Assembly: GCA_029559035.1 (NCBI GenBank)
Contig: JAKQCT010000065.1
Span: forward strand, 121,346 to 185,345
Length of the DNA: 64,000 nt
Direction of reading: 5' to 3'
From: Acidobacteriota bacterium
Lineage (GTDB): Bacteria > Acidobacteriota > UBA4820
Shown here: positions 1-64,000 of the stretch, piece by piece
How the letters are laid out: every line of letters begins with the position of its first letter
Position numbering within the stretch: position 1 is the stretch's first letter
The notes under the pieces: model-generated
Databases searched by the model: none
What the model was told of the DNA's origin: nothing
What the model saw: the letters and a program-made list of their open reading frames with translations, nothing else
Made by a program: the position numbers and the translations under genes

Positions 1-497
1 ATGACCGCGAGGGCCGTCCCCAGGTCCGGGGCGGCAAGCGCGCCCGCGTTGCAGTAGGTCATTATCGCGGAGCCTTTCTTTATCAGCTTCGCGCCGTGCC
101 TGCCGATGAGCTCCGAAGCTTTCACTTCTTTTCTATGGAACTCGGCGGCCTTTTTCATCGCGAGAGCGGCGAAGTTCTTGTCTTGCCCGTGCTTTTCGAG
201 AAGCAGGGTGAACTGCCTGACAGCTTCGTTCAAATTGACCGCCGTGGGGCGGGCGGAATTGACCTTCCCGGCTTTCTTCAGGAGGGACCTTTCATTGGAG
301 CCGGGCTTTCCCGCCTCGAGGGCGAGGGAGTAGAACGCCACGATCCCGATCAGAGGCGCGCCGCGGACGATCATATCCGCGATGGCTTTGCAGCCGTCGT
401 CCGCGTTCTTTATCCGGACATGCTTTATTTTGTGCGGCAGGAGGCGCTGGTCGAGGACGAGCACCCTGCCGTTCCTGACGATGATGGGAGCGGTCAT
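1..497 (-). CDS. mtnA: S-methyl-5-thioribose-1-phosphate isomerase, N-terminal part (runs off the window edge)
   Basis: Hand translation of the minus strand from ATG at 497: MTAPIIVRNGRVLVLDQRLLPHKIKHVRIKNADDGCKAIADMIVRGAPLIGIVAFYSL...NSARPTAVNLNEAVRQF...IMTYCNAGALAAPDLGTALAVI. The MIVRGAPLIG, RPTAVNL and CNAGALA motifs are typical of MtnA. Confidence 0.9.
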   Translation of the reverse strand, partial: MTAPIIVRNGRVLVLDQRLLPHKIKHVRIKNADDGCKAIADMIVRGAPLIGIVAFYSLALEAGKPGSNERSLLKKAGKVNSARPTAVNLNEAVRQFTLLLEKHGQDKNFAALAMKKAAEFHRKEVKASELIGRHGAKLIKKGSAIMTYCNAGALAAPDLGTALAV

Positions 498-598
498 TGA
501 TCCTTCTCCTTTCCCGGCGGAGATCCTTCAAAGAAGGGCGAGAGCACCCAGAAGAAAATGCCGAAAGCGAAGACGATGAACAGAAGCGATTCTATCAC
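494..598 (-). CDS. 34-aa single-TM microprotein between ccmF and mtnA (candidate Ccm accessory subunit, CcmD/CcmI-N-terminus-like)
   Basis: GTG start overlaps the ccmF stop (GTGA) and its TGA overlaps the mtnA ATG (ATGA). Hand translation: (M)IESLLFIVFAFGIFFWVLSPFFEGSPPGKEKDQ. It is below the size cut of the ORF track. Confidence 0.55.
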   Translation of the reverse strand: MIESLLFIVFAFGIFFWVLSPFFEGSPPGKEKDQ

Positions 599-2652
599 GG
601 CGCCCCCCTTCGCGGGAGGAACGCGACGAACCCGCCGAGGATGATGAATAATCCTCCTATCCAGAGGAACGCGACGAGTGGGTTTATGAAGACGGTGAGG
701 ACGGCGGTCCCCTTGTCTATGTCGAACCCGGACATCACCGCGTAGACGTCCCTGAAGAGCGAGGTCCTGATGGCCGCCTCGTAGGCGGGAGGCTGGCCTC
801 CGGAGATCGTGTTCTTGTAGTGGACTCTCATCGGAACGAGCGTCCCGAAGCGACGCCCGTCCGTGGAGAGGTCGACGATCGCCCTGATCCTGATGTCGTT
901 CACCTTGGAGATGTCGGCGTCAAGGTCGTCGTGATCGAGCTTCGAAAGTGTTAATGTGATATTCCCGGCCTTGAACGATTCTCCGATTTTGACCTCTTCC
1001 TGGAAGTTCTGCTGGAACATCGATGAGAACGCCACGCCGATGCAGAAGATGATGACGCCCGCGTGGACGATGTTGCCGCCGGAAACTCGCAGGGCAGAGG
1101 CGAGAGAACTGGCGGTCCTTCCGGTGCGGGCCTTCTCTTCACGGACTTTCCGCAGGAACCTTCCGCCGATCACCGAGAAAGAAAACGCCGAAAGGGCGAA
1201 GAGCGCCGCGAAATAGAAAAGGGCCTTGGGCGAGCCCGACAGGACCTGCCACCACTCCCTGCGGCTGTAAAGAAGGATCGTTCCCGCCGCCGCGCAGACA
1301 AGTCCCGCCAGAGCAGGAAGCATGAGCGCCTTTTTCAATTCTCCCTGTCCGCCCTTCTTCCACGGGGCCGCCGTGCCGAGAGCCATCACAAGAAGCAGCA
1401 TCAGTGTCACGGGCACCGCCTTGGCGTTGTAGAATTCGGGGCCGTTGAAAAGCTCTACGCCTGTGAACATCCGGTAAAAGATCGGGCTGGTGACGCCGTA
1501 GAAAACGACCGCCGCGAAAAGGCTGAAGAGCATAAGCGAATAGAGGACCATGCCCTCCCTGCCCGACGCCGATCCCAGCTCCGCCCGCGGCTTCATGAAC
1601 TCCCTCCTCGCGATGAAGAGGTCGATCGTCGTGAAGAGGATCATCGCCATGAAAAAGAGGAATATCGTTCCGAGGCGCATGTACCATGGGATAGAAGGGT
1701 CCTCCTGGCCGAAGGAGTGGACGCTCTGCAACACGCCGCTCCTTGTCAGGTAGGTCCCGTATATCGTCAGGATGAAGGTGGCGGAGACGAGAAAAAAGCT
1801 CCACTTCCTGAAAAGCCCCCGCTTCCTTTCCATGTAAAGCGAGTGAAGGAAGGCCGTTCCAGTGAGCCACGGCAGGAGCGAGGCGTTCTCGACCGGGTCC
1901 CACGCCCAGTAGCCGCCCCATCCCAGCTCGATGTAAGCCCAGTAAGAGCCGAAGATGATCCCGAGCCCGAGCGTTATCCACGAGAAGAGGCTCCAGCTCC
2001 TTACGACCGGCATCCAGGAGGTTCCATGATCCCTTTCGAAGAGGACCGCGAGGACGAGGGCGAAGGGGACCGCGAAGGCCACCAGGCCCAGGTAGAGCAG
2101 GGGAGGATGGACCGCCATGTAGAAGTTCTGCAGGAGCGGGTTCAGCCCGCTGCCGTCGATCGTCGCGGCGAGCATGCGGGAGAGAGGCGAGCCGTCAGGC
2201 CCGGCCATCGGATCGAAAGGGTTCGTCCTGAAGCTCAGCAGGAAGAGAAAGAAACCCTGGATGAGGAAGAGGACCAGGCTTGAAAAGGGGATCAGCTTTT
2301 CCATCTTAGCCCTTCCGAGCTTCAGCGCGAGTAAGGCGTAGAGGGAGAGTATCCACTCCCAGAAGAGGAGCGAGCCGTCCATCCCTCCCCACAGAGCCGT
2401 CAGTTTGTAGATAAGGGGCTGGGCCCTGCGAGAATACTCGTAGACGTACCTGATCGTGAAGTCGTCCCTGACAAGAGCGATCACCAGAGAGAGGGCCGCG
2501 ACGGAGGTGAGGGCAAGGATCGAGGCTGCCGTCCTCTCCGCGCTCTTGAGCGCCCTTTCGTCCCGCCTGAAGACCGAAAGGACCGCGACGACGACGCCCC
2601 ACAGCGCCAGGGCGTGGGCGAAGTAGAGGGAGTAGAGGCCGAGAAGTCTCAA
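595..2652 (-). CDS. ccmF: Cytochrome c haem lyase / c-type cytochrome biogenesis protein CcmF
   Basis: 685 aa multi-TM protein with the WWD-type motif WGGYWAWDPVENASLLPWL and the CcmF landmarks MDGSLLFWEW and HPPLLYLG. Confidence 0.95.
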   Translation of the reverse strand: MRLLGLYSLYFAHALALWGVVVAVLSVFRRDERALKSAERTAASILALTSVAALSLVIALVRDDFTIRYVYEYSRRAQPLIYKLTALWGGMDGSLLFWEWILSLYALLALKLGRAKMEKLIPFSSLVLFLIQGFFLFLLSFRTNPFDPMAGPDGSPLSRMLAATIDGSGLNPLLQNFYMAVHPPLLYLGLVAFAVPFALVLAVLFERDHGTSWMPVVRSWSLFSWITLGLGIIFGSYWAYIELGWGGYWAWDPVENASLLPWLTGTAFLHSLYMERKRGLFRKWSFFLVSATFILTIYGTYLTRSGVLQSVHSFGQEDPSIPWYMRLGTIFLFFMAMILFTTIDLFIARREFMKPRAELGSASGREGMVLYSLMLFSLFAAVVFYGVTSPIFYRMFTGVELFNGPEFYNAKAVPVTLMLLLVMALGTAAPWKKGGQGELKKALMLPALAGLVCAAAGTILLYSRREWWQVLSGSPKALFYFAALFALSAFSFSVIGGRFLRKVREEKARTGRTASSLASALRVSGGNIVHAGVIIFCIGVAFSSMFQQNFQEEVKIGESFKAGNITLTLSKLDHDDLDADISKVNDIRIRAIVDLSTDGRRFGTLVPMRVHYKNTISGGQPPAYEAAIRTSLFRDVYAVMSGFDIDKGTAVLTVFINPLVAFLWIGGLFIILGGFVAFLPRRGAP

Positions 2653-2653
2653 C

Positions 2654-3124
2654 TCACTTCACCTTTTTTTCGTTTTCTTCGAGGCGCGATTCGTACTTGG
2701 AGGGGCACTTCACGATGATGTCCCGGGCTTCGAAAATGGTGTCCGACATCCTGCCGTCGACGACAACTTCCATACCTTCGGCGAAAGCCTCGGGCACGAC
2801 GCCCTTGTAGCGGACCTGAACCCTGCTTCCGCCGTCGCTCATGACGAAGGTAATTCCCGGCGCGCCGCCGGAAGCCTTGACGCTCTCCTTCTCGACGCGG
2901 CCCATCAGGCGCACGCGTCCACCGGCATTCGCGGGAGAAGAGAGGAACTCGGTGGGCGTCATGTAGAAGACCTTGCCGCTCTTTCCTCCGCCCGAAAGGA
3001 AGAAGAGAACGACCGCTCCTATCATGACCGTGATCCCGACCGTCAGCTTTGTCCGCACGCGCGACCTCGAATAGTCCCAAAGTGCCTGAAAACACAAGAT
3101 AAACCAAAACAGCCGCCTTTGCAA
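2654..3124 (-). CDS. ccmE: Cytochrome c maturation haem chaperone CcmE, CxxxY variant
   Basis: N-terminal TM, OB-fold-like sequence (GRVRLMGRVEKESVKA...FVMSDGGSRVQVRYKGVVPEAFAEGMEVVVDGRM) and C-terminal FEARDIIVKCPSKYES. Immediately upstream of ccmF. Confidence 0.88.
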   Translation of the reverse strand: MQRRLFWFILCFQALWDYSRSRVRTKLTVGITVMIGAVVLFFLSGGGKSGKVFYMTPTEFLSSPANAGGRVRLMGRVEKESVKASGGAPGITFVMSDGGSRVQVRYKGVVPEAFAEGMEVVVDGRMSDTIFEARDIIVKCPSKYESRLEENEKKVK

Positions 3125-3165
3125 ATTAATTCCGTTTTCATGGGGGAACGGGACAAGGATGCAGG

Positions 3166-3184
3166 GGCGGGTTCCAAACCCGCC
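3166..3184. repeat. Perfect 8-bp-stem hairpin in the ccmE/accessory-block intergenic region
   Basis: ggcgggtt-cca-aacccgcc read directly. Confidence 0.6.
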
Positions 3185-3485
3185 GTTTGCAGGACGTGTT
3201 CTTTGGAGTCAAATACTAGGTCTCACCACGAAGACACGAAGAAAGACTATTTTCTGGTGTTCTAACGAAGAATCCGCGTCGAGACAAAAGAAAAAGCAAC
3301 AATATCTTCGACCTCAGAGGAAGCAGAAGGTACAGAGAAAAAATAGTGAAAAGGGTTTTACAAGGATGGACAGGATTTACTGGATAAAGAAGCCTGTCAT
3401 CACGAGGACTTCTTCAAAGCCGCGACAAGCGAAGTGATCTACCTTATCCCGGGAATGCATAATGCATGGCCTGACCCCGAACCCC

Positions 3486-4547
3486 TTATATTCTCGGCCC
3501 GCCGCCAAACCTGCTATGCGCCATAGTATCACTCGTTCCGAATCCCTGAATGCCTTTCATTTCAACTTCACAGGGATTTGTGCTCCTTGTTTCTCTCCAC
3601 TTCTCCGCACAAACCAGAATACCCTTCGCTAGTTTCTTGAGTTCAGGCCGATAATGTCCATTTGCAAAATCCGTCACAACATCTTCCCTTTTCATAAAGG
3701 ATAGTGACCAAAGAGGATACCTAAAGCCAGAGTTGGTGCCTTCATCGTAATGATATTGCCTGCAGAGAGCCTTGAGTCCCTCAACATCGCCTCGTAGCTG
3801 GTACACATAGCTTTGATATTGTGGTGATCTTTCACCACTGTGTTCTGTTTCTTCTTTCTTCAACTGAGCTTCCGCCAATTCAAGCCCATCCTTGTCGTTT
3901 TCTTGAGCGCACCAGACAATATAAAGCCTCGTATAGTTGCGCTCTCCGCGTTCAGCTAGCGGTTTTAATAAAGGTTTCCATTGATTGGAGTGGAGTTTCC
4001 AATAAAGAACGATGAGTATCTCTTCACGCTCATCAAGTCGCGCCTGGGAGTTCTCTTGAAACGGTTCAGGATCAAAGGCTTTGACTAGCATCTTTTCAGC
4101 TTCTTTAGGGTCAAGACAAATTATAAGGTCAAGAAGATTGCGGTTGTTTTTCAAAAGCCAAACCGGAGGAAGGTCTGAAGATTTCCAAGGATAGTTCTTC
4201 CATCCGTTTTCCCACCCTGAAATCAGAACAGGAAGGATCTCCTTAGGATGGTTTCTGAGCGATTCTACAACGGTGGGTCTCATCGCTCTCAAAACGGGAC
4301 TTTCATAATCCTGCCAGCCGCTTATAAGATGCGGATTCAAGAGGAGTTTCTTTATGTCGTTCGATTCAATATCCGTTGCGGGGTCATTGCGGGCGGTGAG
4401 CGATCCCGCGCTGGGACCCCAGAACAGCAACTTTATATAATTAACCTCGGCGGTTGTGAAGGGGGCAGTATCTGATACTTCTTTTTTGGTTGTGGCGCAT
4501 CCGAGAAGAATAAGAAACAACAACAAAAGTATCTTGGCATATTTCAC
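3486..4547 (-). CDS. Putative lipoprotein of unknown function
   Basis: ORF 3486-4619. GTG start at 4547 preferred (upstream gggagc). Signal peptide with lipobox: VKYAKILLLLFLILLGCATTKK. Confidence 0.7.
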   Translation of the reverse strand: MKYAKILLLLFLILLGCATTKKEVSDTAPFTTAEVNYIKLLFWGPSAGSLTARNDPATDIESNDIKKLLLNPHLISGWQDYESPVLRAMRPTVVESLRNHPKEILPVLISGWENGWKNYPWKSSDLPPVWLLKNNRNLLDLIICLDPKEAEKMLVKAFDPEPFQENSQARLDEREEILIVLYWKLHSNQWKPLLKPLAERGERNYTRLYIVWCAQENDKDGLELAEAQLKKEETEHSGERSPQYQSYVYQLRGDVEGLKALCRQYHYDEGTNSGFRYPLWSLSFMKREDVVTDFANGHYRPELKKLAKGILVCAEKWRETRSTNPCEVEMKGIQGFGTSDTMAHSRFGGGPRI

Positions 4548-4623
4548 GGGTAGCTCCCTAAACAAAAGGAGAGGCAAGAAGCTTGAATCTTGAATTGCAT
4601 GCACTTTCTCATTTCTCACCCAT

Positions 4624-4686
4624 TTATTCTATACCTTCCTTTGAAAATATTCCCCCGCCCTTGGGCTTTCGCTTCGGGGCGGGGGT
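4624..4686 (-). terminator. GC-rich hairpin, copy 1 of a ~62-bp repeated terminator-like element
   Basis: tattctataccttcctttgaaaatattcccccgcccttgggctttcgcttcggggcggggg. On the minus strand the hairpin is followed by a weak T tract. Lies downstream of the 4781-5467 gene. Confidence 0.6.
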
Positions 4687-4780
4687 TGGGAGTGAGACAG
4701 GCAGCTGGGGCGGCGTCGACCTGCACTCGCTTGTTAGGCATGTTAAATGTCTCGATCATCTCACCGTTCGGATTTAGTTA

Positions 4781-5467
4781 TTATCCGCGCCGCCATCCAG
4801 GACCCGATAGTGCAGGTGCTGGCACATCTTTCTTTTGCGGATAATACGTGACATCAGACCATTCGTATGGCGGTTTTCCAAGCTCTGCTTGGATGCCTGA
4901 AACTGCCTCTTGTACAGCAACGTGGTTCCACGGCGCGCTGACAATTACCTGGTATGTCAAATCCAGATAAAAGCAGACCGATATCTTTGTATTGTTGAGG
5001 CGGCCTGAAGCCCAGCGAAATGCAAGCCCCTGCTCATTGAGGCTTGTGAAGTCCAGCTCGGCAATAAATCGTTCGGCGGTCCGCTCTGCAGTCTCCCAAC
5101 TATGGTCATTCCTTGCAGCTTCCACAGCAGCATCAAATTGCTGGCGCGAGAACGTCAGTGACCTAATTCCCGGAATTTTCGGGGAGAAACTGTCCCAGAT
5201 AACGGTAATGTGATCACGGCTTGTATGGACTATCGCGTCGCCGCATCCAACTACCCCACAACTACACCGCGCGAATATCAGTTTGCCGAATTCTAGGAGC
5301 GCTCGGTCGGTGAAGAAATCTGGTGGGTCGATGCCAAGCATATCGTCGCAATAACATGCAATCAGATCCTGGCCATCTACGATGATGCGCACCTGGTGAT
5401 CATTGGATGGATTGTTGGGTTCAATTACGAAAGAGATTTCAGCCATGATGTTCTGAATGCCTATCAA
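4781..5467 (-). CDS. Hypothetical protein with CSCGVVGCGD cysteine cluster
   Basis: 228 aa ORF, no recognised family. Confidence 0.6.
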   Translation of the reverse strand: MIGIQNIMAEISFVIEPNNPSNDHQVRIIVDGQDLIACYCDDMLGIDPPDFFTDRALLEFGKLIFARCSCGVVGCGDAIVHTSRDHITVIWDSFSPKIPGIRSLTFSRQQFDAAVEAARNDHSWETAERTAERFIAELDFTSLNEQGLAFRWASGRLNNTKISVCFYLDLTYQVIVSAPWNHVAVQEAVSGIQAELGKPPYEWSDVTYYPQKKDVPAPALSGPGWRRG

Positions 5468-5588
5468 TAAATAGACTGATCATTGTAACGACTCCTGGCA
5501 TCCTCACGCCCATCTTCACCTCAGGCGTGTCACCGTCCGAGATACTCAATAAAGAAGAAGGAGAGAGAAGGATTAGGGGCATGGGTGG

Positions 5589-7178
5589 TCACCTCCTATA
5601 GTAGTAATATACTCCAGTGTCGGATTCTCCATCAGGATTGATAATGGTTATTTGGTTGTATTGGCCAGAAATGAGGAATTCCTTGATTTTATTGCCACTT
5701 TTCAAAATTATTTTGTTGGAGTTATTTACCTTGATTTCATAAGGGAAAGGCTGGTCGTTTATAGTTGCTGTGGCCCCGTCCTCAAATCCCGCCCCAAATA
5801 CAATTAGCGCGAAGGGATCCTTCCGGGATTGAACCGCCAATACCCTGAGTTCTTGGGCTGAACCGCATATTGCGTATTTTTCAACCGGAAAGCTTCCCTG
5901 CGCGAATGATTGATCGGCTGCAGATGCGGACGTGTTCTCGCCTACAGCCTTCGTCTTGCGGGTGCGGGAAGAACTGGCTCCCGCCAAGGTATTGGTATTC
6001 TCCATGTAACTACATGGCGACGTCAGGTCACCGTTGTTGTCAATTGCGATAATGGCACCCCTGCAATAGGTATTTTCCGGACAAGTGGAGGCGGCTATAA
6101 AAAAACTTCCATCATTCTTTTGAACAACCTTATGAATAACCGTTTCGTCATTTCTGCCAACATGAAAATCCTTTTGCCACACAATATCACCGGAATGGTT
6201 GAGTTTCAGGACCCATCCTTTTACTGCTATCTTCTTGCTCCCGATATAGCCTGCCATGATTACACAGCCATCCGATGTTCCGCTGATAGATCCAAGTCCG
6301 TCCCTGAATTCATTGCCGTATGTCTTTTCCCAGACGATGCTACCCTGCGAGTTAAGTTTGACAAGCCAATAATCCGCAGAACCTTTGCCGAATGAATTGG
6401 TATTGCCTCCGACCATATAATGTCCATCAGCTGTTTGAAAGACCGAGCTGAAATAATCGTTCTCCGCGCCGCCGTACCTTTTCTGCCATATTATATTCCC
6501 CTGTTGGTCAAGCTTGATAACATAGCCGTCATCATTTTTCCATTTGGTTGAGTACACATAACCGGCAACCAGATAGCTGCTTTCCGTTGTCTGGCATAAC
6601 GAGCGGAACCATGATATTTCAACAGCTCTGAACCTTTTCTGCCATTCAATATCACCTGCCGGGCTGAGTTTTATAAGCCACCCGCCCCCACCATTTAACT
6701 CCGTCCCTCCCGCAATCAAATACCCGCCGTCATTTGTTTGGATGATCGAGTTGCAGACATCTCGACCTCCGCCGCCGTAAGTCTTCTGCCACAAACAGTC
6801 CCCCAGGTGATCAAGTTTGATGACGCACACGTCATAATCCCCCCAATCATCGCCGAAGGAATTAGCTGACCCGCATATGATAAATCCGCCATCCTCGGTT
6901 TGCTTCGCATCTCCAAAGAAATCATCCCTGGTCCCGCCAAATTTTCTCTGCCACAAAAGGTTCAACTGGCTGTCCATTTTCGCGATGCAAAGATCCAGAT
7001 ATCCTCCAGTGAAGCACTGGCCTCCAACCAGATAACCACCGTCTGAAGTTGGGGCTATTAATGAAAGAAATGAGTCCCCGCCATCGTCCAGTATCATGAT
7101 AGATGGTTCCTCCCCGACCGCCGAGAGACCTGCAACTAGAAAAGAACACAAGAGCAGCCATGATTTTATTCTTTTCAT
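5589..7178 (-). CDS. Secreted seven-repeat beta-propeller-like protein
   Basis: Signal peptide MKRIKSWLLLCSFLVAGLSAVG. About seven tandem ~50-aa repeats of the form QT.DGGY...G........W.IKL...G...WQK.YGG. Start at 7178 preferred on the basis of the ggaggg RBS. Confidence 0.8.
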   Translation of the reverse strand: MKRIKSWLLLCSFLVAGLSAVGEEPSIMILDDGGDSFLSLIAPTSDGGYLVGGQCFTGGYLDLCIAKMDSQLNLLWQRKFGGTRDDFFGDAKQTEDGGFIICGSANSFGDDWGDYDVCVIKLDHLGDCLWQKTYGGGGRDVCNSIIQTNDGGYLIAGGTELNGGGGWLIKLSPAGDIEWQKRFRAVEISWFRSLCQTTESSYLVAGYVYSTKWKNDDGYVIKLDQQGNIIWQKRYGGAENDYFSSVFQTADGHYMVGGNTNSFGKGSADYWLVKLNSQGSIVWEKTYGNEFRDGLGSISGTSDGCVIMAGYIGSKKIAVKGWVLKLNHSGDIVWQKDFHVGRNDETVIHKVVQKNDGSFFIAASTCPENTYCRGAIIAIDNNGDLTSPCSYMENTNTLAGASSSRTRKTKAVGENTSASAADQSFAQGSFPVEKYAICGSAQELRVLAVQSRKDPFALIVFGAGFEDGATATINDQPFPYEIKVNNSNKIILKSGNKIKEFLISGQYNQITIINPDGESDTGVYYYYRR

Positions 7179-7199
7179 CATTCCCTCCATCTTCTTCTA

Positions 7200-7261
7200 T
7201 TATTCTATACCTTCCTTTGTAAAAAATCCCCCGCCCTTGGGCTTTCGCTTCGGGGCGGGGG
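7200..7261 (-). terminator. GC-rich hairpin terminator, copy 2 of the ~62-bp repeat
   Basis: tattctataccttcctttgtaaaaaatcccccgcccttgggctttcgcttcggggcgggggg. On the minus strand: stem CCCCGCCC/GGGCGGGG then ATTTTTT, just after the 7308-9179 gene. Confidence 0.75.
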
Positions 7262-7263
7262 GA

Positions 7264-7294
7264 TCTTCAGCCTTCAGCCATCAGCCTTCAGCCT
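7264..7294. repeat. Short TCAGCC(T/A) heptad microrepeat
   Basis: cttcagccttcagccatcagccttcagcctg. Confidence 0.6.
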
Positions 7295-7307
7295 GCCCGT
7301 CAGGGCG

Positions 7308-9179
7308 CTACACCTTCGCCGCAACTGGTGCGCCTTCCTTCTTTGCCTCTTTCTCAGCTTTGTCGCCCTTAGCGGCGGCCTTGAAGTAGGTGTCCGCCTT
7401 CTTGGGCGTCTTGTAGAAGAGCCTCGTCAGGTCGCGGTAGTTCTTCTTGTACTGGTCCAGCCAGTTCACCTTTTCGGTCTGGAGCATCCCGTAGGTCTGC
7501 ATCTCAACTTCCATCGCTCCCTTGTGCGTGTCTATCGCCGTGGCAAGAGCTTCAAGCGCCGTCCTGATCGGCCCGGCGTGCGCGGCTATGACCGTCTCTT
7601 CCTCCTCGGCCAGCTTCGCGAGGATGACGCTCGCCTTCTGAAGCTCGACTTCCAGAGGCGCACCCACTATCCTGGACATGCCGTCGGGATAATTGTCAGG
7701 CAGGAAAGGATCGCTTGCCATGTAAAATCTTAGATTTGTCGTCGGTGATGCCTCTGAACCGAAGTTGTAAACTGTTGCCGCAAGAAACAACATGTCATTG
7801 GGTTTTACCTGACTGGCCTTCGGCGCAAGCATGGTTGCCAGGTCAATATACCCCTCCCACTCAGCAAACAGTTTTCCTGAATATACATCCCATGCCGAAC
7901 AATCACTCTCCAAGCTTTTCCTCTGTTTCTTAGTCAATTTTGCGCCGTCCTTGCCCCCGGCATCCGTCTGCTTTGCTTCACTTGTCTTTTTAATCATGGG
8001 GGTTTCCACACCAGATGGTCGTCCGGTCTGCCCGTTTTTGTCCTTTTTTCCCGCAAAGGTCCCCTGCTTGGTTCTTATTTGAATCTCGTCAATCCCTTCG
8101 GCATATCCGATATATCCCAGAGTCGCCTTGCCTTGCGCATCGGTCAACACTTCCTGTATTGTGCCCAAATGTGGCCCTTCAAGCACCTCCATTGTAAGAA
8201 GCTCATTATCGATAGGTTGTCCGTTGGCCTGATTGAATAATGTAGCTTCAATTTGGTGAAGCTCTCCCAGCGCGTGCTTGCCGTAATCGGGCGTCGCCGT
8301 CATCTTCGGTTCGCAAGGCCATGGAAGGTTTTCCTTCAAGGAATCCGCGTTGTAATAGACCAGGTAATAAAATTCATCTTTTCTTTGCGCCTGGGTCGAG
8401 TTTTGGATTGCCTGAATGATATCCGCGAGCTTTTGGTTGACGGTCGTCAAATCCCCGTCATATGCAGACTGCCTCGCAATGGTCAGTTTTTGATAAATCA
8501 CCCCATACAGATCGTTGTCATATACCCAGCCGATTTCCTTTGACTTCGAAACATCAGCGATCAATTTATCCCAATGCTGAAAAGTGCCGATTCTGAATGG
8601 ACTAGGTCCCAAAGAGTAGATTTTTCTTAAATACTCGAATTCGATATCACTGCTATCAAAGTACTCGTATTCTTGAACTCCTCTTGAAGTGGCCACTTGT
8701 CCCAGATAGATATCTAACCTGGGACTAACCCATATCTGGGTTAAAGAAGGCGGCTTGAAGGACTTTATGACGCATGGGTTTGTTTCTGATCTTCCCACCG
8801 ATACAGGCCGGTCAATGCTAATAAAAGGTTCCCTTGGAATCATATTTGATCCCGTGGGAGTTCCCCAAGCCTCATGAAGACTTATCATGCAGTAGTTTTC
8901 ATAATAATTCCTGGCTCTTGGTGTATCGACTTCTGCTTGTGGAAAGATCACATCATCGTCAGATGAGGAAAGTGGTATAGAATACCCGAACACATCCAGG
9001 GTATTTGTTGATGGATTTGCCAACAAATAATTATACCTGTAATACCACCAGCCCTCCACATCAGGCCCATAGCTTATTGAACAAGCAGCAGTTAAATCGT
9101 CAAATACTGCGGGTGGAGGATCTGCAGCAAAGAGAGGAATGAGAAAGAAAATAAAACATAGTGTCATAATCCTTTTCAT
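7308..9179 (-). CDS. Secreted protein of unknown function with an interrupted CARDB-like segment and a charged helical C-terminus (apparent chimera)
   Basis: Start at 9179 (gggaggcgatcaATG) giving signal peptide MKRIMTLCFIFFLIPLFAADPP. VYNFGSEASPTTNLRFYMASDPFL resembles a CARDB strand pattern. C-terminus is Lys/Ala-rich. Confidence 0.7.
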   Translation of the reverse strand: MKRIMTLCFIFFLIPLFAADPPPAVFDDLTAACSISYGPDVEGWWYYRYNYLLANPSTNTLDVFGYSIPLSSSDDDVIFPQAEVDTPRARNYYENYCMISLHEAWGTPTGSNMIPREPFISIDRPVSVGRSETNPCVIKSFKPPSLTQIWVSPRLDIYLGQVATSRGVQEYEYFDSSDIEFEYLRKIYSLGPSPFRIGTFQHWDKLIADVSKSKEIGWVYDNDLYGVIYQKLTIARQSAYDGDLTTVNQKLADIIQAIQNSTQAQRKDEFYYLVYYNADSLKENLPWPCEPKMTATPDYGKHALGELHQIEATLFNQANGQPIDNELLTMEVLEGPHLGTIQEVLTDAQGKATLGYIGYAEGIDEIQIRTKQGTFAGKKDKNGQTGRPSGVETPMIKKTSEAKQTDAGGKDGAKLTKKQRKSLESDCSAWDVYSGKLFAEWEGYIDLATMLAPKASQVKPNDMLFLAATVYNFGSEASPTTNLRFYMASDPFLPDNYPDGMSRIVGAPLEVELQKASVILAKLAEEEETVIAAHAGPIRTALEALATAIDTHKGAMEVEMQTYGMLQTEKVNWLDQYKKNYRDLTRLFYKTPKKADTYFKAAAKGDKAEKEAKKEGAPVAAKV

Positions 9180-9192
9180 TGATCGCCTCCCA

Positions 9193-10347
9193 TCAATCCA
9201 ATTCCAGATGCATAAGAGAACCAGTCGCATGTTTTTCGGACAGTCCCTTTTTACTTGCTTTACCATCGATCCAAGTCTTTACTGTCATTTCGTATTCTGT
9301 GCCATCATCCTGTTTAATTTTAATTGTACTTGTAGAGGCCATATTCGAGCAATCTGTTTGTCCTGAGTCACAGACCAAACATCCTCTTAGAGGCATATTT
9401 TCCACAACAGTGCTGTTGGGATCAACTGATTTTCCCACTCTGTGATACCAATGTCCATCTGTTTGAGGATGGCATTCCCAATCGCCCCGAACATCATAAA
9501 TCCCTCCATACATAAGGCTGAGATCATTGAAACTAATTTTCACAAGTAATCCATCCGGATGATTTGTATTTGTCTTTAAAAGTTTGTACGCTGCCCTTAT
9601 TTCATCAGCAAGTTCGGTCAACTTATTTACCATCGACTGGGTTCCATAGTAGTTGGAAATATGTTTGGGTTGTTCGGGCACAGTGCACATCTTTATATAT
9701 GAATGGGCGGTATCTTGTGCGTTTATATTGCCTTCCAACTCAACAAGATTTTGCATATGAAAAGGCATTTCGATTGTTTGGGAAATAAAATTGTCGGGAT
9801 CCTCAACATCATCTTTCCAATCAGAATTTCTCATCATAAAGTCATGTGTTCTTTGCGCTTTTGGTATTCTCGCCCTTGCAACAAAATTGACCAAGCCAGA
9901 TGCCTCAGGCTTTGCTATTTCCAAATATACATGACCTTGATGCTCTACATCCTTTACATTAGTAAAAGTAGTATCAATAATTTCCTTGACTCCGCCAACA
10001 CTAGTTAGCATCGCTTGATACTGAGAAGGATCTGCTATTCTTTCGTGGTTGTGACAACCCATATACCAACATGGATCGCATGTGCTGGGAACGACAATTG
10101 GGATAATTTTAAACTGCCAGTCAATAGGATACAATTCACCTGTTGGCAGGTAATAAGAGACTGCATCAAGAAAAAACGGGGACGGTCTCACGGCATGGCA
10201 GGGGTCTGGTAATTTCTTATCAGGTATTGTAGGAGTGAAGCTGTCTGTTATAAATTTTCCTGTCACACAAACGTCTTGAGCAAAAAGAAAAGTGCTCATA
10301 AATAAAGATAAAAAAACCAGCATACAAAAAGCGGTCATCGTTTTCAT
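9193..10347 (-). CDS. Secreted protein with a degenerate M15/M74 (murein endopeptidase-like) segment
   Basis: Signal peptide MKTMTAFCMLVFLSLFMSTFLFAQ. LSLMYGGIYDVRGDWECHPQTDGHWYHRVGKSVD resembles the GG-(L/I)-(Y/F)-D...W...HR.G..VD pattern of Zn D,D-/L,D-peptidases. 13 bp upstream of the 7308-9179 gene. Confidence 0.6.
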   Translation of the reverse strand: MKTMTAFCMLVFLSLFMSTFLFAQDVCVTGKFITDSFTPTIPDKKLPDPCHAVRPSPFFLDAVSYYLPTGELYPIDWQFKIIPIVVPSTCDPCWYMGCHNHERIADPSQYQAMLTSVGGVKEIIDTTFTNVKDVEHQGHVYLEIAKPEASGLVNFVARARIPKAQRTHDFMMRNSDWKDDVEDPDNFISQTIEMPFHMQNLVELEGNINAQDTAHSYIKMCTVPEQPKHISNYYGTQSMVNKLTELADEIRAAYKLLKTNTNHPDGLLVKISFNDLSLMYGGIYDVRGDWECHPQTDGHWYHRVGKSVDPNSTVVENMPLRGCLVCDSGQTDCSNMASTSTIKIKQDDGTEYEMTVKTWIDGKASKKGLSEKHATGSLMHLELD

Positions 10348-10467
10348 CGAATAGTTCCTTTCTTGATAAGACGTTACTTATACCACCTGACGTTTTTAAG
10401 TTTACTCTTAACATCCTAATTGTCAATAGTAGTTGTCCTTGCTTTCAAGCAATCCCCGGATAAAATC

Positions 10468-10510
10468 CCTCCGCCTTCGCACCGTGGGGGGACGAGGCTC
10501 AGGCGGAGGG
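10468..10510 (-). terminator. 10-bp-stem hairpin, terminator-like, after the gene-tail remnant
   Basis: ccctccgcct ... aggcggaggg, perfect stem. Minus strand reads into ATTTTAT. Confidence 0.5.
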
Positions 10511-10533
10511 GACGCATCACCGCAATTTTAATC

Positions 10534-10680
10534 ACGCCTTCGGCGTCTTCTTGGACGCTCTCGTCGCGGCGGCTTTCTGTGGGGCTTTGCGCTGAGCGGC
10601 GGTCTTGCCGCCGCGCTTGAGGATGCCGAGCTTTTCAAGGAGCTGGGGCTGGTCTCTGAGCGTGCTTGCGGGGTCAGGTC
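10534..10680 (-). pseudogene. C-terminal gene remnant truncated at a palindromic element
   Basis: Minus-strand frame reads ...DPASTLRDQPQLLEKLGILKRGGKTAAQRKAPQKAAATRASKKTPKA* with no start and a TAA immediately upstream inside the palindrome. Confidence 0.55.
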
Positions 10681-10736
10681 TTTATATTTAGTCAGATAGC
10701 ACAAATCCTGACACGCTAAAAGTAAAGACCTGACCC
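10671..10736. repeat. Palindromic REP/MITE-like element
   Basis: Perfect 14-bp inverted repeat gggtcaggtcttta (10671-10684) / taaagacctgaccc (10723-10736). Confidence 0.7.
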
Positions 10737-10907
10737 TAATTACACGCAACCGAATCAGGTCCAGTAATATCATTCAGACCTCCATCCCATAACCGAACCA
10801 GAGCTTCATCAAGATCTATAAAAGCTTCGATAGCAAGATCGTTTATTCTCATGCATTTTCTGTTTTTCATTAATGCATTCTCTCGGAATATTTAATGGAA
10901 TTGCTAT

Positions 10908-13900
10908 TCATTCCTTTTCCATTTCTCTGATTATTTTTATCGTCTCGACGCTGACGGTGGTGACGCGGCGGAGAAGGTCGATCACTTTATCCTTGTAGTC
11001 GGCGAAGCGATAGGTATTGAACTTCTCTGCGATGGTTGGGTCTTTCGGCTTCTTTTCCTTGTACTGGTCGAGAATCCATTCGAGGGCGGAGCGGTTGCCC
11101 AGCTTGTAATCCCAGGCCTCCTTCGGCACGCCCTTGAGGAAGGATAGCTCGTCAAGCTCGATGATTCCCGTTTCCTTGTCGGCTTTCAGCTTCGCCTTTA
11201 TCCTGGGCTCGCGCTTGTAAAGCGGCTGTGGCTCGCATACTTCCTCGCGCAAAAGGTCCTTCTGTCTTTTGACCTCGGCCTTTGTTTCCATTTCCACAAG
11301 ATCAAGGGCAAAAGGCTCAACGGACTCGTAATTGATATGCAAATCCATCAGCTTCTTCCCCCAACCCGCCCACTTCCGGAAGTCGGCATAGAATGGAATG
11401 CGGGAGAATTCCCGCTTCAGGTTCAGCTCGTATTTCTTGCGGTACGCGGGATCGTGAAGGACACCGTAGCAGTAGTGAAAGATATCCTCTTTCTTAATCT
11501 TCTTGTCCGAGTAGTGCTCACTGAACTGCTCAAGTCCCCAATCGGTGATGTTGTCGATCCTCTCACCGGTGGGAGAGTAGCGGTAGAGGGGATAATGACA
11601 AGCTCCCCCATAAAAGGAATTATAATCAAGAATATATTTTGTTGAGAATGGGCTCCATTGAACACCGTTGAGGCTATTGATAATTATGCAAATATTACCT
11701 GGAAATATACTATTCAGTTGGTATTGCATCTCATTAAGCTCTTGGCTGAAGTAGAGATTGCGTTTAACGAATGGTCTGTATAGGCTCTCTGTTATCAAAC
11801 GCTCATTGAAAGCATATTTTTTACCTTTTAACAGATCATTTTTAACCGCTCTGGTCCATTTTATGGAATAATCAATCTCGGCCTTAATTTCTTCTTTCTT
11901 TTTTCCTTTAAGCTTCTTCAAGTCGCTATTATAAACATCGATAAGGTGCTGTACCTTATTCTTTAAAAGCTGAGAATCATCATCATAAACCCACTCATCC
12001 CTTGCAGTTACAACGCCAAGCGAGAACAACTTAAAAATAGCGTTCGAGCCTCTTCCAAGCTTCACATCTTTGGATGCAAGTGGCAGAAGTTCATCCCAAT
12101 TATTTTCCTCCGCCAAATTGATCCAATTGTTGTTTTTATCTGGCTTCGCTGGAGTGAAATGAAGCTCGGAAAGGTTGCCGACTTTCAGGTATTCTTTCTT
12201 TTCTTCGCCCTTGGCGTAATCCTTGATGGCGTTGTAATAGACCTTGAAGCCGGTCTCCTTCTCGTTCTTCACCAGAAAATAGACCGCCACGCCGACCCTG
12301 ATTAGATCGCTAAAGACGTTGCCGCCTTCTCTTTTTCGCCTTTCACCGCTTGTCCTGGCGTTTCCTTTCAAGTCTATGATGTGCAGTTCGTTGAATTCCT
12401 CTGAGACACACTTCCGAAAACCGTCATAAGTCCTCGAATCGATGAAGGAATTGTTGGAAACAAAGGCGACGATCCCGTTCTTGTCTACTCTATCGGAGGC
12501 CCAGCGCAGAAACCTTGCGTACATGTCATAGACTTTCGTTTTTTGTGCGGTGCTGTGCTTGATGTAGGTTTCCTTGATCCTCTTGTCTATCGAGGGATAC
12601 TCGCGGTTCTTGTTGTTCTCGTTCTCGTTGAGCTGGTTCGCGTTGTAGGGCGGATTGCCGATGATGACGGATATCTTTTTGGCGTTCTGCCGCTTGATCC
12701 TTTCGGAGTTCTCGGAGCTGATGGCGAAAAGGCTGTCCTGTTTCGCGAAGCGCTTCAAATCCTCGCCCAGGCTGTGCTCCAATCCTTTGATGTTGTCCAG
12801 CGTGTCCACGAAGCAAAGGTTGGGAAATTCGGCGTATTGCCCCATCTTTTGCTTGTAGGTGTATTCGATGTTGAGGTTGGCGATGTAGTAGGGAAGGATC
12901 GCCACTTCGTTGGCGTGGATCTCGTTCTTGAACTTGTATTCAAGGTGGTCTTTCGGTATGGCGTGTTCGATCACTTCGCAGATGAATGTCCCCGTGCCGG
13001 TGGCGGGATCGAGTATCTCGACGTTCCTGTCTGCGAGGGTCTTTCCGAAATGCTTGTGAAGAAGGTAGTTGGTGCTTCTCACCATGAACTGGACGATCTC
13101 GTTGGGGGTGTAGACGACGCCAAGCCTGTCTGCGGCCTTGGGGTTATAGACCTTGTAGAAGTTCTCGTAGAGGACTTTGAGGAATTTCTGCTTCTCGTGG
13201 TGGTCGGCAATCCCGGCGGCGGTGGCGTTTATCGCCTCGTAGTAGTGGTCTATCGCGTCAAGAAGGTTTCTTCTCTCCTCGCGGGTGAAGAGCTTCGCGA
13301 CCAGGTTTTCAAGCTCGGCGGCTATCGTGTTGTGGCGGTGGAAGTCGGGGTCGTCGAAGATCTTGTTGAAGATGTCGCTCGTCAGGATATGCTGGATCAT
13401 CATTTCCCTGACATCCTCAAGGGTGACGGCGGGGTTTATCTCCGCCTTGCAAAGGTCGAGAAACTTGCGGCGGGCCTCAATGTATTCGCTTTTTGCCTCG
13501 CTTTCCTCGACGATCTTTTTTCTGAGGGTTTCAACAATTACGGGTATGTCCGCCTTGAACCTCTCTATCGCCTCTTCGAATTTATAGATGGTCTCGCTTT
13601 TGAAATTGATGAACTGCCTGATGATCGCGTCAAGCTGTTCGCTTTTCTTGAAATCGGCCTTTTGAACTTCCTGCCCTCGCTGGAAAAGGACGGCGGAATG
13701 GCTGTCCTCGAAAAGGATATTGGTCAAGGGATAGCCCTTTCGGACTTTCGCCTCGATCTCGGCCGCCATGTCGTCCTTTTCGTCCTTGCTTTCCCACAGG
13801 CCGACATCAAGGCCCCAGAGGTTCTTCACCACGCCGTCCGGCTTGACCTTCTTGCCGTAGGCGCCCATGACATAAAGCTCGGGCACGACTTCGTAGTTCA

Positions 13901-14027
13901 AGGTGCGGGCATAGGCGTTAAGGAGGTTCAGGAATGGCGTTCTGATGGCAAGTTCGTTCCTGCTCTTGCCGTATTTATACGCCCTTTCCACATTTTCGTA
14001 ATATTCGTTGATAAGAAGCTTAGACAT
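10908..14027 (-). CDS. Restriction-modification enzyme: PD-ExK-like N-terminus plus N6-adenine methylase plus type ISP-like C-terminal specificity region (no helicase)
   Basis: 1039 aa. KPDGVVKNLWGLDVGLWESKDEKDD (PD...ExK), ILDPATGTGTFICEVIEHA (motif I), VIIGNPPYNANQ (motif IV NPPY). No Walker A/DEAD motifs seen. Confidence 0.85.
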   Translation of the reverse strand: MSKLLINEYYENVERAYKYGKSRNELAIRTPFLNLLNAYARTLNYEVVPELYVMGAYGKKVKPDGVVKNLWGLDVGLWESKDEKDDMAAEIEAKVRKGYPLTNILFEDSHSAVLFQRGQEVQKADFKKSEQLDAIIRQFINFKSETIYKFEEAIERFKADIPVIVETLRKKIVEESEAKSEYIEARRKFLDLCKAEINPAVTLEDVREMMIQHILTSDIFNKIFDDPDFHRHNTIAAELENLVAKLFTREERRNLLDAIDHYYEAINATAAGIADHHEKQKFLKVLYENFYKVYNPKAADRLGVVYTPNEIVQFMVRSTNYLLHKHFGKTLADRNVEILDPATGTGTFICEVIEHAIPKDHLEYKFKNEIHANEVAILPYYIANLNIEYTYKQKMGQYAEFPNLCFVDTLDNIKGLEHSLGEDLKRFAKQDSLFAISSENSERIKRQNAKKISVIIGNPPYNANQLNENENNKNREYPSIDKRIKETYIKHSTAQKTKVYDMYARFLRWASDRVDKNGIVAFVSNNSFIDSRTYDGFRKCVSEEFNELHIIDLKGNARTSGERRKREGGNVFSDLIRVGVAVYFLVKNEKETGFKVYYNAIKDYAKGEEKKEYLKVGNLSELHFTPAKPDKNNNWINLAEENNWDELLPLASKDVKLGRGSNAIFKLFSLGVVTARDEWVYDDDSQLLKNKVQHLIDVYNSDLKKLKGKKKEEIKAEIDYSIKWTRAVKNDLLKGKKYAFNERLITESLYRPFVKRNLYFSQELNEMQYQLNSIFPGNICIIINSLNGVQWSPFSTKYILDYNSFYGGACHYPLYRYSPTGERIDNITDWGLEQFSEHYSDKKIKKEDIFHYCYGVLHDPAYRKKYELNLKREFSRIPFYADFRKWAGWGKKLMDLHINYESVEPFALDLVEMETKAEVKRQKDLLREEVCEPQPLYKREPRIKAKLKADKETGIIELDELSFLKGVPKEAWDYKLGNRSALEWILDQYKEKKPKDPTIAEKFNTYRFADYKDKVIDLLRRVTTVSVETIKIIREMEKE

Positions 14028-14038
14028 ATATTCCTTCT

Positions 14039-15043
14039 TTAGATCCCTTTTGGTTTCTTTTTCTTTTCCAAATTATAATAAAGTTGTTTGGCTTGATAAT
14101 GTGCTTCAATGTCATCAAGACAAGAATAAAAGAGCTTTTCATTTTCGTCAGCAGTATGGATTGCGTAGCTTAACTCTTCATAGATTTTAACAAAAGATGG
14201 AAATTTTTCTTTCACTTCATCCAATAAGGTGCTCATATAAAATTCAATCGCTTTATCTCCTTTAAGAGATTGACCTTTGCTAACGATCTGTCCTTGTTGT
14301 TCAATCAAAACTCTCAAGAAAAATAATCCCGCAAGCACTTGCCCGCTCTGAAATGCAACGATGGCATTTGACCAGTATTTTGCTACTTCTTTGGGAATGA
14401 CTTTAGGAACCTCAACGTGTTCTATCATGCTGCGACCAGCTATTGTCAGCTTGTCTATGAAGCGTCGAACTAAAAATATTTCCGGCTTACTGTCACATGA
14501 TTGACATTGGTAGGAAAGGACGAAGATTTGCTCTGTATTATCTGTCTCATAAAGATAATCCGGGTGCTGACAAAAATGGGGCAGGGCATCCTCTCCATAT
14601 ACAGGTTTATAAGGCTCTTTCCTTTCGCAATTATTACAAAATAGCTTTATTGTCGGCAGATTGATCACGGCTTCAAACATCTTTTTCCCTGGAAGGGGAC
14701 TCGGGGGTCTTCTATCTTTGCATTGCATAAATTCCCATGGTGCTCTAATAAAATATAACAGCTGCTTCATGACATAAGATTCCATATCATCGTTATGTTC
14801 TGTTTGTTGTCCCATAAGTATTCTTGAAGAACCGCTCGCCATCATAGCGGCAATTGCTTTTTGTGCCTCTTTCTTGATTTGTTCTTGCTCCAGCTTTGCC
14901 TGATCTACAATTGGGTGCCAGTCAATAGATAGGCTTTGATAAAGATGTTTTGTCTCTAAAAGCAGACGGAGATTTTCAGAAATCTTGTTGGATATAATGC
15001 TATGCAGGTCCTTAATTCTAAATTCATCCGGATTCGTCATCAT
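14039..15043 (-). CDS. Zinc-ribbon plus DUF4145-like hypothetical protein, upstream of and in tandem with the R-M enzyme
   Basis: CNNCERK...CQSCDSK zinc-ribbon-like pairs, then AIVAFQSGQVLAGLFFLRVLIEQ (DUF4145-like helix). Ends 11 bp before the R-M gene start. Confidence 0.55.
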   Translation of the reverse strand: MMTNPDEFRIKDLHSIISNKISENLRLLLETKHLYQSLSIDWHPIVDQAKLEQEQIKKEAQKAIAAMMASGSSRILMGQQTEHNDDMESYVMKQLLYFIRAPWEFMQCKDRRPPSPLPGKKMFEAVINLPTIKLFCNNCERKEPYKPVYGEDALPHFCQHPDYLYETDNTEQIFVLSYQCQSCDSKPEIFLVRRFIDKLTIAGRSMIEHVEVPKVIPKEVAKYWSNAIVAFQSGQVLAGLFFLRVLIEQQGQIVSKGQSLKGDKAIEFYMSTLLDEVKEKFPSFVKIYEELSYAIHTADENEKLFYSCLDDIEAHYQAKQLYYNLEKKKKPKGI

Positions 15044-15373
15044 ATACCCTTTCCTTTTATATTATACTCCTCCCCCTTTGCAATCCAAGCAACAGATCGG
15101 AAGGGTAGGTTGAAGGCTGAAGTTCAAAGGCGAGATCCCGCCACGCTCCGCTCGCATACTCGCTGCGCTGAACACTCCCCCGGCAGGGAATGTGCCCTGC
15201 GCGCGAAGTGAATTCGACGCTTGGCACCACACTTCATGCCCTTCGGGCAGTACTGAAGGCGCAAGGCTGAAGTTCAATAGGGGAAATAATTCCACCGTTT
15301 TAAAATTTACAATTTAAAATTTGAAATTTAATATGAAAGCAAAGCTTGCCGCCAGATTCTCCTGCCGCAACCC

Positions 15374-15985
15374 CTAATCGCCCTCAGCGGCCTCGGGTGC
15401 TTTCGACTTTTCGGCTTTTTCAAAGATGGATATGAGCCTGCCGGCGAAGAAGGCGTAGAGCGCGCCGATCAGGATGAACATGCCTCCGATGCCGAAGACC
15501 CATTTGTCCTTGTCGTAATTCCAGTTCCAGATGACTGCGGTAAGGCCGAAGACCATGAATGCCGAGCCGACCCATCTCAGGATGGATTTGCCGTACTGCT
15601 TGTAGTTGTCCTTGTTGAGCTTGTATCCGATCATGCCCATCATCACATAGAGGCAGCCTATGAAGGCGAGGAAGGCGGGCATCCGGAACTTGCCTTCTTC
15701 GAAAAGGATAAGGGCTGAGGTTATGATGACGACGCCTTCGACGATGTGGAAAAGGGCGTGGGCGTGGCCGGATTCCTTCCTGCGCGCGGCGTTGTAGATC
15801 GAGCCGGCGATCACGAACAGCCCGGCGGCGAAAAGAAAGCAGACGTGGACCGGGTACTGGGAGAAGTACTTCATCTTGTCCAGCGCCTTGAGGAGTATCT
15901 GCACGCCGATCAGGAACCCGGCGAATTCGGTGGCCAGTTTCTGAAAGAAGGCATTCTTTTTATTGTCACCGCTCTTCGAGGTCAT
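15374..15985 (-). CDS. Multi-TM membrane protein of unknown function
   Basis: 203 aa with several hydrophobic helices (FLIGVQILLKAL, VCFLFAAGLFVIAGSIY, FALFH...VVIITSALILF-type segments). Confidence 0.75.
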   Translation of the reverse strand: MTSKSGDNKKNAFFQKLATEFAGFLIGVQILLKALDKMKYFSQYPVHVCFLFAAGLFVIAGSIYNAARRKESGHAHALFHIVEGVVIITSALILFEEGKFRMPAFLAFIGCLYVMMGMIGYKLNKDNYKQYGKSILRWVGSAFMVFGLTAVIWNWNYDKDKWVFGIGGMFILIGALYAFFAGRLISIFEKAEKSKAPEAAEGD

Positions 15986-16024
15986 CTCTTTATCCTCGCC
16001 GCGTTTCCTCTATTTCCTGCCTGG

Positions 16025-18868
16025 TCATTTCGACGGGAGCGGCATCTTGACCGTGTGGACGAATCCCTTGTCCTTTTTCTCCGCGACGGTTAAAGAAAGG
16101 AGGTAGGACGAGTTCTCGGGGATGGCGGGCGGGGGAGTCCCGAAGGAGAGGGAGACCTCTTTTTCCCTGTCGGGGTAGAGCTCGACGGATCCGTTCTTGC
16201 CCATGTCCGCCGCGATCTTATCCTTGTAGAGGTGGTATTCCTTCACGCAAAGGTTCCAGCTCGGCTCATCGTCGGGGTCGGCTGTCGCGGCGAGGACGCG
16301 GAGGTTGTATTTCTCTCCAGGTCTCAAGCCCTCCTCTTCTCCCACCGCGAGGGTCAGGAACCTCTGGGACATGCCGTCGGCATAAAGGGATTTTCCGTCC
16401 TCGTCGAGGACTTCGACCGCTATGTCGGTGAACTTGCCGAAATCGGAGGAGGACATCTCGAGCTTGAAAGCGACCATCTCGTCGCCAGGTCCTATCTGGA
16501 ACGGCCGGGTGAACTCGCTGCCGCTCACCTTCTCGTTCTTCTCCGAGAGGCTGCCCGTGATCTCCGCCGAGAGAGTCGCTTTAAGCGAATCCGACCGTTT
16601 GGATGTGAGGATCAGCTTCGCCTTGGACGGCGCTCCGGCGCTGATCTTGAGAGGGGAGGGGAGGCACGCCTTGACGGGTGAATCGAGGGCTTCGATGGTG
16701 AAGCTGACGTCGCCCGTGTTCAGGTAGTTGCCGTAAAGGACGATCTCGTAAACGCCCTTCTCGAAAGGCGGGGAGAGGGTTATCACTTCTTCTCTGTGTT
16801 CCCGCGAAAGGACGGCGAAATCTCTTTCGCGCCCTTCGGGGTCGGCGAAGTAGAAATAAACTCTTCCGTCAGGATCGTTCTCTATGGCGACCTTGAAAGA
16901 AGCGCCGGCGGAATCGGCTCCGACCCTGAAGAAGCTCCTGTTGACCTTGGCTTTTCCGACCGAGCCGTCCACCTTCGGGAATGCGCCGGTCTTAGCGTCC
17001 GCTTCGAAGGGGACGACCACAGTCACGGGGATCATCCATTCGGGGCCGAGAGAACCGTCCGTTCCCTTGAGGAAGAGCTTGATCTTTCCCGAATAGAGCC
17101 CGGGCTTCTGGAGGGCCGACCGGTTGAAGTTGACGTAGATCTTCGCGGGCTCTTCCGCCTTCATGTAGCAGGAGCCCTGCGCGAGCGAGAAGAATCCGCC
17201 CTCGGAGGAGAGGTCGAACGCCTCGAAGAACTTCACCTGTTTTTCTTTCGAGTAGTCTTTCGGGAAAACGGGGGAGACTGTTATCTCCTGCCGGTCCGCG
17301 CCCTTGGGGTAGAACGCGCCGCGGTAGAAGACGGCGGGGCCTTTGCCTGTGGCCATTTCGGGAGACTTGGTTTCCACCTTGAACGAAAGGACGGGGTTCT
17401 CCCTCTTCGCCAGCGATCTGTATATCTCCAAGGCCCTTTCGATGTTGACGAGGCCCCATCCCTGGTCGAGGATGTTGTAGCCGGGGATCTCCTTCGCGCT
17501 TCTTCTGAGTGCCGCGTTGAGGATGTCCCTCCTGATGGGAAGCCTCTCCGCTTTCGCCGCGGAGAGGACGAGAGCCACTGCTCCCGCGGCCTGGGGCGCC
17601 GCCATCGAGGTCCCGCGCATGACATTCTTGCCTTCTTCCCAGAGAGGGACGGTGGCCGCCGCGAAGCCGGGGCAGACGAAATCGGGCTTGTTGTATTCGC
17701 CGCCGCGGGAGGAGAAGCTGAAAAGCTCGTCCTGGGCGAGATTCGCGCCGTAAAGGTCTTTCGCCGTCGTTCTGGCGAGGACCGCTCCGATCGAAAGGAC
17801 ATTGGAGGCGCAGGAGGGAAGGCCGGCGGTCGAGATCTGCGGCCCTTCGTTGCCGTTCGAGACGGTGGCGCAAACCTCGGGATTGTCGGCGAGAAGCTGG
17901 TCGATAAGCTCTTCGGCCTTCGACATTCCCTCGTCCTCCGCGCCGATCCCGTAGGACATCTGTATGACGAGCGGCATGTCAAGCTCCTTCGCCTTTTCGA
18001 CGGCATAGCGCCAGGCTGAGATCATCGAGCCGGGCGTGGTCGCCCCGCCGGAGTAGGCGTTGTTGCCGATCTTGAGGCCCATCACGCAGGCTCCCGGGGC
18101 TATCCCGTTGAACTTTTCCTGGCCGTCTATCCTGCAGCCCGCGGCTATGCCCGCGACGTGCGTCCCGTGGGAGCCGTCGGCGGCGTAGAAGGCGACCTCC
18201 TTTTTCTCCGCGTCGATGTTCACGGCGAGGTTCATCGGAAGATACCCTGAGTGGCGGTCCCTGCCTTCGAGCTGGAAGTATTTCCTTCCCGTTGAATAAT
18301 CGGATAGGGGCTGCTCGCCTTCGAGGCTGCCGTTCCCGTCGCGGTCCAGGAGGACTTTCCATTCGGGCTTGCTTCCGGCCTTGTCCTCGTAAAGGATGAA
18401 TCCGAAGATATCGTTCTCAGCGCCGTTGCCGTTGAGGTCCTTCACCTCGGAGTTCTTGGCTGAATCTTCGTCGAAGTAGCCGACGAATAAGTCCTTCGAG
18501 TTCGCTCCGGGCAGAGCCTTTTCCCAGCCGAAGAGGCGCTTGCCGCCACCCGAGTATATCGAGCCGTCGTCCTTCGAGACTTCCGCCTTTTCCGCCTTGA
18601 ACGCGTACTGGCCGCTGAAATCCCTGGCGTCGATCATCTTGTTCTCTCCGGTCGTCGTCCTGTCGAGGCCGGCAAGCCCGAGGTCCACACCGGAGTCGCA
18701 GACGGCGATGATGACCCCGCGCCCGTCGTAAGCAGGATGCTTCGCGACGAATTCACCCGCGCCTATGGTCGAAGTGGAGAGGAACTCCCAGTTGGCGCTA
18801 TCCTTTTTCTGAGCGCTGAGCGCTGTGAACGCGAGGACAAGGACGATAACGACGAAAAGCTTTTTCAT
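16025..18868 (-). CDS. Secreted subtilisin-family (S8) serine protease, tripeptidyl-peptidase II-like
   Basis: Signal peptide MKKLFVVIVLVLAFTALSAQ. VIIAVCDSGVD (Asp), DGSHGTHVAGIAAG (His), MRGTSMAAPQAAGAVAL (Ser). N-terminal FVAKHPAYDGRGVIIAV resembles TPPII. Confidence 0.9.
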   Translation of the reverse strand: MKKLFVVIVLVLAFTALSAQKKDSANWEFLSTSTIGAGEFVAKHPAYDGRGVIIAVCDSGVDLGLAGLDRTTTGENKMIDARDFSGQYAFKAEKAEVSKDDGSIYSGGGKRLFGWEKALPGANSKDLFVGYFDEDSAKNSEVKDLNGNGAENDIFGFILYEDKAGSKPEWKVLLDRDGNGSLEGEQPLSDYSTGRKYFQLEGRDRHSGYLPMNLAVNIDAEKKEVAFYAADGSHGTHVAGIAAGCRIDGQEKFNGIAPGACVMGLKIGNNAYSGGATTPGSMISAWRYAVEKAKELDMPLVIQMSYGIGAEDEGMSKAEELIDQLLADNPEVCATVSNGNEGPQISTAGLPSCASNVLSIGAVLARTTAKDLYGANLAQDELFSFSSRGGEYNKPDFVCPGFAAATVPLWEEGKNVMRGTSMAAPQAAGAVALVLSAAKAERLPIRRDILNAALRRSAKEIPGYNILDQGWGLVNIERALEIYRSLAKRENPVLSFKVETKSPEMATGKGPAVFYRGAFYPKGADRQEITVSPVFPKDYSKEKQVKFFEAFDLSSEGGFFSLAQGSCYMKAEEPAKIYVNFNRSALQKPGLYSGKIKLFLKGTDGSLGPEWMIPVTVVVPFEADAKTGAFPKVDGSVGKAKVNRSFFRVGADSAGASFKVAIENDPDGRVYFYFADPEGRERDFAVLSREHREEVITLSPPFEKGVYEIVLYGNYLNTGDVSFTIEALDSPVKACLPSPLKISAGAPSKAKLILTSKRSDSLKATLSAEITGSLSEKNEKVSGSEFTRPFQIGPGDEMVAFKLEMSSSDFGKFTDIAVEVLDEDGKSLYADGMSQRFLTLAVGEEEGLRPGEKYNLRVLAATADPDDEPSWNLCVKEYHLYKDKIAADMGKNGSVELYPDREKEVSLSFGTPPPAIPENSSYLLSLTVAEKKDKGFVHTVKMPLPSK

Positions 18869-18929
18869 GACGGCCTCCATATAAGCATCAGCGTGTTATT
18901 ATATCTTACTCGGGATATCAGAGGTAGAG

Positions 18930-20159
18930 ATGGGCTTCTTCTCCGGTTCTGAAACATTCAAGTCGCTGGAACACCGAAATTTCCGACTCTATTTCTTCGC
19001 CCAGATGCTCTCTCTCATGGGAAGCTGGATGCAGATGACGGCGCAGAGCTGGCTTCTCTGGAGGCTCACCGGTTCTGAGCTGCTTCTCGGGTTCCTGGGG
19101 TTCGCCCAGATGGGGCCCGTCCTGCTGTTCGGGATCTTCGGAGGGCTGGTCGCCGACAGGCTCCCGAGGAAGAAGCTGCTCCTCTTCACTCAATCGATGG
19201 CCCTAATCCAGGCCGCGACGCTGGCGTTCCTGGCTTTCACGGGGCTGATCACGCCCGTGTACATCCTTGTCCTCGCGGCGCTGCTCGGGACGATAAACGC
19301 CTTCGACATGACCGCGAGGCAGACCTTCCTCGGCGACATGGTGGGAATGAGCGACGTCGGCAACGCGATAGCCCTCAATTCTTTTCTTTTCAACATGGCG
19401 AGAGTGGTCGCCCCGCCTGTCGCGGGAATCATAGTGAGCCTTTACGGAGAAGGGCCCTGCTTCGCCATGAACGCCGCGTCTTTCCTCTTCGTCCTCTTGG
19501 CGCTGGTATTGATGGACGTCGGCGGCAGGAGCGGAGGATCGGGCTCGACCATCATCGCTTCTCTCAGGGAGGCGGTTTCATTCGTAAGAAGGGAGCCCAC
19601 GACCTTCAGGCTGATCCTTCTGCTGTGCGTTACGAGCCTGGCGCTCCTGCCTTACGCCTATTTCCTGCCATATTTCGCGGACAAGGTGCTGGGAGGAAAA
19701 GCGGAAATGCTGGGGACTCTTCTGGCATCGGCGGGCCTCGGCGCACTTGTAGGCGCGCTTCTCATGGCGAGGAAAAGGGAAGTATCCGGACTCCCGTGGG
19801 TGATGGGGGTTTCTTCCCTGCTTCTCAGCGCCGACCTGGCGCTTTTCTCGCTTTCAAGGTCGCAGGTCCTGTCGTCGATCCTGCTTTTCTGCGCCGGGCT
19901 GTGCACGATGCTCGCGGCCTCCTCGGCAAACATATTCCTTCAGACGACGGCGCCGGAACGCCTGAGGGGAAGGATCATAAGCTTTTACGTGACAACATTC
20001 GTGGGGTTCCCCCCGCTGGGAGGGTTCTTCATCGGGAACCTCGCGGAAAGGTTCGGGACGGGAAAAGTCCTCCTGTGGTGCGCGCTGGCAACGGCTGCGG
20101 CAAGCCTGTTGTACCTCGCCGTGACCGGGAGGAAGAAGGTTCAGCTTTCGGGCTTGTAG
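18930..20159 (+). CDS. MFS transporter (MFS_3 / enterobactin-exporter-like)
   Basis: 409 aa, ~12 TM, FGGLVADRLPRKKLLL and NAFDMTARQTFLGDMVG motifs. Confidence 0.9.
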   Translation: MGFFSGSETFKSLEHRNFRLYFFAQMLSLMGSWMQMTAQSWLLWRLTGSELLLGFLGFAQMGPVLLFGIFGGLVADRLPRKKLLLFTQSMALIQAATLAFLAFTGLITPVYILVLAALLGTINAFDMTARQTFLGDMVGMSDVGNAIALNSFLFNMARVVAPPVAGIIVSLYGEGPCFAMNAASFLFVLLALVLMDVGGRSGGSGSTIIASLREAVSFVRREPTTFRLILLLCVTSLALLPYAYFLPYFADKVLGGKAEMLGTLLASAGLGALVGALLMARKREVSGLPWVMGVSSLLLSADLALFSLSRSQVLSSILLFCAGLCTMLAASSANIFLQTTAPERLRGRIISFYVTTFVGFPPLGGFFIGNLAERFGTGKVLLWCALATAAASLLYLAVTGRKKVQLSGL

Positions 20160-20650
20160 GAGCGGTTCAGCTCCCTGACCTTCCCTGCGAGGTAAACCGC
20201 GACTGGAGGGGGCACGAACTCCTCCAGCGGGCCGCCGAGAAGCGCCACTTCCCTCACATGCCTCGACGAAAGGAAGACGTGTTCCTCGCGGGGCATGAGG
20301 AATATCGTCTCGATGTCGGGTGCGAGGCGCCTGTTGAGGAGCGCGATCTGGAACTCGTACTCGAAATCGGTGAGGGCTCTTATCCCCCTTATGATGTGGC
20401 TCGACTTCCTCACCCTCGCGTAATCGACGAGGAGGCCGTCGAAGGCGTCCACTTCGACGCCCGGCAAGTCTTTCGTGCATTCCCTGAGGAGCTTGACCCT
20501 TTCGTCTATGGAAAGAAGGGAATTTTTCGATGTGTTCCTGAGGACGGCGACGACCACTTTCTTGAACAGTTTCCTTGACCGTATGATCAGGTCGAGGTGG
20601 CCGTTGGTCGGAGGGTCGAAGGAACCGGGATAGATCGCTATGCTGTTCAT
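20141..20650 (-). CDS. coaD: Phosphopantetheine adenylyltransferase
   Basis: IYPGSFDPPTNGHLDLI, IIRGIRALTDFEYEFQIALLNRRLAPDIETIFLMP, SSRHVREVALLGG. Confidence 0.97.
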   Translation of the reverse strand: MNSIAIYPGSFDPPTNGHLDLIIRSRKLFKKVVVAVLRNTSKNSLLSIDERVKLLRECTKDLPGVEVDAFDGLLVDYARVRKSSHIIRGIRALTDFEYEFQIALLNRRLAPDIETIFLMPREEHVFLSSRHVREVALLGGPLEEFVPPPVAVYLAGKVRELNRSYKPES

Positions 20651-20700
20651 ATTTCTCCTCGGTACGGGAAGATTCTGATAGAATCGTCTATGTTCGGATT

Positions 20701-21060
20701 ATGACTGGAGGTCTCATGGACGGCTGTCTTTTCTGCAGGATAATAAAGGGGGAGATCCCCTGTTCGAAGGTTTACGAGGACGAGGAGGTCTTCGCTTTTC
20801 ACGACATTTCTCCGCAGGCTCCCGTGCATATCCTTGTGCTTCCCAAGAAGCATATACCCGATCTTTCCGAAATGAAAGAGGAGGACTGCGGCTTGATGGG
20901 AAAGCTCGTGTGGGCTGCCTCCTCGATCGCACGGGAAAAGGGGTTCGCCGGAAGCGGTTTCCGACTGGTCGTCAACACGAAGGAGTCGGCGGGGCAGTCG
21001 GTCTTCCACGTCCACATGCACCTGATGTCCGGAAGGAATTTCCACTGGCCTCCGGGCTGA
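20701..21060 (+). CDS. HIT family protein (HINT-like)
   Basis: CLFCRIIKGEIPCSKVYED...GQSVFHVHMHLMSGR. Confidence 0.95.
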   Translation: MTGGLMDGCLFCRIIKGEIPCSKVYEDEEVFAFHDISPQAPVHILVLPKKHIPDLSEMKEEDCGLMGKLVWAASSIAREKGFAGSGFRLVVNTKESAGQSVFHVHMHLMSGRNFHWPPG

Positions 21061-21061
21061 A

Positions 21062-21445
21062 CTAGCCGCAAAGGGCGACCACCTCGATCTCGACGAGGAC
21101 GTCCTTGGGAAGCCTCGCGACCTCGACAGTGGCCCGCGCGGGAGGTTCGTTCTTGAAGAACTCTCCGTAGACGGCGTTCATTTCCGCGAACATGTTCATG
21201 TCCTTGAGGAAGACCGTCGTCTTGACGACCCGGTCCAGTGAGCTTCCGCCGGCGGCGAGCACTTCGCTCAGGTTCTCAAGCACCCTTCTGGTTTGTATTG
21301 CGATCCCGCCCTCGACGATCGTCATGGCGGCCGGATCGAGAGGGATCTGTCCCGAACAGTAAATGAAACCGTTCGCTTTCACGGCTTGCGAATAAGGACC
21401 TATCGCCTTCGGCGCTTTCTGGGTGCTGATGATCTCTTTGTTCAT
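21062..21445 (-). CDS. ridA: RidA/YjgF family enamine deaminase
   Basis: [24 protein letters not shown]...[23 protein letters not shown]...[23 protein letters not shown]. Confidence 0.95.
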
Positions 21446-22086
21446 TTCGTTCCCTCCAGAACAAGGGGGGTCGCCGGCCCGAGAAGCCTCGGCTTGGCAT
21501 CCTTCCCCGAATCGAGCAGCGTGAGAGATTCCACTCCTGACAAAAGCTTTACCACTCCGAACGGCGCGGCCTCGTCGCTCAGCCAGACTTCAGCCGTCCT
21601 TCCGTCCTGGGAGACAAGCTTGACCCTAGAGCAAGGGATGGTCCTGGCGCCGATCTGGACCTTATCGTCGGGCATGCCCTGCAGCTTCCCGGTCGTAGGG
21701 CCGATGCCGAACGCGGGGGAAACGCTCTGCTGGGAAGCCTTAAGCTTGTCCAGGGTCTGCTTGTCTATTTCAATGATCGGTCCGTCGCCGCTCCTGAGCC
21801 TTACCTTCAGCACGTTGGAGTCGTCGGTGGGGTCTCCCGAGACTAGAAAGGCCGCCAGGCCCGTCTCGCCCTGGACCGAACTTTCCACTTCGATCCAGAA
21901 ATATTCTTTTTCTTTTGCGACTACCGATATGGTAAGGAGTGCCTTCTGCCCGCCCGAATCCACCATCTCGTACTTCGACCACCGGCCGACCTCCGGCTTG
22001 TAAACGTGATAGAACTGCGGGAAGTACGAAGATGCCGACAGAACGATCGGCATGAGAACGACAAGGGCAAGAAATTTCAGCTTCAT
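21442..22086 (-). CDS. Secreted hypothetical protein
   Basis: [20 protein letters not shown] signal peptide. Overlaps the ridA start by 4 nt. Confidence 0.75.
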
Positions 22087-22097
22087 CAGTTTTTCTC

Positions 22098-23459
22098 CTA
22101 GTTCCTCAGGGAAGTGATCGGCGGGGGAACCTGCCCGCCCCTCGATACGAAGCCCGAGGGTGAGAACAACTTCAGTTCCTGGACGGGAGCGTCGCCGAGA
22201 AGGCCGCCGAAGGATACTATCTCGCCTGCCTTCTTGCCGTGGACCGGGATCACTCTCACGGCCGTGGTCTTGGCGTTTATTATCCCTATGGACAGCTCGT
22301 CCGCGAGGAATCCCGCGAGGATGTCCTCGGGAGTATCGCCGGGTACCGCGACCATGTCGAGGCCCACCGAGCAGACCGCGGTCATGGCCTCCAGTTTTTC
22401 GAGGGTGAGTATCCCTTCGTGGGCGGCGCTTATCATCGCGCCGTCCTCGCTCACCGGGATGAAGGCGCCGGAAAGGCCGCCTACCGCGGAGGTCGCCATT
22501 GTTCCGCCCTTCTTGACCGCGTCGGTGAGCAGTGCCAGCGCCGCTGTCGTTCCGGGCGCTCCGGGCCTTTCGATACCCATCGCCATCAGGACCTCGCCGA
22601 CGGAATCTCCCAGTTCGGGAGTCGGGGCCAAACTTATGTCAACTATCCCGAAGGGGATGCCCAGCCTTTTCGCGACCTCGCGGCCGACGATCTCTCCGAC
22701 TCTCGTCACCTTGTACGAAGCTTTCTTTATGACCTCGGAAAGCTCGCGGAGGTCGCACGGGCCTCTCTGCCTGATGGCATCAAGGACGACGCCAGGCCCC
22801 GAGAGCCCCACGTTGATCATTACCTCCGGGTTGCCGACACCGTGGAAAGCCCCCGCGATGAACGGGTTGTTGTCCACAGCGTTGGTGAAAACCACGAACT
22901 TGGCGCAGCCTATGCTGCCCCGCTCACGGGTCATGAAAGCGGTTTCCTTTATCAGCGCCGCGGTTTTGAGGACGGCGTCCATGTTCAGGCCGACGCGGGT
23001 GGTTCCCACGTTTAGGCTGGAACACATCCTCGATGTGACCGTAAGGGTCTCGGGGATGGCGGCTATCAAGGCTTCGTCTGCCCTGGTGAATCCCGATTCC
23101 ACGAGGGCCGAAAATCCGCCGACATAGTCGAACCCCATCTCTCCGGCCGCCCTGTCTATCTCCTTCGCGATCGTAACGTAACTCCGGGGCTCCGGCCTCG
23201 TCGCGATCAGCGATACCGGCGTTACCGCGAGCCTCCTGTTGGCGACCCTGATGCCGAGGCTGTCAGCCACTTCGGAGACCGTTCCCGGAAGGCTGGCTCC
23301 GTAGCGAGTAAGTTTTTCGTAAACCTTCCTCGCCGCCGCCTTGGGATCTTCGTCGGCGCAATCCAAAAGGGTGATTCCCATTGTGACGGTCCTTACGTCG
23401 AAATGCTCGACCTCCGTCATCTTGATGACTTCGAGGACTTCTCTTTTTGTATAGCTCAT
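22098..23459 (-). CDS. UPF0210/DUF711 family protein (PFL-like)
   Basis: 453 aa: HFDVRTVTMGITLLDC...MGFDYVGGFSALVESGFT...LIAAIPETLTVTSRMCSSLNVGTTRVGLNMDAV. Confidence 0.9.
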   Translation of the reverse strand: MSYTKREVLEVIKMTEVEHFDVRTVTMGITLLDCADEDPKAAARKVYEKLTRYGASLPGTVSEVADSLGIRVANRRLAVTPVSLIATRPEPRSYVTIAKEIDRAAGEMGFDYVGGFSALVESGFTRADEALIAAIPETLTVTSRMCSSLNVGTTRVGLNMDAVLKTAALIKETAFMTRERGSIGCAKFVVFTNAVDNNPFIAGAFHGVGNPEVMINVGLSGPGVVLDAIRQRGPCDLRELSEVIKKASYKVTRVGEIVGREVAKRLGIPFGIVDISLAPTPELGDSVGEVLMAMGIERPGAPGTTAALALLTDAVKKGGTMATSAVGGLSGAFIPVSEDGAMISAAHEGILTLEKLEAMTAVCSVGLDMVAVPGDTPEDILAGFLADELSIGIINAKTTAVRVIPVHGKKAGEIVSFGGLLGDAPVQELKLFSPSGFVSRGGQVPPPITSLRN

Positions 23460-23462
23460 CTT

Positions 23463-23885
23463 CTAGATCCTGTTGAGTTCGCGCATCAGGTCTTCGTACT
23501 GGAGGAACACTCCTACTTCTTCCCTCCCGCCCCGCTCTTTGAGGAGGGACTTCAGCGAAGGGAAATCGACCTTTGCGCCTGAGGGATCGACTATCATTAT
23601 CATCGCGAAGTTCCCGTGCAGTATGGTCTGGTTGATGTCCACGATGTCGACGTTCTGCTCCGCCAGGATCTCCGAGAATGCGTGGACTATCCCAGGATGG
23701 TTCTTGCCGAGGACCGTGAGGACCGCGAGCCGCTGGGAAGAAGGTCGGTCGCCCGCGGACAGCTCTTTCTCGGCCAGGAGTATCAGTTCTGCGGCGACCT
23801 TCTCGAGTACGCTCTGAGAGGGCGCGGGGGAGATGTGGTTGACAAGAATGGACGCGACCTCGAGGGCCATCTGCCTTCTGTTCAT
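23463..23885 (-). CDS. ACT-domain protein (UPF0237-like), paired with UPF0210
   Basis: RLAVLTVLGKNHPGIVHAFSEILAEQNVDIVDINQTILHGNFAMIMIVD. Confidence 0.85.
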   Translation of the reverse strand: MNRRQMALEVASILVNHISPAPSQSVLEKVAAELILLAEKELSAGDRPSSQRLAVLTVLGKNHPGIVHAFSEILAEQNVDIVDINQTILHGNFAMIMIVDPSGAKVDFPSLKSLLKERGGREEVGVFLQYEDLMRELNRI

Positions 23886-23901
23886 CTGTACTCCTTACTC
23901 C

Positions 23902-26900
23902 TTAACTTGAGACCCAGAGATATTCCGGCCTTACCAGCGGGGGCACGAGGAAGAGCTTCAGCCCCAGCACGTCGCGCCTGTGGGGGACGACCGCTTTCTC
24001 GTGATATAGGAAGAGCAGGGGGGCGTCGTCCAGCAGGACCTCCTCCGCCTTGCGGTAGAGCTCTATCCGCTCGTCGATGTCGAGCGACCTTCTCGCCTTT
24101 TCCGCGAGGGAGTCGAGCACGGGGCTCGTGTATTTCGTACCGAGGATGTCCCCGGAGCTGCTGTGGAAAAGCACGTAGATGAAGTTGTCGGGGTCGGGAT
24201 AGTCCGCGTACCAGCCGGTGGCGTATATCGGGGGGCGGCCTTCCTTCTTGTTCCTCGAGGCGAAGTCGTCGTGGGTGAGGCTTTCTTCATCGATAATGAT
24301 GTTCACCGCCTTCAGGCTGTTGACGACGAAATCGAAATCCTTCCTCTGGTTGACCCTGCTCTCGTCAGTGGGGACTTTCACTCTGAAGCCGTTCGAGTGG
24401 CCAGCTTTCGTTAGCAGCCATTTCGCCTTGTCGGGATCGAACGGGTAACCCCTCTGCTGAGGGTTGAACCCGAGGATGCCGGGAGGAAAGATGCCCATGG
24501 CGGGTTTCGGATCGGTCGCGGGATGTTCCGCCGAGAGAGCGTCCTTGTCTATGGCGTAATTGACCGCCTGGCGGACCTCCTTCTGGGCGAACGGCCCTAC
24601 GTCGCACCTGAAAGTGAAGAAGGTAGTGCTCAGCAGCAGGGCGCTTTCGAACTGGCTCTGCCATTCTTCTTCGCGGAAGAGCTCCTCGAGGGCTTCCTTG
24701 GCGAGGGATGGCACTATGTCGACCGACCCTTCCCTGAGCATCGCGACCAGGTCGGTCGGAGTCTTCGCGCTGTAATCGAATACGACCTTGTCCACGTTAG
24801 CCACGGTCTTGTCGAAATAATCGTCGAAGCGCTGGAAGGTCACCTTGTTCCTGTCGGTGTCGACGACCTTGAAGGGGCCGCATCCGATAGGGCGGACCAT
24901 CCTGAGGGTGCTCTCGTCGACGGCTTCGGAGGGGATGACGGACGCCTCGATGGCCGTGAGCATGTTAAGGAAGAAGGCCAGAGGTTCCTTGAGGTGAATC
25001 TCAACGGTCTGTTCATCCATGACCTTGAGGCCGGTGATGGTCTTGGCCCTGCCCTCCAGGAATTCTTCCGCACCCTCTACCCAGTTGAGGAACCACTTGC
25101 CCTCGTTGTCGAGAAGAGGGGACAGCGCGCGGTGCCAGGAGAAGAGGACATCCTTGGCGGACACCTTTCTTCCGTTGTGGAAGAATGCGTCTCCTCTCAG
25201 CCTGAAGGTGTATACGAGGCCGTCGGCGCTCACCGTCCATTCCTTGGCGAGTCCCGGGACTATGCGTGTGCCGTGGCCGAACTTCACGAGCGTCATGTTG
25301 TAGTTGTGCGAGAGCTCGTGGTTGAGCCTCAGGTTCCCGTAGACCGGGTCAATGTTGTAGGCGTGCCTGGTGAAGCCGAGCCTCACTTCTCCGCCCTTCT
25401 GGGCCTCGGGGAGCTCGAACCTGCTCAGCTCCTCCACCAGCAGGAGGGAATCCTGCCTCAGGTTGGAGCTTGTCGAGGAGAGGTCCCTCGCGCTGCCGAG
25501 GTTCTGGTCCGAAGCGCTCTTGATCGTGTCCATCGCGTCGACCATCTGCTGGCCCAGCTTAGACATCGAGATCAGCGCCTGGTGGGCGGAGGCGATCGCG
25601 ATCTTCACCTTCTCCATCCCGTTCGAGATCATCTCGGCGCCCTTTGCCTGGTCGTGCGTCGCGCGGTCGACGGCGTCGGTGAGCTCGACCATCGTGGACG
25701 ACCTCTTGGCTATGACCTGGCTCGTCTTCGCCTGGTCTCCCGTGGCGATCGAGATCCTTTCTATCCTTTTCGCCATCTCCTCGATTGCGGCGGTGACCTG
25801 CCTCGATCCCTTCGACTGCTCGCTGGCGGCCCTCGCGATGTGGCTTATGCTGGATTCGGCGCCCGATATAGCCTCGCTGATCCTCTGCAGGTTCTCCAGG
25901 GCGGCCCGCCCGAGTCTCACGCCCTCCTGGGCGCGCAGCGACCCTTCGGACGCGGTCTTGTTTGCTATGTCTATGTCCTTGTGTATCGAATTTATGATGT
26001 CTGTCACTTCAGCCGTCGAGCTGGCGGTCCTCTCGGCCAGGTCCCGGATCTCTTCAGCGACCACTCCGAAGCTCTTGCCGTGTTCGCCCGCCTGGGCGGC
26101 GATTATCGCGGCGTTGAGCGCGAGAAGGTTTGTCTGGTCGGTGATCTCCCTGATGACGTTCAGTATCTTTCCTATCTCCCTGGAGCGTTTCCCGAGGGAT
26201 TCCATCGCGGTCTGGTTCTGGGTCACCGATTCCGCGATCTTTTCGAGGCCCTTTACCGTGTCCTGGACCGTCTGGAAGCCCAGCCTGGAAACCTGGGATA
26301 CCTGCTGGGAAAGCGTTTCCGTGTCCCTGATGTTCTCCTCGATCTGCCCGATCGTCGCGTCCATCTCCACCATCGAAGCCGAATTCTGCACGGCGAAGGC
26401 GGAAAGGCTGTTGGTGTTTTCCGCGACCTCCTCGAAAGAGGCGGACATCTCGGTCATCGAAGAGGTTATCTCGTCCACGAACGTCGCGAGCCTGTGGGAA
26501 GCTTCGGCCACTTCGTCGATCGACGACCTCATCTCGAGGACGGAAGAAGCGGTCTGCTCCGCGAAATTCGAAAGCGAATCCATCTCCTCGACTACGATCT
26601 CGATCTCCTTGTCGAGCTGTTTTATAGACTTGTTCGCCTGGCTCACGGAGGCCACCTGCTCCTTGGCGTCGGAGATCAGGTTCCTCGTCTTTTCGGTGAT
26701 ACCGCCCGCGACGTCGGATACGTTCTCGCCCATGTCCTGGAGGTAATGGATCAGGTTGCGCATGGACCTGAGCAGCCTCCGGAACCCACCGAGGTGCTTC
26801 TGGACAACCTGGAAATGCTCCCTGTTGTCCGATGCGAGCCGCCCCTGGGCCAGGTCCAGAAGGACCTTTTCGGTGTTCTCCCTCTGTTTTCCGACGACCG

Positions 26901-27075
26901 ACTTCACGTAGTAGGAAAGCCCGATCCCGGAAATGAAGGAAAAAGAGGCGAGAAAGATCCAGAAGGAACCCGTGGACATGACAGCCGGAGGCATGATGAG
27001 AGCGGCCAGCAGCAGGCCGAAGATGAACACGGCCGTCCCGCCTCCCAATGCGTTCCATAAAGAATTCTTGATCAC
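23902..27075 (-). CDS. Methyl-accepting chemotaxis signalling domain fused to a family-5 solute-binding (SBP_bac_5) domain
   Basis: GTG start at 27075 with gggagg RBS. Two N-terminal TMs, MCP hairpin ([54 protein letters not shown]), then SBP_bac_5 motifs ([44 protein letters not shown]). Confidence 0.93.
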
Positions 27076-27221
27076 GAAGACCTCCCTTGTGGGATTTCTC
27101 CCCTTTATATTAAATATGGTAAAGGGGTTGAAAGTCAATCCGCCGTCCTGCACGGAGCGCGGAGACTCGAAGGGGGCCGGTCCTCTTTTCTTGACACGGA
27201 CTCGCTCGTGGCAATATAGTA

Positions 27222-29408
27222 GTGTTGATTTGTGTGCAGGAGGCGGCCGTTCTACCCCGAATAGAGCATATCCTGGAAAAAGTGAAGAGCTACAACCCCA
27301 CATCCAACGAGATGCTGCTGAGGAAGGCGTACCTCTTCTCCGCGCTCGCACACGAAGGCGTGATGAGGAAGGACGGGCGGCCATACCTGAGCCACCCCAT
27401 GTCCGTGGCCGACATCCTGGCGGACCTGAAGATGGACGATGTCGGGATTGTAGCGGGGTTCCTCCACGACGTGGTAGAGGACAACCACACAGTGACGATC
27501 GAGAACATCGGCGACAGGTTCGGGCCCGAGGTCGCCCACATCGTCGCGGCGGTCACCAAGATAGAGAGGGACGTGCCCCTCGACCAGCAGATGAGCAAGG
27601 AGGAGGCGGGATACGAGAACATCAGGAAGCTCATCATCGCCATGGTCGAGGACATCAGGGTCATCTTCGTCAAGCTCGCCGACAGGCTGCACAACCTCAG
27701 GACAATGGAAGGCATGCCGAGGGAGAGCGCGAGGAAGAAGGCGAAGGAGGGGCTCGAGATATTCGCGCCGATCGCGAACAGGCTGGGAATCGGAAAGATT
27801 AAGGCGGAACTGGAGGACCTCGGGTTCAGGTACGCATATCCGGAAGATTACGAAATGATCAGGTCGGCCATCCAGGAGAAGAGGATCTACAGCGGAGGCT
27901 TTCTGGAGGAGACGAGGACGCAGCTCACGGACCTCCTGGGGAAGAACGGCATCAGGTGCGAGGTCCAGGGAAGAGTGAAGCACCTCTACAGCATCTACAG
28001 GAAGATACTGAGGCAGGGAATAAACATCAACGAAGTCTACGATTACATGGCTTTCAGGATCCTGGTCCCGGAACTCAGGGACTGCTATTCCGCGCTCGGC
28101 TACATCCACAGCAGGTGGAACCTGGTTCCCGGGCGTTTCAAGGATTTCATCTCCGATCCCAAGGAGAACGGCTACAAGTCGCTTCACACATCCGTCATCG
28201 GGCCCAGCGGCCAGCCTTTCGAGATACAGATCAGGACCTTCGAGATGCACAGCCAGGCGGAGAACGGGATCGCGGCGCACTGGAAATACAAGGAGGGCCG
28301 TTTTGTCGAGGAGGATGACGACAACATCTCGACCTTCAGGAAGGAGATAGAGGACTCATCGAAGAGCTCGGGCGCGGAGTTCCTCAACAACCTCCACATA
28401 GACCTTTACCCCAAGGACATATACATCATCACTCCGAAGGGAAAGGTGGTCCACCTCGCCAGGGGCGCCACCCCGCTGGACTTCGCCTACGCGATCCACA
28501 CAGACATCGGGAACCAGTGCGTGGGCGCCAAGGTCAACGGCAAGCTGGTACCGCTCAAGACCGAGCTGAAGTCCGGCGACAGGGTGGAGGTCATGACGAA
28601 CCCGCAGGCGCACCCTTCGAGGGACTGGCTCGAAGTTGCCAAGAGCACGCGTGCAAAGAGCAAGATCAAGGGCTGGCTCGCCCAGAACGAGAAGAGCCTC
28701 GCCATCGAGAGGGGCCGGGAGTCGTTCGAGAAGGAACTGAGGAGGCTTAAAAAGAATCTCAGGGAACTCTCCGAGAACGGAGCTCTTGAGGAGGGACTGA
28801 AGAAAAGCGCCGTTCCGGACCTGGACAGCCTCTTTGCGGAGATAGGCTACGGGAAGATAGACCCGCGGGTGTTCCTCAAAAGGATCCTCGGCGGGGAGGA
28901 GGAAGAAGAAAGGTCGAGACATCCGGGGCGCAGGGCTTCCGATTCTCCTCCGATATCGTTCGGCGGGGACTCGGATTTCCTGATGAACCTCGCCAGGTGC
29001 TGCAACCCGGTGGAGGGCGACGAGATCAGGGGTTACATAGCCAAGGGCAAGGGGCTGGTGGTGCACAGGAACAGCTGTTCGAACCTCAGGAGGCTCGCCG
29101 AGATCCATCCGGAGAGGGTCTGCGAAGTAAACTGGGAAGGGAGGGGCGGTACCAACATTTTCGAGATACCGCTGTCTATCGTAGTGCACAACAGGCGAGG
29201 GGTGCTCGCCGGCGTCACCAAGACGGTGTCGGACGCCGGGGCTGACATCATGAGCTGCGACGCAAAGAGCCTCGAGAAACAGGGAGTGGGGGAGAAGGGG
29301 ATGATCAGGATCAAGGTCCTCGTGAAGGACAAGGGTCACCTGAAAAGGCTTCTGTCCATGCTGAGCGACCTTGACGGAGTAGCGTCGATATCTAGGAACG
29401 CCCCCTGA
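27222..29408 (+). CDS. rel: Bifunctional (p)ppGpp synthetase/hydrolase (Rel/SpoT)
   Basis: HD region [14 protein letters not shown], synthetase [39 protein letters not shown]-terminal ACT. Confidence 0.96.
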
Positions 29409-29472
29409 TTGGGAATTCAGCCTGGAAATGTAGTAAAATATTTAGCTTCGAGGGGCTCCACGGGGAGGAACC

Positions 29473-31263
29473 GTGTGCGGAATTTTCGGTATCGTGACAG
29501 GCAGAGAAGAGAACCTGGGAGGCATCCTGGTTGAGGCGTGCAGGAGGCTTTCCTACAGGGGCTACGATTCGGTGGGGTGCGCCGCGATCAGCGCCGGCGG
29601 CGAAGTGGACCTGAGGAAGGACGTCGGAAAGGTCGAGGACGTCTCGAGGAAACTGAACTTCGGCGAGATGTCCGGCTGCAGGGGGATCGCACAGCTGAGA
29701 TGGGCGACCTTCGGCGCTCCTTCGATAGTGAACGCCCAGCCCCATTTCGATTCCGACAAGGAGATGGTGGGCGCCCACAACGGGAACGTGGTCAACAATG
29801 TCGCCCTCAGGGACCTTTTCAAGAAAGAGGGGTTGACCGTCAGGTCGACCAACGACGGCGAATCGTGCGTGCACGCCGTGGAGCTGTTCCTCAGGAAAGG
29901 TTTTTCCACGGAGGAAGCCGTCAGGAAGGCGAACGACCTCCTCGAAGGCGATTACGCGTTCGTGATCGGCAGGAGGGACGAAAAGACGCTCTACGCCGTC
30001 AAGAAAGGGTCCGGCCTCGTCGTCGGGCTCGGCGAGAACTCCAACTACCTTTCATCCGACCTTCCCTCCCTGCTTTTCCTTACAAAGAGGATAATCCGCG
30101 TCGAAGACGGCGAGATGGTGATAATGGGCGCGGAAACCGTTACGATAAAGAGGATAGACGACGGCAGCGAGGTGAAGAGGGAACCCGAAGAAATTACACA
30201 GGAGATGGGCGCCGCGCAGAAGGGCGGGTACCCCCATTTCATGCTCAAGGAGATCTGCGAACAGCCCGTCGTGGCGAGGGACCTTCTCCACCTTCTGAAC
30301 GCGAGCCCCCACGCGAAAATGTTCCTCTCGAAACTTCAGAACGCCCGCAACATCTATTTCATAGCCTGCGGTACCAGTTACCACGCCGCGCTTTTCGGCG
30401 CGACGGCATTCGCGAGGTACGCGGGAAGGACCGTCATCCCGGTTCTTGCCCCGCAGTTCATTCCCCAGTACCTTCCCACCGTGGCGAGCGGCGACGTGGG
30501 GGTCTTCGTCAGCCAGAGCGGAGAAACGAGGGACGTCCTCAAGGCGATGATGATGGCCAAGGAAAAGGGTATAGCCGCTCTCAGCATCGTCAATGTGCTC
30601 GGGTCGACCATGATGAAGGAGAGCGAGGTTTACATACCCATCGCCTGCGGGTACGAGATATCCGTCCCCGCCACGAAGACCTTCATGAACCAGGCGCTTG
30701 CGTTCCTCTACCTGGCTCTCAAGCTGGGAGGCAAAGATACCTCGGTGCTGGATCCGCTCCCCGGCCTTATCTCGGAAACGATAAAGATGTCCAGGGAAAA
30801 GGTGGCGGATGTGATCCCTCATCTCAAGGACCAGGAGGAGTATTACTGCCTCGGTTACGGATCGACATATTCGATGGCGCTTGAGGGAGCGCTCAAGATA
30901 AAGGAAGTGACATATTCTCACTGCGAGGGCATGCTTTCGACGGAGTTCAAGCACGGTCCTCTCTCGTCGGTGAGAAAGAACTATCCCGTCGTGTTCGTCG
31001 TATCACCCGACGACATTCCCGTTTCTCTCAGCGGGATCAACGAAGTGGCGTGCAGGGGAGGGTACACGATAGTGATATCCGAAAAGGACGAAAGCCTCAG
31101 GGCCAACGCGGGCAAGACATTCTTCCTGCCGAAGAGCGGAGAGCCGCTCGCGTCGCTTCTTTCGGTGATCCCGCTCCAGCTCATGGCTTACAGGCTCAGC
31201 GTGGAGCGCGGCTTCGACCCGGATTTTCCCAGGAACCTGAGCAAGACGCTGACGGTGGATTGA
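29473..31263 (+). CDS. glmS: Glutamine--fructose-6-phosphate aminotransferase (isomerizing)
   Basis: GTG start, MCGIFGIVTG, RLSYRGYDSVG, MLKEICEQP, CGTSYHA, SQSGETRDVL, C-terminal DFPRNLSKTLTVD. Confidence 0.97.
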   Translation: MCGIFGIVTGREENLGGILVEACRRLSYRGYDSVGCAAISAGGEVDLRKDVGKVEDVSRKLNFGEMSGCRGIAQLRWATFGAPSIVNAQPHFDSDKEMVGAHNGNVVNNVALRDLFKKEGLTVRSTNDGESCVHAVELFLRKGFSTEEAVRKANDLLEGDYAFVIGRRDEKTLYAVKKGSGLVVGLGENSNYLSSDLPSLLFLTKRIIRVEDGEMVIMGAETVTIKRIDDGSEVKREPEEITQEMGAAQKGGYPHFMLKEICEQPVVARDLLHLLNASPHAKMFLSKLQNARNIYFIACGTSYHAALFGATAFARYAGRTVIPVLAPQFIPQYLPTVASGDVGVFVSQSGETRDVLKAMMMAKEKGIAALSIVNVLGSTMMKESEVYIPIACGYEISVPATKTFMNQALAFLYLALKLGGKDTSVLDPLPGLISETIKMSREKVADVIPHLKDQEEYYCLGYGSTYSMALEGALKIKEVTYSHCEGMLSTEFKHGPLSSVRKNYPVVFVVSPDDIPVSLSGINEVACRGGYTIVISEKDESLRANAGKTFFLPKSGEPLASLLSVIPLQLMAYRLSVERGFDPDFPRNLSKTLTVD

Positions 31264-31268
31264 GAGAG

Positions 31269-32357
31269 ATGGCGGAAAAGGTCTTCCAGGGCAAACTGAA
31301 GGCGATCCCGATCCCCGACCTGCTGACCTTCATCAGCATGGTCAAGAAGACCGGCATCCTTGTCGTGGATGCTTCGGGCGTGACCAGGAAGCTCTGGTGG
31401 GAAAAAGGGGAACTGGTCTTCGCGGCATCGACGCACCCGGACGAGGCGCTTGGCTCTTTCCTCGTCAGGCACGGCAAGATAACTCAGGAACAGAACATGA
31501 AGTCGGGCCTCCTCGTGGAACCGGGAAAGCGGCAGGGAAAGGTTCTTGTCCAGATGGGAGTGTTGACGCCAAAGCAGCTCTGGTGGGCGGTCAAGAACCA
31601 GGTGCTCGAGATAATTTACGGGATATTCAGCCTCGGCGACGGAACCTTTTATTTCACCGAGGACGAGGAACCCACGGAGGAGAGGATCAAACTTTCCACC
31701 TCCACGACCAACATCATCATGGAAGGCATCAGAAGGCTCGACGAATGGCCGAGGATCAAGGAACTCATCCCCGACGACATGGCCGTTCCCAGGCTCGTTC
31801 CTCCGGAGTTCAGGGACGCTACCGTCAAGTTCCACGAGGGCGAGCTCGAGATACTGAACCTGGTAGACGACGACAGGAACATCAGGGAGATCATCCACGT
31901 TTCGCCCTTCGAGGAGTTCGAAACGCTGAGGATCCTGATGGCGCTCCTCCTGGCGCGCTACATACACATACCGGGAAGCGCCGTGCCTGCTGAAGAGGAC
32001 GTGGAGGATGTATCCGTCATCGAGAACCTCATTGACCAGTACAACAGGATATTCGGCGAGATATGGAACGAGGTGGGGGAGAAGATTGGCCAGAAGGAAA
32101 GGCAGGACATGTTCGACGAGGTGAAGAACTCCCTCGGCGAAGCGATCCTGGAAGGCCCTTTCTTCGACGCGAGAGGGCACCTTCCGACCTCATCTTTGAT
32201 GGCCAACGTGGCGGACCTGCCGCAGGAAAAAAGGGTGAAGCTTCTCAGCCTCGCTTTGGAGAACCTGCTCTCCTTCCTCCTTTTCGAGTCGAGCAAGCAC
32301 CTCGACGCCGAACAGAAATCCTCTCTCTACAGGCTTGTGGAATCGAAGGGCGGCTGA
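31269..32357 (+). CDS. DUF4388 domain protein
   Basis: ATG at 31269: MAEKVFQGKLKAIPIPDLLTFISMVKKTGILVVDASGVTRKLWWEKGELVFAAS. Upstream part of the tracked ORF overlaps glmS out of frame. Confidence 0.85.
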   Translation: MAEKVFQGKLKAIPIPDLLTFISMVKKTGILVVDASGVTRKLWWEKGELVFAASTHPDEALGSFLVRHGKITQEQNMKSGLLVEPGKRQGKVLVQMGVLTPKQLWWAVKNQVLEIIYGIFSLGDGTFYFTEDEEPTEERIKLSTSTTNIIMEGIRRLDEWPRIKELIPDDMAVPRLVPPEFRDATVKFHEGELEILNLVDDDRNIREIIHVSPFEEFETLRILMALLLARYIHIPGSAVPAEEDVEDVSVIENLIDQYNRIFGEIWNEVGEKIGQKERQDMFDEVKNSLGEAILEGPFFDARGHLPTSSLMANVADLPQEKRVKLLSLALENLLSFLLFESSKHLDAEQKSSLYRLVESKGG

Positions 32358-32365
32358 CCGGGGCG

Positions 32366-33754
32366 TCAGCGGCTGTCGGTGAATCTCGCCGGATCGAACA
32401 ACCTGTCGATCTCATCTTCAGTGAGAAGATTCTTTTCAAGGATAACCTTCCTGATAGGGACGTCCCTGGAGATCGATTCCTTGTAAAGCTCTGAAGCCCT
32501 GTCGTACCCGAGGACGGGCTGAAGCGCCGTCACCAGCGACGGCGAGTTCTCGGCGTGAATCCTGCACTTTCGGATGTCCGCCTCTATACCTTCCACGCAT
32601 TTCTCCGCGAATAGAAAGGCGGCGTTCGACAGGATTCCGGAAGCTGTCAGAAGGTTGTAACCGAGAAGCGGCATCATCGTATTCAGTTCGAGCCTTCCTC
32701 CCATCGCGCAGATCGTGTTGGCGGCGTCGAACCCGGCGACCTGGGCGGAGACCATCAGGACCATTTCCGGCATTACCGGGTTCACCTTCCCGGCCATGAT
32801 GCTCGAGCCGGCCTGGAGCGAAGGGAGGATTAGTTCGCCCAGCCCGCAGCGCGGTCCGGTCGCCATGAGCCTGATATCTTCCGCGATCTTGGCCATGGAC
32901 GCCGCGGTCCGCTTCATGGCGCCGCTGGCGCTTAGAAGGCTGTCCCTGGAGCCGAGCCCCTCGAAAAGGTCGGGCTGCTGCCCCAGATCGAGTCCGGTCT
33001 CTTCGGAGAGCAGCTCTATCGCACGGAGGGGTATCTTACGGTCAGTCCCGAACCCTGTTCCCACTGCCGTCCCGCCGAGGGGCAGGGCCGACAGCTCGGT
33101 GAAGCACGCCCGGACCGAAAGCGACGAATGATCGACCTGGGAAGCGTAAGCCGCGAACTCCTGCCCGAGAGTCACCGGAAGGGCGTCCATCAGGTGGGTC
33201 CTCCCTGCTTTGACGATCTCCCTGAACCGGATAGACCTGCTTTCAAGAGAAGCCATCAGCTTTTCGAGCGAGGGTGACAGTTCGTCCCTGAACGAAAGAA
33301 GGAGGGCAAGCTGGATCGCCGATGGAAAGACGTCGTTGGACGACTGCCCCATGTTCACGTCGTCGTTGGGATGGACAACGCTTTTGTCTCCCTTTTTTCC
33401 ACAGAGGAACTCGGCGGCTCTGGCGGCGACGACCTCGTTCACGTTCATGTTCGTGGAGGTCCCCGACCCCGTCTGGAAAACGTCCAGGGGGAACGAATCG
33501 TCGAATTTTCCCTCGGTTATCTCCCTGCAGGCCGCAATGATGGCTTCGGCTTTTTTCCCGTCCAAAAGGGATGACTCCATATTTGCCTTGGCGTAGCAGG
33601 ATTTTATGATGGCGGCCGCCCTGACGATCCCCGTCGGGACCCGGATACCGCTCACCCGGAAATTGTCGATCGCTCTCGCGGTGTTGATGCCGTAATAGGC
33701 GTCTTCGTTAAGCCTCACCTCCCCAAGACCGTCCTTTTCGACCCTTTCAGCCAT
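32366..33754 (-). CDS. Class II fumarase / aspartate ammonia-lyase family
   Basis: GSGTSTNMNVNEV, GRTHLMDALPVTLGQE, signature GSSIMAGKVNPVMPE. Fumarase versus aspartase not resolved. Confidence 0.88.
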   Translation of the reverse strand: MAERVEKDGLGEVRLNEDAYYGINTARAIDNFRVSGIRVPTGIVRAAAIIKSCYAKANMESSLLDGKKAEAIIAACREITEGKFDDSFPLDVFQTGSGTSTNMNVNEVVAARAAEFLCGKKGDKSVVHPNDDVNMGQSSNDVFPSAIQLALLLSFRDELSPSLEKLMASLESRSIRFREIVKAGRTHLMDALPVTLGQEFAAYASQVDHSSLSVRACFTELSALPLGGTAVGTGFGTDRKIPLRAIELLSEETGLDLGQQPDLFEGLGSRDSLLSASGAMKRTAASMAKIAEDIRLMATGPRCGLGELILPSLQAGSSIMAGKVNPVMPEMVLMVSAQVAGFDAANTICAMGGRLELNTMMPLLGYNLLTASGILSNAAFLFAEKCVEGIEADIRKCRIHAENSPSLVTALQPVLGYDRASELYKESISRDVPIRKVILEKNLLTEDEIDRLFDPARFTDSR

Positions 33755-33853
33755 TGCTCTCTCCCTGCTGGAAATGCCTCCGATGTGACGGATATCACAG
33801 AATTCCCGACGTTCCGGAAGTATAGTATCATAAGTAGGATGAAGGAGGCCGTC

Positions 33854-36800
33854 ATGTTCAAGAATTCCTTTCTGGCAAAAAGCGTCGTTTCGACAGTCCT
33901 GATATCATGCCTTTGGGTAAATGTTTGTGCGCTGGAACTTGAGATCAAGGATGTCAGAGTGGACGACTCCGTCGAGCTGATATCATGCGCCTACCAGGGA
34001 GAATTGGACAGGCACATGAAAGGCAATGCGGACGGGGCCTTGTCCCCAGGTGAAAGAGTTCGGTTAGCAATAACGGTAGAGAATCGAACAGGATTCGACA
34101 TAACATACATGCATGCCGTCATCTCTGACGACAGCATTTTTCTTAACACCATAAGCCCGAATTGCTACGCCGGTACAGGTGGCGGCGGGATCGGCGTCAG
34201 GTATGTCGAATTTGGTTCTTGGGGGAACGGTGAAAAAATGTCCAACTTTGATCCTTTCGTCGTCGAAGTCTCCCAAGACATGGCCTGCGGGAAGTTCGTT
34301 GAATTCGGAGTGACTTTCTATTACAGGACATCCGATCCTACCGGAGGCTGTTACAGTTCCCCGGACCTGTGCAGTGAAACGCATTATTTTACCCTTCCCG
34401 TCTTTGCTCTAACTGATCCGCTGGTGTTGCAGGAGGAAAAAGCCCCGGTTCCGTCAAGCGACGATCACACCGTCGTCAATGTCGCGACAAATTCGAGAGA
34501 CATAGGATATGTAATCAGCAGGTCGGGAGCTTGGGAGGTCGAAGGCTGCTATTTTTCAAGGATGGACTACGAGGGCACTGTAATGTGGGGCCCCAAGCGT
34601 ATTCTGGACTACGGAATAAATGGCGACAACAACGCCTTCTTTTACAACGACAAACTGGAAAAATACCAGCTTGTCAGGGTCGGTTACGACGGGTTCACGA
34701 TCGTGTCGATCCCTGATACCGAAAGCGAGGCGGTCACTTCTGAAACCATGAATTACCCGAGCGTGTTCCCGCCATTCTCCGAAGCTGTTATAATCAACTC
34801 CTGTTTTTATGACAACACAACTACAGTAGATCCCATGATAGTGGTGGTTTTTGAAGCAGACAACCTTCATACGTACATTTGCAAATATCCACCAATGGCG
34901 CCTTATTCGCCTTCGCAGGCAACAGACCTGGGCCAGACAAGTTCCTATTCACCTTCTTCTTGCTCCTCGACTGCCTACCTTCCCGAGGACGAGGCTTCGC
35001 TAACGCCGGCGGCCTATTTCGTGGCTACGGACGCACACGACGGGACCAAGAATGTGATCAGGGTCTCGAAGATCCGAGCATTGGACCTCTTTCTGATGGG
35101 AACCTACGAGATTCCCGTATCGGTGGAGTACTCCACACCGTCCGTTGTTATCGACGACATCAACAGAATGGTTGTGGTAGCGTATGACATCCCGGCCTCT
35201 TACAATCCCGGCGGCAGTATACGCTGCACGGTATTCGACGAGGACCTTGTTCCCGTCAATCTTGACAAGGAGATCGAACCTCCCGATCCCGATCCCGATC
35301 CGTCGAATCTTTATTACTCGAAAATCCCCAGGCTTATATTTAACTGCGGGAATTTCTACATGGTTACCCAAGAATCCAGGTTCAGCGCCCTCTCTTCTAG
35401 GGTGATGGCCGGACTCTTCGATCCGTACAGCTTTCCAAACCCAAAACTGCTGACGGCCGGCTACGCTTCGGAGGAATGGCTCATGATGGGCAATCTCAAG
35501 TCGGTCAACGCCGGGGACAGGTGCTACGCTTTCTGGAACGACTCACGTGATACATATCCCGGGATAACAAGCATCCATTACTCCGCGGGGATTTATCAGG
35601 ACATCAGGATGCCTTATAATGCCAATGTCTTCGACGACGAGATAATTTCTCAGGCCTACGAACATACGAACCATCCATCCCTTGCGTGCAATGCGACGAA
35701 GTGTCTCACCGCCTGGGTGCACCAGGATTCAACCGACCCTTGGGGAAGAAACATCTTCAAGAGGGATCTCTCCGCCGACGGAACCATGCTGGACTCAGCG
35801 CCTGTCCAGATATCTTTCGGGAACGGCGCGTCATGGTACTCTCATGTGACCGCCGTGGATCATGGAGGGGTCTTCGAAGTGTTCTGGCGGGAAGGAGATG
35901 TTATCTCCAAATGGACCGAGCCGAATTTCACGGACAACGGGATATACACGCTTTACAACATTGACAGCCTTTTTCTGGACGCGGCGCCTTTCGGCAGTTA
36001 TTCTGACCTGCTTCTTGTCAGGGACATGAGAGGCACAGACACGGGGGTGAACCTTTACGCCGTGAAGTACGACCACGGCATTGGTGTAAGCTACGAGGTG
36101 AACCTAACGAATTATCAGGATACGATGACGAATGTAATTATGGCAAAATGTGTCTCCGTGCCTGGATCCTCGAACGAAATCGCGGTGGCCTGGCTCGAGG
36201 AGGAGACTGGCCAAATGTTCAGGGTGAAGGTCGCAGTTCTAGGATTCGATCTGAATTATGTTATTGACCACGGCGTCTCTTATCCTTACACCGTAATGCA
36301 ATCGCCCACGGCCCAATCTGTGCTGCAGTCTTTTGCAATGGCGGCCAACGAGAGCGGAATAATGTTTCTATTGCCGAACGGGTACATGTATGACTACTAT
36401 CTGGACTATTTGTTTCTGGAAACTGAAACTGGATATGTCAGCAGAGATTCGTTGAAGCAAAGGCATTTTTCATACTGGTACTCACCCTTTATCTTTCCGG
36501 GGATGCGTTGGGATGGCAATCAATTCCTGTATTCCTGGCTCGAGAGGGGATTGGGCACAGAAAGACTCTTTTTCTACGGTAAATTTGATGAGTGCGGTTC
36601 CCCGATCGCCTGGCCGGTAAGGATCGCTTCTCCAAAGAGCTACATGTTCCCCCCTCCGGAGAGCGAGGCAAATTACGAGGTTGAATCTACTGAAAAAGGA
36701 GCCCTTGCCATATATACGAAAGGATCCGGGAGTTCCCAGGCCAACGTTTACCTCGCGGCAATGAGTTGGGAGCCGGATTCCATGTCATGCGCTCTTTACA

Positions 36801-39800
36801 ACGATGCCCCAGTCTTGTCGGCAAACGGGGCATACGCGATAGAATACGGGAGCGGCATCACGCTTAACGGCACGGCGGCAGACGACACGGCTATGGGGGA
36901 TTACATCGCAAGCGCGGGCTGGGACGTCACGGGCGATTCGGTTGTCGACTTCGACGGGTTGCAGCCGATTATCAGTTTCGACCAGTTGAAACAAAAAGGA
37001 TGGGTTTCCCCCAGAAGCTCGGCGGTATCGTTCATTGCGGCGGACCGTCACGGTTTGTCTTCTTCGGCGTCGACCACGCTTACAATCCAAGACACAACTC
37101 CCCCGACGGTTGAAGTCAGCTACCCCGACGGAGGAGAGACGCTCCGAGTGGGTGGCAGCTACACGATAATGTGGACGGGATCCGACAACTACCAGCTGGA
37201 TCATTTCAATGTTTACTATTGCACCGACTGGAACGGAGACCCCGATACTGCCACCTGGATAAAGATCAACTCTTCGAACATACCGGGAACACAGTTCTTC
37301 TACGACTGGACGATCCCGGATGATCTATCTTCCACCTGCAGGGTAAAAGTGGAAGCCTTCGACAAGGGGGTTCCTGAGGTAAAGAACAATTTCGACATCT
37401 CCGGGGAGAATTTCTACATCGTGCAGGCGACGACGTCTTCGATAAAGACTCTTATCCTGAGGAGCACGAACAGGATCAACCAGTTTTACCCGGGACAGGC
37501 GACTCTGGTTGGCGAGAAGTTGGCGCAGCTTATGGTGAACGGGAAAGTGACAGGTTTCATCGTTGAACTTGACAGCATACCGGGCCTTTCGACGCTATAC
37601 GACACCTGGGACGGCGAGCCGACGAGCGTGACCAAAGCCAACGCGGTGGCGGAGGCGATAAGGGCTTATGTCGCGAACCTGGTGCGGACGGACTACACGA
37701 ACGTCGAATACCTTGTGATCGTGGGCGACGACAGGATCGTTCCGTTCTACAGGATAGCGGACGCGACCCCCGGGGCTTACTCCGAGGACGACTACACGGG
37801 AAGCGTGGACTGCGCGACGGCGACGGGCGGGGCGATCTGCCAGGATTACTACCTCACCGACAACATATACGGAGACATCGGATACTGGAACGGAGACTCG
37901 TGGGAGGACTACGAGGTCACGACGGAAGGCTCGAACTTCATGGCTCTTCCGGACCTCGGCATCGGAAGGCTCGTCGAGACACCTGAGCAGATAGCGACTA
38001 CGATCGACGCCTTCATCACGATGGACGGGCAGGTGACGCTGGACAGCCTGACGACGGCGAACGTCTTTGTCGCGGGCTACGATTTCCTCACGGACAGCGC
38101 TACGACGATCAAGGACAAGTACGACACGCCGTACATGGTCGACAACCTTCTCGGCGGGGCGTGGACTCACGACCAGCTGGAGACGGCGCTTTTCGAAGGG
38201 CTTCAGGAGCCGACCCCTCATCCTTACGTCCTGAACAGCCTGAACGGCCACTGCACGCACTACACGATGGAAACTCCGAACGGAGGGCCCCTTCCTACGA
38301 CGGAGATGGAAGCGGACCATCCGGGACAGTCTCTTAACGGAAGGGTCTTCTACAGCGCGGGGTGCCACAGCGGGCTGAACGTTCCGTCGAGCTTCACCAA
38401 CAGCTACGACCTTCCCGAGATGATGATGGAGAAGGGGGCGATCGCGTACGTGGGCAACACTGGATACGGCTGGGGGCTGAAGCACGGGACGGGCTACACC
38501 GAGAAGCTGATGGAGATGGTGACGGACAAGATGCTGGCCCAGCAGATGATTTCCCTGGGCCAGGCATTGTCGCAGGCGAAGAGGGAATATTACATCCAGG
38601 ACAAGAGATATGACGTTTTCGACGAGAAGGTGCTTTTCGAGAGTACTCTCTACGGCCTTCCGATGTACAGGATAGTGATGAGCCAGAGCTCGATCGTCGC
38701 GCCCAGGGATTTCTCGGGGGCGGCCGGCCCGGATCACGAAGAGGTGAACGGGATAACGCTTGACAAGAAGCTTGTGAGGGCGGACGATTCGAACCTTCTT
38801 CCGTCGGGAGTGACGGAGCTGGCGCTCAACTTCGAGTTCGGTCCGGGAACGCATCAGCTCGTCCATACGGCCGACGGGGATTACTACAAGCTTAACGGGA
38901 AAATGAACGGCGAAGCGGGGGATTCCCTCCAGCCTCTCTTCATCTACGAAAGCAGGCTGTCGGGAGTCGTTTCGCACGGAGTGATATTCACCGGCGGTAC
39001 GTTCACGAACTACGCGGATTTCGAACCGGTCATCGCCACGCCTGAGAGCAGCAGCCCGCTCGTGCCTCCGGAACCGATAGCTCCTGTTATGGGAGCATTT
39101 GTCCCGACGGTGAACGTTTCCCATCCGCAGCTTCCATCTTCGCTTGTAAGCACCGATCTGACGAAGCTGACGGTTTACACGGGCTACTTCAAGAAATACC
39201 CGGGAGAAACCACCCTCGGGACGGAGACCCTTTTCGACACTGTCGGGTTCTCCGTGTATTACAGCAATTCATCGGACAAGACGGCGCCGTCCTTCCCGTC
39301 TCCTCCCGCCGAAGGGGGGGATTATCACACTCTGACGGGGACCAATTGCGCTTTCTCCGTGCAGGCGTCGGACGCGGGAACGGGGCTTTACAGGGTTCTG
39401 GTGACCTACTCGGACAATACAGCATCTTGGCAAAGCTTGGACCTCGCCTATAACGGATCATCCTCGAGATGGGAAGGATCGCTGACCCTTTCGAACAGCA
39501 TAACCTACTTCGTCCAGGCGGTTGACAACGCGGGCAACTGCAAGGTACTCAAGAGCAACGAGGGGATGTCGGGCCTCGACCCCGCGACCGGGCTTCCATA
39601 TGTGGTGGCGGCGAGGCTGTTCGAGGTGCAGTTCCTTGATAGCGATTCGGACGGGATGCCCAACGACTGGGAGACGGCCAACGGCACGAACCCCGACGTG
39701 GCGGACGCCAACGCCGACCCGGACGATGACGGTTTGACCAACATCCAGGAGATGGTCAATAACACGAACCCCCAGGACGAAGATACCGATAACGATGGGA

Positions 39801-40657
39801 TGGAGGACGGCTGGGAAGTGGCGAAGGGACTGAACCCGCTTGCCGACGACGCCGCACTCGACCCCGACCATGACAGCCTGACGAACCTTGACGAATACGG
39901 AGCCAACACGAACCCCTATGACGCAGACACGGACGACGACTCGATGCCCGACGGATGGGAGGTGACTTACGGACTTAATCCGCTTGCCCCGGACAGTGCC
40001 CTGGATGGTGACCTCGACGGGTTGAACAACGGAGAGGAATACGCGGCCTCGACGAAGCCCATCGCCTGCGATTCCGACGGTGACGGCGACAACGACGGCT
40101 CCGAAGAAAACAACGGCAGGGACCCGAACCTGGCGGGTGACGGCAAAAGGATAACGATATTCGAAACGCTTGACGGCGAAGATGTGATCATCAACTGGCC
40201 GTCGGGTTCCGGGGACAACGGGGTGATAGACGGTCCGTACTGGATATACAGGTCCACGGTTCCCTACCACGGATCCGCGGACGAACTGGCGACGACCCCT
40301 CTTCCGCTGGAAGACGGGACGACCACATACAGGGATGTCGGCGCCGCAGGTGGCACGGAGACCTACTTCTACACGGTAACCAATTCGAGGTACACCGCTC
40401 CCGCTCCCGCCATCGGCGCGATAGTACCTTCAAGCGGTCCAGCCGGAACGGCGGTAAGCATATACGGGACCAATTTCGTCACGGGGGCGACGGTGAAAGT
40501 AGGAGGGGTGACTGCCGGAAGCGTTGTTGTCCAGAACGCGTCGCTGATAACCTGCGTTGCTCCGGCTAACAGCCTCGGGGCGAAGGATGTCACGGTAACC
40601 AATCCCAACGGCCAGTTCGTTACGAAACCGGGCGGTTTTACCTATACCGCGCCGTGA
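33854..40657 (+). CDS. Very large secreted gingipain (peptidase C25)-like multidomain protein
   Basis: ATG at 33854 after gaaggagg, signal peptide MFKNSFLAKSVVSTVLISCLWVNVCA. C25-like core LVIVGDDRIVPFYRIAD...LNGHCTHYTME...RVFYSAGCHSGLNVP. Three DxDxDG-type repeats, then a TIG/IPT-like C-terminus IVPSSGPAGTAVSIYGTNF. Confidence 0.88.
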   Translation: MFKNSFLAKSVVSTVLISCLWVNVCALELEIKDVRVDDSVELISCAYQGELDRHMKGNADGALSPGERVRLAITVENRTGFDITYMHAVISDDSIFLNTISPNCYAGTGGGGIGVRYVEFGSWGNGEKMSNFDPFVVEVSQDMACGKFVEFGVTFYYRTSDPTGGCYSSPDLCSETHYFTLPVFALTDPLVLQEEKAPVPSSDDHTVVNVATNSRDIGYVISRSGAWEVEGCYFSRMDYEGTVMWGPKRILDYGINGDNNAFFYNDKLEKYQLVRVGYDGFTIVSIPDTESEAVTSETMNYPSVFPPFSEAVIINSCFYDNTTTVDPMIVVVFEADNLHTYICKYPPMAPYSPSQATDLGQTSSYSPSSCSSTAYLPEDEASLTPAAYFVATDAHDGTKNVIRVSKIRALDLFLMGTYEIPVSVEYSTPSVVIDDINRMVVVAYDIPASYNPGGSIRCTVFDEDLVPVNLDKEIEPPDPDPDPSNLYYSKIPRLIFNCGNFYMVTQESRFSALSSRVMAGLFDPYSFPNPKLLTAGYASEEWLMMGNLKSVNAGDRCYAFWNDSRDTYPGITSIHYSAGIYQDIRMPYNANVFDDEIISQAYEHTNHPSLACNATKCLTAWVHQDSTDPWGRNIFKRDLSADGTMLDSAPVQISFGNGASWYSHVTAVDHGGVFEVFWREGDVISKWTEPNFTDNGIYTLYNIDSLFLDAAPFGSYSDLLLVRDMRGTDTGVNLYAVKYDHGIGVSYEVNLTNYQDTMTNVIMAKCVSVPGSSNEIAVAWLEEETGQMFRVKVAVLGFDLNYVIDHGVSYPYTVMQSPTAQSVLQSFAMAANESGIMFLLPNGYMYDYYLDYLFLETETGYVSRDSLKQRHFSYWYSPFIFPGMRWDGNQFLYSWLERGLGTERLFFYGKFDECGSPIAWPVRIASPKSYMFPPPESEANYEVESTEKGALAIYTKGSGSSQANVYLAAMSWEPDSMSCALYNDAPVLSANGAYAIEYGSGITLNGTAADDTAMGDYIASAGWDVTGDSVVDFDGLQPIISFDQLKQKGWVSPRSSAVSFIAADRHGLSSSASTTLTIQDTTPPTVEVSYPDGGETLRVGGSYTIMWTGSDNYQLDHFNVYYCTDWNGDPDTATWIKINSSNIPGTQFFYDWTIPDDLSSTCRVKVEAFDKGVPEVKNNFDISGENFYIVQATTSSIKTLILRSTNRINQFYPGQATLVGEKLAQLMVNGKVTGFIVELDSIPGLSTLYDTWDGEPTSVTKANAVAEAIRAYVANLVRTDYTNVEYLVIVGDDRIVPFYRIADATPGAYSEDDYTGSVDCATATGGAICQDYYLTDNIYGDIGYWNGDSWEDYEVTTEGSNFMALPDLGIGRLVETPEQIATTIDAFITMDGQVTLDSLTTANVFVAGYDFLTDSATTIKDKYDTPYMVDNLLGGAWTHDQLETALFEGLQEPTPHPYVLNSLNGHCTHYTMETPNGGPLPTTEMEADHPGQSLNGRVFYSAGCHSGLNVPSSFTNSYDLPEMMMEKGAIAYVGNTGYGWGLKHGTGYTEKLMEMVTDKMLAQQMISLGQALSQAKREYYIQDKRYDVFDEKVLFESTLYGLPMYRIVMSQSSIVAPRDFSGAAGPDHEEVNGITLDKKLVRADDSNLLPSGVTELALNFEFGPGTHQLVHTADGDYYKLNGKMNGEAGDSLQPLFIYESRLSGVVSHGVIFTGGTFTNYADFEPVIATPESSSPLVPPEPIAPVMGAFVPTVNVSHPQLPSSLVSTDLTKLTVYTGYFKKYPGETTLGTETLFDTVGFSVYYSNSSDKTAPSFPSPPAEGGDYHTLTGTNCAFSVQASDAGTGLYRVLVTYSDNTASWQSLDLAYNGSSSRWEGSLTLSNSITYFVQAVDNAGNCKVLKSNEGMSGLDPATGLPYVVAARLFEVQFLDSDSDGMPNDWETANGTNPDVADANADPDDDGLTNIQEMVNNTNPQDEDTDNDGMEDGWEVAKGLNPLADDAALDPDHDSLTNLDEYGANTNPYDADTDDDSMPDGWEVTYGLNPLAPDSALDGDLDGLNNGEEYAASTKPIACDSDGDGDNDGSEENNGRDPNLAGDGKRITIFETLDGEDVIINWPSGSGDNGVIDGPYWIYRSTVPYHGSADELATTPLPLEDGTTTYRDVGAAGGTETYFYTVTNSRYTAPAPAIGAIVPSSGPAGTAVSIYGTNFVTGATVKVGGVTAGSVVVQNASLITCVAPANSLGAKDVTVTNPNGQFVTKPGGFTYTAP
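39637..40140 (+). repeat. Tandem thrombospondin type 3-like Ca-binding repeats in the C25-like protein
   Basis: DSDSDGMPNDWETANGTNP / DEDTDNDGMEDGWEVAKGLNP / DADTDDDSMPDGWEVTYGLNP, each followed by a D.D.DGL.N..EY...T.P half. Confidence 0.85.
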
Positions 40658-43600
40658 CGGCTGATGAGATCTTCGAAGAGGAGGGGGCTTTGAAGAGAAA
40701 TGGCAGTTTTTCGAAGGAGCTTGATAATACGATGGCTCTCGAGATCTTCCTCGACGAGATCGAGAAGGTCAGAAGCGATTTTCAAAAGGAAAGAGCGGTC
40801 GATCGAGGGAGCGTAATTCCTGATGATCCTCACGAAACCGCTCTTGGCCTTTTTCTTCTCGCCAAGTTCTCTTTGGATGTCTGAGATGTTGTAAGCTGAA
40901 TTTACCATGTATTGGATATTGCCAAGCTTAAACGCCACTTTGGAAGTTGTCCTGAACTGACGCAAGGCAAGGCATGGCTTGCCAGAAAAAAAATAAATGC
41001 CTCCAAGAGCGTTGTAATATGACATAGCCGCATATGGGTACTTAACCTGATCGACAAAACTTCCTGCGTTGATTAATGCTGATAATGCTGTTTCTGTATG
41101 TCCGAGAGCATTAGCCGATATCGCTATCGTCGTTGAAGCGCCTACCACATTCATTCTTGAACCTATTTTTTTGGCAACGGTCAAAGCTTTCTCGGCATTT
41201 TCAAGAGCCAGTTGGTTGTCCCCAAGCGCCAGAAAGCAATTAGAAAGGCCGAAATAAGCGCGAAGCATCAGCTCGAAAGCGGCTATCTGGGATGAGAATT
41301 CCAGTGCCGTCGAATAATAGCCTTGTGATTTTGGGTAATCTCCTTTGAAATAAAAGATACTGCCGGATAAGATATAAAGCGATGGCAGTTCATCCTCGAG
41401 GGAAAAGTCCAGCGTTGTTTTATATCCTTTTTCAAGAAGGGTGATGGCATCCTCATATTTTCCGAGTCTGATAAGGGAGGACACCTCATATCTAACTGTC
41501 GAAACGGCGATCTTTCCGTTTTTGATCTTTTCCGCAATAGTTATTAAGGAGTCCGCCTCCTCGACCGTCTTTTTATAATCTCCTTTCTGGTCAAGGATCG
41601 TAAGTTGAAGGAACCTGGCGTTTACAGCCGTAGCCTCGCAGGAGCTATCCCGAAGTTTCGCCAGGAGGGACATCGCTTCGTCGTATTCGCCAGTCGAAAC
41701 CAGCGATTTCGAGTAATCTAAAAGATCCATGTCTCCAAGCTTATAACCGGCACTCTTTCCGTTTTTCAGGCAGATTTCGTAAAGCCTTCTGGCTTCGTGA
41801 AAGGCGCTTATGCCGAATGCGTTGCGAGCAGCTTTTAGAGAGTATTCGAAAGCCTTCTCATGATTCTCGGCGCCTGAGAAATGATAGGCAAGGATCTCCC
41901 AGCTATTATCAGAATTGTCCGTCTGCTCTATTTCTCTGGCGATCTCACCGTGCAGGGCTTTCCTGTTGGAAACAAGGATCGAATCATAGGCGACATTCCT
42001 GAGGAGTTTGTTGGAAAAGCGGTATTTCGAACCTTCTTCTCTTTCTATCCCGATATCCTGCATTTGATCGAGGATGAGGCTGATCTCGGAAAGTTCCATC
42101 TTTGGAAAATAAATCTTGGAGAGTGTTTCGGCGTCGAAGCTTTCACCCATGCATGACGCCACCTTGAGAAGGTTCTTCCTTGTGTAATCGAGGTTGTCCA
42201 GGCGCATCATCAGGATCTCTTCGATGGATTTGGAGACCCTGGAAGCGGCGTCGGAATTCCAGACGACGAAACCTTCGCTGTTAGTCGCGATAGCTTTCAT
42301 TTCTTTAAGTCCGGATACGATCTCGTTCAGGTATAGCGGGTTGCCCGAGGAGCGTTCGAGAAGGAATGAAATAAGGCTTTCAGGAACCGCCTTGGCTCTG
42401 AACCTGGCAAGAAGATATTTCTCGATGCCTTCTTTATTTAAGCCTGTCAGTGAAAAAAGCTGCATCTTTCCGAATGGAGGCGTGTCCCTTCTTCCGATAA
42501 GTTGGAACTTCACGGACTTGGAATCGAACCTCTCGAACAGTTTTGAGAAGAGATCTGCCTCTTCCTTCCCAGTCCTATCGAAGTCGTCCAGGATAAGGAG
42601 GTGTTTCCGAGAACAAACCCCGAGCAGCTTCGAAAAAAGTTCTGCAAGCGTTTCAAGTTTCTGTTCCGCGGAAAGGGCGCTGATGACGGGAGTCGGATCC
42701 ATCCTTTCATTGATAAGGATCGAAAAAAGAGGGAGGAGGTCAGCCTGTCCGGGAAATTTATCACGCAGAAGGTCCAGCGCCCCTCTACCTTCTCCTTCCG
42801 AGGATGTGACAGCCCGGAAGACTTTCTCCGCCGAATAGAATGGATGAGGGGGAGAGATGGGGGCTGAGAGAGAAGTGACTTTCCATTTATCTGCGGGAAG
42901 GGACATCGCGGCTTCTTTCGCGAGCGCGCTTTTTCCGATGCCGGGCGGTCCGTTCAAGTATACGGGCTTAGGGGAGCGCTCGATCAGCGAGAGAAGCTTC
43001 TTCAGTTCGGCCTCTCTTCCAACGAAAAGAGCAGAGGGCTTCGAGCCTTCCATCTCGGAACGGCCCGAAAGCCTGAGAGGGGTGCTGACAGAGGTCTCGG
43101 CTTGCTTCCCTTTCAGCCTGAGCTTCCGGTAGGGCCCGTAGGAGAACTTCTTCCTTGTCTTCTCCCGGACATCGTTAGACACGAGGACGCTGCCTTTCGC
43201 GGCCGACATCAGCCTCGCAGAAACGTTTACCGTGTCGCCCATGACCGTGTATTCTCGCCTGTTTTCCGAACCGACCATTCCGGCATAACAAATACCCGAG
43301 GTTATTCCGACGGACTGTCCGCTAAGCCATTTTTCTTTCTTCTCAAATTCTTTCAGCTCGAGGGCGAAGGCGACGGCCCTCTCCTCGTTGTCGGCGTAAC
43401 TTTCAGGCGCTCCGAAGAAGCAGAGGAACTTGCTGCCCTTGTCTCCCATGTCCATCCTGTTGAAAGATCCTCCGAGCCCCCGGAGCAGGCCGGTAACCTT
43501 GAGGAAGTAATGCTGGAGGAGCAGGTGGTTGTTTCCCGCCCCCAGGTCTATCGTGGGAAAGGAAACGAAGCAGGACACGACGGGCCTGTGCTCGGATAGC

Positions 43601-44388
43601 ATCTTCTCGTTTCCCATTCGTATGTGTTCGAAGACGGCGGGAAAGAGGAACGGTTTTACCAGTCCGGGATCCGCGACGGCAAGATCTTCGCCTGAGACCC
43701 GTTCCGTTGGGCAGGCAAGCGCGGTAAGCGAAGCGAATCCTGCTCCAAGGGGGGACAGGTCCGCGATGTCCTTCAGCTCTTCCGCGCAGGCGGGATCTAC
43801 CACGGTCTGCCCCGGGGAGGCGTGATGCTCGGCTTCGGCTGTCTGGTCTATCGGGTCGCCGGAGAAAACATACTCCAGCCTTGCCGATGGATCTCCCAGC
43901 ACCATGAATTGAACCGTGCCCCGGGAAATGCCCGTTTTGAGCTTGAGCGAAAATGTGCCGAAAGGGGTCTTTGCTTCATAGTCGGAAACTGAATCAGCAA
44001 CGGACAAGGCCGAGGAGCATGCCCTCAGGAGCGGCCCCTCTTTGTTTTCGCCGGGCATCCTTTCGAACAGGATCGTCAGGGCGTCGCCGCCGAACTTCAC
44101 CACGTCGCCCCCGAAAACGAATACGCTCTCAAGGGCTTTACGGAAATACGAGGAGATCGTGTCGGTAAGGATCTCGGTCCCTTCGCGCCCGTGCTTCGAG
44201 AGGGTTTCCGAGAGGGGAGTGAACCCGGAGATGTCGAGGAACGCGTAAGCGCCTTCGACTTCGCGCGGTTGAGCGATCAGGCTATCATGAGAGCCTTTTG
44301 CCAGCAGTCTCAAGACATACACGGGAAGATGAGCCTCGTGGCTTCTATCTCGTTTGCCGGCGATTTCGTCCCGAGGGCCCTTGTCCAA
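40642..44388 (-). CDS. Soluble adenylyl cyclase-like protein: tandem class III cyclase domains, P-loop NTPase, repeat-rich helical tail
   Basis: 1248 aa. C1: FLDISGFTPLSE...GGDVVKFGGDALTILF. C2: MGDKGSKFLCFFGAPE...VGITSGICYAGMVGSENRREYTVMGDTVNVSARLM. Walker A: LNGPPGIGKSALAKE. Confidence 0.93.
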   Translation of the reverse strand: MDKGPRDEIAGKRDRSHEAHLPVYVLRLLAKGSHDSLIAQPREVEGAYAFLDISGFTPLSETLSKHGREGTEILTDTISSYFRKALESVFVFGGDVVKFGGDALTILFERMPGENKEGPLLRACSSALSVADSVSDYEAKTPFGTFSLKLKTGISRGTVQFMVLGDPSARLEYVFSGDPIDQTAEAEHHASPGQTVVDPACAEELKDIADLSPLGAGFASLTALACPTERVSGEDLAVADPGLVKPFLFPAVFEHIRMGNEKMLSEHRPVVSCFVSFPTIDLGAGNNHLLLQHYFLKVTGLLRGLGGSFNRMDMGDKGSKFLCFFGAPESYADNEERAVAFALELKEFEKKEKWLSGQSVGITSGICYAGMVGSENRREYTVMGDTVNVSARLMSAAKGSVLVSNDVREKTRKKFSYGPYRKLRLKGKQAETSVSTPLRLSGRSEMEGSKPSALFVGREAELKKLLSLIERSPKPVYLNGPPGIGKSALAKEAAMSLPADKWKVTSLSAPISPPHPFYSAEKVFRAVTSSEGEGRGALDLLRDKFPGQADLLPLFSILINERMDPTPVISALSAEQKLETLAELFSKLLGVCSRKHLLILDDFDRTGKEEADLFSKLFERFDSKSVKFQLIGRRDTPPFGKMQLFSLTGLNKEGIEKYLLARFRAKAVPESLISFLLERSSGNPLYLNEIVSGLKEMKAIATNSEGFVVWNSDAASRVSKSIEEILMMRLDNLDYTRKNLLKVASCMGESFDAETLSKIYFPKMELSEISLILDQMQDIGIEREEGSKYRFSNKLLRNVAYDSILVSNRKALHGEIAREIEQTDNSDNSWEILAYHFSGAENHEKAFEYSLKAARNAFGISAFHEARRLYEICLKNGKSAGYKLGDMDLLDYSKSLVSTGEYDEAMSLLAKLRDSSCEATAVNARFLQLTILDQKGDYKKTVEEADSLITIAEKIKNGKIAVSTVRYEVSSLIRLGKYEDAITLLEKGYKTTLDFSLEDELPSLYILSGSIFYFKGDYPKSQGYYSTALEFSSQIAAFELMLRAYFGLSNCFLALGDNQLALENAEKALTVAKKIGSRMNVVGASTTIAISANALGHTETALSALINAGSFVDQVKYPYAAMSYYNALGGIYFFSGKPCLALRQFRTTSKVAFKLGNIQYMVNSAYNISDIQRELGEKKKAKSGFVRIIRNYAPSIDRSFLLKIASDLLDLVEEDLESHRIIKLLRKTAISLQSPLLFEDLISRHGAV

Positions 44389-44473
44389 AGCTACTCCTCA
44401 AAGGCGATGATAACAGATAAGGGGTCATCTATAAAACAGGGAATATATGCGTTCGCATGAAGGTTGACTTAAA

Positions 44474-44944
44474 ATGGAGGTGCAGATGAACATCATCACG
44501 GCCTTGAACAGGATGGAGGAGATCGAAAAGAAAGCTTCCGAGCTTTACAAGCATTATCAGGGTCTTTTTCACGGGGACCAGGAAGCGGCATATTTCTTTT
44601 ACAGGATGCATCTGGAGGAAAAGGGGCACAGGAACCTTATCCAGTACGTGAAAAAGCTTGTGAGGCAGAACCCTCGGCTGTTCCACGACCTGGATGTGAC
44701 CGAAGAAGAACTGGGGAGGATCGTGGCCATGATCGACTCCCAGCTTGAAAGAAAAAAACAGCCGAAACTCGAGGAGGCGGTGGCGATAGCCGAGGAACTG
44801 GAGATCGCTCTCGCGGAAGGCTACCTCAAGAACCTCCCGCTGAAAAACAACCGCATACTGCTCGATCTCTATGGAGCCCTGGGTGAAAAAGACCACACCG
44901 AGAAAATAACCGCCTTCAAGGCGAAGGTCGGGGTGAGAGACTGA
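44474..44944 (+). CDS. Hypothetical helical protein, possibly ferritin/rubrerythrin-like
   Basis: 156 aa with spaced E/H residues (AAYFFYRMHLEEKGHRNLI). Family call tentative. Confidence 0.6.
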   Translation: MEVQMNIITALNRMEEIEKKASELYKHYQGLFHGDQEAAYFFYRMHLEEKGHRNLIQYVKKLVRQNPRLFHDLDVTEEELGRIVAMIDSQLERKKQPKLEEAVAIAEELEIALAEGYLKNLPLKNNRILLDLYGALGEKDHTEKITAFKAKVGVRD

Positions 44945-45005
44945 ACCTGATCTCCGGCTTCTGGCTCAAAGGACCGGGGCGGAGCAGAAACCTGTCTTCG
45001 TCTTC

Positions 45006-45266
45006 TCAGGCCTTTTCTTCCAAGGTCCTCTTGTAGGCTTCCTTGCCTTCCTCGAAGCCGGCTTTAAGGGCGTCCTTGTGCACCCGGGCCGATTCTTTGG
45101 CCTCCGAAAGGCTTTCAAGAGCTTTGTCTTTGGCTTTGTTGAACCCATCCTTGAGCTTCGCGCGTGTCTCTTTCCCGGAAGCAGGGGCGAAAAGAAGGGC
45201 CGTCACTCCGCCGGCGACAACCCCCAGAAAGAACGCCAGTGCCACATTACCGGTTGCCTTTTTCAT
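45006..45266 (-). CDS. YtxH-like protein
   Basis: FFLGVVAGGVTALLFAPASGKETRAKLKDGFNKAKDKA. Confidence 0.85.
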   Translation of the reverse strand: MKKATGNVALAFFLGVVAGGVTALLFAPASGKETRAKLKDGFNKAKDKALESLSEAKESARVHKDALKAGFEEGKEAYKRTLEEKA

Positions 45267-45668
45267 CTATTCCTCCTCGTTTTCCGCGTTATCTTCCCCG
45301 CGGGAGAAAAGCCTTTCTATGAGGGAATAACCTCCCCTGAAAGCGTTGGCGATCATGGACACGGGCCTGAATATGGAAACAGCGTCCTCTACCAGGGTCG
45401 AGGTGGAGTCTATGGCCCCCCTTATCCTGGAAACGGCCATCTTGGTCTCCCTGATCGTTTCCTCGCTTTCCAGGATCACGTTCTCCGCTCTCGCCAGAAG
45501 CTCGTTCGACCGCCTGACGGTTTCCCTCAGCTCCAGGACGACCGGCATCAGGGCGGTTATGAGCGCCGATAGTTTTTTCAGCGTCGCGACAAGATAGACG
45601 ACTCCGATCACGATCGCCGCGACGGCGATGGCAAGAAGCATGTTATTGAAGGTAAAGGTAACGGTCAT
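45267..45668 (-). CDS. DUF948-like membrane-anchored coiled-coil protein
   Basis: ATG at 45668, MTVTFTFNNMLLAIAVAAIVIGVVYLVATLKKLSALI then helical region. Abuts the ytxH-like gene. Confidence 0.65.
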   Translation of the reverse strand: MTVTFTFNNMLLAIAVAAIVIGVVYLVATLKKLSALITALMPVVLELRETVRRSNELLARAENVILESEETIRETKMAVSRIRGAIDSTSTLVEDAVSIFRPVSMIANAFRGGYSLIERLFSRGEDNAENEEE

Positions 45669-45754
45669 TCCAAACCTCTTTCCAACCCGCGAAAGGGTCA
45701 CTGATAAATATAGGTCAAAACGGGAATTTTTGCAAAATAGTCGACGTTGGCGAG

Positions 45755-45784
45755 TTGACAATATTTATAAACTGCTTGTAGAAT
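45755..45784 (+). promoter_or_regulatory. Candidate sigma70-type promoter of the secreted kelch/Ig protein
   Basis: TTGACA (45755-45760), 18-nt spacer, TAGAAT (45779-45784). Confidence 0.55.
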
Positions 45785-45836
45785 AACGCTTGTGTCAACA
45801 ATCGCACTATCATACAAGTCTGAGAAGGAGGAGGAA

Positions 45837-48365
45837 ATGATTCCCAGGATTAGTTCTGAAAAGAGACTCATTTTGTTGTTCTCGTTCATCGCTCTGCTGA
45901 CAGGACAGTTCATTTATGCGGAAGTCCGGGGGGTGTGTCCTGACGAGAGTCCAGCGGGAGCGATCGTCGTGACGGCCGACAATGGCTGTTACACGGGGAC
46001 CGACCCTGGGCACGGCATCCGCCCCGGCGAAAGGACCGGGGGGAAGAAGAATGCCCCCGCTCCGGAGAGTCTCTCCGGCTCTTATGTCTCCTTCGATCCT
46101 GCGAACGGCGACGACTGCTGGTTCCCCGGCACTGTGCACAACTTCGCCTTCACGACTGTATCCAGCACCACGGATTGGGAGTATGTATACAATTTATGGC
46201 TGAGGTTTCCAGCCGACTGGACTGTCACTAATGTGGCAGTTGTGGGAACACCGGCCTGCAGTTCCGGCGGTTCATTTGGCACGATGTCCTGGTCCAGCGT
46301 TTCCTCGAACGAGATCAACATCATACATTCTCGTTATCAGGCCACCACGGACACATGTACGGTAACTTATCTTGTAACCGTTACGACGGGCGCCGCGGGC
46401 CCCGACGCTCCGGTCTCGTGGTTCTGGGACGGGGACGGATACGGAAGCGCTCCGCACAATCCCTGCTCCAGTGACAACTATACGCCGTCCGGGCAGAGCG
46501 CGTGCGACCAGGCCACGAACCCTCCGGCCACCGTTCCCGCCTGTTCACTTTCAGGGATCTACCTGTCGGTGAATCCGTCGTCCCAGGAAGCGTGTCCCGG
46601 GGAGGGTGTCACTTATCCCGTAACAGTGCAAAATTATACCGGAGCGGCCGCGACATTCAATATTTCAGTTTCGGGCAACTCCTGGGCCGTAAGCGCCCCC
46701 GCGACAGTGGGGCCGGTCGCCGACAGCGGAACCTCGACATTCAACATAACCCATACGATAGATCCGGCCGCTGCGGACGGAGCGGCCGACACTCCCATGA
46801 TAACCGCAGTCGATCAGGCGAACGCGGCGACCAGCGATTCGGCGACGTTCACAACTTCTGCCGGCATTGAATTCTGGCACACGATTCCCTCTTCTTCCCC
46901 ATCTTGGCTGGGCGCGGGATATCCGTGCCGCGGGTGCACCGCCAGGAACGCTTCGGGGCAGTGGAACACGTATATTATAGGTGACACTTCGGGATCCGGC
47001 CCCGTAGGGTTCTGGGCCTACAATCATTCGACCAACGTCTGGAGCCAGCCGGGGCCCTCGGGGCTTCCGGCGGACCGCTGGTCCCCGGGTTGGGCGTATG
47101 ATCCGGATACGAACCTCTGTTACATGACGGGCGGAGCCAATACGCCCGGAGGCGGAACTTACAACACGGCTTACGCTTACGACCCCGTTGCGAACGCCTT
47201 TACGGCGCTGCCGAGTTTCACCACGATAAGAGATTTCCATAACTCATGGGTAGGCACCATCGACGGAACGAAATATCTTATTGTCGGCGGAGGAGTGAGC
47301 GGCGCATCAACATACCTGAGTTCGACTCAATGCCTCAACCTCAGCACCAGCACATGGCAGGCGGAGAACACGGTCATGCCGGCGTATTCGTTCGGAGCAC
47401 GATGGGGTGCGGCCGAAGGGTTGACCGGCAGCCGGTTCTGGGTGGCCTCAGGAGCCGACGGCTCAGGAAACCTTGTCACATCCGCATATTACTTTGACGA
47501 TTCGGACAACGCGTGGCACGCCGGCGGCGATGTCCCGACTCCGGTTTATCGCACGAACGGAGCAGTATCCGGTGGCGACTTTTACGTTATAGGAGGCTCC
47601 ATCGGCGGGTTCTCTCCATCGGATGCCGTCCAACGCTACTCGGGAGGAACATGGGAAACCCTCGACCCGATGCCTCACAGCAGGATGGACCTAGTCTGCG
47701 GAGTCGGCGCCGATGAGAATATATGGGTCGTGGATGGATACACGACTGCAGCGGGGTCCGATTACGTGGATTACCTGGAGTTCTGCGAGGGAACGGGCGG
47801 ATGCCCAACGATAACACTTTCCCCCGCGACACTTCCCGAACCAACCGTGGGTCTCGCCTACAGCCAGACGATAGCGGCGTCAGGCGGAACTGCGCCTTAC
47901 ACATACGAGGTGACATCGGGCGTTCTGCCGGCGGGCTTGACGCTTGATCCGGCGACCGGAGTCATTTCGGGGACGCCGACCTCGGCAGGCTCTTACACTT
48001 TCACCATAACGGCGACCGACGCGGCCGCCTGCACTGGAACGATAACCTACACGATGAACATGGGTTACGGGTGGAACCTGTCCGTCGTGGACGACGCGGG
48101 CCGCGCGAGCGCGTGCCTGAACACGGACACGGGCTACTACGCGTGGACGGTGCTGACGGGGTTCGGGGCAGGAACATACGTGGGGCGCTCCAACGTGACC
48201 TTTGCTTACAACACCTACTACTTCCAGAGTCCCATTCCGAGCGGAATGAACCTGAAGGTGAGCATGACGACCAACAAGGCGTCCGGGAGCTACATGTCGC
48301 CGCCGCTGAGGGAAAGGTCGATCTGCATAGACGCAAACATCACGGACAACCCGGCGTGCCCTTGA
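45837..48365 (+). CDS. Secreted protein: kelch-like repeats, putative-Ig (He_PIG-like) domain and a C-terminal module shared with the 48608 gene
   Basis: ATG at 45837 after gaaggaggagga; [16 protein letters not shown]. Kelch-like [11 protein letters not shown]..., [65 protein letters not shown]. Confidence 0.85.
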
Positions 48366-48419
48366 TCCCAGAGGTCGTATAGCAGGCCGAAAGGCTTTTT
48401 GAAAAGAGAGCGGCGGAGG
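48087..48419 (+). repeat. Duplicated 3' module, copy 1 (partner 50840-51172)
   Basis: 333 nt aligned by eye with 50840-51172, 3 mismatches seen, extending through the stop codon and 3'UTR into the terminator stem. Confidence 0.95.
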
Positions 48420-48442
48420 TTAATGGCCTCCGCCGTTTTTTT
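48412..48442 (+). terminator. Rho-independent terminator
   Basis: ggcggagg-ttaatgg-cctccgcc-gttttttt. Confidence 0.9.
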
Positions 48443-48525
48443 GGGGGAAAGTAAGCCATGCGCTTTGATCTTTGCTCAAACCGCATCGCAAAGTGTGATT
48501 GCCGTCACAATAACCAGCGTTTTGA

Positions 48526-48552
48526 TTGACAATAGATAATTTAGCTGATAAT
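48526..48552 (+). promoter_or_regulatory. Candidate promoter of the second secreted paralogue
   Basis: TTGACA at 48526-48531, GATAAT at 48547-48552 (15-nt spacer, short). Shares TTGACAATA with the 45755 promoter. Confidence 0.35.
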
Positions 48553-48607
48553 GTAAAACCGTCAAAAGGAGCTGTTTATAACTGTTATAGTTCAAAAGGA
48601 GGAGAAA

Positions 48608-51118
48608 ATGGTACGAAAGAAAGGTTCAAGGTACGCGTTCATTCTTGTCGCCGCGCTGATTCTTATGTTGACCGGATCGGCTGTGAGCGCGCAGGTGACG
48701 GTGTCGAGTCCCGGCAAACCGGTACTGCTGGGCGATTTCACAGGAGGTCCCCGGGCGGATTCCCGCAAATGCCAAGCTGCAGGCAGAACGGAGAGCACAG
48801 GGGCTTTCGAGTCCCTTCTGCCGGATTCCCCGGGTCAGGTCGGGGAGCAGACCGATCCGCCTTCAGGAAGCAAAGCGCCGGTAAGCCTTGTCCTCGACGA
48901 CGGAACAGTCGAAAACAATATCGGTATTGGGGGGTCCTGGGAGATGCTATGGGTAAACAGGTTCACTCCCGCGCCGGGGGAATTTCCATTCAATCTCACG
49001 GAAATGCAGATATATTTTGAATCGGCAGGCGCGGTCAATATCGGCGACGATATCGTGCTGGTGGTTTACGAGAACACCACCGGAAATTCCGATCCGGCGG
49101 TTGGTTCAAACCTTATTTATACTCAAGCTGTGACCGTTCAAGCTTTGGACGCGTGGAATATTTTCACTCTGACGACCCCCGTGGCCTTCACAGGTCCCGG
49201 CGATGTTATCATAGGCGCCATAGGACTGGAAGTTCCGGGAACGAGCTACTGGCCTGCCGCAATAGACCAAACCGCCACCCAGGGCCGCTCATGGGCCGGA
49301 TGGTATCTGGCCAGTCCTCCGCCCGCTTCGCCGACACTTCCGCCAGATGATACCTGGATCCTCATCGACACTTACTTCCCCGGGAACTGGCTGATAAGGG
49401 GTGTCGGCGCTACCGGGTCGTGCGTGCCCTTTTATGAGCAGCCTCTGAGCACAATAAACACCAGTGCCTGGGTCGACCAGGATTTCCCCGACATTCCCGC
49501 TTACAGCTCTTACCTGGCTGACGATTTTACCAATGCCGCTCCCTGGACGATAGATGTGATAACGACCCCCGGTGACGGCTGGAACTCTTTTACGACACTG
49601 ATGAACGCGACCAGCCTTAACTGGGCAATCTACGCCGACAACGCGGGAATTCCCGCCGGCTATCCCGGAGACGGCGTGACGACTCCCGAATGGAGCCTGA
49701 GCCTTTCCCCAGGAGACGCGAGCGTGGTGCTGTCGAACGGGACCCTCGGCCTGCCCAGCAACGTCGAGGTCACCCTTTCGGCGCCGCCCACAATCCCGGC
49801 GGGGACCTGGTGGCTGATCTTCTGGCCCGTTATGAATTTCAGTCCTGACGGGCAGTACGGACGGCAGGGGTCTGATACTACAAACGGAAACATGGCGAAA
49901 TTCATCAATCCCGGAGGGGGGTTCGGCTACGGTACCGCGTGGCAGGACTGGACAATCCTGAGCCCCGGCCTGCAAGACATGGCGTTCTCCTTCTGCGGGA
50001 CCGAAGGGTCCGGCTCGGCGTGCGACACGCTTCTCAGCGAGAATTTCGATTCGGCGGTCCCGAACGCTCTTCCCGCGGGATGGATTTACACGGTGACGAA
50101 CTGGCCGTCCGGCACAGAACCAAGGTGGTACACTAACGCCGGGACGCACTACCCTTCTGGTATCGCGGCGCATTCTGCGCCCAACGTAGGCTATTTCAAC
50201 TCCTATAGCGTGGCCTCTCCAAAAAGCGCACGCCTGCACTATACAACGCCGATCGATCTTTCTACTTACGATGATTCGGCGGCCCTCAAATTCTGGATGT
50301 ACCACGATACCGGATATACATCGAGCGCCGATAGAGTCCAGCCTCAGGTGTCAACGGACGGCGGGACCACCTGGATCGACGTTGGAACAGCGATCAACCG
50401 CTACGACGGGACCGTCCAGTGGACAGAGCACACGGTCGACCTGACGGCTTATTGCGGACAGCCGAGCGTTATGATAGGCCTTCACGGGATAAGCGGCTTC
50501 GGCAACGACTGCCACATTGACGACATTACCGTCGAAGGCTGCCAGTCGACCGGGGGATGTTCGATCACCATCGCTCCCGCGACTCTTCCCGACGCCACCG
50601 TGGGTCTCGCCTACAGTCAGACGATAGCGGCGTCAGGCGGAACTGCGCCTTACACATACGAGGTGACATCGGGCGTTCTTCCCGCGGGCCTCACCTTGAA
50701 TCCGGCTACGGGGGTCATTTCGGGTACGCCTACGTCGGGAGGCTCCTACACCTTCACGATAACGGCGACAGACTCCGCTGCCTGCACGGGAACGATAACC
50801 TACACGATCAACTTCGATTACGGATGGAACCTCTCCGTGGTGGACGACGCGGGCCGCGCGAGCGCGTGCCTGAACACGGATACGGGCTACTACGCGTGGA
50901 CGGTGCTGACGGGGTTCGGGGCAGGGACATACGTGGGGCGCTCCAACGTGACCTTTGCTTACAACACCTACTACTTCCAGAGTCCCATTCCGAGCGGAAT
51001 GAACCTGAAGGTGAGCATGACGACCAACAAGGCGTCTGGGAGCTACATGTCGCCGCCGCTGAGGGAAAGGTCGATCTGCATAGACGCAAACATCACGGAC
51101 AACCCGGCGTGCCCTTGA
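48608..51118 (+). CDS. Secreted protein: adhesin/jellyroll-like region, putative-Ig (He_PIG-like) domain and shared C-terminal module
   Basis: Signal peptide [88 protein letters not shown]-terminal ~98 aa identical to the 45837 gene. Confidence 0.85.
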
Positions 51119-51172
51119 TCCCAGAGGTCGTATAGCAGGCCGAAAGGCTTTTTGAAAAGAGAGCGGCGGAGG
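50840..51172 (+). repeat. Duplicated 3' module, copy 2 (partner 48087-48419)
   Basis: As for copy 1. Confidence 0.95.
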
Positions 51173-51199
51173 CCGAAAGCCTCCGCCGCTTTATTTTTT
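51162..51199 (+). terminator. Rho-independent terminator
   Basis: gcggcggaggc-cgaaa-gcctccgccgc-tttatttttt. Confidence 0.92.
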
Positions 51200-51234
51200 G
51201 ATCCGGCGGTTGTAAGATTGTCTGGTGAGGTAGG

Positions 51235-52218
51235 ATGGCTTTTTTCCTGTTGAAAAAACTCGCGTCCCTGGCAGTGACTTTCCTTCTGATAACCGTGGTC
51301 GTTTTCGCGGTGGTGAAATTCGCTCCCGGAACGCCGTTCTCGATATATCAGGCATCGCAGGAAAAAGCGGTTGCGAAAATGGCTCCCCAGGATTACGAGG
51401 AGTTGCTGAAAAAATACGACCTCGACAAGCCGATGGTCGTGCAGTACCGGAAATGGCTGACTTCGCTTCTCTCTGGTTCACTTGGGGAATCGTTCTCCGA
51501 GAGAAGGCCGGTCGCGAAAGTGATAGGGGAGCGGCTGCCCCCGACGCTTTTCCTGAACTTCCTCACACTGCTTCTTATGCTTGTGGTCTCGATCCCCATA
51601 GGCGCAATCTCGGCTCTGAAAAAGGACGGCGCCTTTGACAGGATATCCGGAGGCGTGCTGTACGGACTTTACGCTCTTCCCTCCTTCTGGGTGGCGGTCC
51701 TCATGATCCTGCTTTTCGGAGTCACTCTGAAGGTCCTGCCGTTCTTCGGCATGCACAGCGACGGAGCCGATTCTTTCGGGCCGGTCCGCTATGCGCTCGA
51801 CATGTTTTACCACGCGCTCCTTCCGGCGTTCTGCATGGCGCTGGGGGGCCTGGCCTTCCTTTCGAGGTTCACCCGTTCGACCCTTCTCGACGCTATGCAT
51901 CAGGATTTCGTCCGGACCGCCAAAGCAAAGGGCGTTTCGGGAAGAAGGCTTTTTTTCGGCCATGTCCTGCGGAGCGCACTAATACCTTTCGTGACGCTGT
52001 TCGGCCTGATCCTGCCGGAAATGGTGGCCGGAAGCGTGATCATAGAGTCGATATTTTCCTGGCCGGGGCTGGGACAGCTCTACCTCAAGGCGGTCTACAC
52101 GAGGGACTATCCCGTGATCATGGCCGAGAGCGTCCTGGGAGCGTTCCTTGTCCTGGTCGGAAGCGTCGCGACCGACCTCGGTTACTACGCGGCCGACCCG
52201 CGGACGAGGAGAGGGTGA
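51235..52218 (+). CDS. ABC transporter permease, DppB/OppB-like
   Basis: FAVVKFAPGTPFSIYQ..., SRFTRSTLLDAMHQDFVRTAKAKGVSGRRLFFGHVLRSALIPFVTLFGLILPEMVAGSVIIESIFSWPGLG. Confidence 0.95.
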   Translation: MAFFLLKKLASLAVTFLLITVVVFAVVKFAPGTPFSIYQASQEKAVAKMAPQDYEELLKKYDLDKPMVVQYRKWLTSLLSGSLGESFSERRPVAKVIGERLPPTLFLNFLTLLLMLVVSIPIGAISALKKDGAFDRISGGVLYGLYALPSFWVAVLMILLFGVTLKVLPFFGMHSDGADSFGPVRYALDMFYHALLPAFCMALGGLAFLSRFTRSTLLDAMHQDFVRTAKAKGVSGRRLFFGHVLRSALIPFVTLFGLILPEMVAGSVIIESIFSWPGLGQLYLKAVYTRDYPVIMAESVLGAFLVLVGSVATDLGYYAADPRTRRG

Positions 52219-53246
52219 TGAAGGGCGCGGCGCTACTTCTATGGAAAAGAAGCGGTTCGAGGTTCGCGCTTGTGGTGATAGCACTGCTTTTCGTCGTCGC
52301 CTATTTCGCGCCTCTTATCGCCAACAGCAAGCCTCTCATCGCTTCACATGAAGGCGGCATACGCTTCCCGGCGTTCAGGGACATCTATCCCTTCAACAAG
52401 CTCCTCAAGCCCGACGCGGTCTCTTTGAAACTCCAGCAGGACCCCGACTGGCTGAGGCGGGAGGAGGGAGAGGGCCGTCCCGGATTCTTCCTGATGCCCC
52501 CGGTACCATATTCCCCTCTGGAGACGCGGCTCGACGACATATCGGCACCGCCCGCTCTCGGAACCCGCCATTTCTGCGGATGCGACGACAACGGCAGGGA
52601 CATCCTGGCCAGGCTTTTATACGGAACGAAGAACTCTCTTCTCGTGGGGTTCCTCGCGGTCGGGATCGCGGGTCTGCTGGGAATAGCGATAGGAGGTCTC
52701 GGGGGGTATTACGGAGGCCTGGTCGATTCGCTCTTCGTGTCGCGCATCATAGAGGTGATGCTGTCTTTCCCGACATTTTTCCTCATAATCACGATCGCGG
52801 CGGTGATCGACCCGAAATACCTCAACATTTACACACTGATGGTCATCATCGGGCTGACTTCGTGGACCTCGGTAGCGAGATACACGAGGGGGGAATTCCT
52901 GAAGCTGAAAAACATCGATTACGTCCAGGCCGCCAGGGTGCAGGGCGCGGGCAGCCTCCATGTCATCAGGAAACATCTTCTGCCGAACTCACTTGGACCG
53001 ATACTCGTGACGCTGACCTTCGGGATCGGAGGGGCCATCCTTTCAGAATCGGGGCTTTCCTTTCTCGGCGTGGGGGTCCAGCCTCCGGAGCCTTCGTGGG
53101 GCAACGTGCTGTCGATAGTCCAGAAATCGTGGGATTCCTGGTGGGTAGGGCTTTTCCCGGGGTTCATGATCTTCATGTCGGTCCTGTCTTATAATCTTCT
53201 GGGCGACGCGCTCAGAGACGCGCTCGACCCGAAGGAGCCGAGTTGA
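52215..53246 (+). CDS. ABC transporter permease, DppC/OppC-like
   Basis: LGTRHFCGCDDNGRDILARLLYGTKNSLLVGFLAVGIAGLLGIAIGGLGGYYGG..., ILSESGLSFLGVGVQPPEPSWGNVL. Start overlaps the upstream stop. Confidence 0.95.
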   Translation: MMKGAALLLWKRSGSRFALVVIALLFVVAYFAPLIANSKPLIASHEGGIRFPAFRDIYPFNKLLKPDAVSLKLQQDPDWLRREEGEGRPGFFLMPPVPYSPLETRLDDISAPPALGTRHFCGCDDNGRDILARLLYGTKNSLLVGFLAVGIAGLLGIAIGGLGGYYGGLVDSLFVSRIIEVMLSFPTFFLIITIAAVIDPKYLNIYTLMVIIGLTSWTSVARYTRGEFLKLKNIDYVQAARVQGAGSLHVIRKHLLPNSLGPILVTLTFGIGGAILSESGLSFLGVGVQPPEPSWGNVLSIVQKSWDSWWVGLFPGFMIFMSVLSYNLLGDALRDALDPKEPS

Positions 53247-54256
53247 AGAATAAACGGGATACCGCCGGTAAGGCGGGCGCCGGTATGGTGACGCTGGCAT
53301 ACGCGTCGGATCCCAGGTTCATGGACGCGGAAAGAAAGACCTTCACCGACAGATGGAGCGCGGAGTGCGAGATCCAACGGATACCGGGAAGCGTGGACGC
53401 CGGCCAGCTTGCATCCAGATTCCGGGGCAGGGGATTGTTCGAGGCCGTGACGGTGCTTCATATCTGGCAGGCGGAGAAGTTCTCCGCGGACGCCGCTGAG
53501 GCACTCCTGGATTTCCTTGGGAAGCCTGCCGCGGATGTCGCTCTTTTCATCGAATACGCCGGAGACCTGTCGGAAAAGAACAGGAAGGTTCCGAAAGCCT
53601 GGAGGGAGATAGAGGCGATCACCGGCGCGGTCAACTGCAACCCGCCATCCGCGAAGTCCTACATAACCAGAAGGATCAGGGAAGCCGGGATGAAGCTCGA
53701 AGACGAAGCGATGGAAGCTCTCGACCTTTGGGCCAACAGGGACCTCGCGCTGCTTCCCTCCGCGCTCGACCTCCTCTGCCTGGCCGCGATGGAAACCGGG
53801 ACCGTCACGTCCCGTGACGTCTCGGAACTTCTCGGAACGGGAGGAAGCCCCAACATATTCGCCCTCCAGGACCATTTCCTGCAGAGAGACAGGGAGGGTG
53901 TAGTCAGCACGGTGTTGAGAATAGAGGAAGACGAAGATGCCATGCCCCTCGCCTTCGTGTCGGTGCTCGCAAGGCACCTGGACATCATGATGAGGGTTCA
54001 CGGACTTGTCGCGGGAGGTTCGCCCGCACGGGAAATCAGGCCGGACATGATAGAAAAGTCGCTATTCCCGTGGCAGCTGGAAAAAGCCAAAAGGGACGCC
54101 GCAAGGTGGTCTCCGGAAGAAACGGCGACCGCCCTCACGGCCCTGGCGGCCCTCGACAGGGCTCTGAAGGGCGATCCCGGGGAACCGTGGGCGACGGTGG
54201 AGAGGCACCTGCTCAATATCCTGTCAGGCGGAGAAGCGCGGGCGGCATCCACTTGA
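53243..54256 (+). CDS. holA: DNA polymerase III delta subunit-like (HolA)
   Basis: 337 aa, delta-like layout: N-terminal FIEYAGDLSEKNRKVPKAW, then AKSYITRRIREAGMKLEDEAMEAL and FALQDHFLQRDREGVVSTVLRI...LARHLDIMMRV. Confidence 0.75.
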   Translation: MKNKRDTAGKAGAGMVTLAYASDPRFMDAERKTFTDRWSAECEIQRIPGSVDAGQLASRFRGRGLFEAVTVLHIWQAEKFSADAAEALLDFLGKPAADVALFIEYAGDLSEKNRKVPKAWREIEAITGAVNCNPPSAKSYITRRIREAGMKLEDEAMEALDLWANRDLALLPSALDLLCLAAMETGTVTSRDVSELLGTGGSPNIFALQDHFLQRDREGVVSTVLRIEEDEDAMPLAFVSVLARHLDIMMRVHGLVAGGSPAREIRPDMIEKSLFPWQLEKAKRDAARWSPEETATALTALAALDRALKGDPGEPWATVERHLLNILSGGEARAAST

Positions 54257-54305
54257 CCAATTCGAGTTTTTGTTCTAAAAAGAAAAGCTGGAGGAGGGAG
54301 CGCCG

Positions 54306-56231
54306 ATGCAGAGGATAAAGATCAAGGCCGACACTTCGCTCTCGAAGTGGTCCCTGGAAAAAGCCAGGGAAGTCTATAACATAAGGGAGTGGGGCAAAGG
54401 CTTTTTCGATATCAACGAAAAGGGCAACATCACGGTCAGTCCCGACAAGGACAAGAGGCGGTACATCGACCTCCGGGAGCTTGTCGAGGACCTGCGCATC
54501 AGGGGCATATCCGCTCCGATGCTTCTCAGGTTCACCGACATCCTCAGGAAGAGGATCGAGGAGGTCCAGGGCGCTTTCACCAAGGCCGTCAAGGAATACG
54601 AGTACAAGGGTAAATATTACGGCATCTACCCGATCAAGGTTAACCAGAGCCGTCAGGTGGTCGAGGACATAGTCGAGTTCGGCTCTACCGTGAACTACGG
54701 GCTGGAGGCCGGGACTAAGGCCGAACTGCTGATCGCGCTTTCCAGTTCCCTCAGCCCCAAATCGATAATGATCTGCAACGGGTACAAGGACGACGAATAC
54801 ATAGAGATGGCCCTCTGGGCAAGAAAAATGGGAAGGCAGATATTCATCGTCGTCGAAAAGCCCTCCGAGGTCGACCTGATCATCAGGTGGTCAAAGAGCC
54901 TGAAGGTCAAGCCTCTGGTTGGCATCAGGGCGAAGCTGACGGCCCGCGGCAGGGGGAAATGGGAGAGCAGCGGAGGGGACAAGTCAAAGTTCGGCCTCTT
55001 CCCGTCGGAGATAATATATGCCGTGGAGAAGTTCAAGGCGGCGGGGCTCGCTTCCTCCATAAAACTTCTCCATTTCCATCTCGGCTCGCAGATAACTTCG
55101 ATCCAGAGCATAAAGGAGGCGCTCAACGAAAGCGCCAGGATCTTCGTCGAACTGTGCAAGATGGACCTGCCGATGGAATATTTCGACGTGGGCGGCGGGC
55201 TCGCGGTGGATTACGACGGCAGCAAGACCAACTTCCCGTCGAGCGCCAACTACACGATCGAAGAATACGCATCGGACATCGTTTCCGCGTTGAACGAGAT
55301 CTGCACTGAAGCGGAAGTTCCGACGCCGAACATCATTTCCGAGAGCGGCAGGGCGCTCGTCGCGTACCACTCGGTGCTGATACTCAACATCCTGGGATCG
55401 AGCCAGCTCGCGGAGGAAACGGTAAAGATCGAGATCGGGGACGGAACCCACGAGCTGGTGAGGTCCATGAAGGAAACCCTCGATTCCATGTCCACGAAGA
55501 ACTTCCAGGAGAGTTACCACGACGCGATTCAGATAAGGGACGACTCGCTCACTCTCTTCAACGTGGGGATACTCTCGCTCCAGGACAGGGCTTACATCGA
55601 AAGGCTTTTCTGGGAGATATGCAAGAGGCTCGCGAAGGTCGTCAAGAACCTCGATTACGTTCCCGACGAGTTCGAGAACCTCGACAAGTTCATCTCCGAC
55701 ACCTATTATTGCAACTTTTCGGTCTTCCAGAGCCTTCCCGACCACTGGGCGGTGAAGCAGCTCTTCCCTATCTGCCCGATCCACAGGCTGAAGGAGGAGC
55801 CGACCCGCACGACCACACTCGCGGACATAACCTGCGACTCCGACGGGAAGATCGACCAGTTCATCGACCTTCACGACGTCAAGCACACAATCGAACTGCA
55901 CGACATCAACGACAAGCCCTACTACCTTGGCGTTTTCCTGGTCGGCGCGTACCAGGAGGCTCTCGGGGACCTTCACAACCTCTTCGGCGATACGAACATA
56001 GTGCATATAACCGTCACCGGTCAGGACAGGTACAGGATAGAGAGGATCATCGAGGGCGACACCGTCAAGGATGTCCTGGGGTACATGCAATACCAGAAAA
56101 GGGACATACTCAACGCGATAAGGAGGGACATAGAGGACGCCATCGACGACAACAGGATAACTATCCGCGACTCCGCACGCATCCTCAGGTTTCTCGACGA
56201 CGGCCTGGAGGGTTACACCTACCTCGAATAG
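54306..56231 (+). CDS. speA: Biosynthetic arginine decarboxylase
   Basis: YGIYPIKVNQSRQVVEDIVEFGSTVNYGLEAGTKAELLIAL, LHFHLGSQITSI, YFDVGGGLAVDYDGSKTN. Confidence 0.97.
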   Translation: MQRIKIKADTSLSKWSLEKAREVYNIREWGKGFFDINEKGNITVSPDKDKRRYIDLRELVEDLRIRGISAPMLLRFTDILRKRIEEVQGAFTKAVKEYEYKGKYYGIYPIKVNQSRQVVEDIVEFGSTVNYGLEAGTKAELLIALSSSLSPKSIMICNGYKDDEYIEMALWARKMGRQIFIVVEKPSEVDLIIRWSKSLKVKPLVGIRAKLTARGRGKWESSGGDKSKFGLFPSEIIYAVEKFKAAGLASSIKLLHFHLGSQITSIQSIKEALNESARIFVELCKMDLPMEYFDVGGGLAVDYDGSKTNFPSSANYTIEEYASDIVSALNEICTEAEVPTPNIISESGRALVAYHSVLILNILGSSQLAEETVKIEIGDGTHELVRSMKETLDSMSTKNFQESYHDAIQIRDDSLTLFNVGILSLQDRAYIERLFWEICKRLAKVVKNLDYVPDEFENLDKFISDTYYCNFSVFQSLPDHWAVKQLFPICPIHRLKEEPTRTTTLADITCDSDGKIDQFIDLHDVKHTIELHDINDKPYYLGVFLVGAYQEALGDLHNLFGDTNIVHITVTGQDRYRIERIIEGDTVKDVLGYMQYQKRDILNAIRRDIEDAIDDNRITIRDSARILRFLDDGLEGYTYLE

Positions 56232-56272
56232 ATCAGAAGGGCGGAAGCCTGGAAAGGCGGGAGTTCAATAAG

Positions 56273-56300
56273 GAAGGGCACCCCAACCGTGCCCTTTTTT
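56273..56300 (+). terminator. Rho-independent terminator downstream of speA
   Basis: aagggcac-cccaacc-gtgccctttttt. Confidence 0.88.
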
Positions 56301-56384
56301 CTTGTTTAAAGCTTTTCGGAAAGCGACCGGGCTGAAGTGTATCCTCCGGCCGGATAAATGCCCAAGGGTATTCATTGATCATGT

Positions 56385-56412
56385 AAAAAAAGGGCGGGGA
56401 GAACCCGCCCTT
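56385..56412 (-). terminator. Rho-independent terminator downstream of rho
   Basis: Minus strand AAGGGCGGGTTCTCCCCGCCCTTTTTTT. Confidence 0.88.
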
Positions 56413-56440
56413 GCGATAGTTTTCAAAAGTTGTATCCGGA

Positions 56441-57718
56441 TCAGGAACCGCCGCCCGAAAGCCCTTTCAGGAAAACGTCGTTCGAATCGTACTCCCCGAG
56501 CTTCTCGAGCAGTAGCTCCATGGCTTCCACGGTGGAGAGCGGGTTCAGGATCTTCCTGAGGATCCACATCCTGTTCAGCTCGAAGGCGCTCGTGAGGAGC
56601 TCTTCCTTCCTGGTCCCGGACTTGTTGATGTCTATGGCGGGGAAGACCCTCTTGTCGACGAGCTTCCTGTCGAGGTGGATCTCCATGTTGCCCGTTCCCT
56701 TGAACTCTTCGAAGATTACGTCGTCCATCCTGGATCCCGTGTCCACGAGAGCAGTTGCGATGATCGTCAGGGAACCGCCTTCCTCGATGTTCCTCGCGGC
56801 GCCGAAGAACCTCTTGGGCTTCTGGAGGGCGTTGGCGTCGAGACCTCCCGAAAGGACCCTGCCGGACGGGGGAGTGACCGTGTTGTACGCCCTGGCCATT
56901 CTCGTTATGGAGTCTAGGAGAATGACCACGTCCCTGCCCATCTCGACGAGGCGCTTGGCTTTTTCCATGACCATCTCGGCGACCTGGACGTGCCTCGTGG
57001 GGGGCTCGTCGAACGTCGAGGACTGGACCTCTCCCTTCACCGAACGCTGCATGTCCGTGACCTCTTCGGGTCTTTCGTCTATCAGAAGGACGATGAGGTA
57101 GGCTTCCGGGTGGTTGGCCGTGATGGAGTGGGCGATCGCCTGGAGAAGCATCGTCTTTCCCGTTCTGGGAGGCGAAACGATGAGGCCCCTCTGGCCGAAG
57201 CCGATGGGGGAGATCAGGTCCATCACCCTGCCGCTCAGCTCGTCCTTGATCGTTTCCATCTTGATCCTGCGGTTGGGGTAGATGGGCGTTAGGCTGTCGA
57301 ACCACATCCTGTCGCGCGCCGCGGCAGGAGGGTCGAAGTTGATGGCGTCAACCTTGATAAGGGCGAAATACTTCTCGCCTTCCTTCGGCGGGCGCACCTG
57401 CCCGGAGATGGTGTCACCGGTCCTGAGGCCGAAGCGCTTTATCTGGGAAGGGCTGACATAGATGTCGTCGGGCCCCGCCAGGTAGTTGTAATCGGGCGCC
57501 CTTAGGAACCCGAAGCCGTCCGGAAGAGTCTCGAGGACCCCTTCGGCGAATATGAAGCCGTTCGCTTCCGCCTGGCATTTAAGGATCTGGAAAATCAGTT
57601 CCTGCCGCTTGAGGCTCGTGGCGTTCTCGATCTCGTATTCGCGGGAGAGCTTGAGAAGGTCCTGCGGAGCCATTTCGTGGAGCCTTGCAAGGTCGTGAGT
57701 GTCTGTACCCATTGTCAC
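56441..57718 (-). CDS. rho: Transcription termination factor Rho
   Basis: [72 protein letters not shown]. Confidence 0.98.
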
Positions 57719-57808
57719 CTCTCTTGGAAAAAATAAAAACGATCAACAACAGTTTTGTTTTCGAACCCTAAAACATATTCAGAATCAAGGCCGGAATCTT
57801 CAAAAAGC

Positions 57809-60208
57809 TTAAAATACCTTCTCAACCCTTTGCGAGTCGTTCCTTTCCAGTGTCGGGGTCGGGCGGGGCAGGAAAGGGTCTTCGGTGAGGGCGATCCTTA
57901 GAACCTCTTCGAGCGTGTCGACGAAACGAAAGGTCATTCCATCCTTTAGCTTAGCGGGAACTTCTCCGATGTCCCTCTCATTATCTTCCGGAAGAATTAC
58001 CTCTGTGATCCCGTGCTGCCTGGCGGCCAGGACCTTCTCCTTGATGCCGCCGACCGGGAGGACTTTGCCCCTGAGGGTCAATTCGCCGGTCATCGCCATT
58101 ATATGACGAACGGGGATTTTTGTAAAGGAGGAAACGAGGGCGGTGGCCATTGTTATTCCGGCGGAAGGCCCGTCCTTGGGTATCGCTCCCTCGGGTATGT
58201 GGATGTGGACGTCCTGGAGTTTCATGTAGGTCTCAGAAAGGCCCATCCTCTTGGCGTTGCTCCTGATGAAGGAGAGGGCGGCCTTCGCTGATTCTCTCAT
58301 CACCTCGCCCATCTGTCCCGTCAATTCGAGATTGGACCTCCCGGGCATGAGCCTTGATTCCACGAGGAGCACTTCCCCCCCGTTCTGCGTCCAGGCCAGG
58401 CCTATCGCCACGCCGACCTCGTCGCCGTCCAGCACCTGCGTTTCCTTGAACCGCTCCAGCCCGAGCAGCTCCCTGGCTTTTTCCCCGCTGATCTTGATCT
58501 TCGGGTGCCTGCCGTCCCTGACGACCATGTGGGCGATCTTCCTGAAGATAGAAGCGACCTCTCTTTCGAGGTTTCTCACGCCGGCTTCCCTCGTGTATCC
58601 CGAAATGATGGCTTTCAGTCCGTCCTCGGTCATCTCGGCGTCTTTCGCGGTCAGCCCGGTCATTTTCATCTGTTTGGGGCAGAGATGGTTCTGGGCTATC
58701 GATATCTTTTCCGGAAGCGTGTATCCGGAGAAATTGATTACCTCCATCCTGTCGAACAGCGCCGCAGGGATCGAGTGGGTGATATTCGCGGTAGTGATGA
58801 AGAAGACCTGCGAGAGGTCGAACGGGGCGTCCACGTAGTGGTCCACGAATCCGGTGTTCTGCTCCGGGTCCAGGACCTCCAGGAGCGCGGAGGAGGGGTC
58901 TCCACGGAAGTCGGAGCCGAGCTTGTCTATTTCGTCAAGGAGAAAGACCGGGTTTCTTGTCCCGGCCCTCTTGACGAGCTGGATTATCTGCCCGGGAAAC
59001 GCTCCGATGTAGGTCCGTCTGTGTCCCTTGATCTCCGCTTCGTCCTTCACTCCGCCGAGAGAGAGCCTCGCGAACTCCCTTCCCATGCTCCTGGCGATAG
59101 ACTTTGCGATGGATGTCTTTCCTACGCCGGGAGGACCCACGAAGCAGAGTATGTTGCTCTTGTTCTCCTTGGAAAGCTGCCTTACGGCGAGGAATTCCAG
59201 GATCCTTTCCTTGGCTTTTTCGAGGCCGTGGTGGTCCTCGTCCAGTATCTTCTGCGCCAGCTTTATGTCCAGCCTGTCTTCCGAGGCTTTGGCCCACGGC
59301 AGGGCGGCAAGCCATTCGATGTAGGACCTCGAGACGGTCGCTTCGGCCGATATCGCGGGCATCAGCTCCAGCCTTTTCAGCTCCGAGAGGACTTTTTCTT
59401 TCGCAGCTTCAGGCATTTTGGCCGCTTCTATCTTGGCTTTCAGGTCATCGATGTCGGAGGTGTTGTCCTCCCTGCCGAGCTCCTTCCTGATGACCTTCAT
59501 CTTCTCGTTCAGGTAATATTCCTTCTGCGCTTTTTCAATCTGCTTCTCGACTTCCTTGTCGAGCTTCTGGTCGAGGTTGACGTGATCTATCTCCGTCAGT
59601 ATGGTTTTCCTGAGAAGCTTCAGCCTGTCGATGAGGCTATGGGTCTCCAGGATCTTCTGCTTGGCGTCTATGTTAACGGGGAGAGCCGACCCGACCTGGA
59701 ACGAGAAGGGCGCCGGGTCTTCGGGGCCAAGGGAAACCGGGGGAACCTCGTTCTGAGTGCCGGCAAGCTTCCGGGAGAGTTCTTCATAAAGCCGTTCCAC
59801 GTGCATCGCAAGTTCTTTGGCGGCCGTTCCTTGCTCCTCCCTGTCTTCGCAGGGGAGAAGCGACGCGTAGGGCGTTTCGGCGTCGAGAAGGAGGTCCGTC
59901 ACGAGCGCCCGTTCGATGCCTTCCACGAGGAGCTTGCTGTGACCGTTGGGAAGCTTGATCGAGTTGACTATCTTGGCTATCACCCCCACCTTGCACAGGT
60001 CCGCCTGCCGGGGCGTCTCCACCGAAGGGTCCTTCTGAAGGACCAGGAAGATCCTTTGAGATCCCTGCATCGCTTCCTCAACGGCGGCAATGGAGTTCTT
60101 TCTTCCCACCAGGAACGGCTTGACCGTCCCGGGGAATATGATCATGTCCCTGAGGCCTATGAAAGGAAGGATCCTGTGCCTGTCGATTGTCCGGTTCATG
60201 CTGTCCAT
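57809..60208 (-). CDS. lon: ATP-dependent protease Lon
   Basis: [55 protein letters not shown]; catalytic [15 protein letters not shown]. Confidence 0.98.
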
Positions 60209-60224
60209 CGCGGCGGCCGCTTTT

Positions 60225-61466
60225 TCAGCCGACGTTCTCCATCACGACAATAGGTTCCGATTTCCTGAGGACCACGTCCTTGGTGATCACGACTTCCTTG
60301 ACGCTTTTCTGCGAGGGGATGTCGTACATGAGGTCAAGCATTATCTCCTCGAGGATCATCCTGAGGCCCCTCGCGCCGATCTCCCTGGTTATCGCTTCTC
60401 CGGCGATCGTGTCGATGGCCTCCTGGGCGAATGTGAGCTTTATCCCTTCCAGGTCGAAAAGTTTCTGGAACTGTTTGAGGATGGCGTTCTTGGGCTGGGT
60501 GAGGATCTGCCTCAAAGCGTCGACATCGAGGTCGTGGAGCGACGCGATGGTGGGGATCCTTCCCACGAATTCCGGGATCATGCCGTACTGGATGATATCC
60601 TGCGGCTGGACTTTTGAAAGGAGTTCCCACGATTTCTGCTTCTCGTTCATGGGAGGAGTGCCGCCGAAGCCTATGGAGGATTTGTGAAGCCGCCTCTCGA
60701 CGATCTTCTCCAGCCCCACGAAAGCGCCTCCGCAGATGAAGAGGATGTTCTTCGTGTCTATCGGGATGAACTCCTGGTGCGGATGCTTCCTTCCGCCCTG
60801 GGGCGGGACGTTGGCGACCGTGCCTTCCAGGATCTTGAGAAGGGCCTGCTGAACGCCCTCTCCCGAAACGTCCCTCGTGATGCTCGGGCTGTCTCCTTTC
60901 CTGGAGATCTTGTCGATCTCGTCGATATAGACGATGCCCTTCTCCGCGCGGGACTTGTCGCCGTCCGCGTTATTCAGGAGCTTCAACAGTATGTTCTCTA
61001 CGTCTTCTCCGACATATCCGGCTTCCGTCAGGGTCGTGGCGTCGGCTATGGCGAAGGGGACCTGAAGGAAATTGGCCATGGTCTGCGCCAATAGCGTCTT
61101 CCCTGTTCCTGTAGGGCCGATAAGGAGGATGTTGGACTTCTGTATCTCCACCTCGTCGGATTTCCGGGGAGGGGAGAATATCCGCTTGTAATGGTTATAG
61201 ACGGCGACGGCTATTCTTTTCTTCGCCTGCTCCTGGCCGATGACATAATCGTCCAGGTAGGTCTTGATCTCCTTGGGCTTGGGCATGGAGCCGTAGCTTC
61301 GCTCTTCCTTCTGAGACGGAAAATCCTCGGCGAGGATCTCCTCGCAGGTGTCTACGCACTCGTTGCAGATGAAGACGTTCGGCCCCGCGATCAGTTTCTT
61401 CACCTCTCTCTGGGATTTGTTGCAAAAGCTGCAGCGGTGCTCTCCGTCTGAGTACTTTTTAGTCAT
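60225..61466 (-). CDS. clpX: ClpX ATPase subunit
   Basis: N-terminal zinc finger [45 protein letters not shown]. Confidence 0.98.
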
Positions 61467-61483
61467 TGCACATCACCTCACTG

Positions 61484-62086
61484 TCACGGCTTCTTCTCAC
61501 CCTCTATTGTATGATGAGTGGAAATTTTGTCAATAAGGCCGTATTCGAGGGCCTTGTCCGCCGTCATGAAATTGTCCCTTTCGCAGTCGCGCCTGACCTC
61601 CTCCAGAGGTTTGCCCGTGTGCTTCACCAGGATGTTGAAAAGAAGTTCCCTCATCCTCAGGATCTCCTTCGTCTGGATGTCTATGTCGGTCGCCTGGCCG
61701 CTGGCTCCTCCGAGCGGCTGGTGCAGGAGGACCCGCGAATTGGGTAACGCGAACCTTTTCCCTTTTGTTCCCGCGGCGAGAAGGATGGCCGCCATGGAGG
61801 CCGCTTCCCCGATGCAGATCGTGTTGATGTCCGGCTTGACGAACTGCATCGTGTCGTATATCGCCAGGCCCGCCGTGATTATTCCTCCGGGGCTGTTGAT
61901 GTAGAGCCAGATGTCCCTCTGCGGGTCTTCCGCCTCGAGGAACAGCATTTGGGCTATCACCAGGTTCGCCAGGTGATCGTCGATCTCGTCGCCGATGAAA
62001 ATGATGTTATCCTTAAGGAGCCTGCTGTAAATGTCGTAGGCTCGCTCGCCCCTGTTCGTCTGCTCAACGACTATGGGTATCAGCAT
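61484..62086 (-). CDS. clpP: ClpP protease subunit
   Basis: [64 protein letters not shown]. Confidence 0.98.
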
Positions 62087-63353
62087 CTTTTCCTCCTTCG
62101 GCTTCCGCCCGCGCCGGTTCCGTATATTTGATCCCCGCTCGGCCTGCCAGCACCTCGAAGACCTTCTCCTTTGCGAGGTTGAACCTTATATCCTCGAGCT
62201 GGTTGTGCTTTTCCAGCATCTGCCGGACCTTCTCCGCGGGAGCGTTCTCCCTCGCGGCTATTTCCGTAATGACGCCGTTCAACTCATGGTCGGTGATCTT
62301 TACGCCTTCCTTTTCAATCAGGCCGCTGACGATGTAATACGCCCTGACCGATTTTTCTACCTCGGGCTTCTTCGCCTCTATGAGCTTGTCCCATTCTATG
62401 TTAGCTTTTGCGGGATCGATCCTTCTTCTGTGGAGCTCTTCCGCGACCCTGTCGATCTCCTGCCTGAGCCGGTTCTCCACGAGCGTGGGGGGGACGTCGA
62501 AATGAGTCCTGTCGAGAAGGACTGAAAGCAGCTTGTCGTCCCTTTCGTCCCTCTGCATGTGTTCGTTCGCGGCGGCGGCCTGTTTTTGAGCTGCATCCCT
62601 GAGCTCCTGTACGGTCTTGAACCCGCACCTGGACGCAAGTTCGTCGTCGAGGGCCGGGAGGGCCTGCCGGACTACTTTCTGGAGCGTTACGGCGTAAGTC
62701 CCGGCCTCGTGAGGACCGCCTTCGGGGACCACAATTTCGAAGGTGTCGCCGATGTTCCTTCCCGCCAGGGATTTTTCGAATAGATCCTCGCTTTCTCCGT
62801 GGCAGTGAAGGAAGACCTCCTTCGGTTCGGAGGCGCCGGCCTTGAGAAGCTTGGCGGGACAGAAATCTCCTTCTTCGACGGGACCTTCTTCCATGGTCTT
62901 GATGGACGCGTTCCTCTGCCTGAAGGAATCGACGATGGCGTCGACCTGTTCCGGAGTGGCTTCCCGCCTTGTCACCTCGATCTCGATTCCGTCAGTGTCA
63001 ATGTTCGGCACCTCGGGGAGGAGTTCGAAATAGACGGCGCCCGAGAAGCTTTCTCCCACTTTCAGTTCCGGTTCGTCCGCGAAGGGAGCGCCGAAAAGTT
63101 TCAGGTTCTCGCCTTCGACGATCTTGTCGGCGACGGTCCGCAGGAGCTGGTCCTTGAGCTGGGATGCGATGGGTCCCGCGAATTTCGACCTTACGAATTC
63201 GGCGGGGGCTTTTCCCTTCCTGAACCCGGGGACCTGGGCTTCCTTCCTGACCTCTTCAACGATGAGGGAGTAGGGCTCTCTCACCTCTTCCCAGTTCATG
63301 GCGTAACTGTATTTGTTCATGCAACCTTTTTTTTCCTCGAGCTTGAATTCCAT
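62064..63353 (-). CDS. tig: Trigger factor
   Basis: [24 protein letters not shown], three-domain layout, tig-clpP-clpX-lon order. 3' end overlaps the clpP start by 23 nt. Confidence 0.96.
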
Positions 63354-63418
63354 TTTCCTGCTTGTCCTTTCTGTTCCCGCCTGGCCCTTCGGCAGTCCGT
63401 ATGCGGGTTTTGATATCC

Positions 63419-63495
63419 TGGCGCGCCCGAAGGGACTTGAACCCCCAACCTGCGGCTTCGAAGGCCGACGCTCTATCCAGTTGAGCTACGGGCGC
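63419..63495 (-). tRNA. tRNA-Arg (anticodon TCG), CCA encoded
   Basis: Minus strand GCGCCCGTAGCTCAACTGGATAGAGCGTCGGCCTTCGAAGCCGCAGGTTGGGGGTTCAAGTCCCTTCGGGCGCGCCA. Acceptor GCGCCCG/CGGGCGC, loop CTTCGAA. Confidence 0.93.
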
Positions 63496-63795
63496 AAAAA
63501 TTTAAAGATATTTTCTAACACAGTTCTGGGTTTAAATACAAGCAACAGAAGCCTTTTGCCGCGACCGTATTATCATCAAAAAATCATTATATCACATAGC
63601 TTTGCTTAAGGCAATGCCGTTCTCCAGGCATCGTGCTCTCTTCCGATCAGCACGGCACCGGATTTCAAACGGGAATGGCGGCTTCAAAGATAAAGATGGA
63701 CCAGCAAGACATCCTGCTGTTTCAGGAGACTTTGAGCCTCGGGAGAATCCCCACAATGGGAAGGGGGGGTGATTACTTCTCGGTCTGTATTAGTT

Positions 63796-63826
63796 GGCGC
63801 GAAAGGGGGGGACACGCCTTCAAATA
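63796..63826. repeat. 31-bp direct repeat, copy 1
   Basis: ggcgcgaaagggggggacacgccttcaaata, 3 mismatches to 63970-64000. Confidence 0.8.
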
Positions 63827-63969
63827 AACCGCCTGGCGGCAGTTTTTCGCAGGCCGCCTCTCGCCGCGCTCGCCTTGGCAATGCCAAACTCGCGCAAGGC
63901 TGCGGGCTTCGATCCCCCCACTCAGGCAAAGCAGTTTGCCTGCTCTTTCACTTCGAAGTCGGATCAGAT

Positions 63970-64000
63970 GGTGCGAAAGGGGGGAACACGCCTACAAATA
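63970..64000. repeat. 31-bp direct repeat, copy 2 (at the window edge)
   Basis: ggtgcgaaaggggggaacacgcctacaaata, 174 bp from copy 1. Confidence 0.8.

Follow-up and report, generated by a model that had tools for sequence, protein, structure and literature searches.

Within the 64,000-nucleotide stretch of DNA analyzed here (the window), a gene for a 1039-residue restriction-modification (R-M) enzyme follows a gene for a 334-residue zinc-ribbon protein, raising the question of whether the two constitute a defense unit or whether the enzyme acts by itself beside a gene of separate origin. An earlier note had reported two genes on the same strand 11 nt apart, and both open reading frames were indeed found at that place on the minus strand (Table 1). 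Both are real genes rather than chance reading frames because the enzyme matches known proteins from end to end, and they are close enough that co-transcription and translational coupling could occur.

Table 1. Features of the enzyme gene and its upstream neighbor, with positions in the window
Feature	Position	Strand	Basis
DrdV-like Type IIG/IIL restriction-methylation enzyme, 1039 aa, single polypeptide without helicase	10908..14027	-	Pfam, PADLOC and PDB matches; motifs
Nuclease active-site stretch PD(63-64)...E79xK81 of the enzyme	13785..13841	-	Pattern; aligned to the same DrdV residues
Methylase motif I, DPATGTG (340-346), AdoMet binding	12990..13010	-	Pattern search
Methylase motif IV, NPPY (458-461), N6-adenine methylation	12645..12656	-	Invariant in 74/74 aligned proteins
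Type_ISP_C specificity (target recognition) domain, residues 663-1018	10974..12041	-	Pfam
11-nt spacer with AGAAGGA ribosome-binding-like stretch ahead of the downstream ATG	14028..14038	-	
334-aa distant DUF4145-family protein	14039..15043	-	Profile-profile comparison; alignment with three relatives

The 1039-aa enzyme belongs to a known kind

Pfam assigned an ISP_coupler, an Eco57I/N6 methylase and a Type_ISP_C specificity domain to the enzyme and detected no helicase domain in it, while the PADLOC model for Type IIG restriction-methyltransferases, 1024 positions in length, matched the entire protein (E=3.7e-294). The best match in the PDB was DrdV (7LO5/7LVV), with enzyme residues 1-1038 aligned to residues 1-1026 of the chain at 1075 bits (E=0). 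DrdV is classed as a Type IIL R-M enzyme in PMC11842806 and as Type IIG in PMC10201449; it is composed of an N-terminal nuclease, a central methylase and a C-terminal recognition domain, acts at the asymmetric site CATGNAC, cuts 10 and 8 bases downstream, and forms a tetrameric cleavage complex (PMC10201449). The two proteins align over their full length, are of similar size (1039 aa compared to 1029 aa), and have the same domain order and the same PD..ExK, DPATGTGTF and NPPY motifs. Nuclease, methylase and target recognition thus share a single polypeptide of about 1000 aa that is homologous to DrdV throughout, with the nuclease residues (PD at 63-64 and E79-S-K81) and both m6A methylase motifs intact, and the enzyme is of the DrdV type.

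These matches bear out the earlier description of an ISP/IIG-like R-M enzyme, and a pattern search confirmed the PD...ExK-like N-terminus, the methylase motifs and the lack of a Walker/DEAD motor, with no Walker A, DExx or SAT motif detected in the 1039-aa protein. The same note had regarded the helicase-less layout as a departure, a view that has to be corrected: since DrdV has already been described with such domains, a helicase-less ISP-like enzyme is of a described kind, and this layout is normal for known DrdV-type IIG/IIL enzymes (PMC4872093, PMC10201449).

Relatives of the enzyme were collected by a scan of bacterial and archaeal genomes, and the best 80 of 167 were kept. Nearly all of these 80 match enzyme residues 1 to about 1036, and they came from Bacteroidota, Ignavibacteria, cyanobacteria, Chloroflexi, Nitrospirae, Acidobacteria, gamma- and deltaproteobacteria, Campylobacterota and other groups. 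In an alignment of 74 proteins (the query and 73 relatives), all but one of the relatives (72/73) were 997-1186 aa long, which leaves no room for a helicase; the absence of a helicase is therefore the family norm. P63, D64, E79 and K81 were kept in 72-73 of the 74 proteins (73 for each of the last three), and the least conserved stretch, at residues ~701-800, fell in the recognition domain. Walker-like and DExx-like patterns were seen in two relatives of 1005 and 1038 aa; a helicase was rejected in both, given that the chains are too short, and the patterns were taken as chance. One relative, of 1395 aa (L043 1080-5267), carries about 350 additional residues.

The single chain runs from an N-terminal PD-(E)xK nuclease through a helical coupler and a gamma-class N6-adenine methylase to a target-recognition domain at the C-terminus. 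The analogy with DrdV predicts that the enzyme slowly methylates one adenine in an asymmetric site, that it cuts unmodified DNA not far downstream in an ATP-independent manner after several bound copies have assembled, and that it requires no partner. The enzyme differs from DrdV in its diverged target-recognition region and in the odd gene beside it, and its recognition site is probably not CATGNAC.

Conservation and genomic setting of the gene pair

The earlier note had proposed a two-gene defense cassette, and co-conservation of the pair was set beforehand as the test of this proposal, a test that the cassette does not pass. When DrdV-like loci (best 80 of 167) were searched by tblastn, no relative of the 334-aa protein was detected (0/80, some loci having short flanks only), and a four-sequence profile with all filters off gave the same count at these loci (0/80, again with some short flanks); none was detected beside the second enzyme copy in the host genome either. 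In the reverse direction, no DrdV-like gene was found beside the relatives of the 334-aa protein (0/3 loci): two of them, at L090 and L093, stand alone, and the third (L089 2121-9629) shares its island with a Type III methylase and a SIR2/HerA pair, all named by eye. The 334-aa family comprises the four members found, so few that an infrequent though genuine association would escape detection. More broadly, no constant partner gene, upstream or downstream, accompanied DrdV-like enzymes across the loci examined.

Close upstream genes of DrdV-like enzymes elsewhere vary and include those for an enoyl-CoA hydratase (-13), ThiG (-9), an M1 peptidase (-42) and a PemK toxin (-2). The 11-nt gap is therefore uninformative; because family members sit just as close behind housekeeping genes, the short gap to the upstream gene is no evidence of partnership. 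On the downstream side, the DrdV-like enzymes at L004, L008 and L015 have a common gene of ~600 aa directly after them, and a GmrSD_N match was obtained in 3/29 scanned close downstream neighbors, probably those at the same three loci.

The GC content of the 334-aa gene is 38%, compared to 49% for the enzyme gene and 60% for the flanking subtilase (protease) gene; within the enzyme gene it is low around 11600-12100 and drops to near 0.35 where the recognition region is encoded. A genome of the same family retains the subtilase and MFS genes, and the R-M pair is absent beside them; the location is therefore accessory, as the earlier note had held. No repeat flanking the gene pair was found, and promoter and terminator matches around the pair were at about chance level. 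Elsewhere in the window, direct repeats of 300 nt (47809-48108 and 50562-50861, 86% identity) and of 62 nt (4624-4685 and 7200-7261, 95% identity) are present.

Operons that combine DUF4145 with R-M genes, and fusions of the two, have been reported (PMC3710099, PMC3506569). In the phylum of the host, DUF4145 is fused to long restriction-subunit-like proteins at L118 and L121, and at L108 (3-2073) the coding region for a DUF4145 zinc-ribbon protein extends into the start of an adenine-methylase-like gene downstream of it, which exemplifies the known link. A cassette in which the DUF4145-like protein regulates the R-M enzyme, or backs it up as an effector, would fit these links, the same-strand arrangement with its 11-nt spacing, the remote DUF4145 homology described below, and the Type III methylase and SIR2/HerA pair near the relative at L089. 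However, the absence of the neighbor from the 80 loci and from the host second copy, the location of its relatives away from DrdV-like genes, the difference in GC content between the two genes, and the equally tight spacing seen with plain housekeeping genes all argue against a cassette, and we consider it unlikely. The locus very probably holds a DrdV-type IIG (IIL) R-M enzyme that is self-sufficient and, next to it, an accessory gene that was acquired separately and does not encode a regular subunit; this 334-aa gene may be co-transcribed with the enzyme here.

The 334-aa zinc-ribbon protein

The 334-aa protein had no match in Pfam, NCBIfam, PADLOC or PDB. Neither this protein nor its relatives matched PF13643 (DUF4145) above the Pfam curated cut-off, and PF13643 gave no match at the place of the gene in its own genome even at E<=10. 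Its family was found once in that genome, with no further relatives in 199 and then 347 sampled genomes of the phylum and none in phages, plasmids and viral contigs; two relatives came from a sample of 396 genomes in the phylum to which G199 belongs (the source genome of a Prolixibacteraceae locus), and a third from a class-level genome sample. Two weak matches in the L039 phylum sample (19.5 bits), located in Type III restriction-subunit-like proteins, were rejected as chance. Common to the four family proteins are KHLYQ, the CxxC pairs C136/C139 and C180/C183 (invariant in the three relatives), an LRxxIEQ-like helix and H296.

A profile of the four proteins was compared by hhalign with 13 true DUF4145 zinc-ribbon proteins from the phylum of the host. 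The two aligned with E=6e-7 and a probability of 92% in local and 94% in global mode, with the zinc ribbon and helical domain collinear, while controls consisting of 40 column shuffles and one reversed profile reached at most 0.6%. As judged by profile-profile comparison only, the 334-aa protein is thus a rare, distant relative of DUF4145, which belongs to the HEPN superfamily; the DUF4145-like neighbor with two CxxC pairs that the earlier note had described is invisible to Pfam and significant at the profile level. In both families, a helical domain comes after the two CxxC pairs, and an R..(I/L)E helix and a final H are conserved in it. Unlike DUF4145 proteins, the 334-aa protein has no Pfam match of its own, begins with an extra helical N-terminus bearing KHLYQ, and ends in HEPN-like helices from which the conserved R and N are missing. 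A structure predicted from the single sequence had a mean pLDDT of 38, too low to be of use.

HEPN RNases use the R, N and H residues. With the register set by eye, the last helix reads like LRxxGNxAAH in DUF4145 proteins of the host phylum and YxxLSxxIH in the 334-aa family, in which H296 is invariant and R and N are replaced by the invariant Y288 and S292. Because the R and N of the HEPN site appear to be lost, a step weakened by this manual register, a role as an RNase toxin is unlikely, and our best guess is that the protein probably functions in binding and not in RNA cleavage. A specific role with the enzyme would draw its support only from adjacency and from the general association of DUF4145 with R-M genes (PMC3710099, PMC3506569). 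It is quite improbable that this lineage recruited the protein, as a rare and non-catalytic zinc-ribbon adaptor of the DUF4145 type, for the control or redirection of the DrdV-type enzyme; if it did, Type IIG systems would have a previously undescribed accessory layer.

DUF4145 has been placed in the HEPN superfamily, and most of its members keep the R..N..H active-site motif (PMC3710099). Membership by profile would therefore suit a toxin with RNase activity that, on failure of the R-M enzyme, kills the cell or stalls it, but with Y288 and S292 beside the remaining H296, and with no antitoxin-like gene adjoining the 334-aa gene, such a toxin is very improbable.

Type ISP enzymes and the second enzyme copy

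The Type ISP enzymes LlaGI and LlaBIII (PDB 5FFJ, 4XQK) match the 1039-aa enzyme only from residue 154 (440 and 411 bits), from which point the coupler, methylase and specificity domains are homologous. The N-terminal nuclease part differs, no SF2 helicase-like ATPase lies between nuclease and methylase, and the enzyme is about 370-540 aa shorter than the LlaGI and LlaBIII chains in these structures. The common coupler and specificity domains could point to a degenerate Type ISP remnant, minus its helicase and with methylase activity only, but this is extremely improbable with DrdV far closer in score over the full length and with nuclease residues that are intact and also kept in relatives of equal length.

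The host genome carries a second copy of the enzyme (G000:C30:4799-7918) that is 79% identical to the first. The methylase is conserved between the two, whereas the recognition domain is the most divergent part (about 42% at residues 761-800), and the two copies probably recognize different sites. With this degree of identity and a divergent recognition region, they represent a natural pair for specificity studies. In the locus of the second copy (L102, G000:C30, 4799-10922), the enzyme gene is followed by genes for a TIR-APAZ-like protein (451 aa) and a short Argonaute (500 aa), which PADLOC models identify as a SPARTA-like pair.
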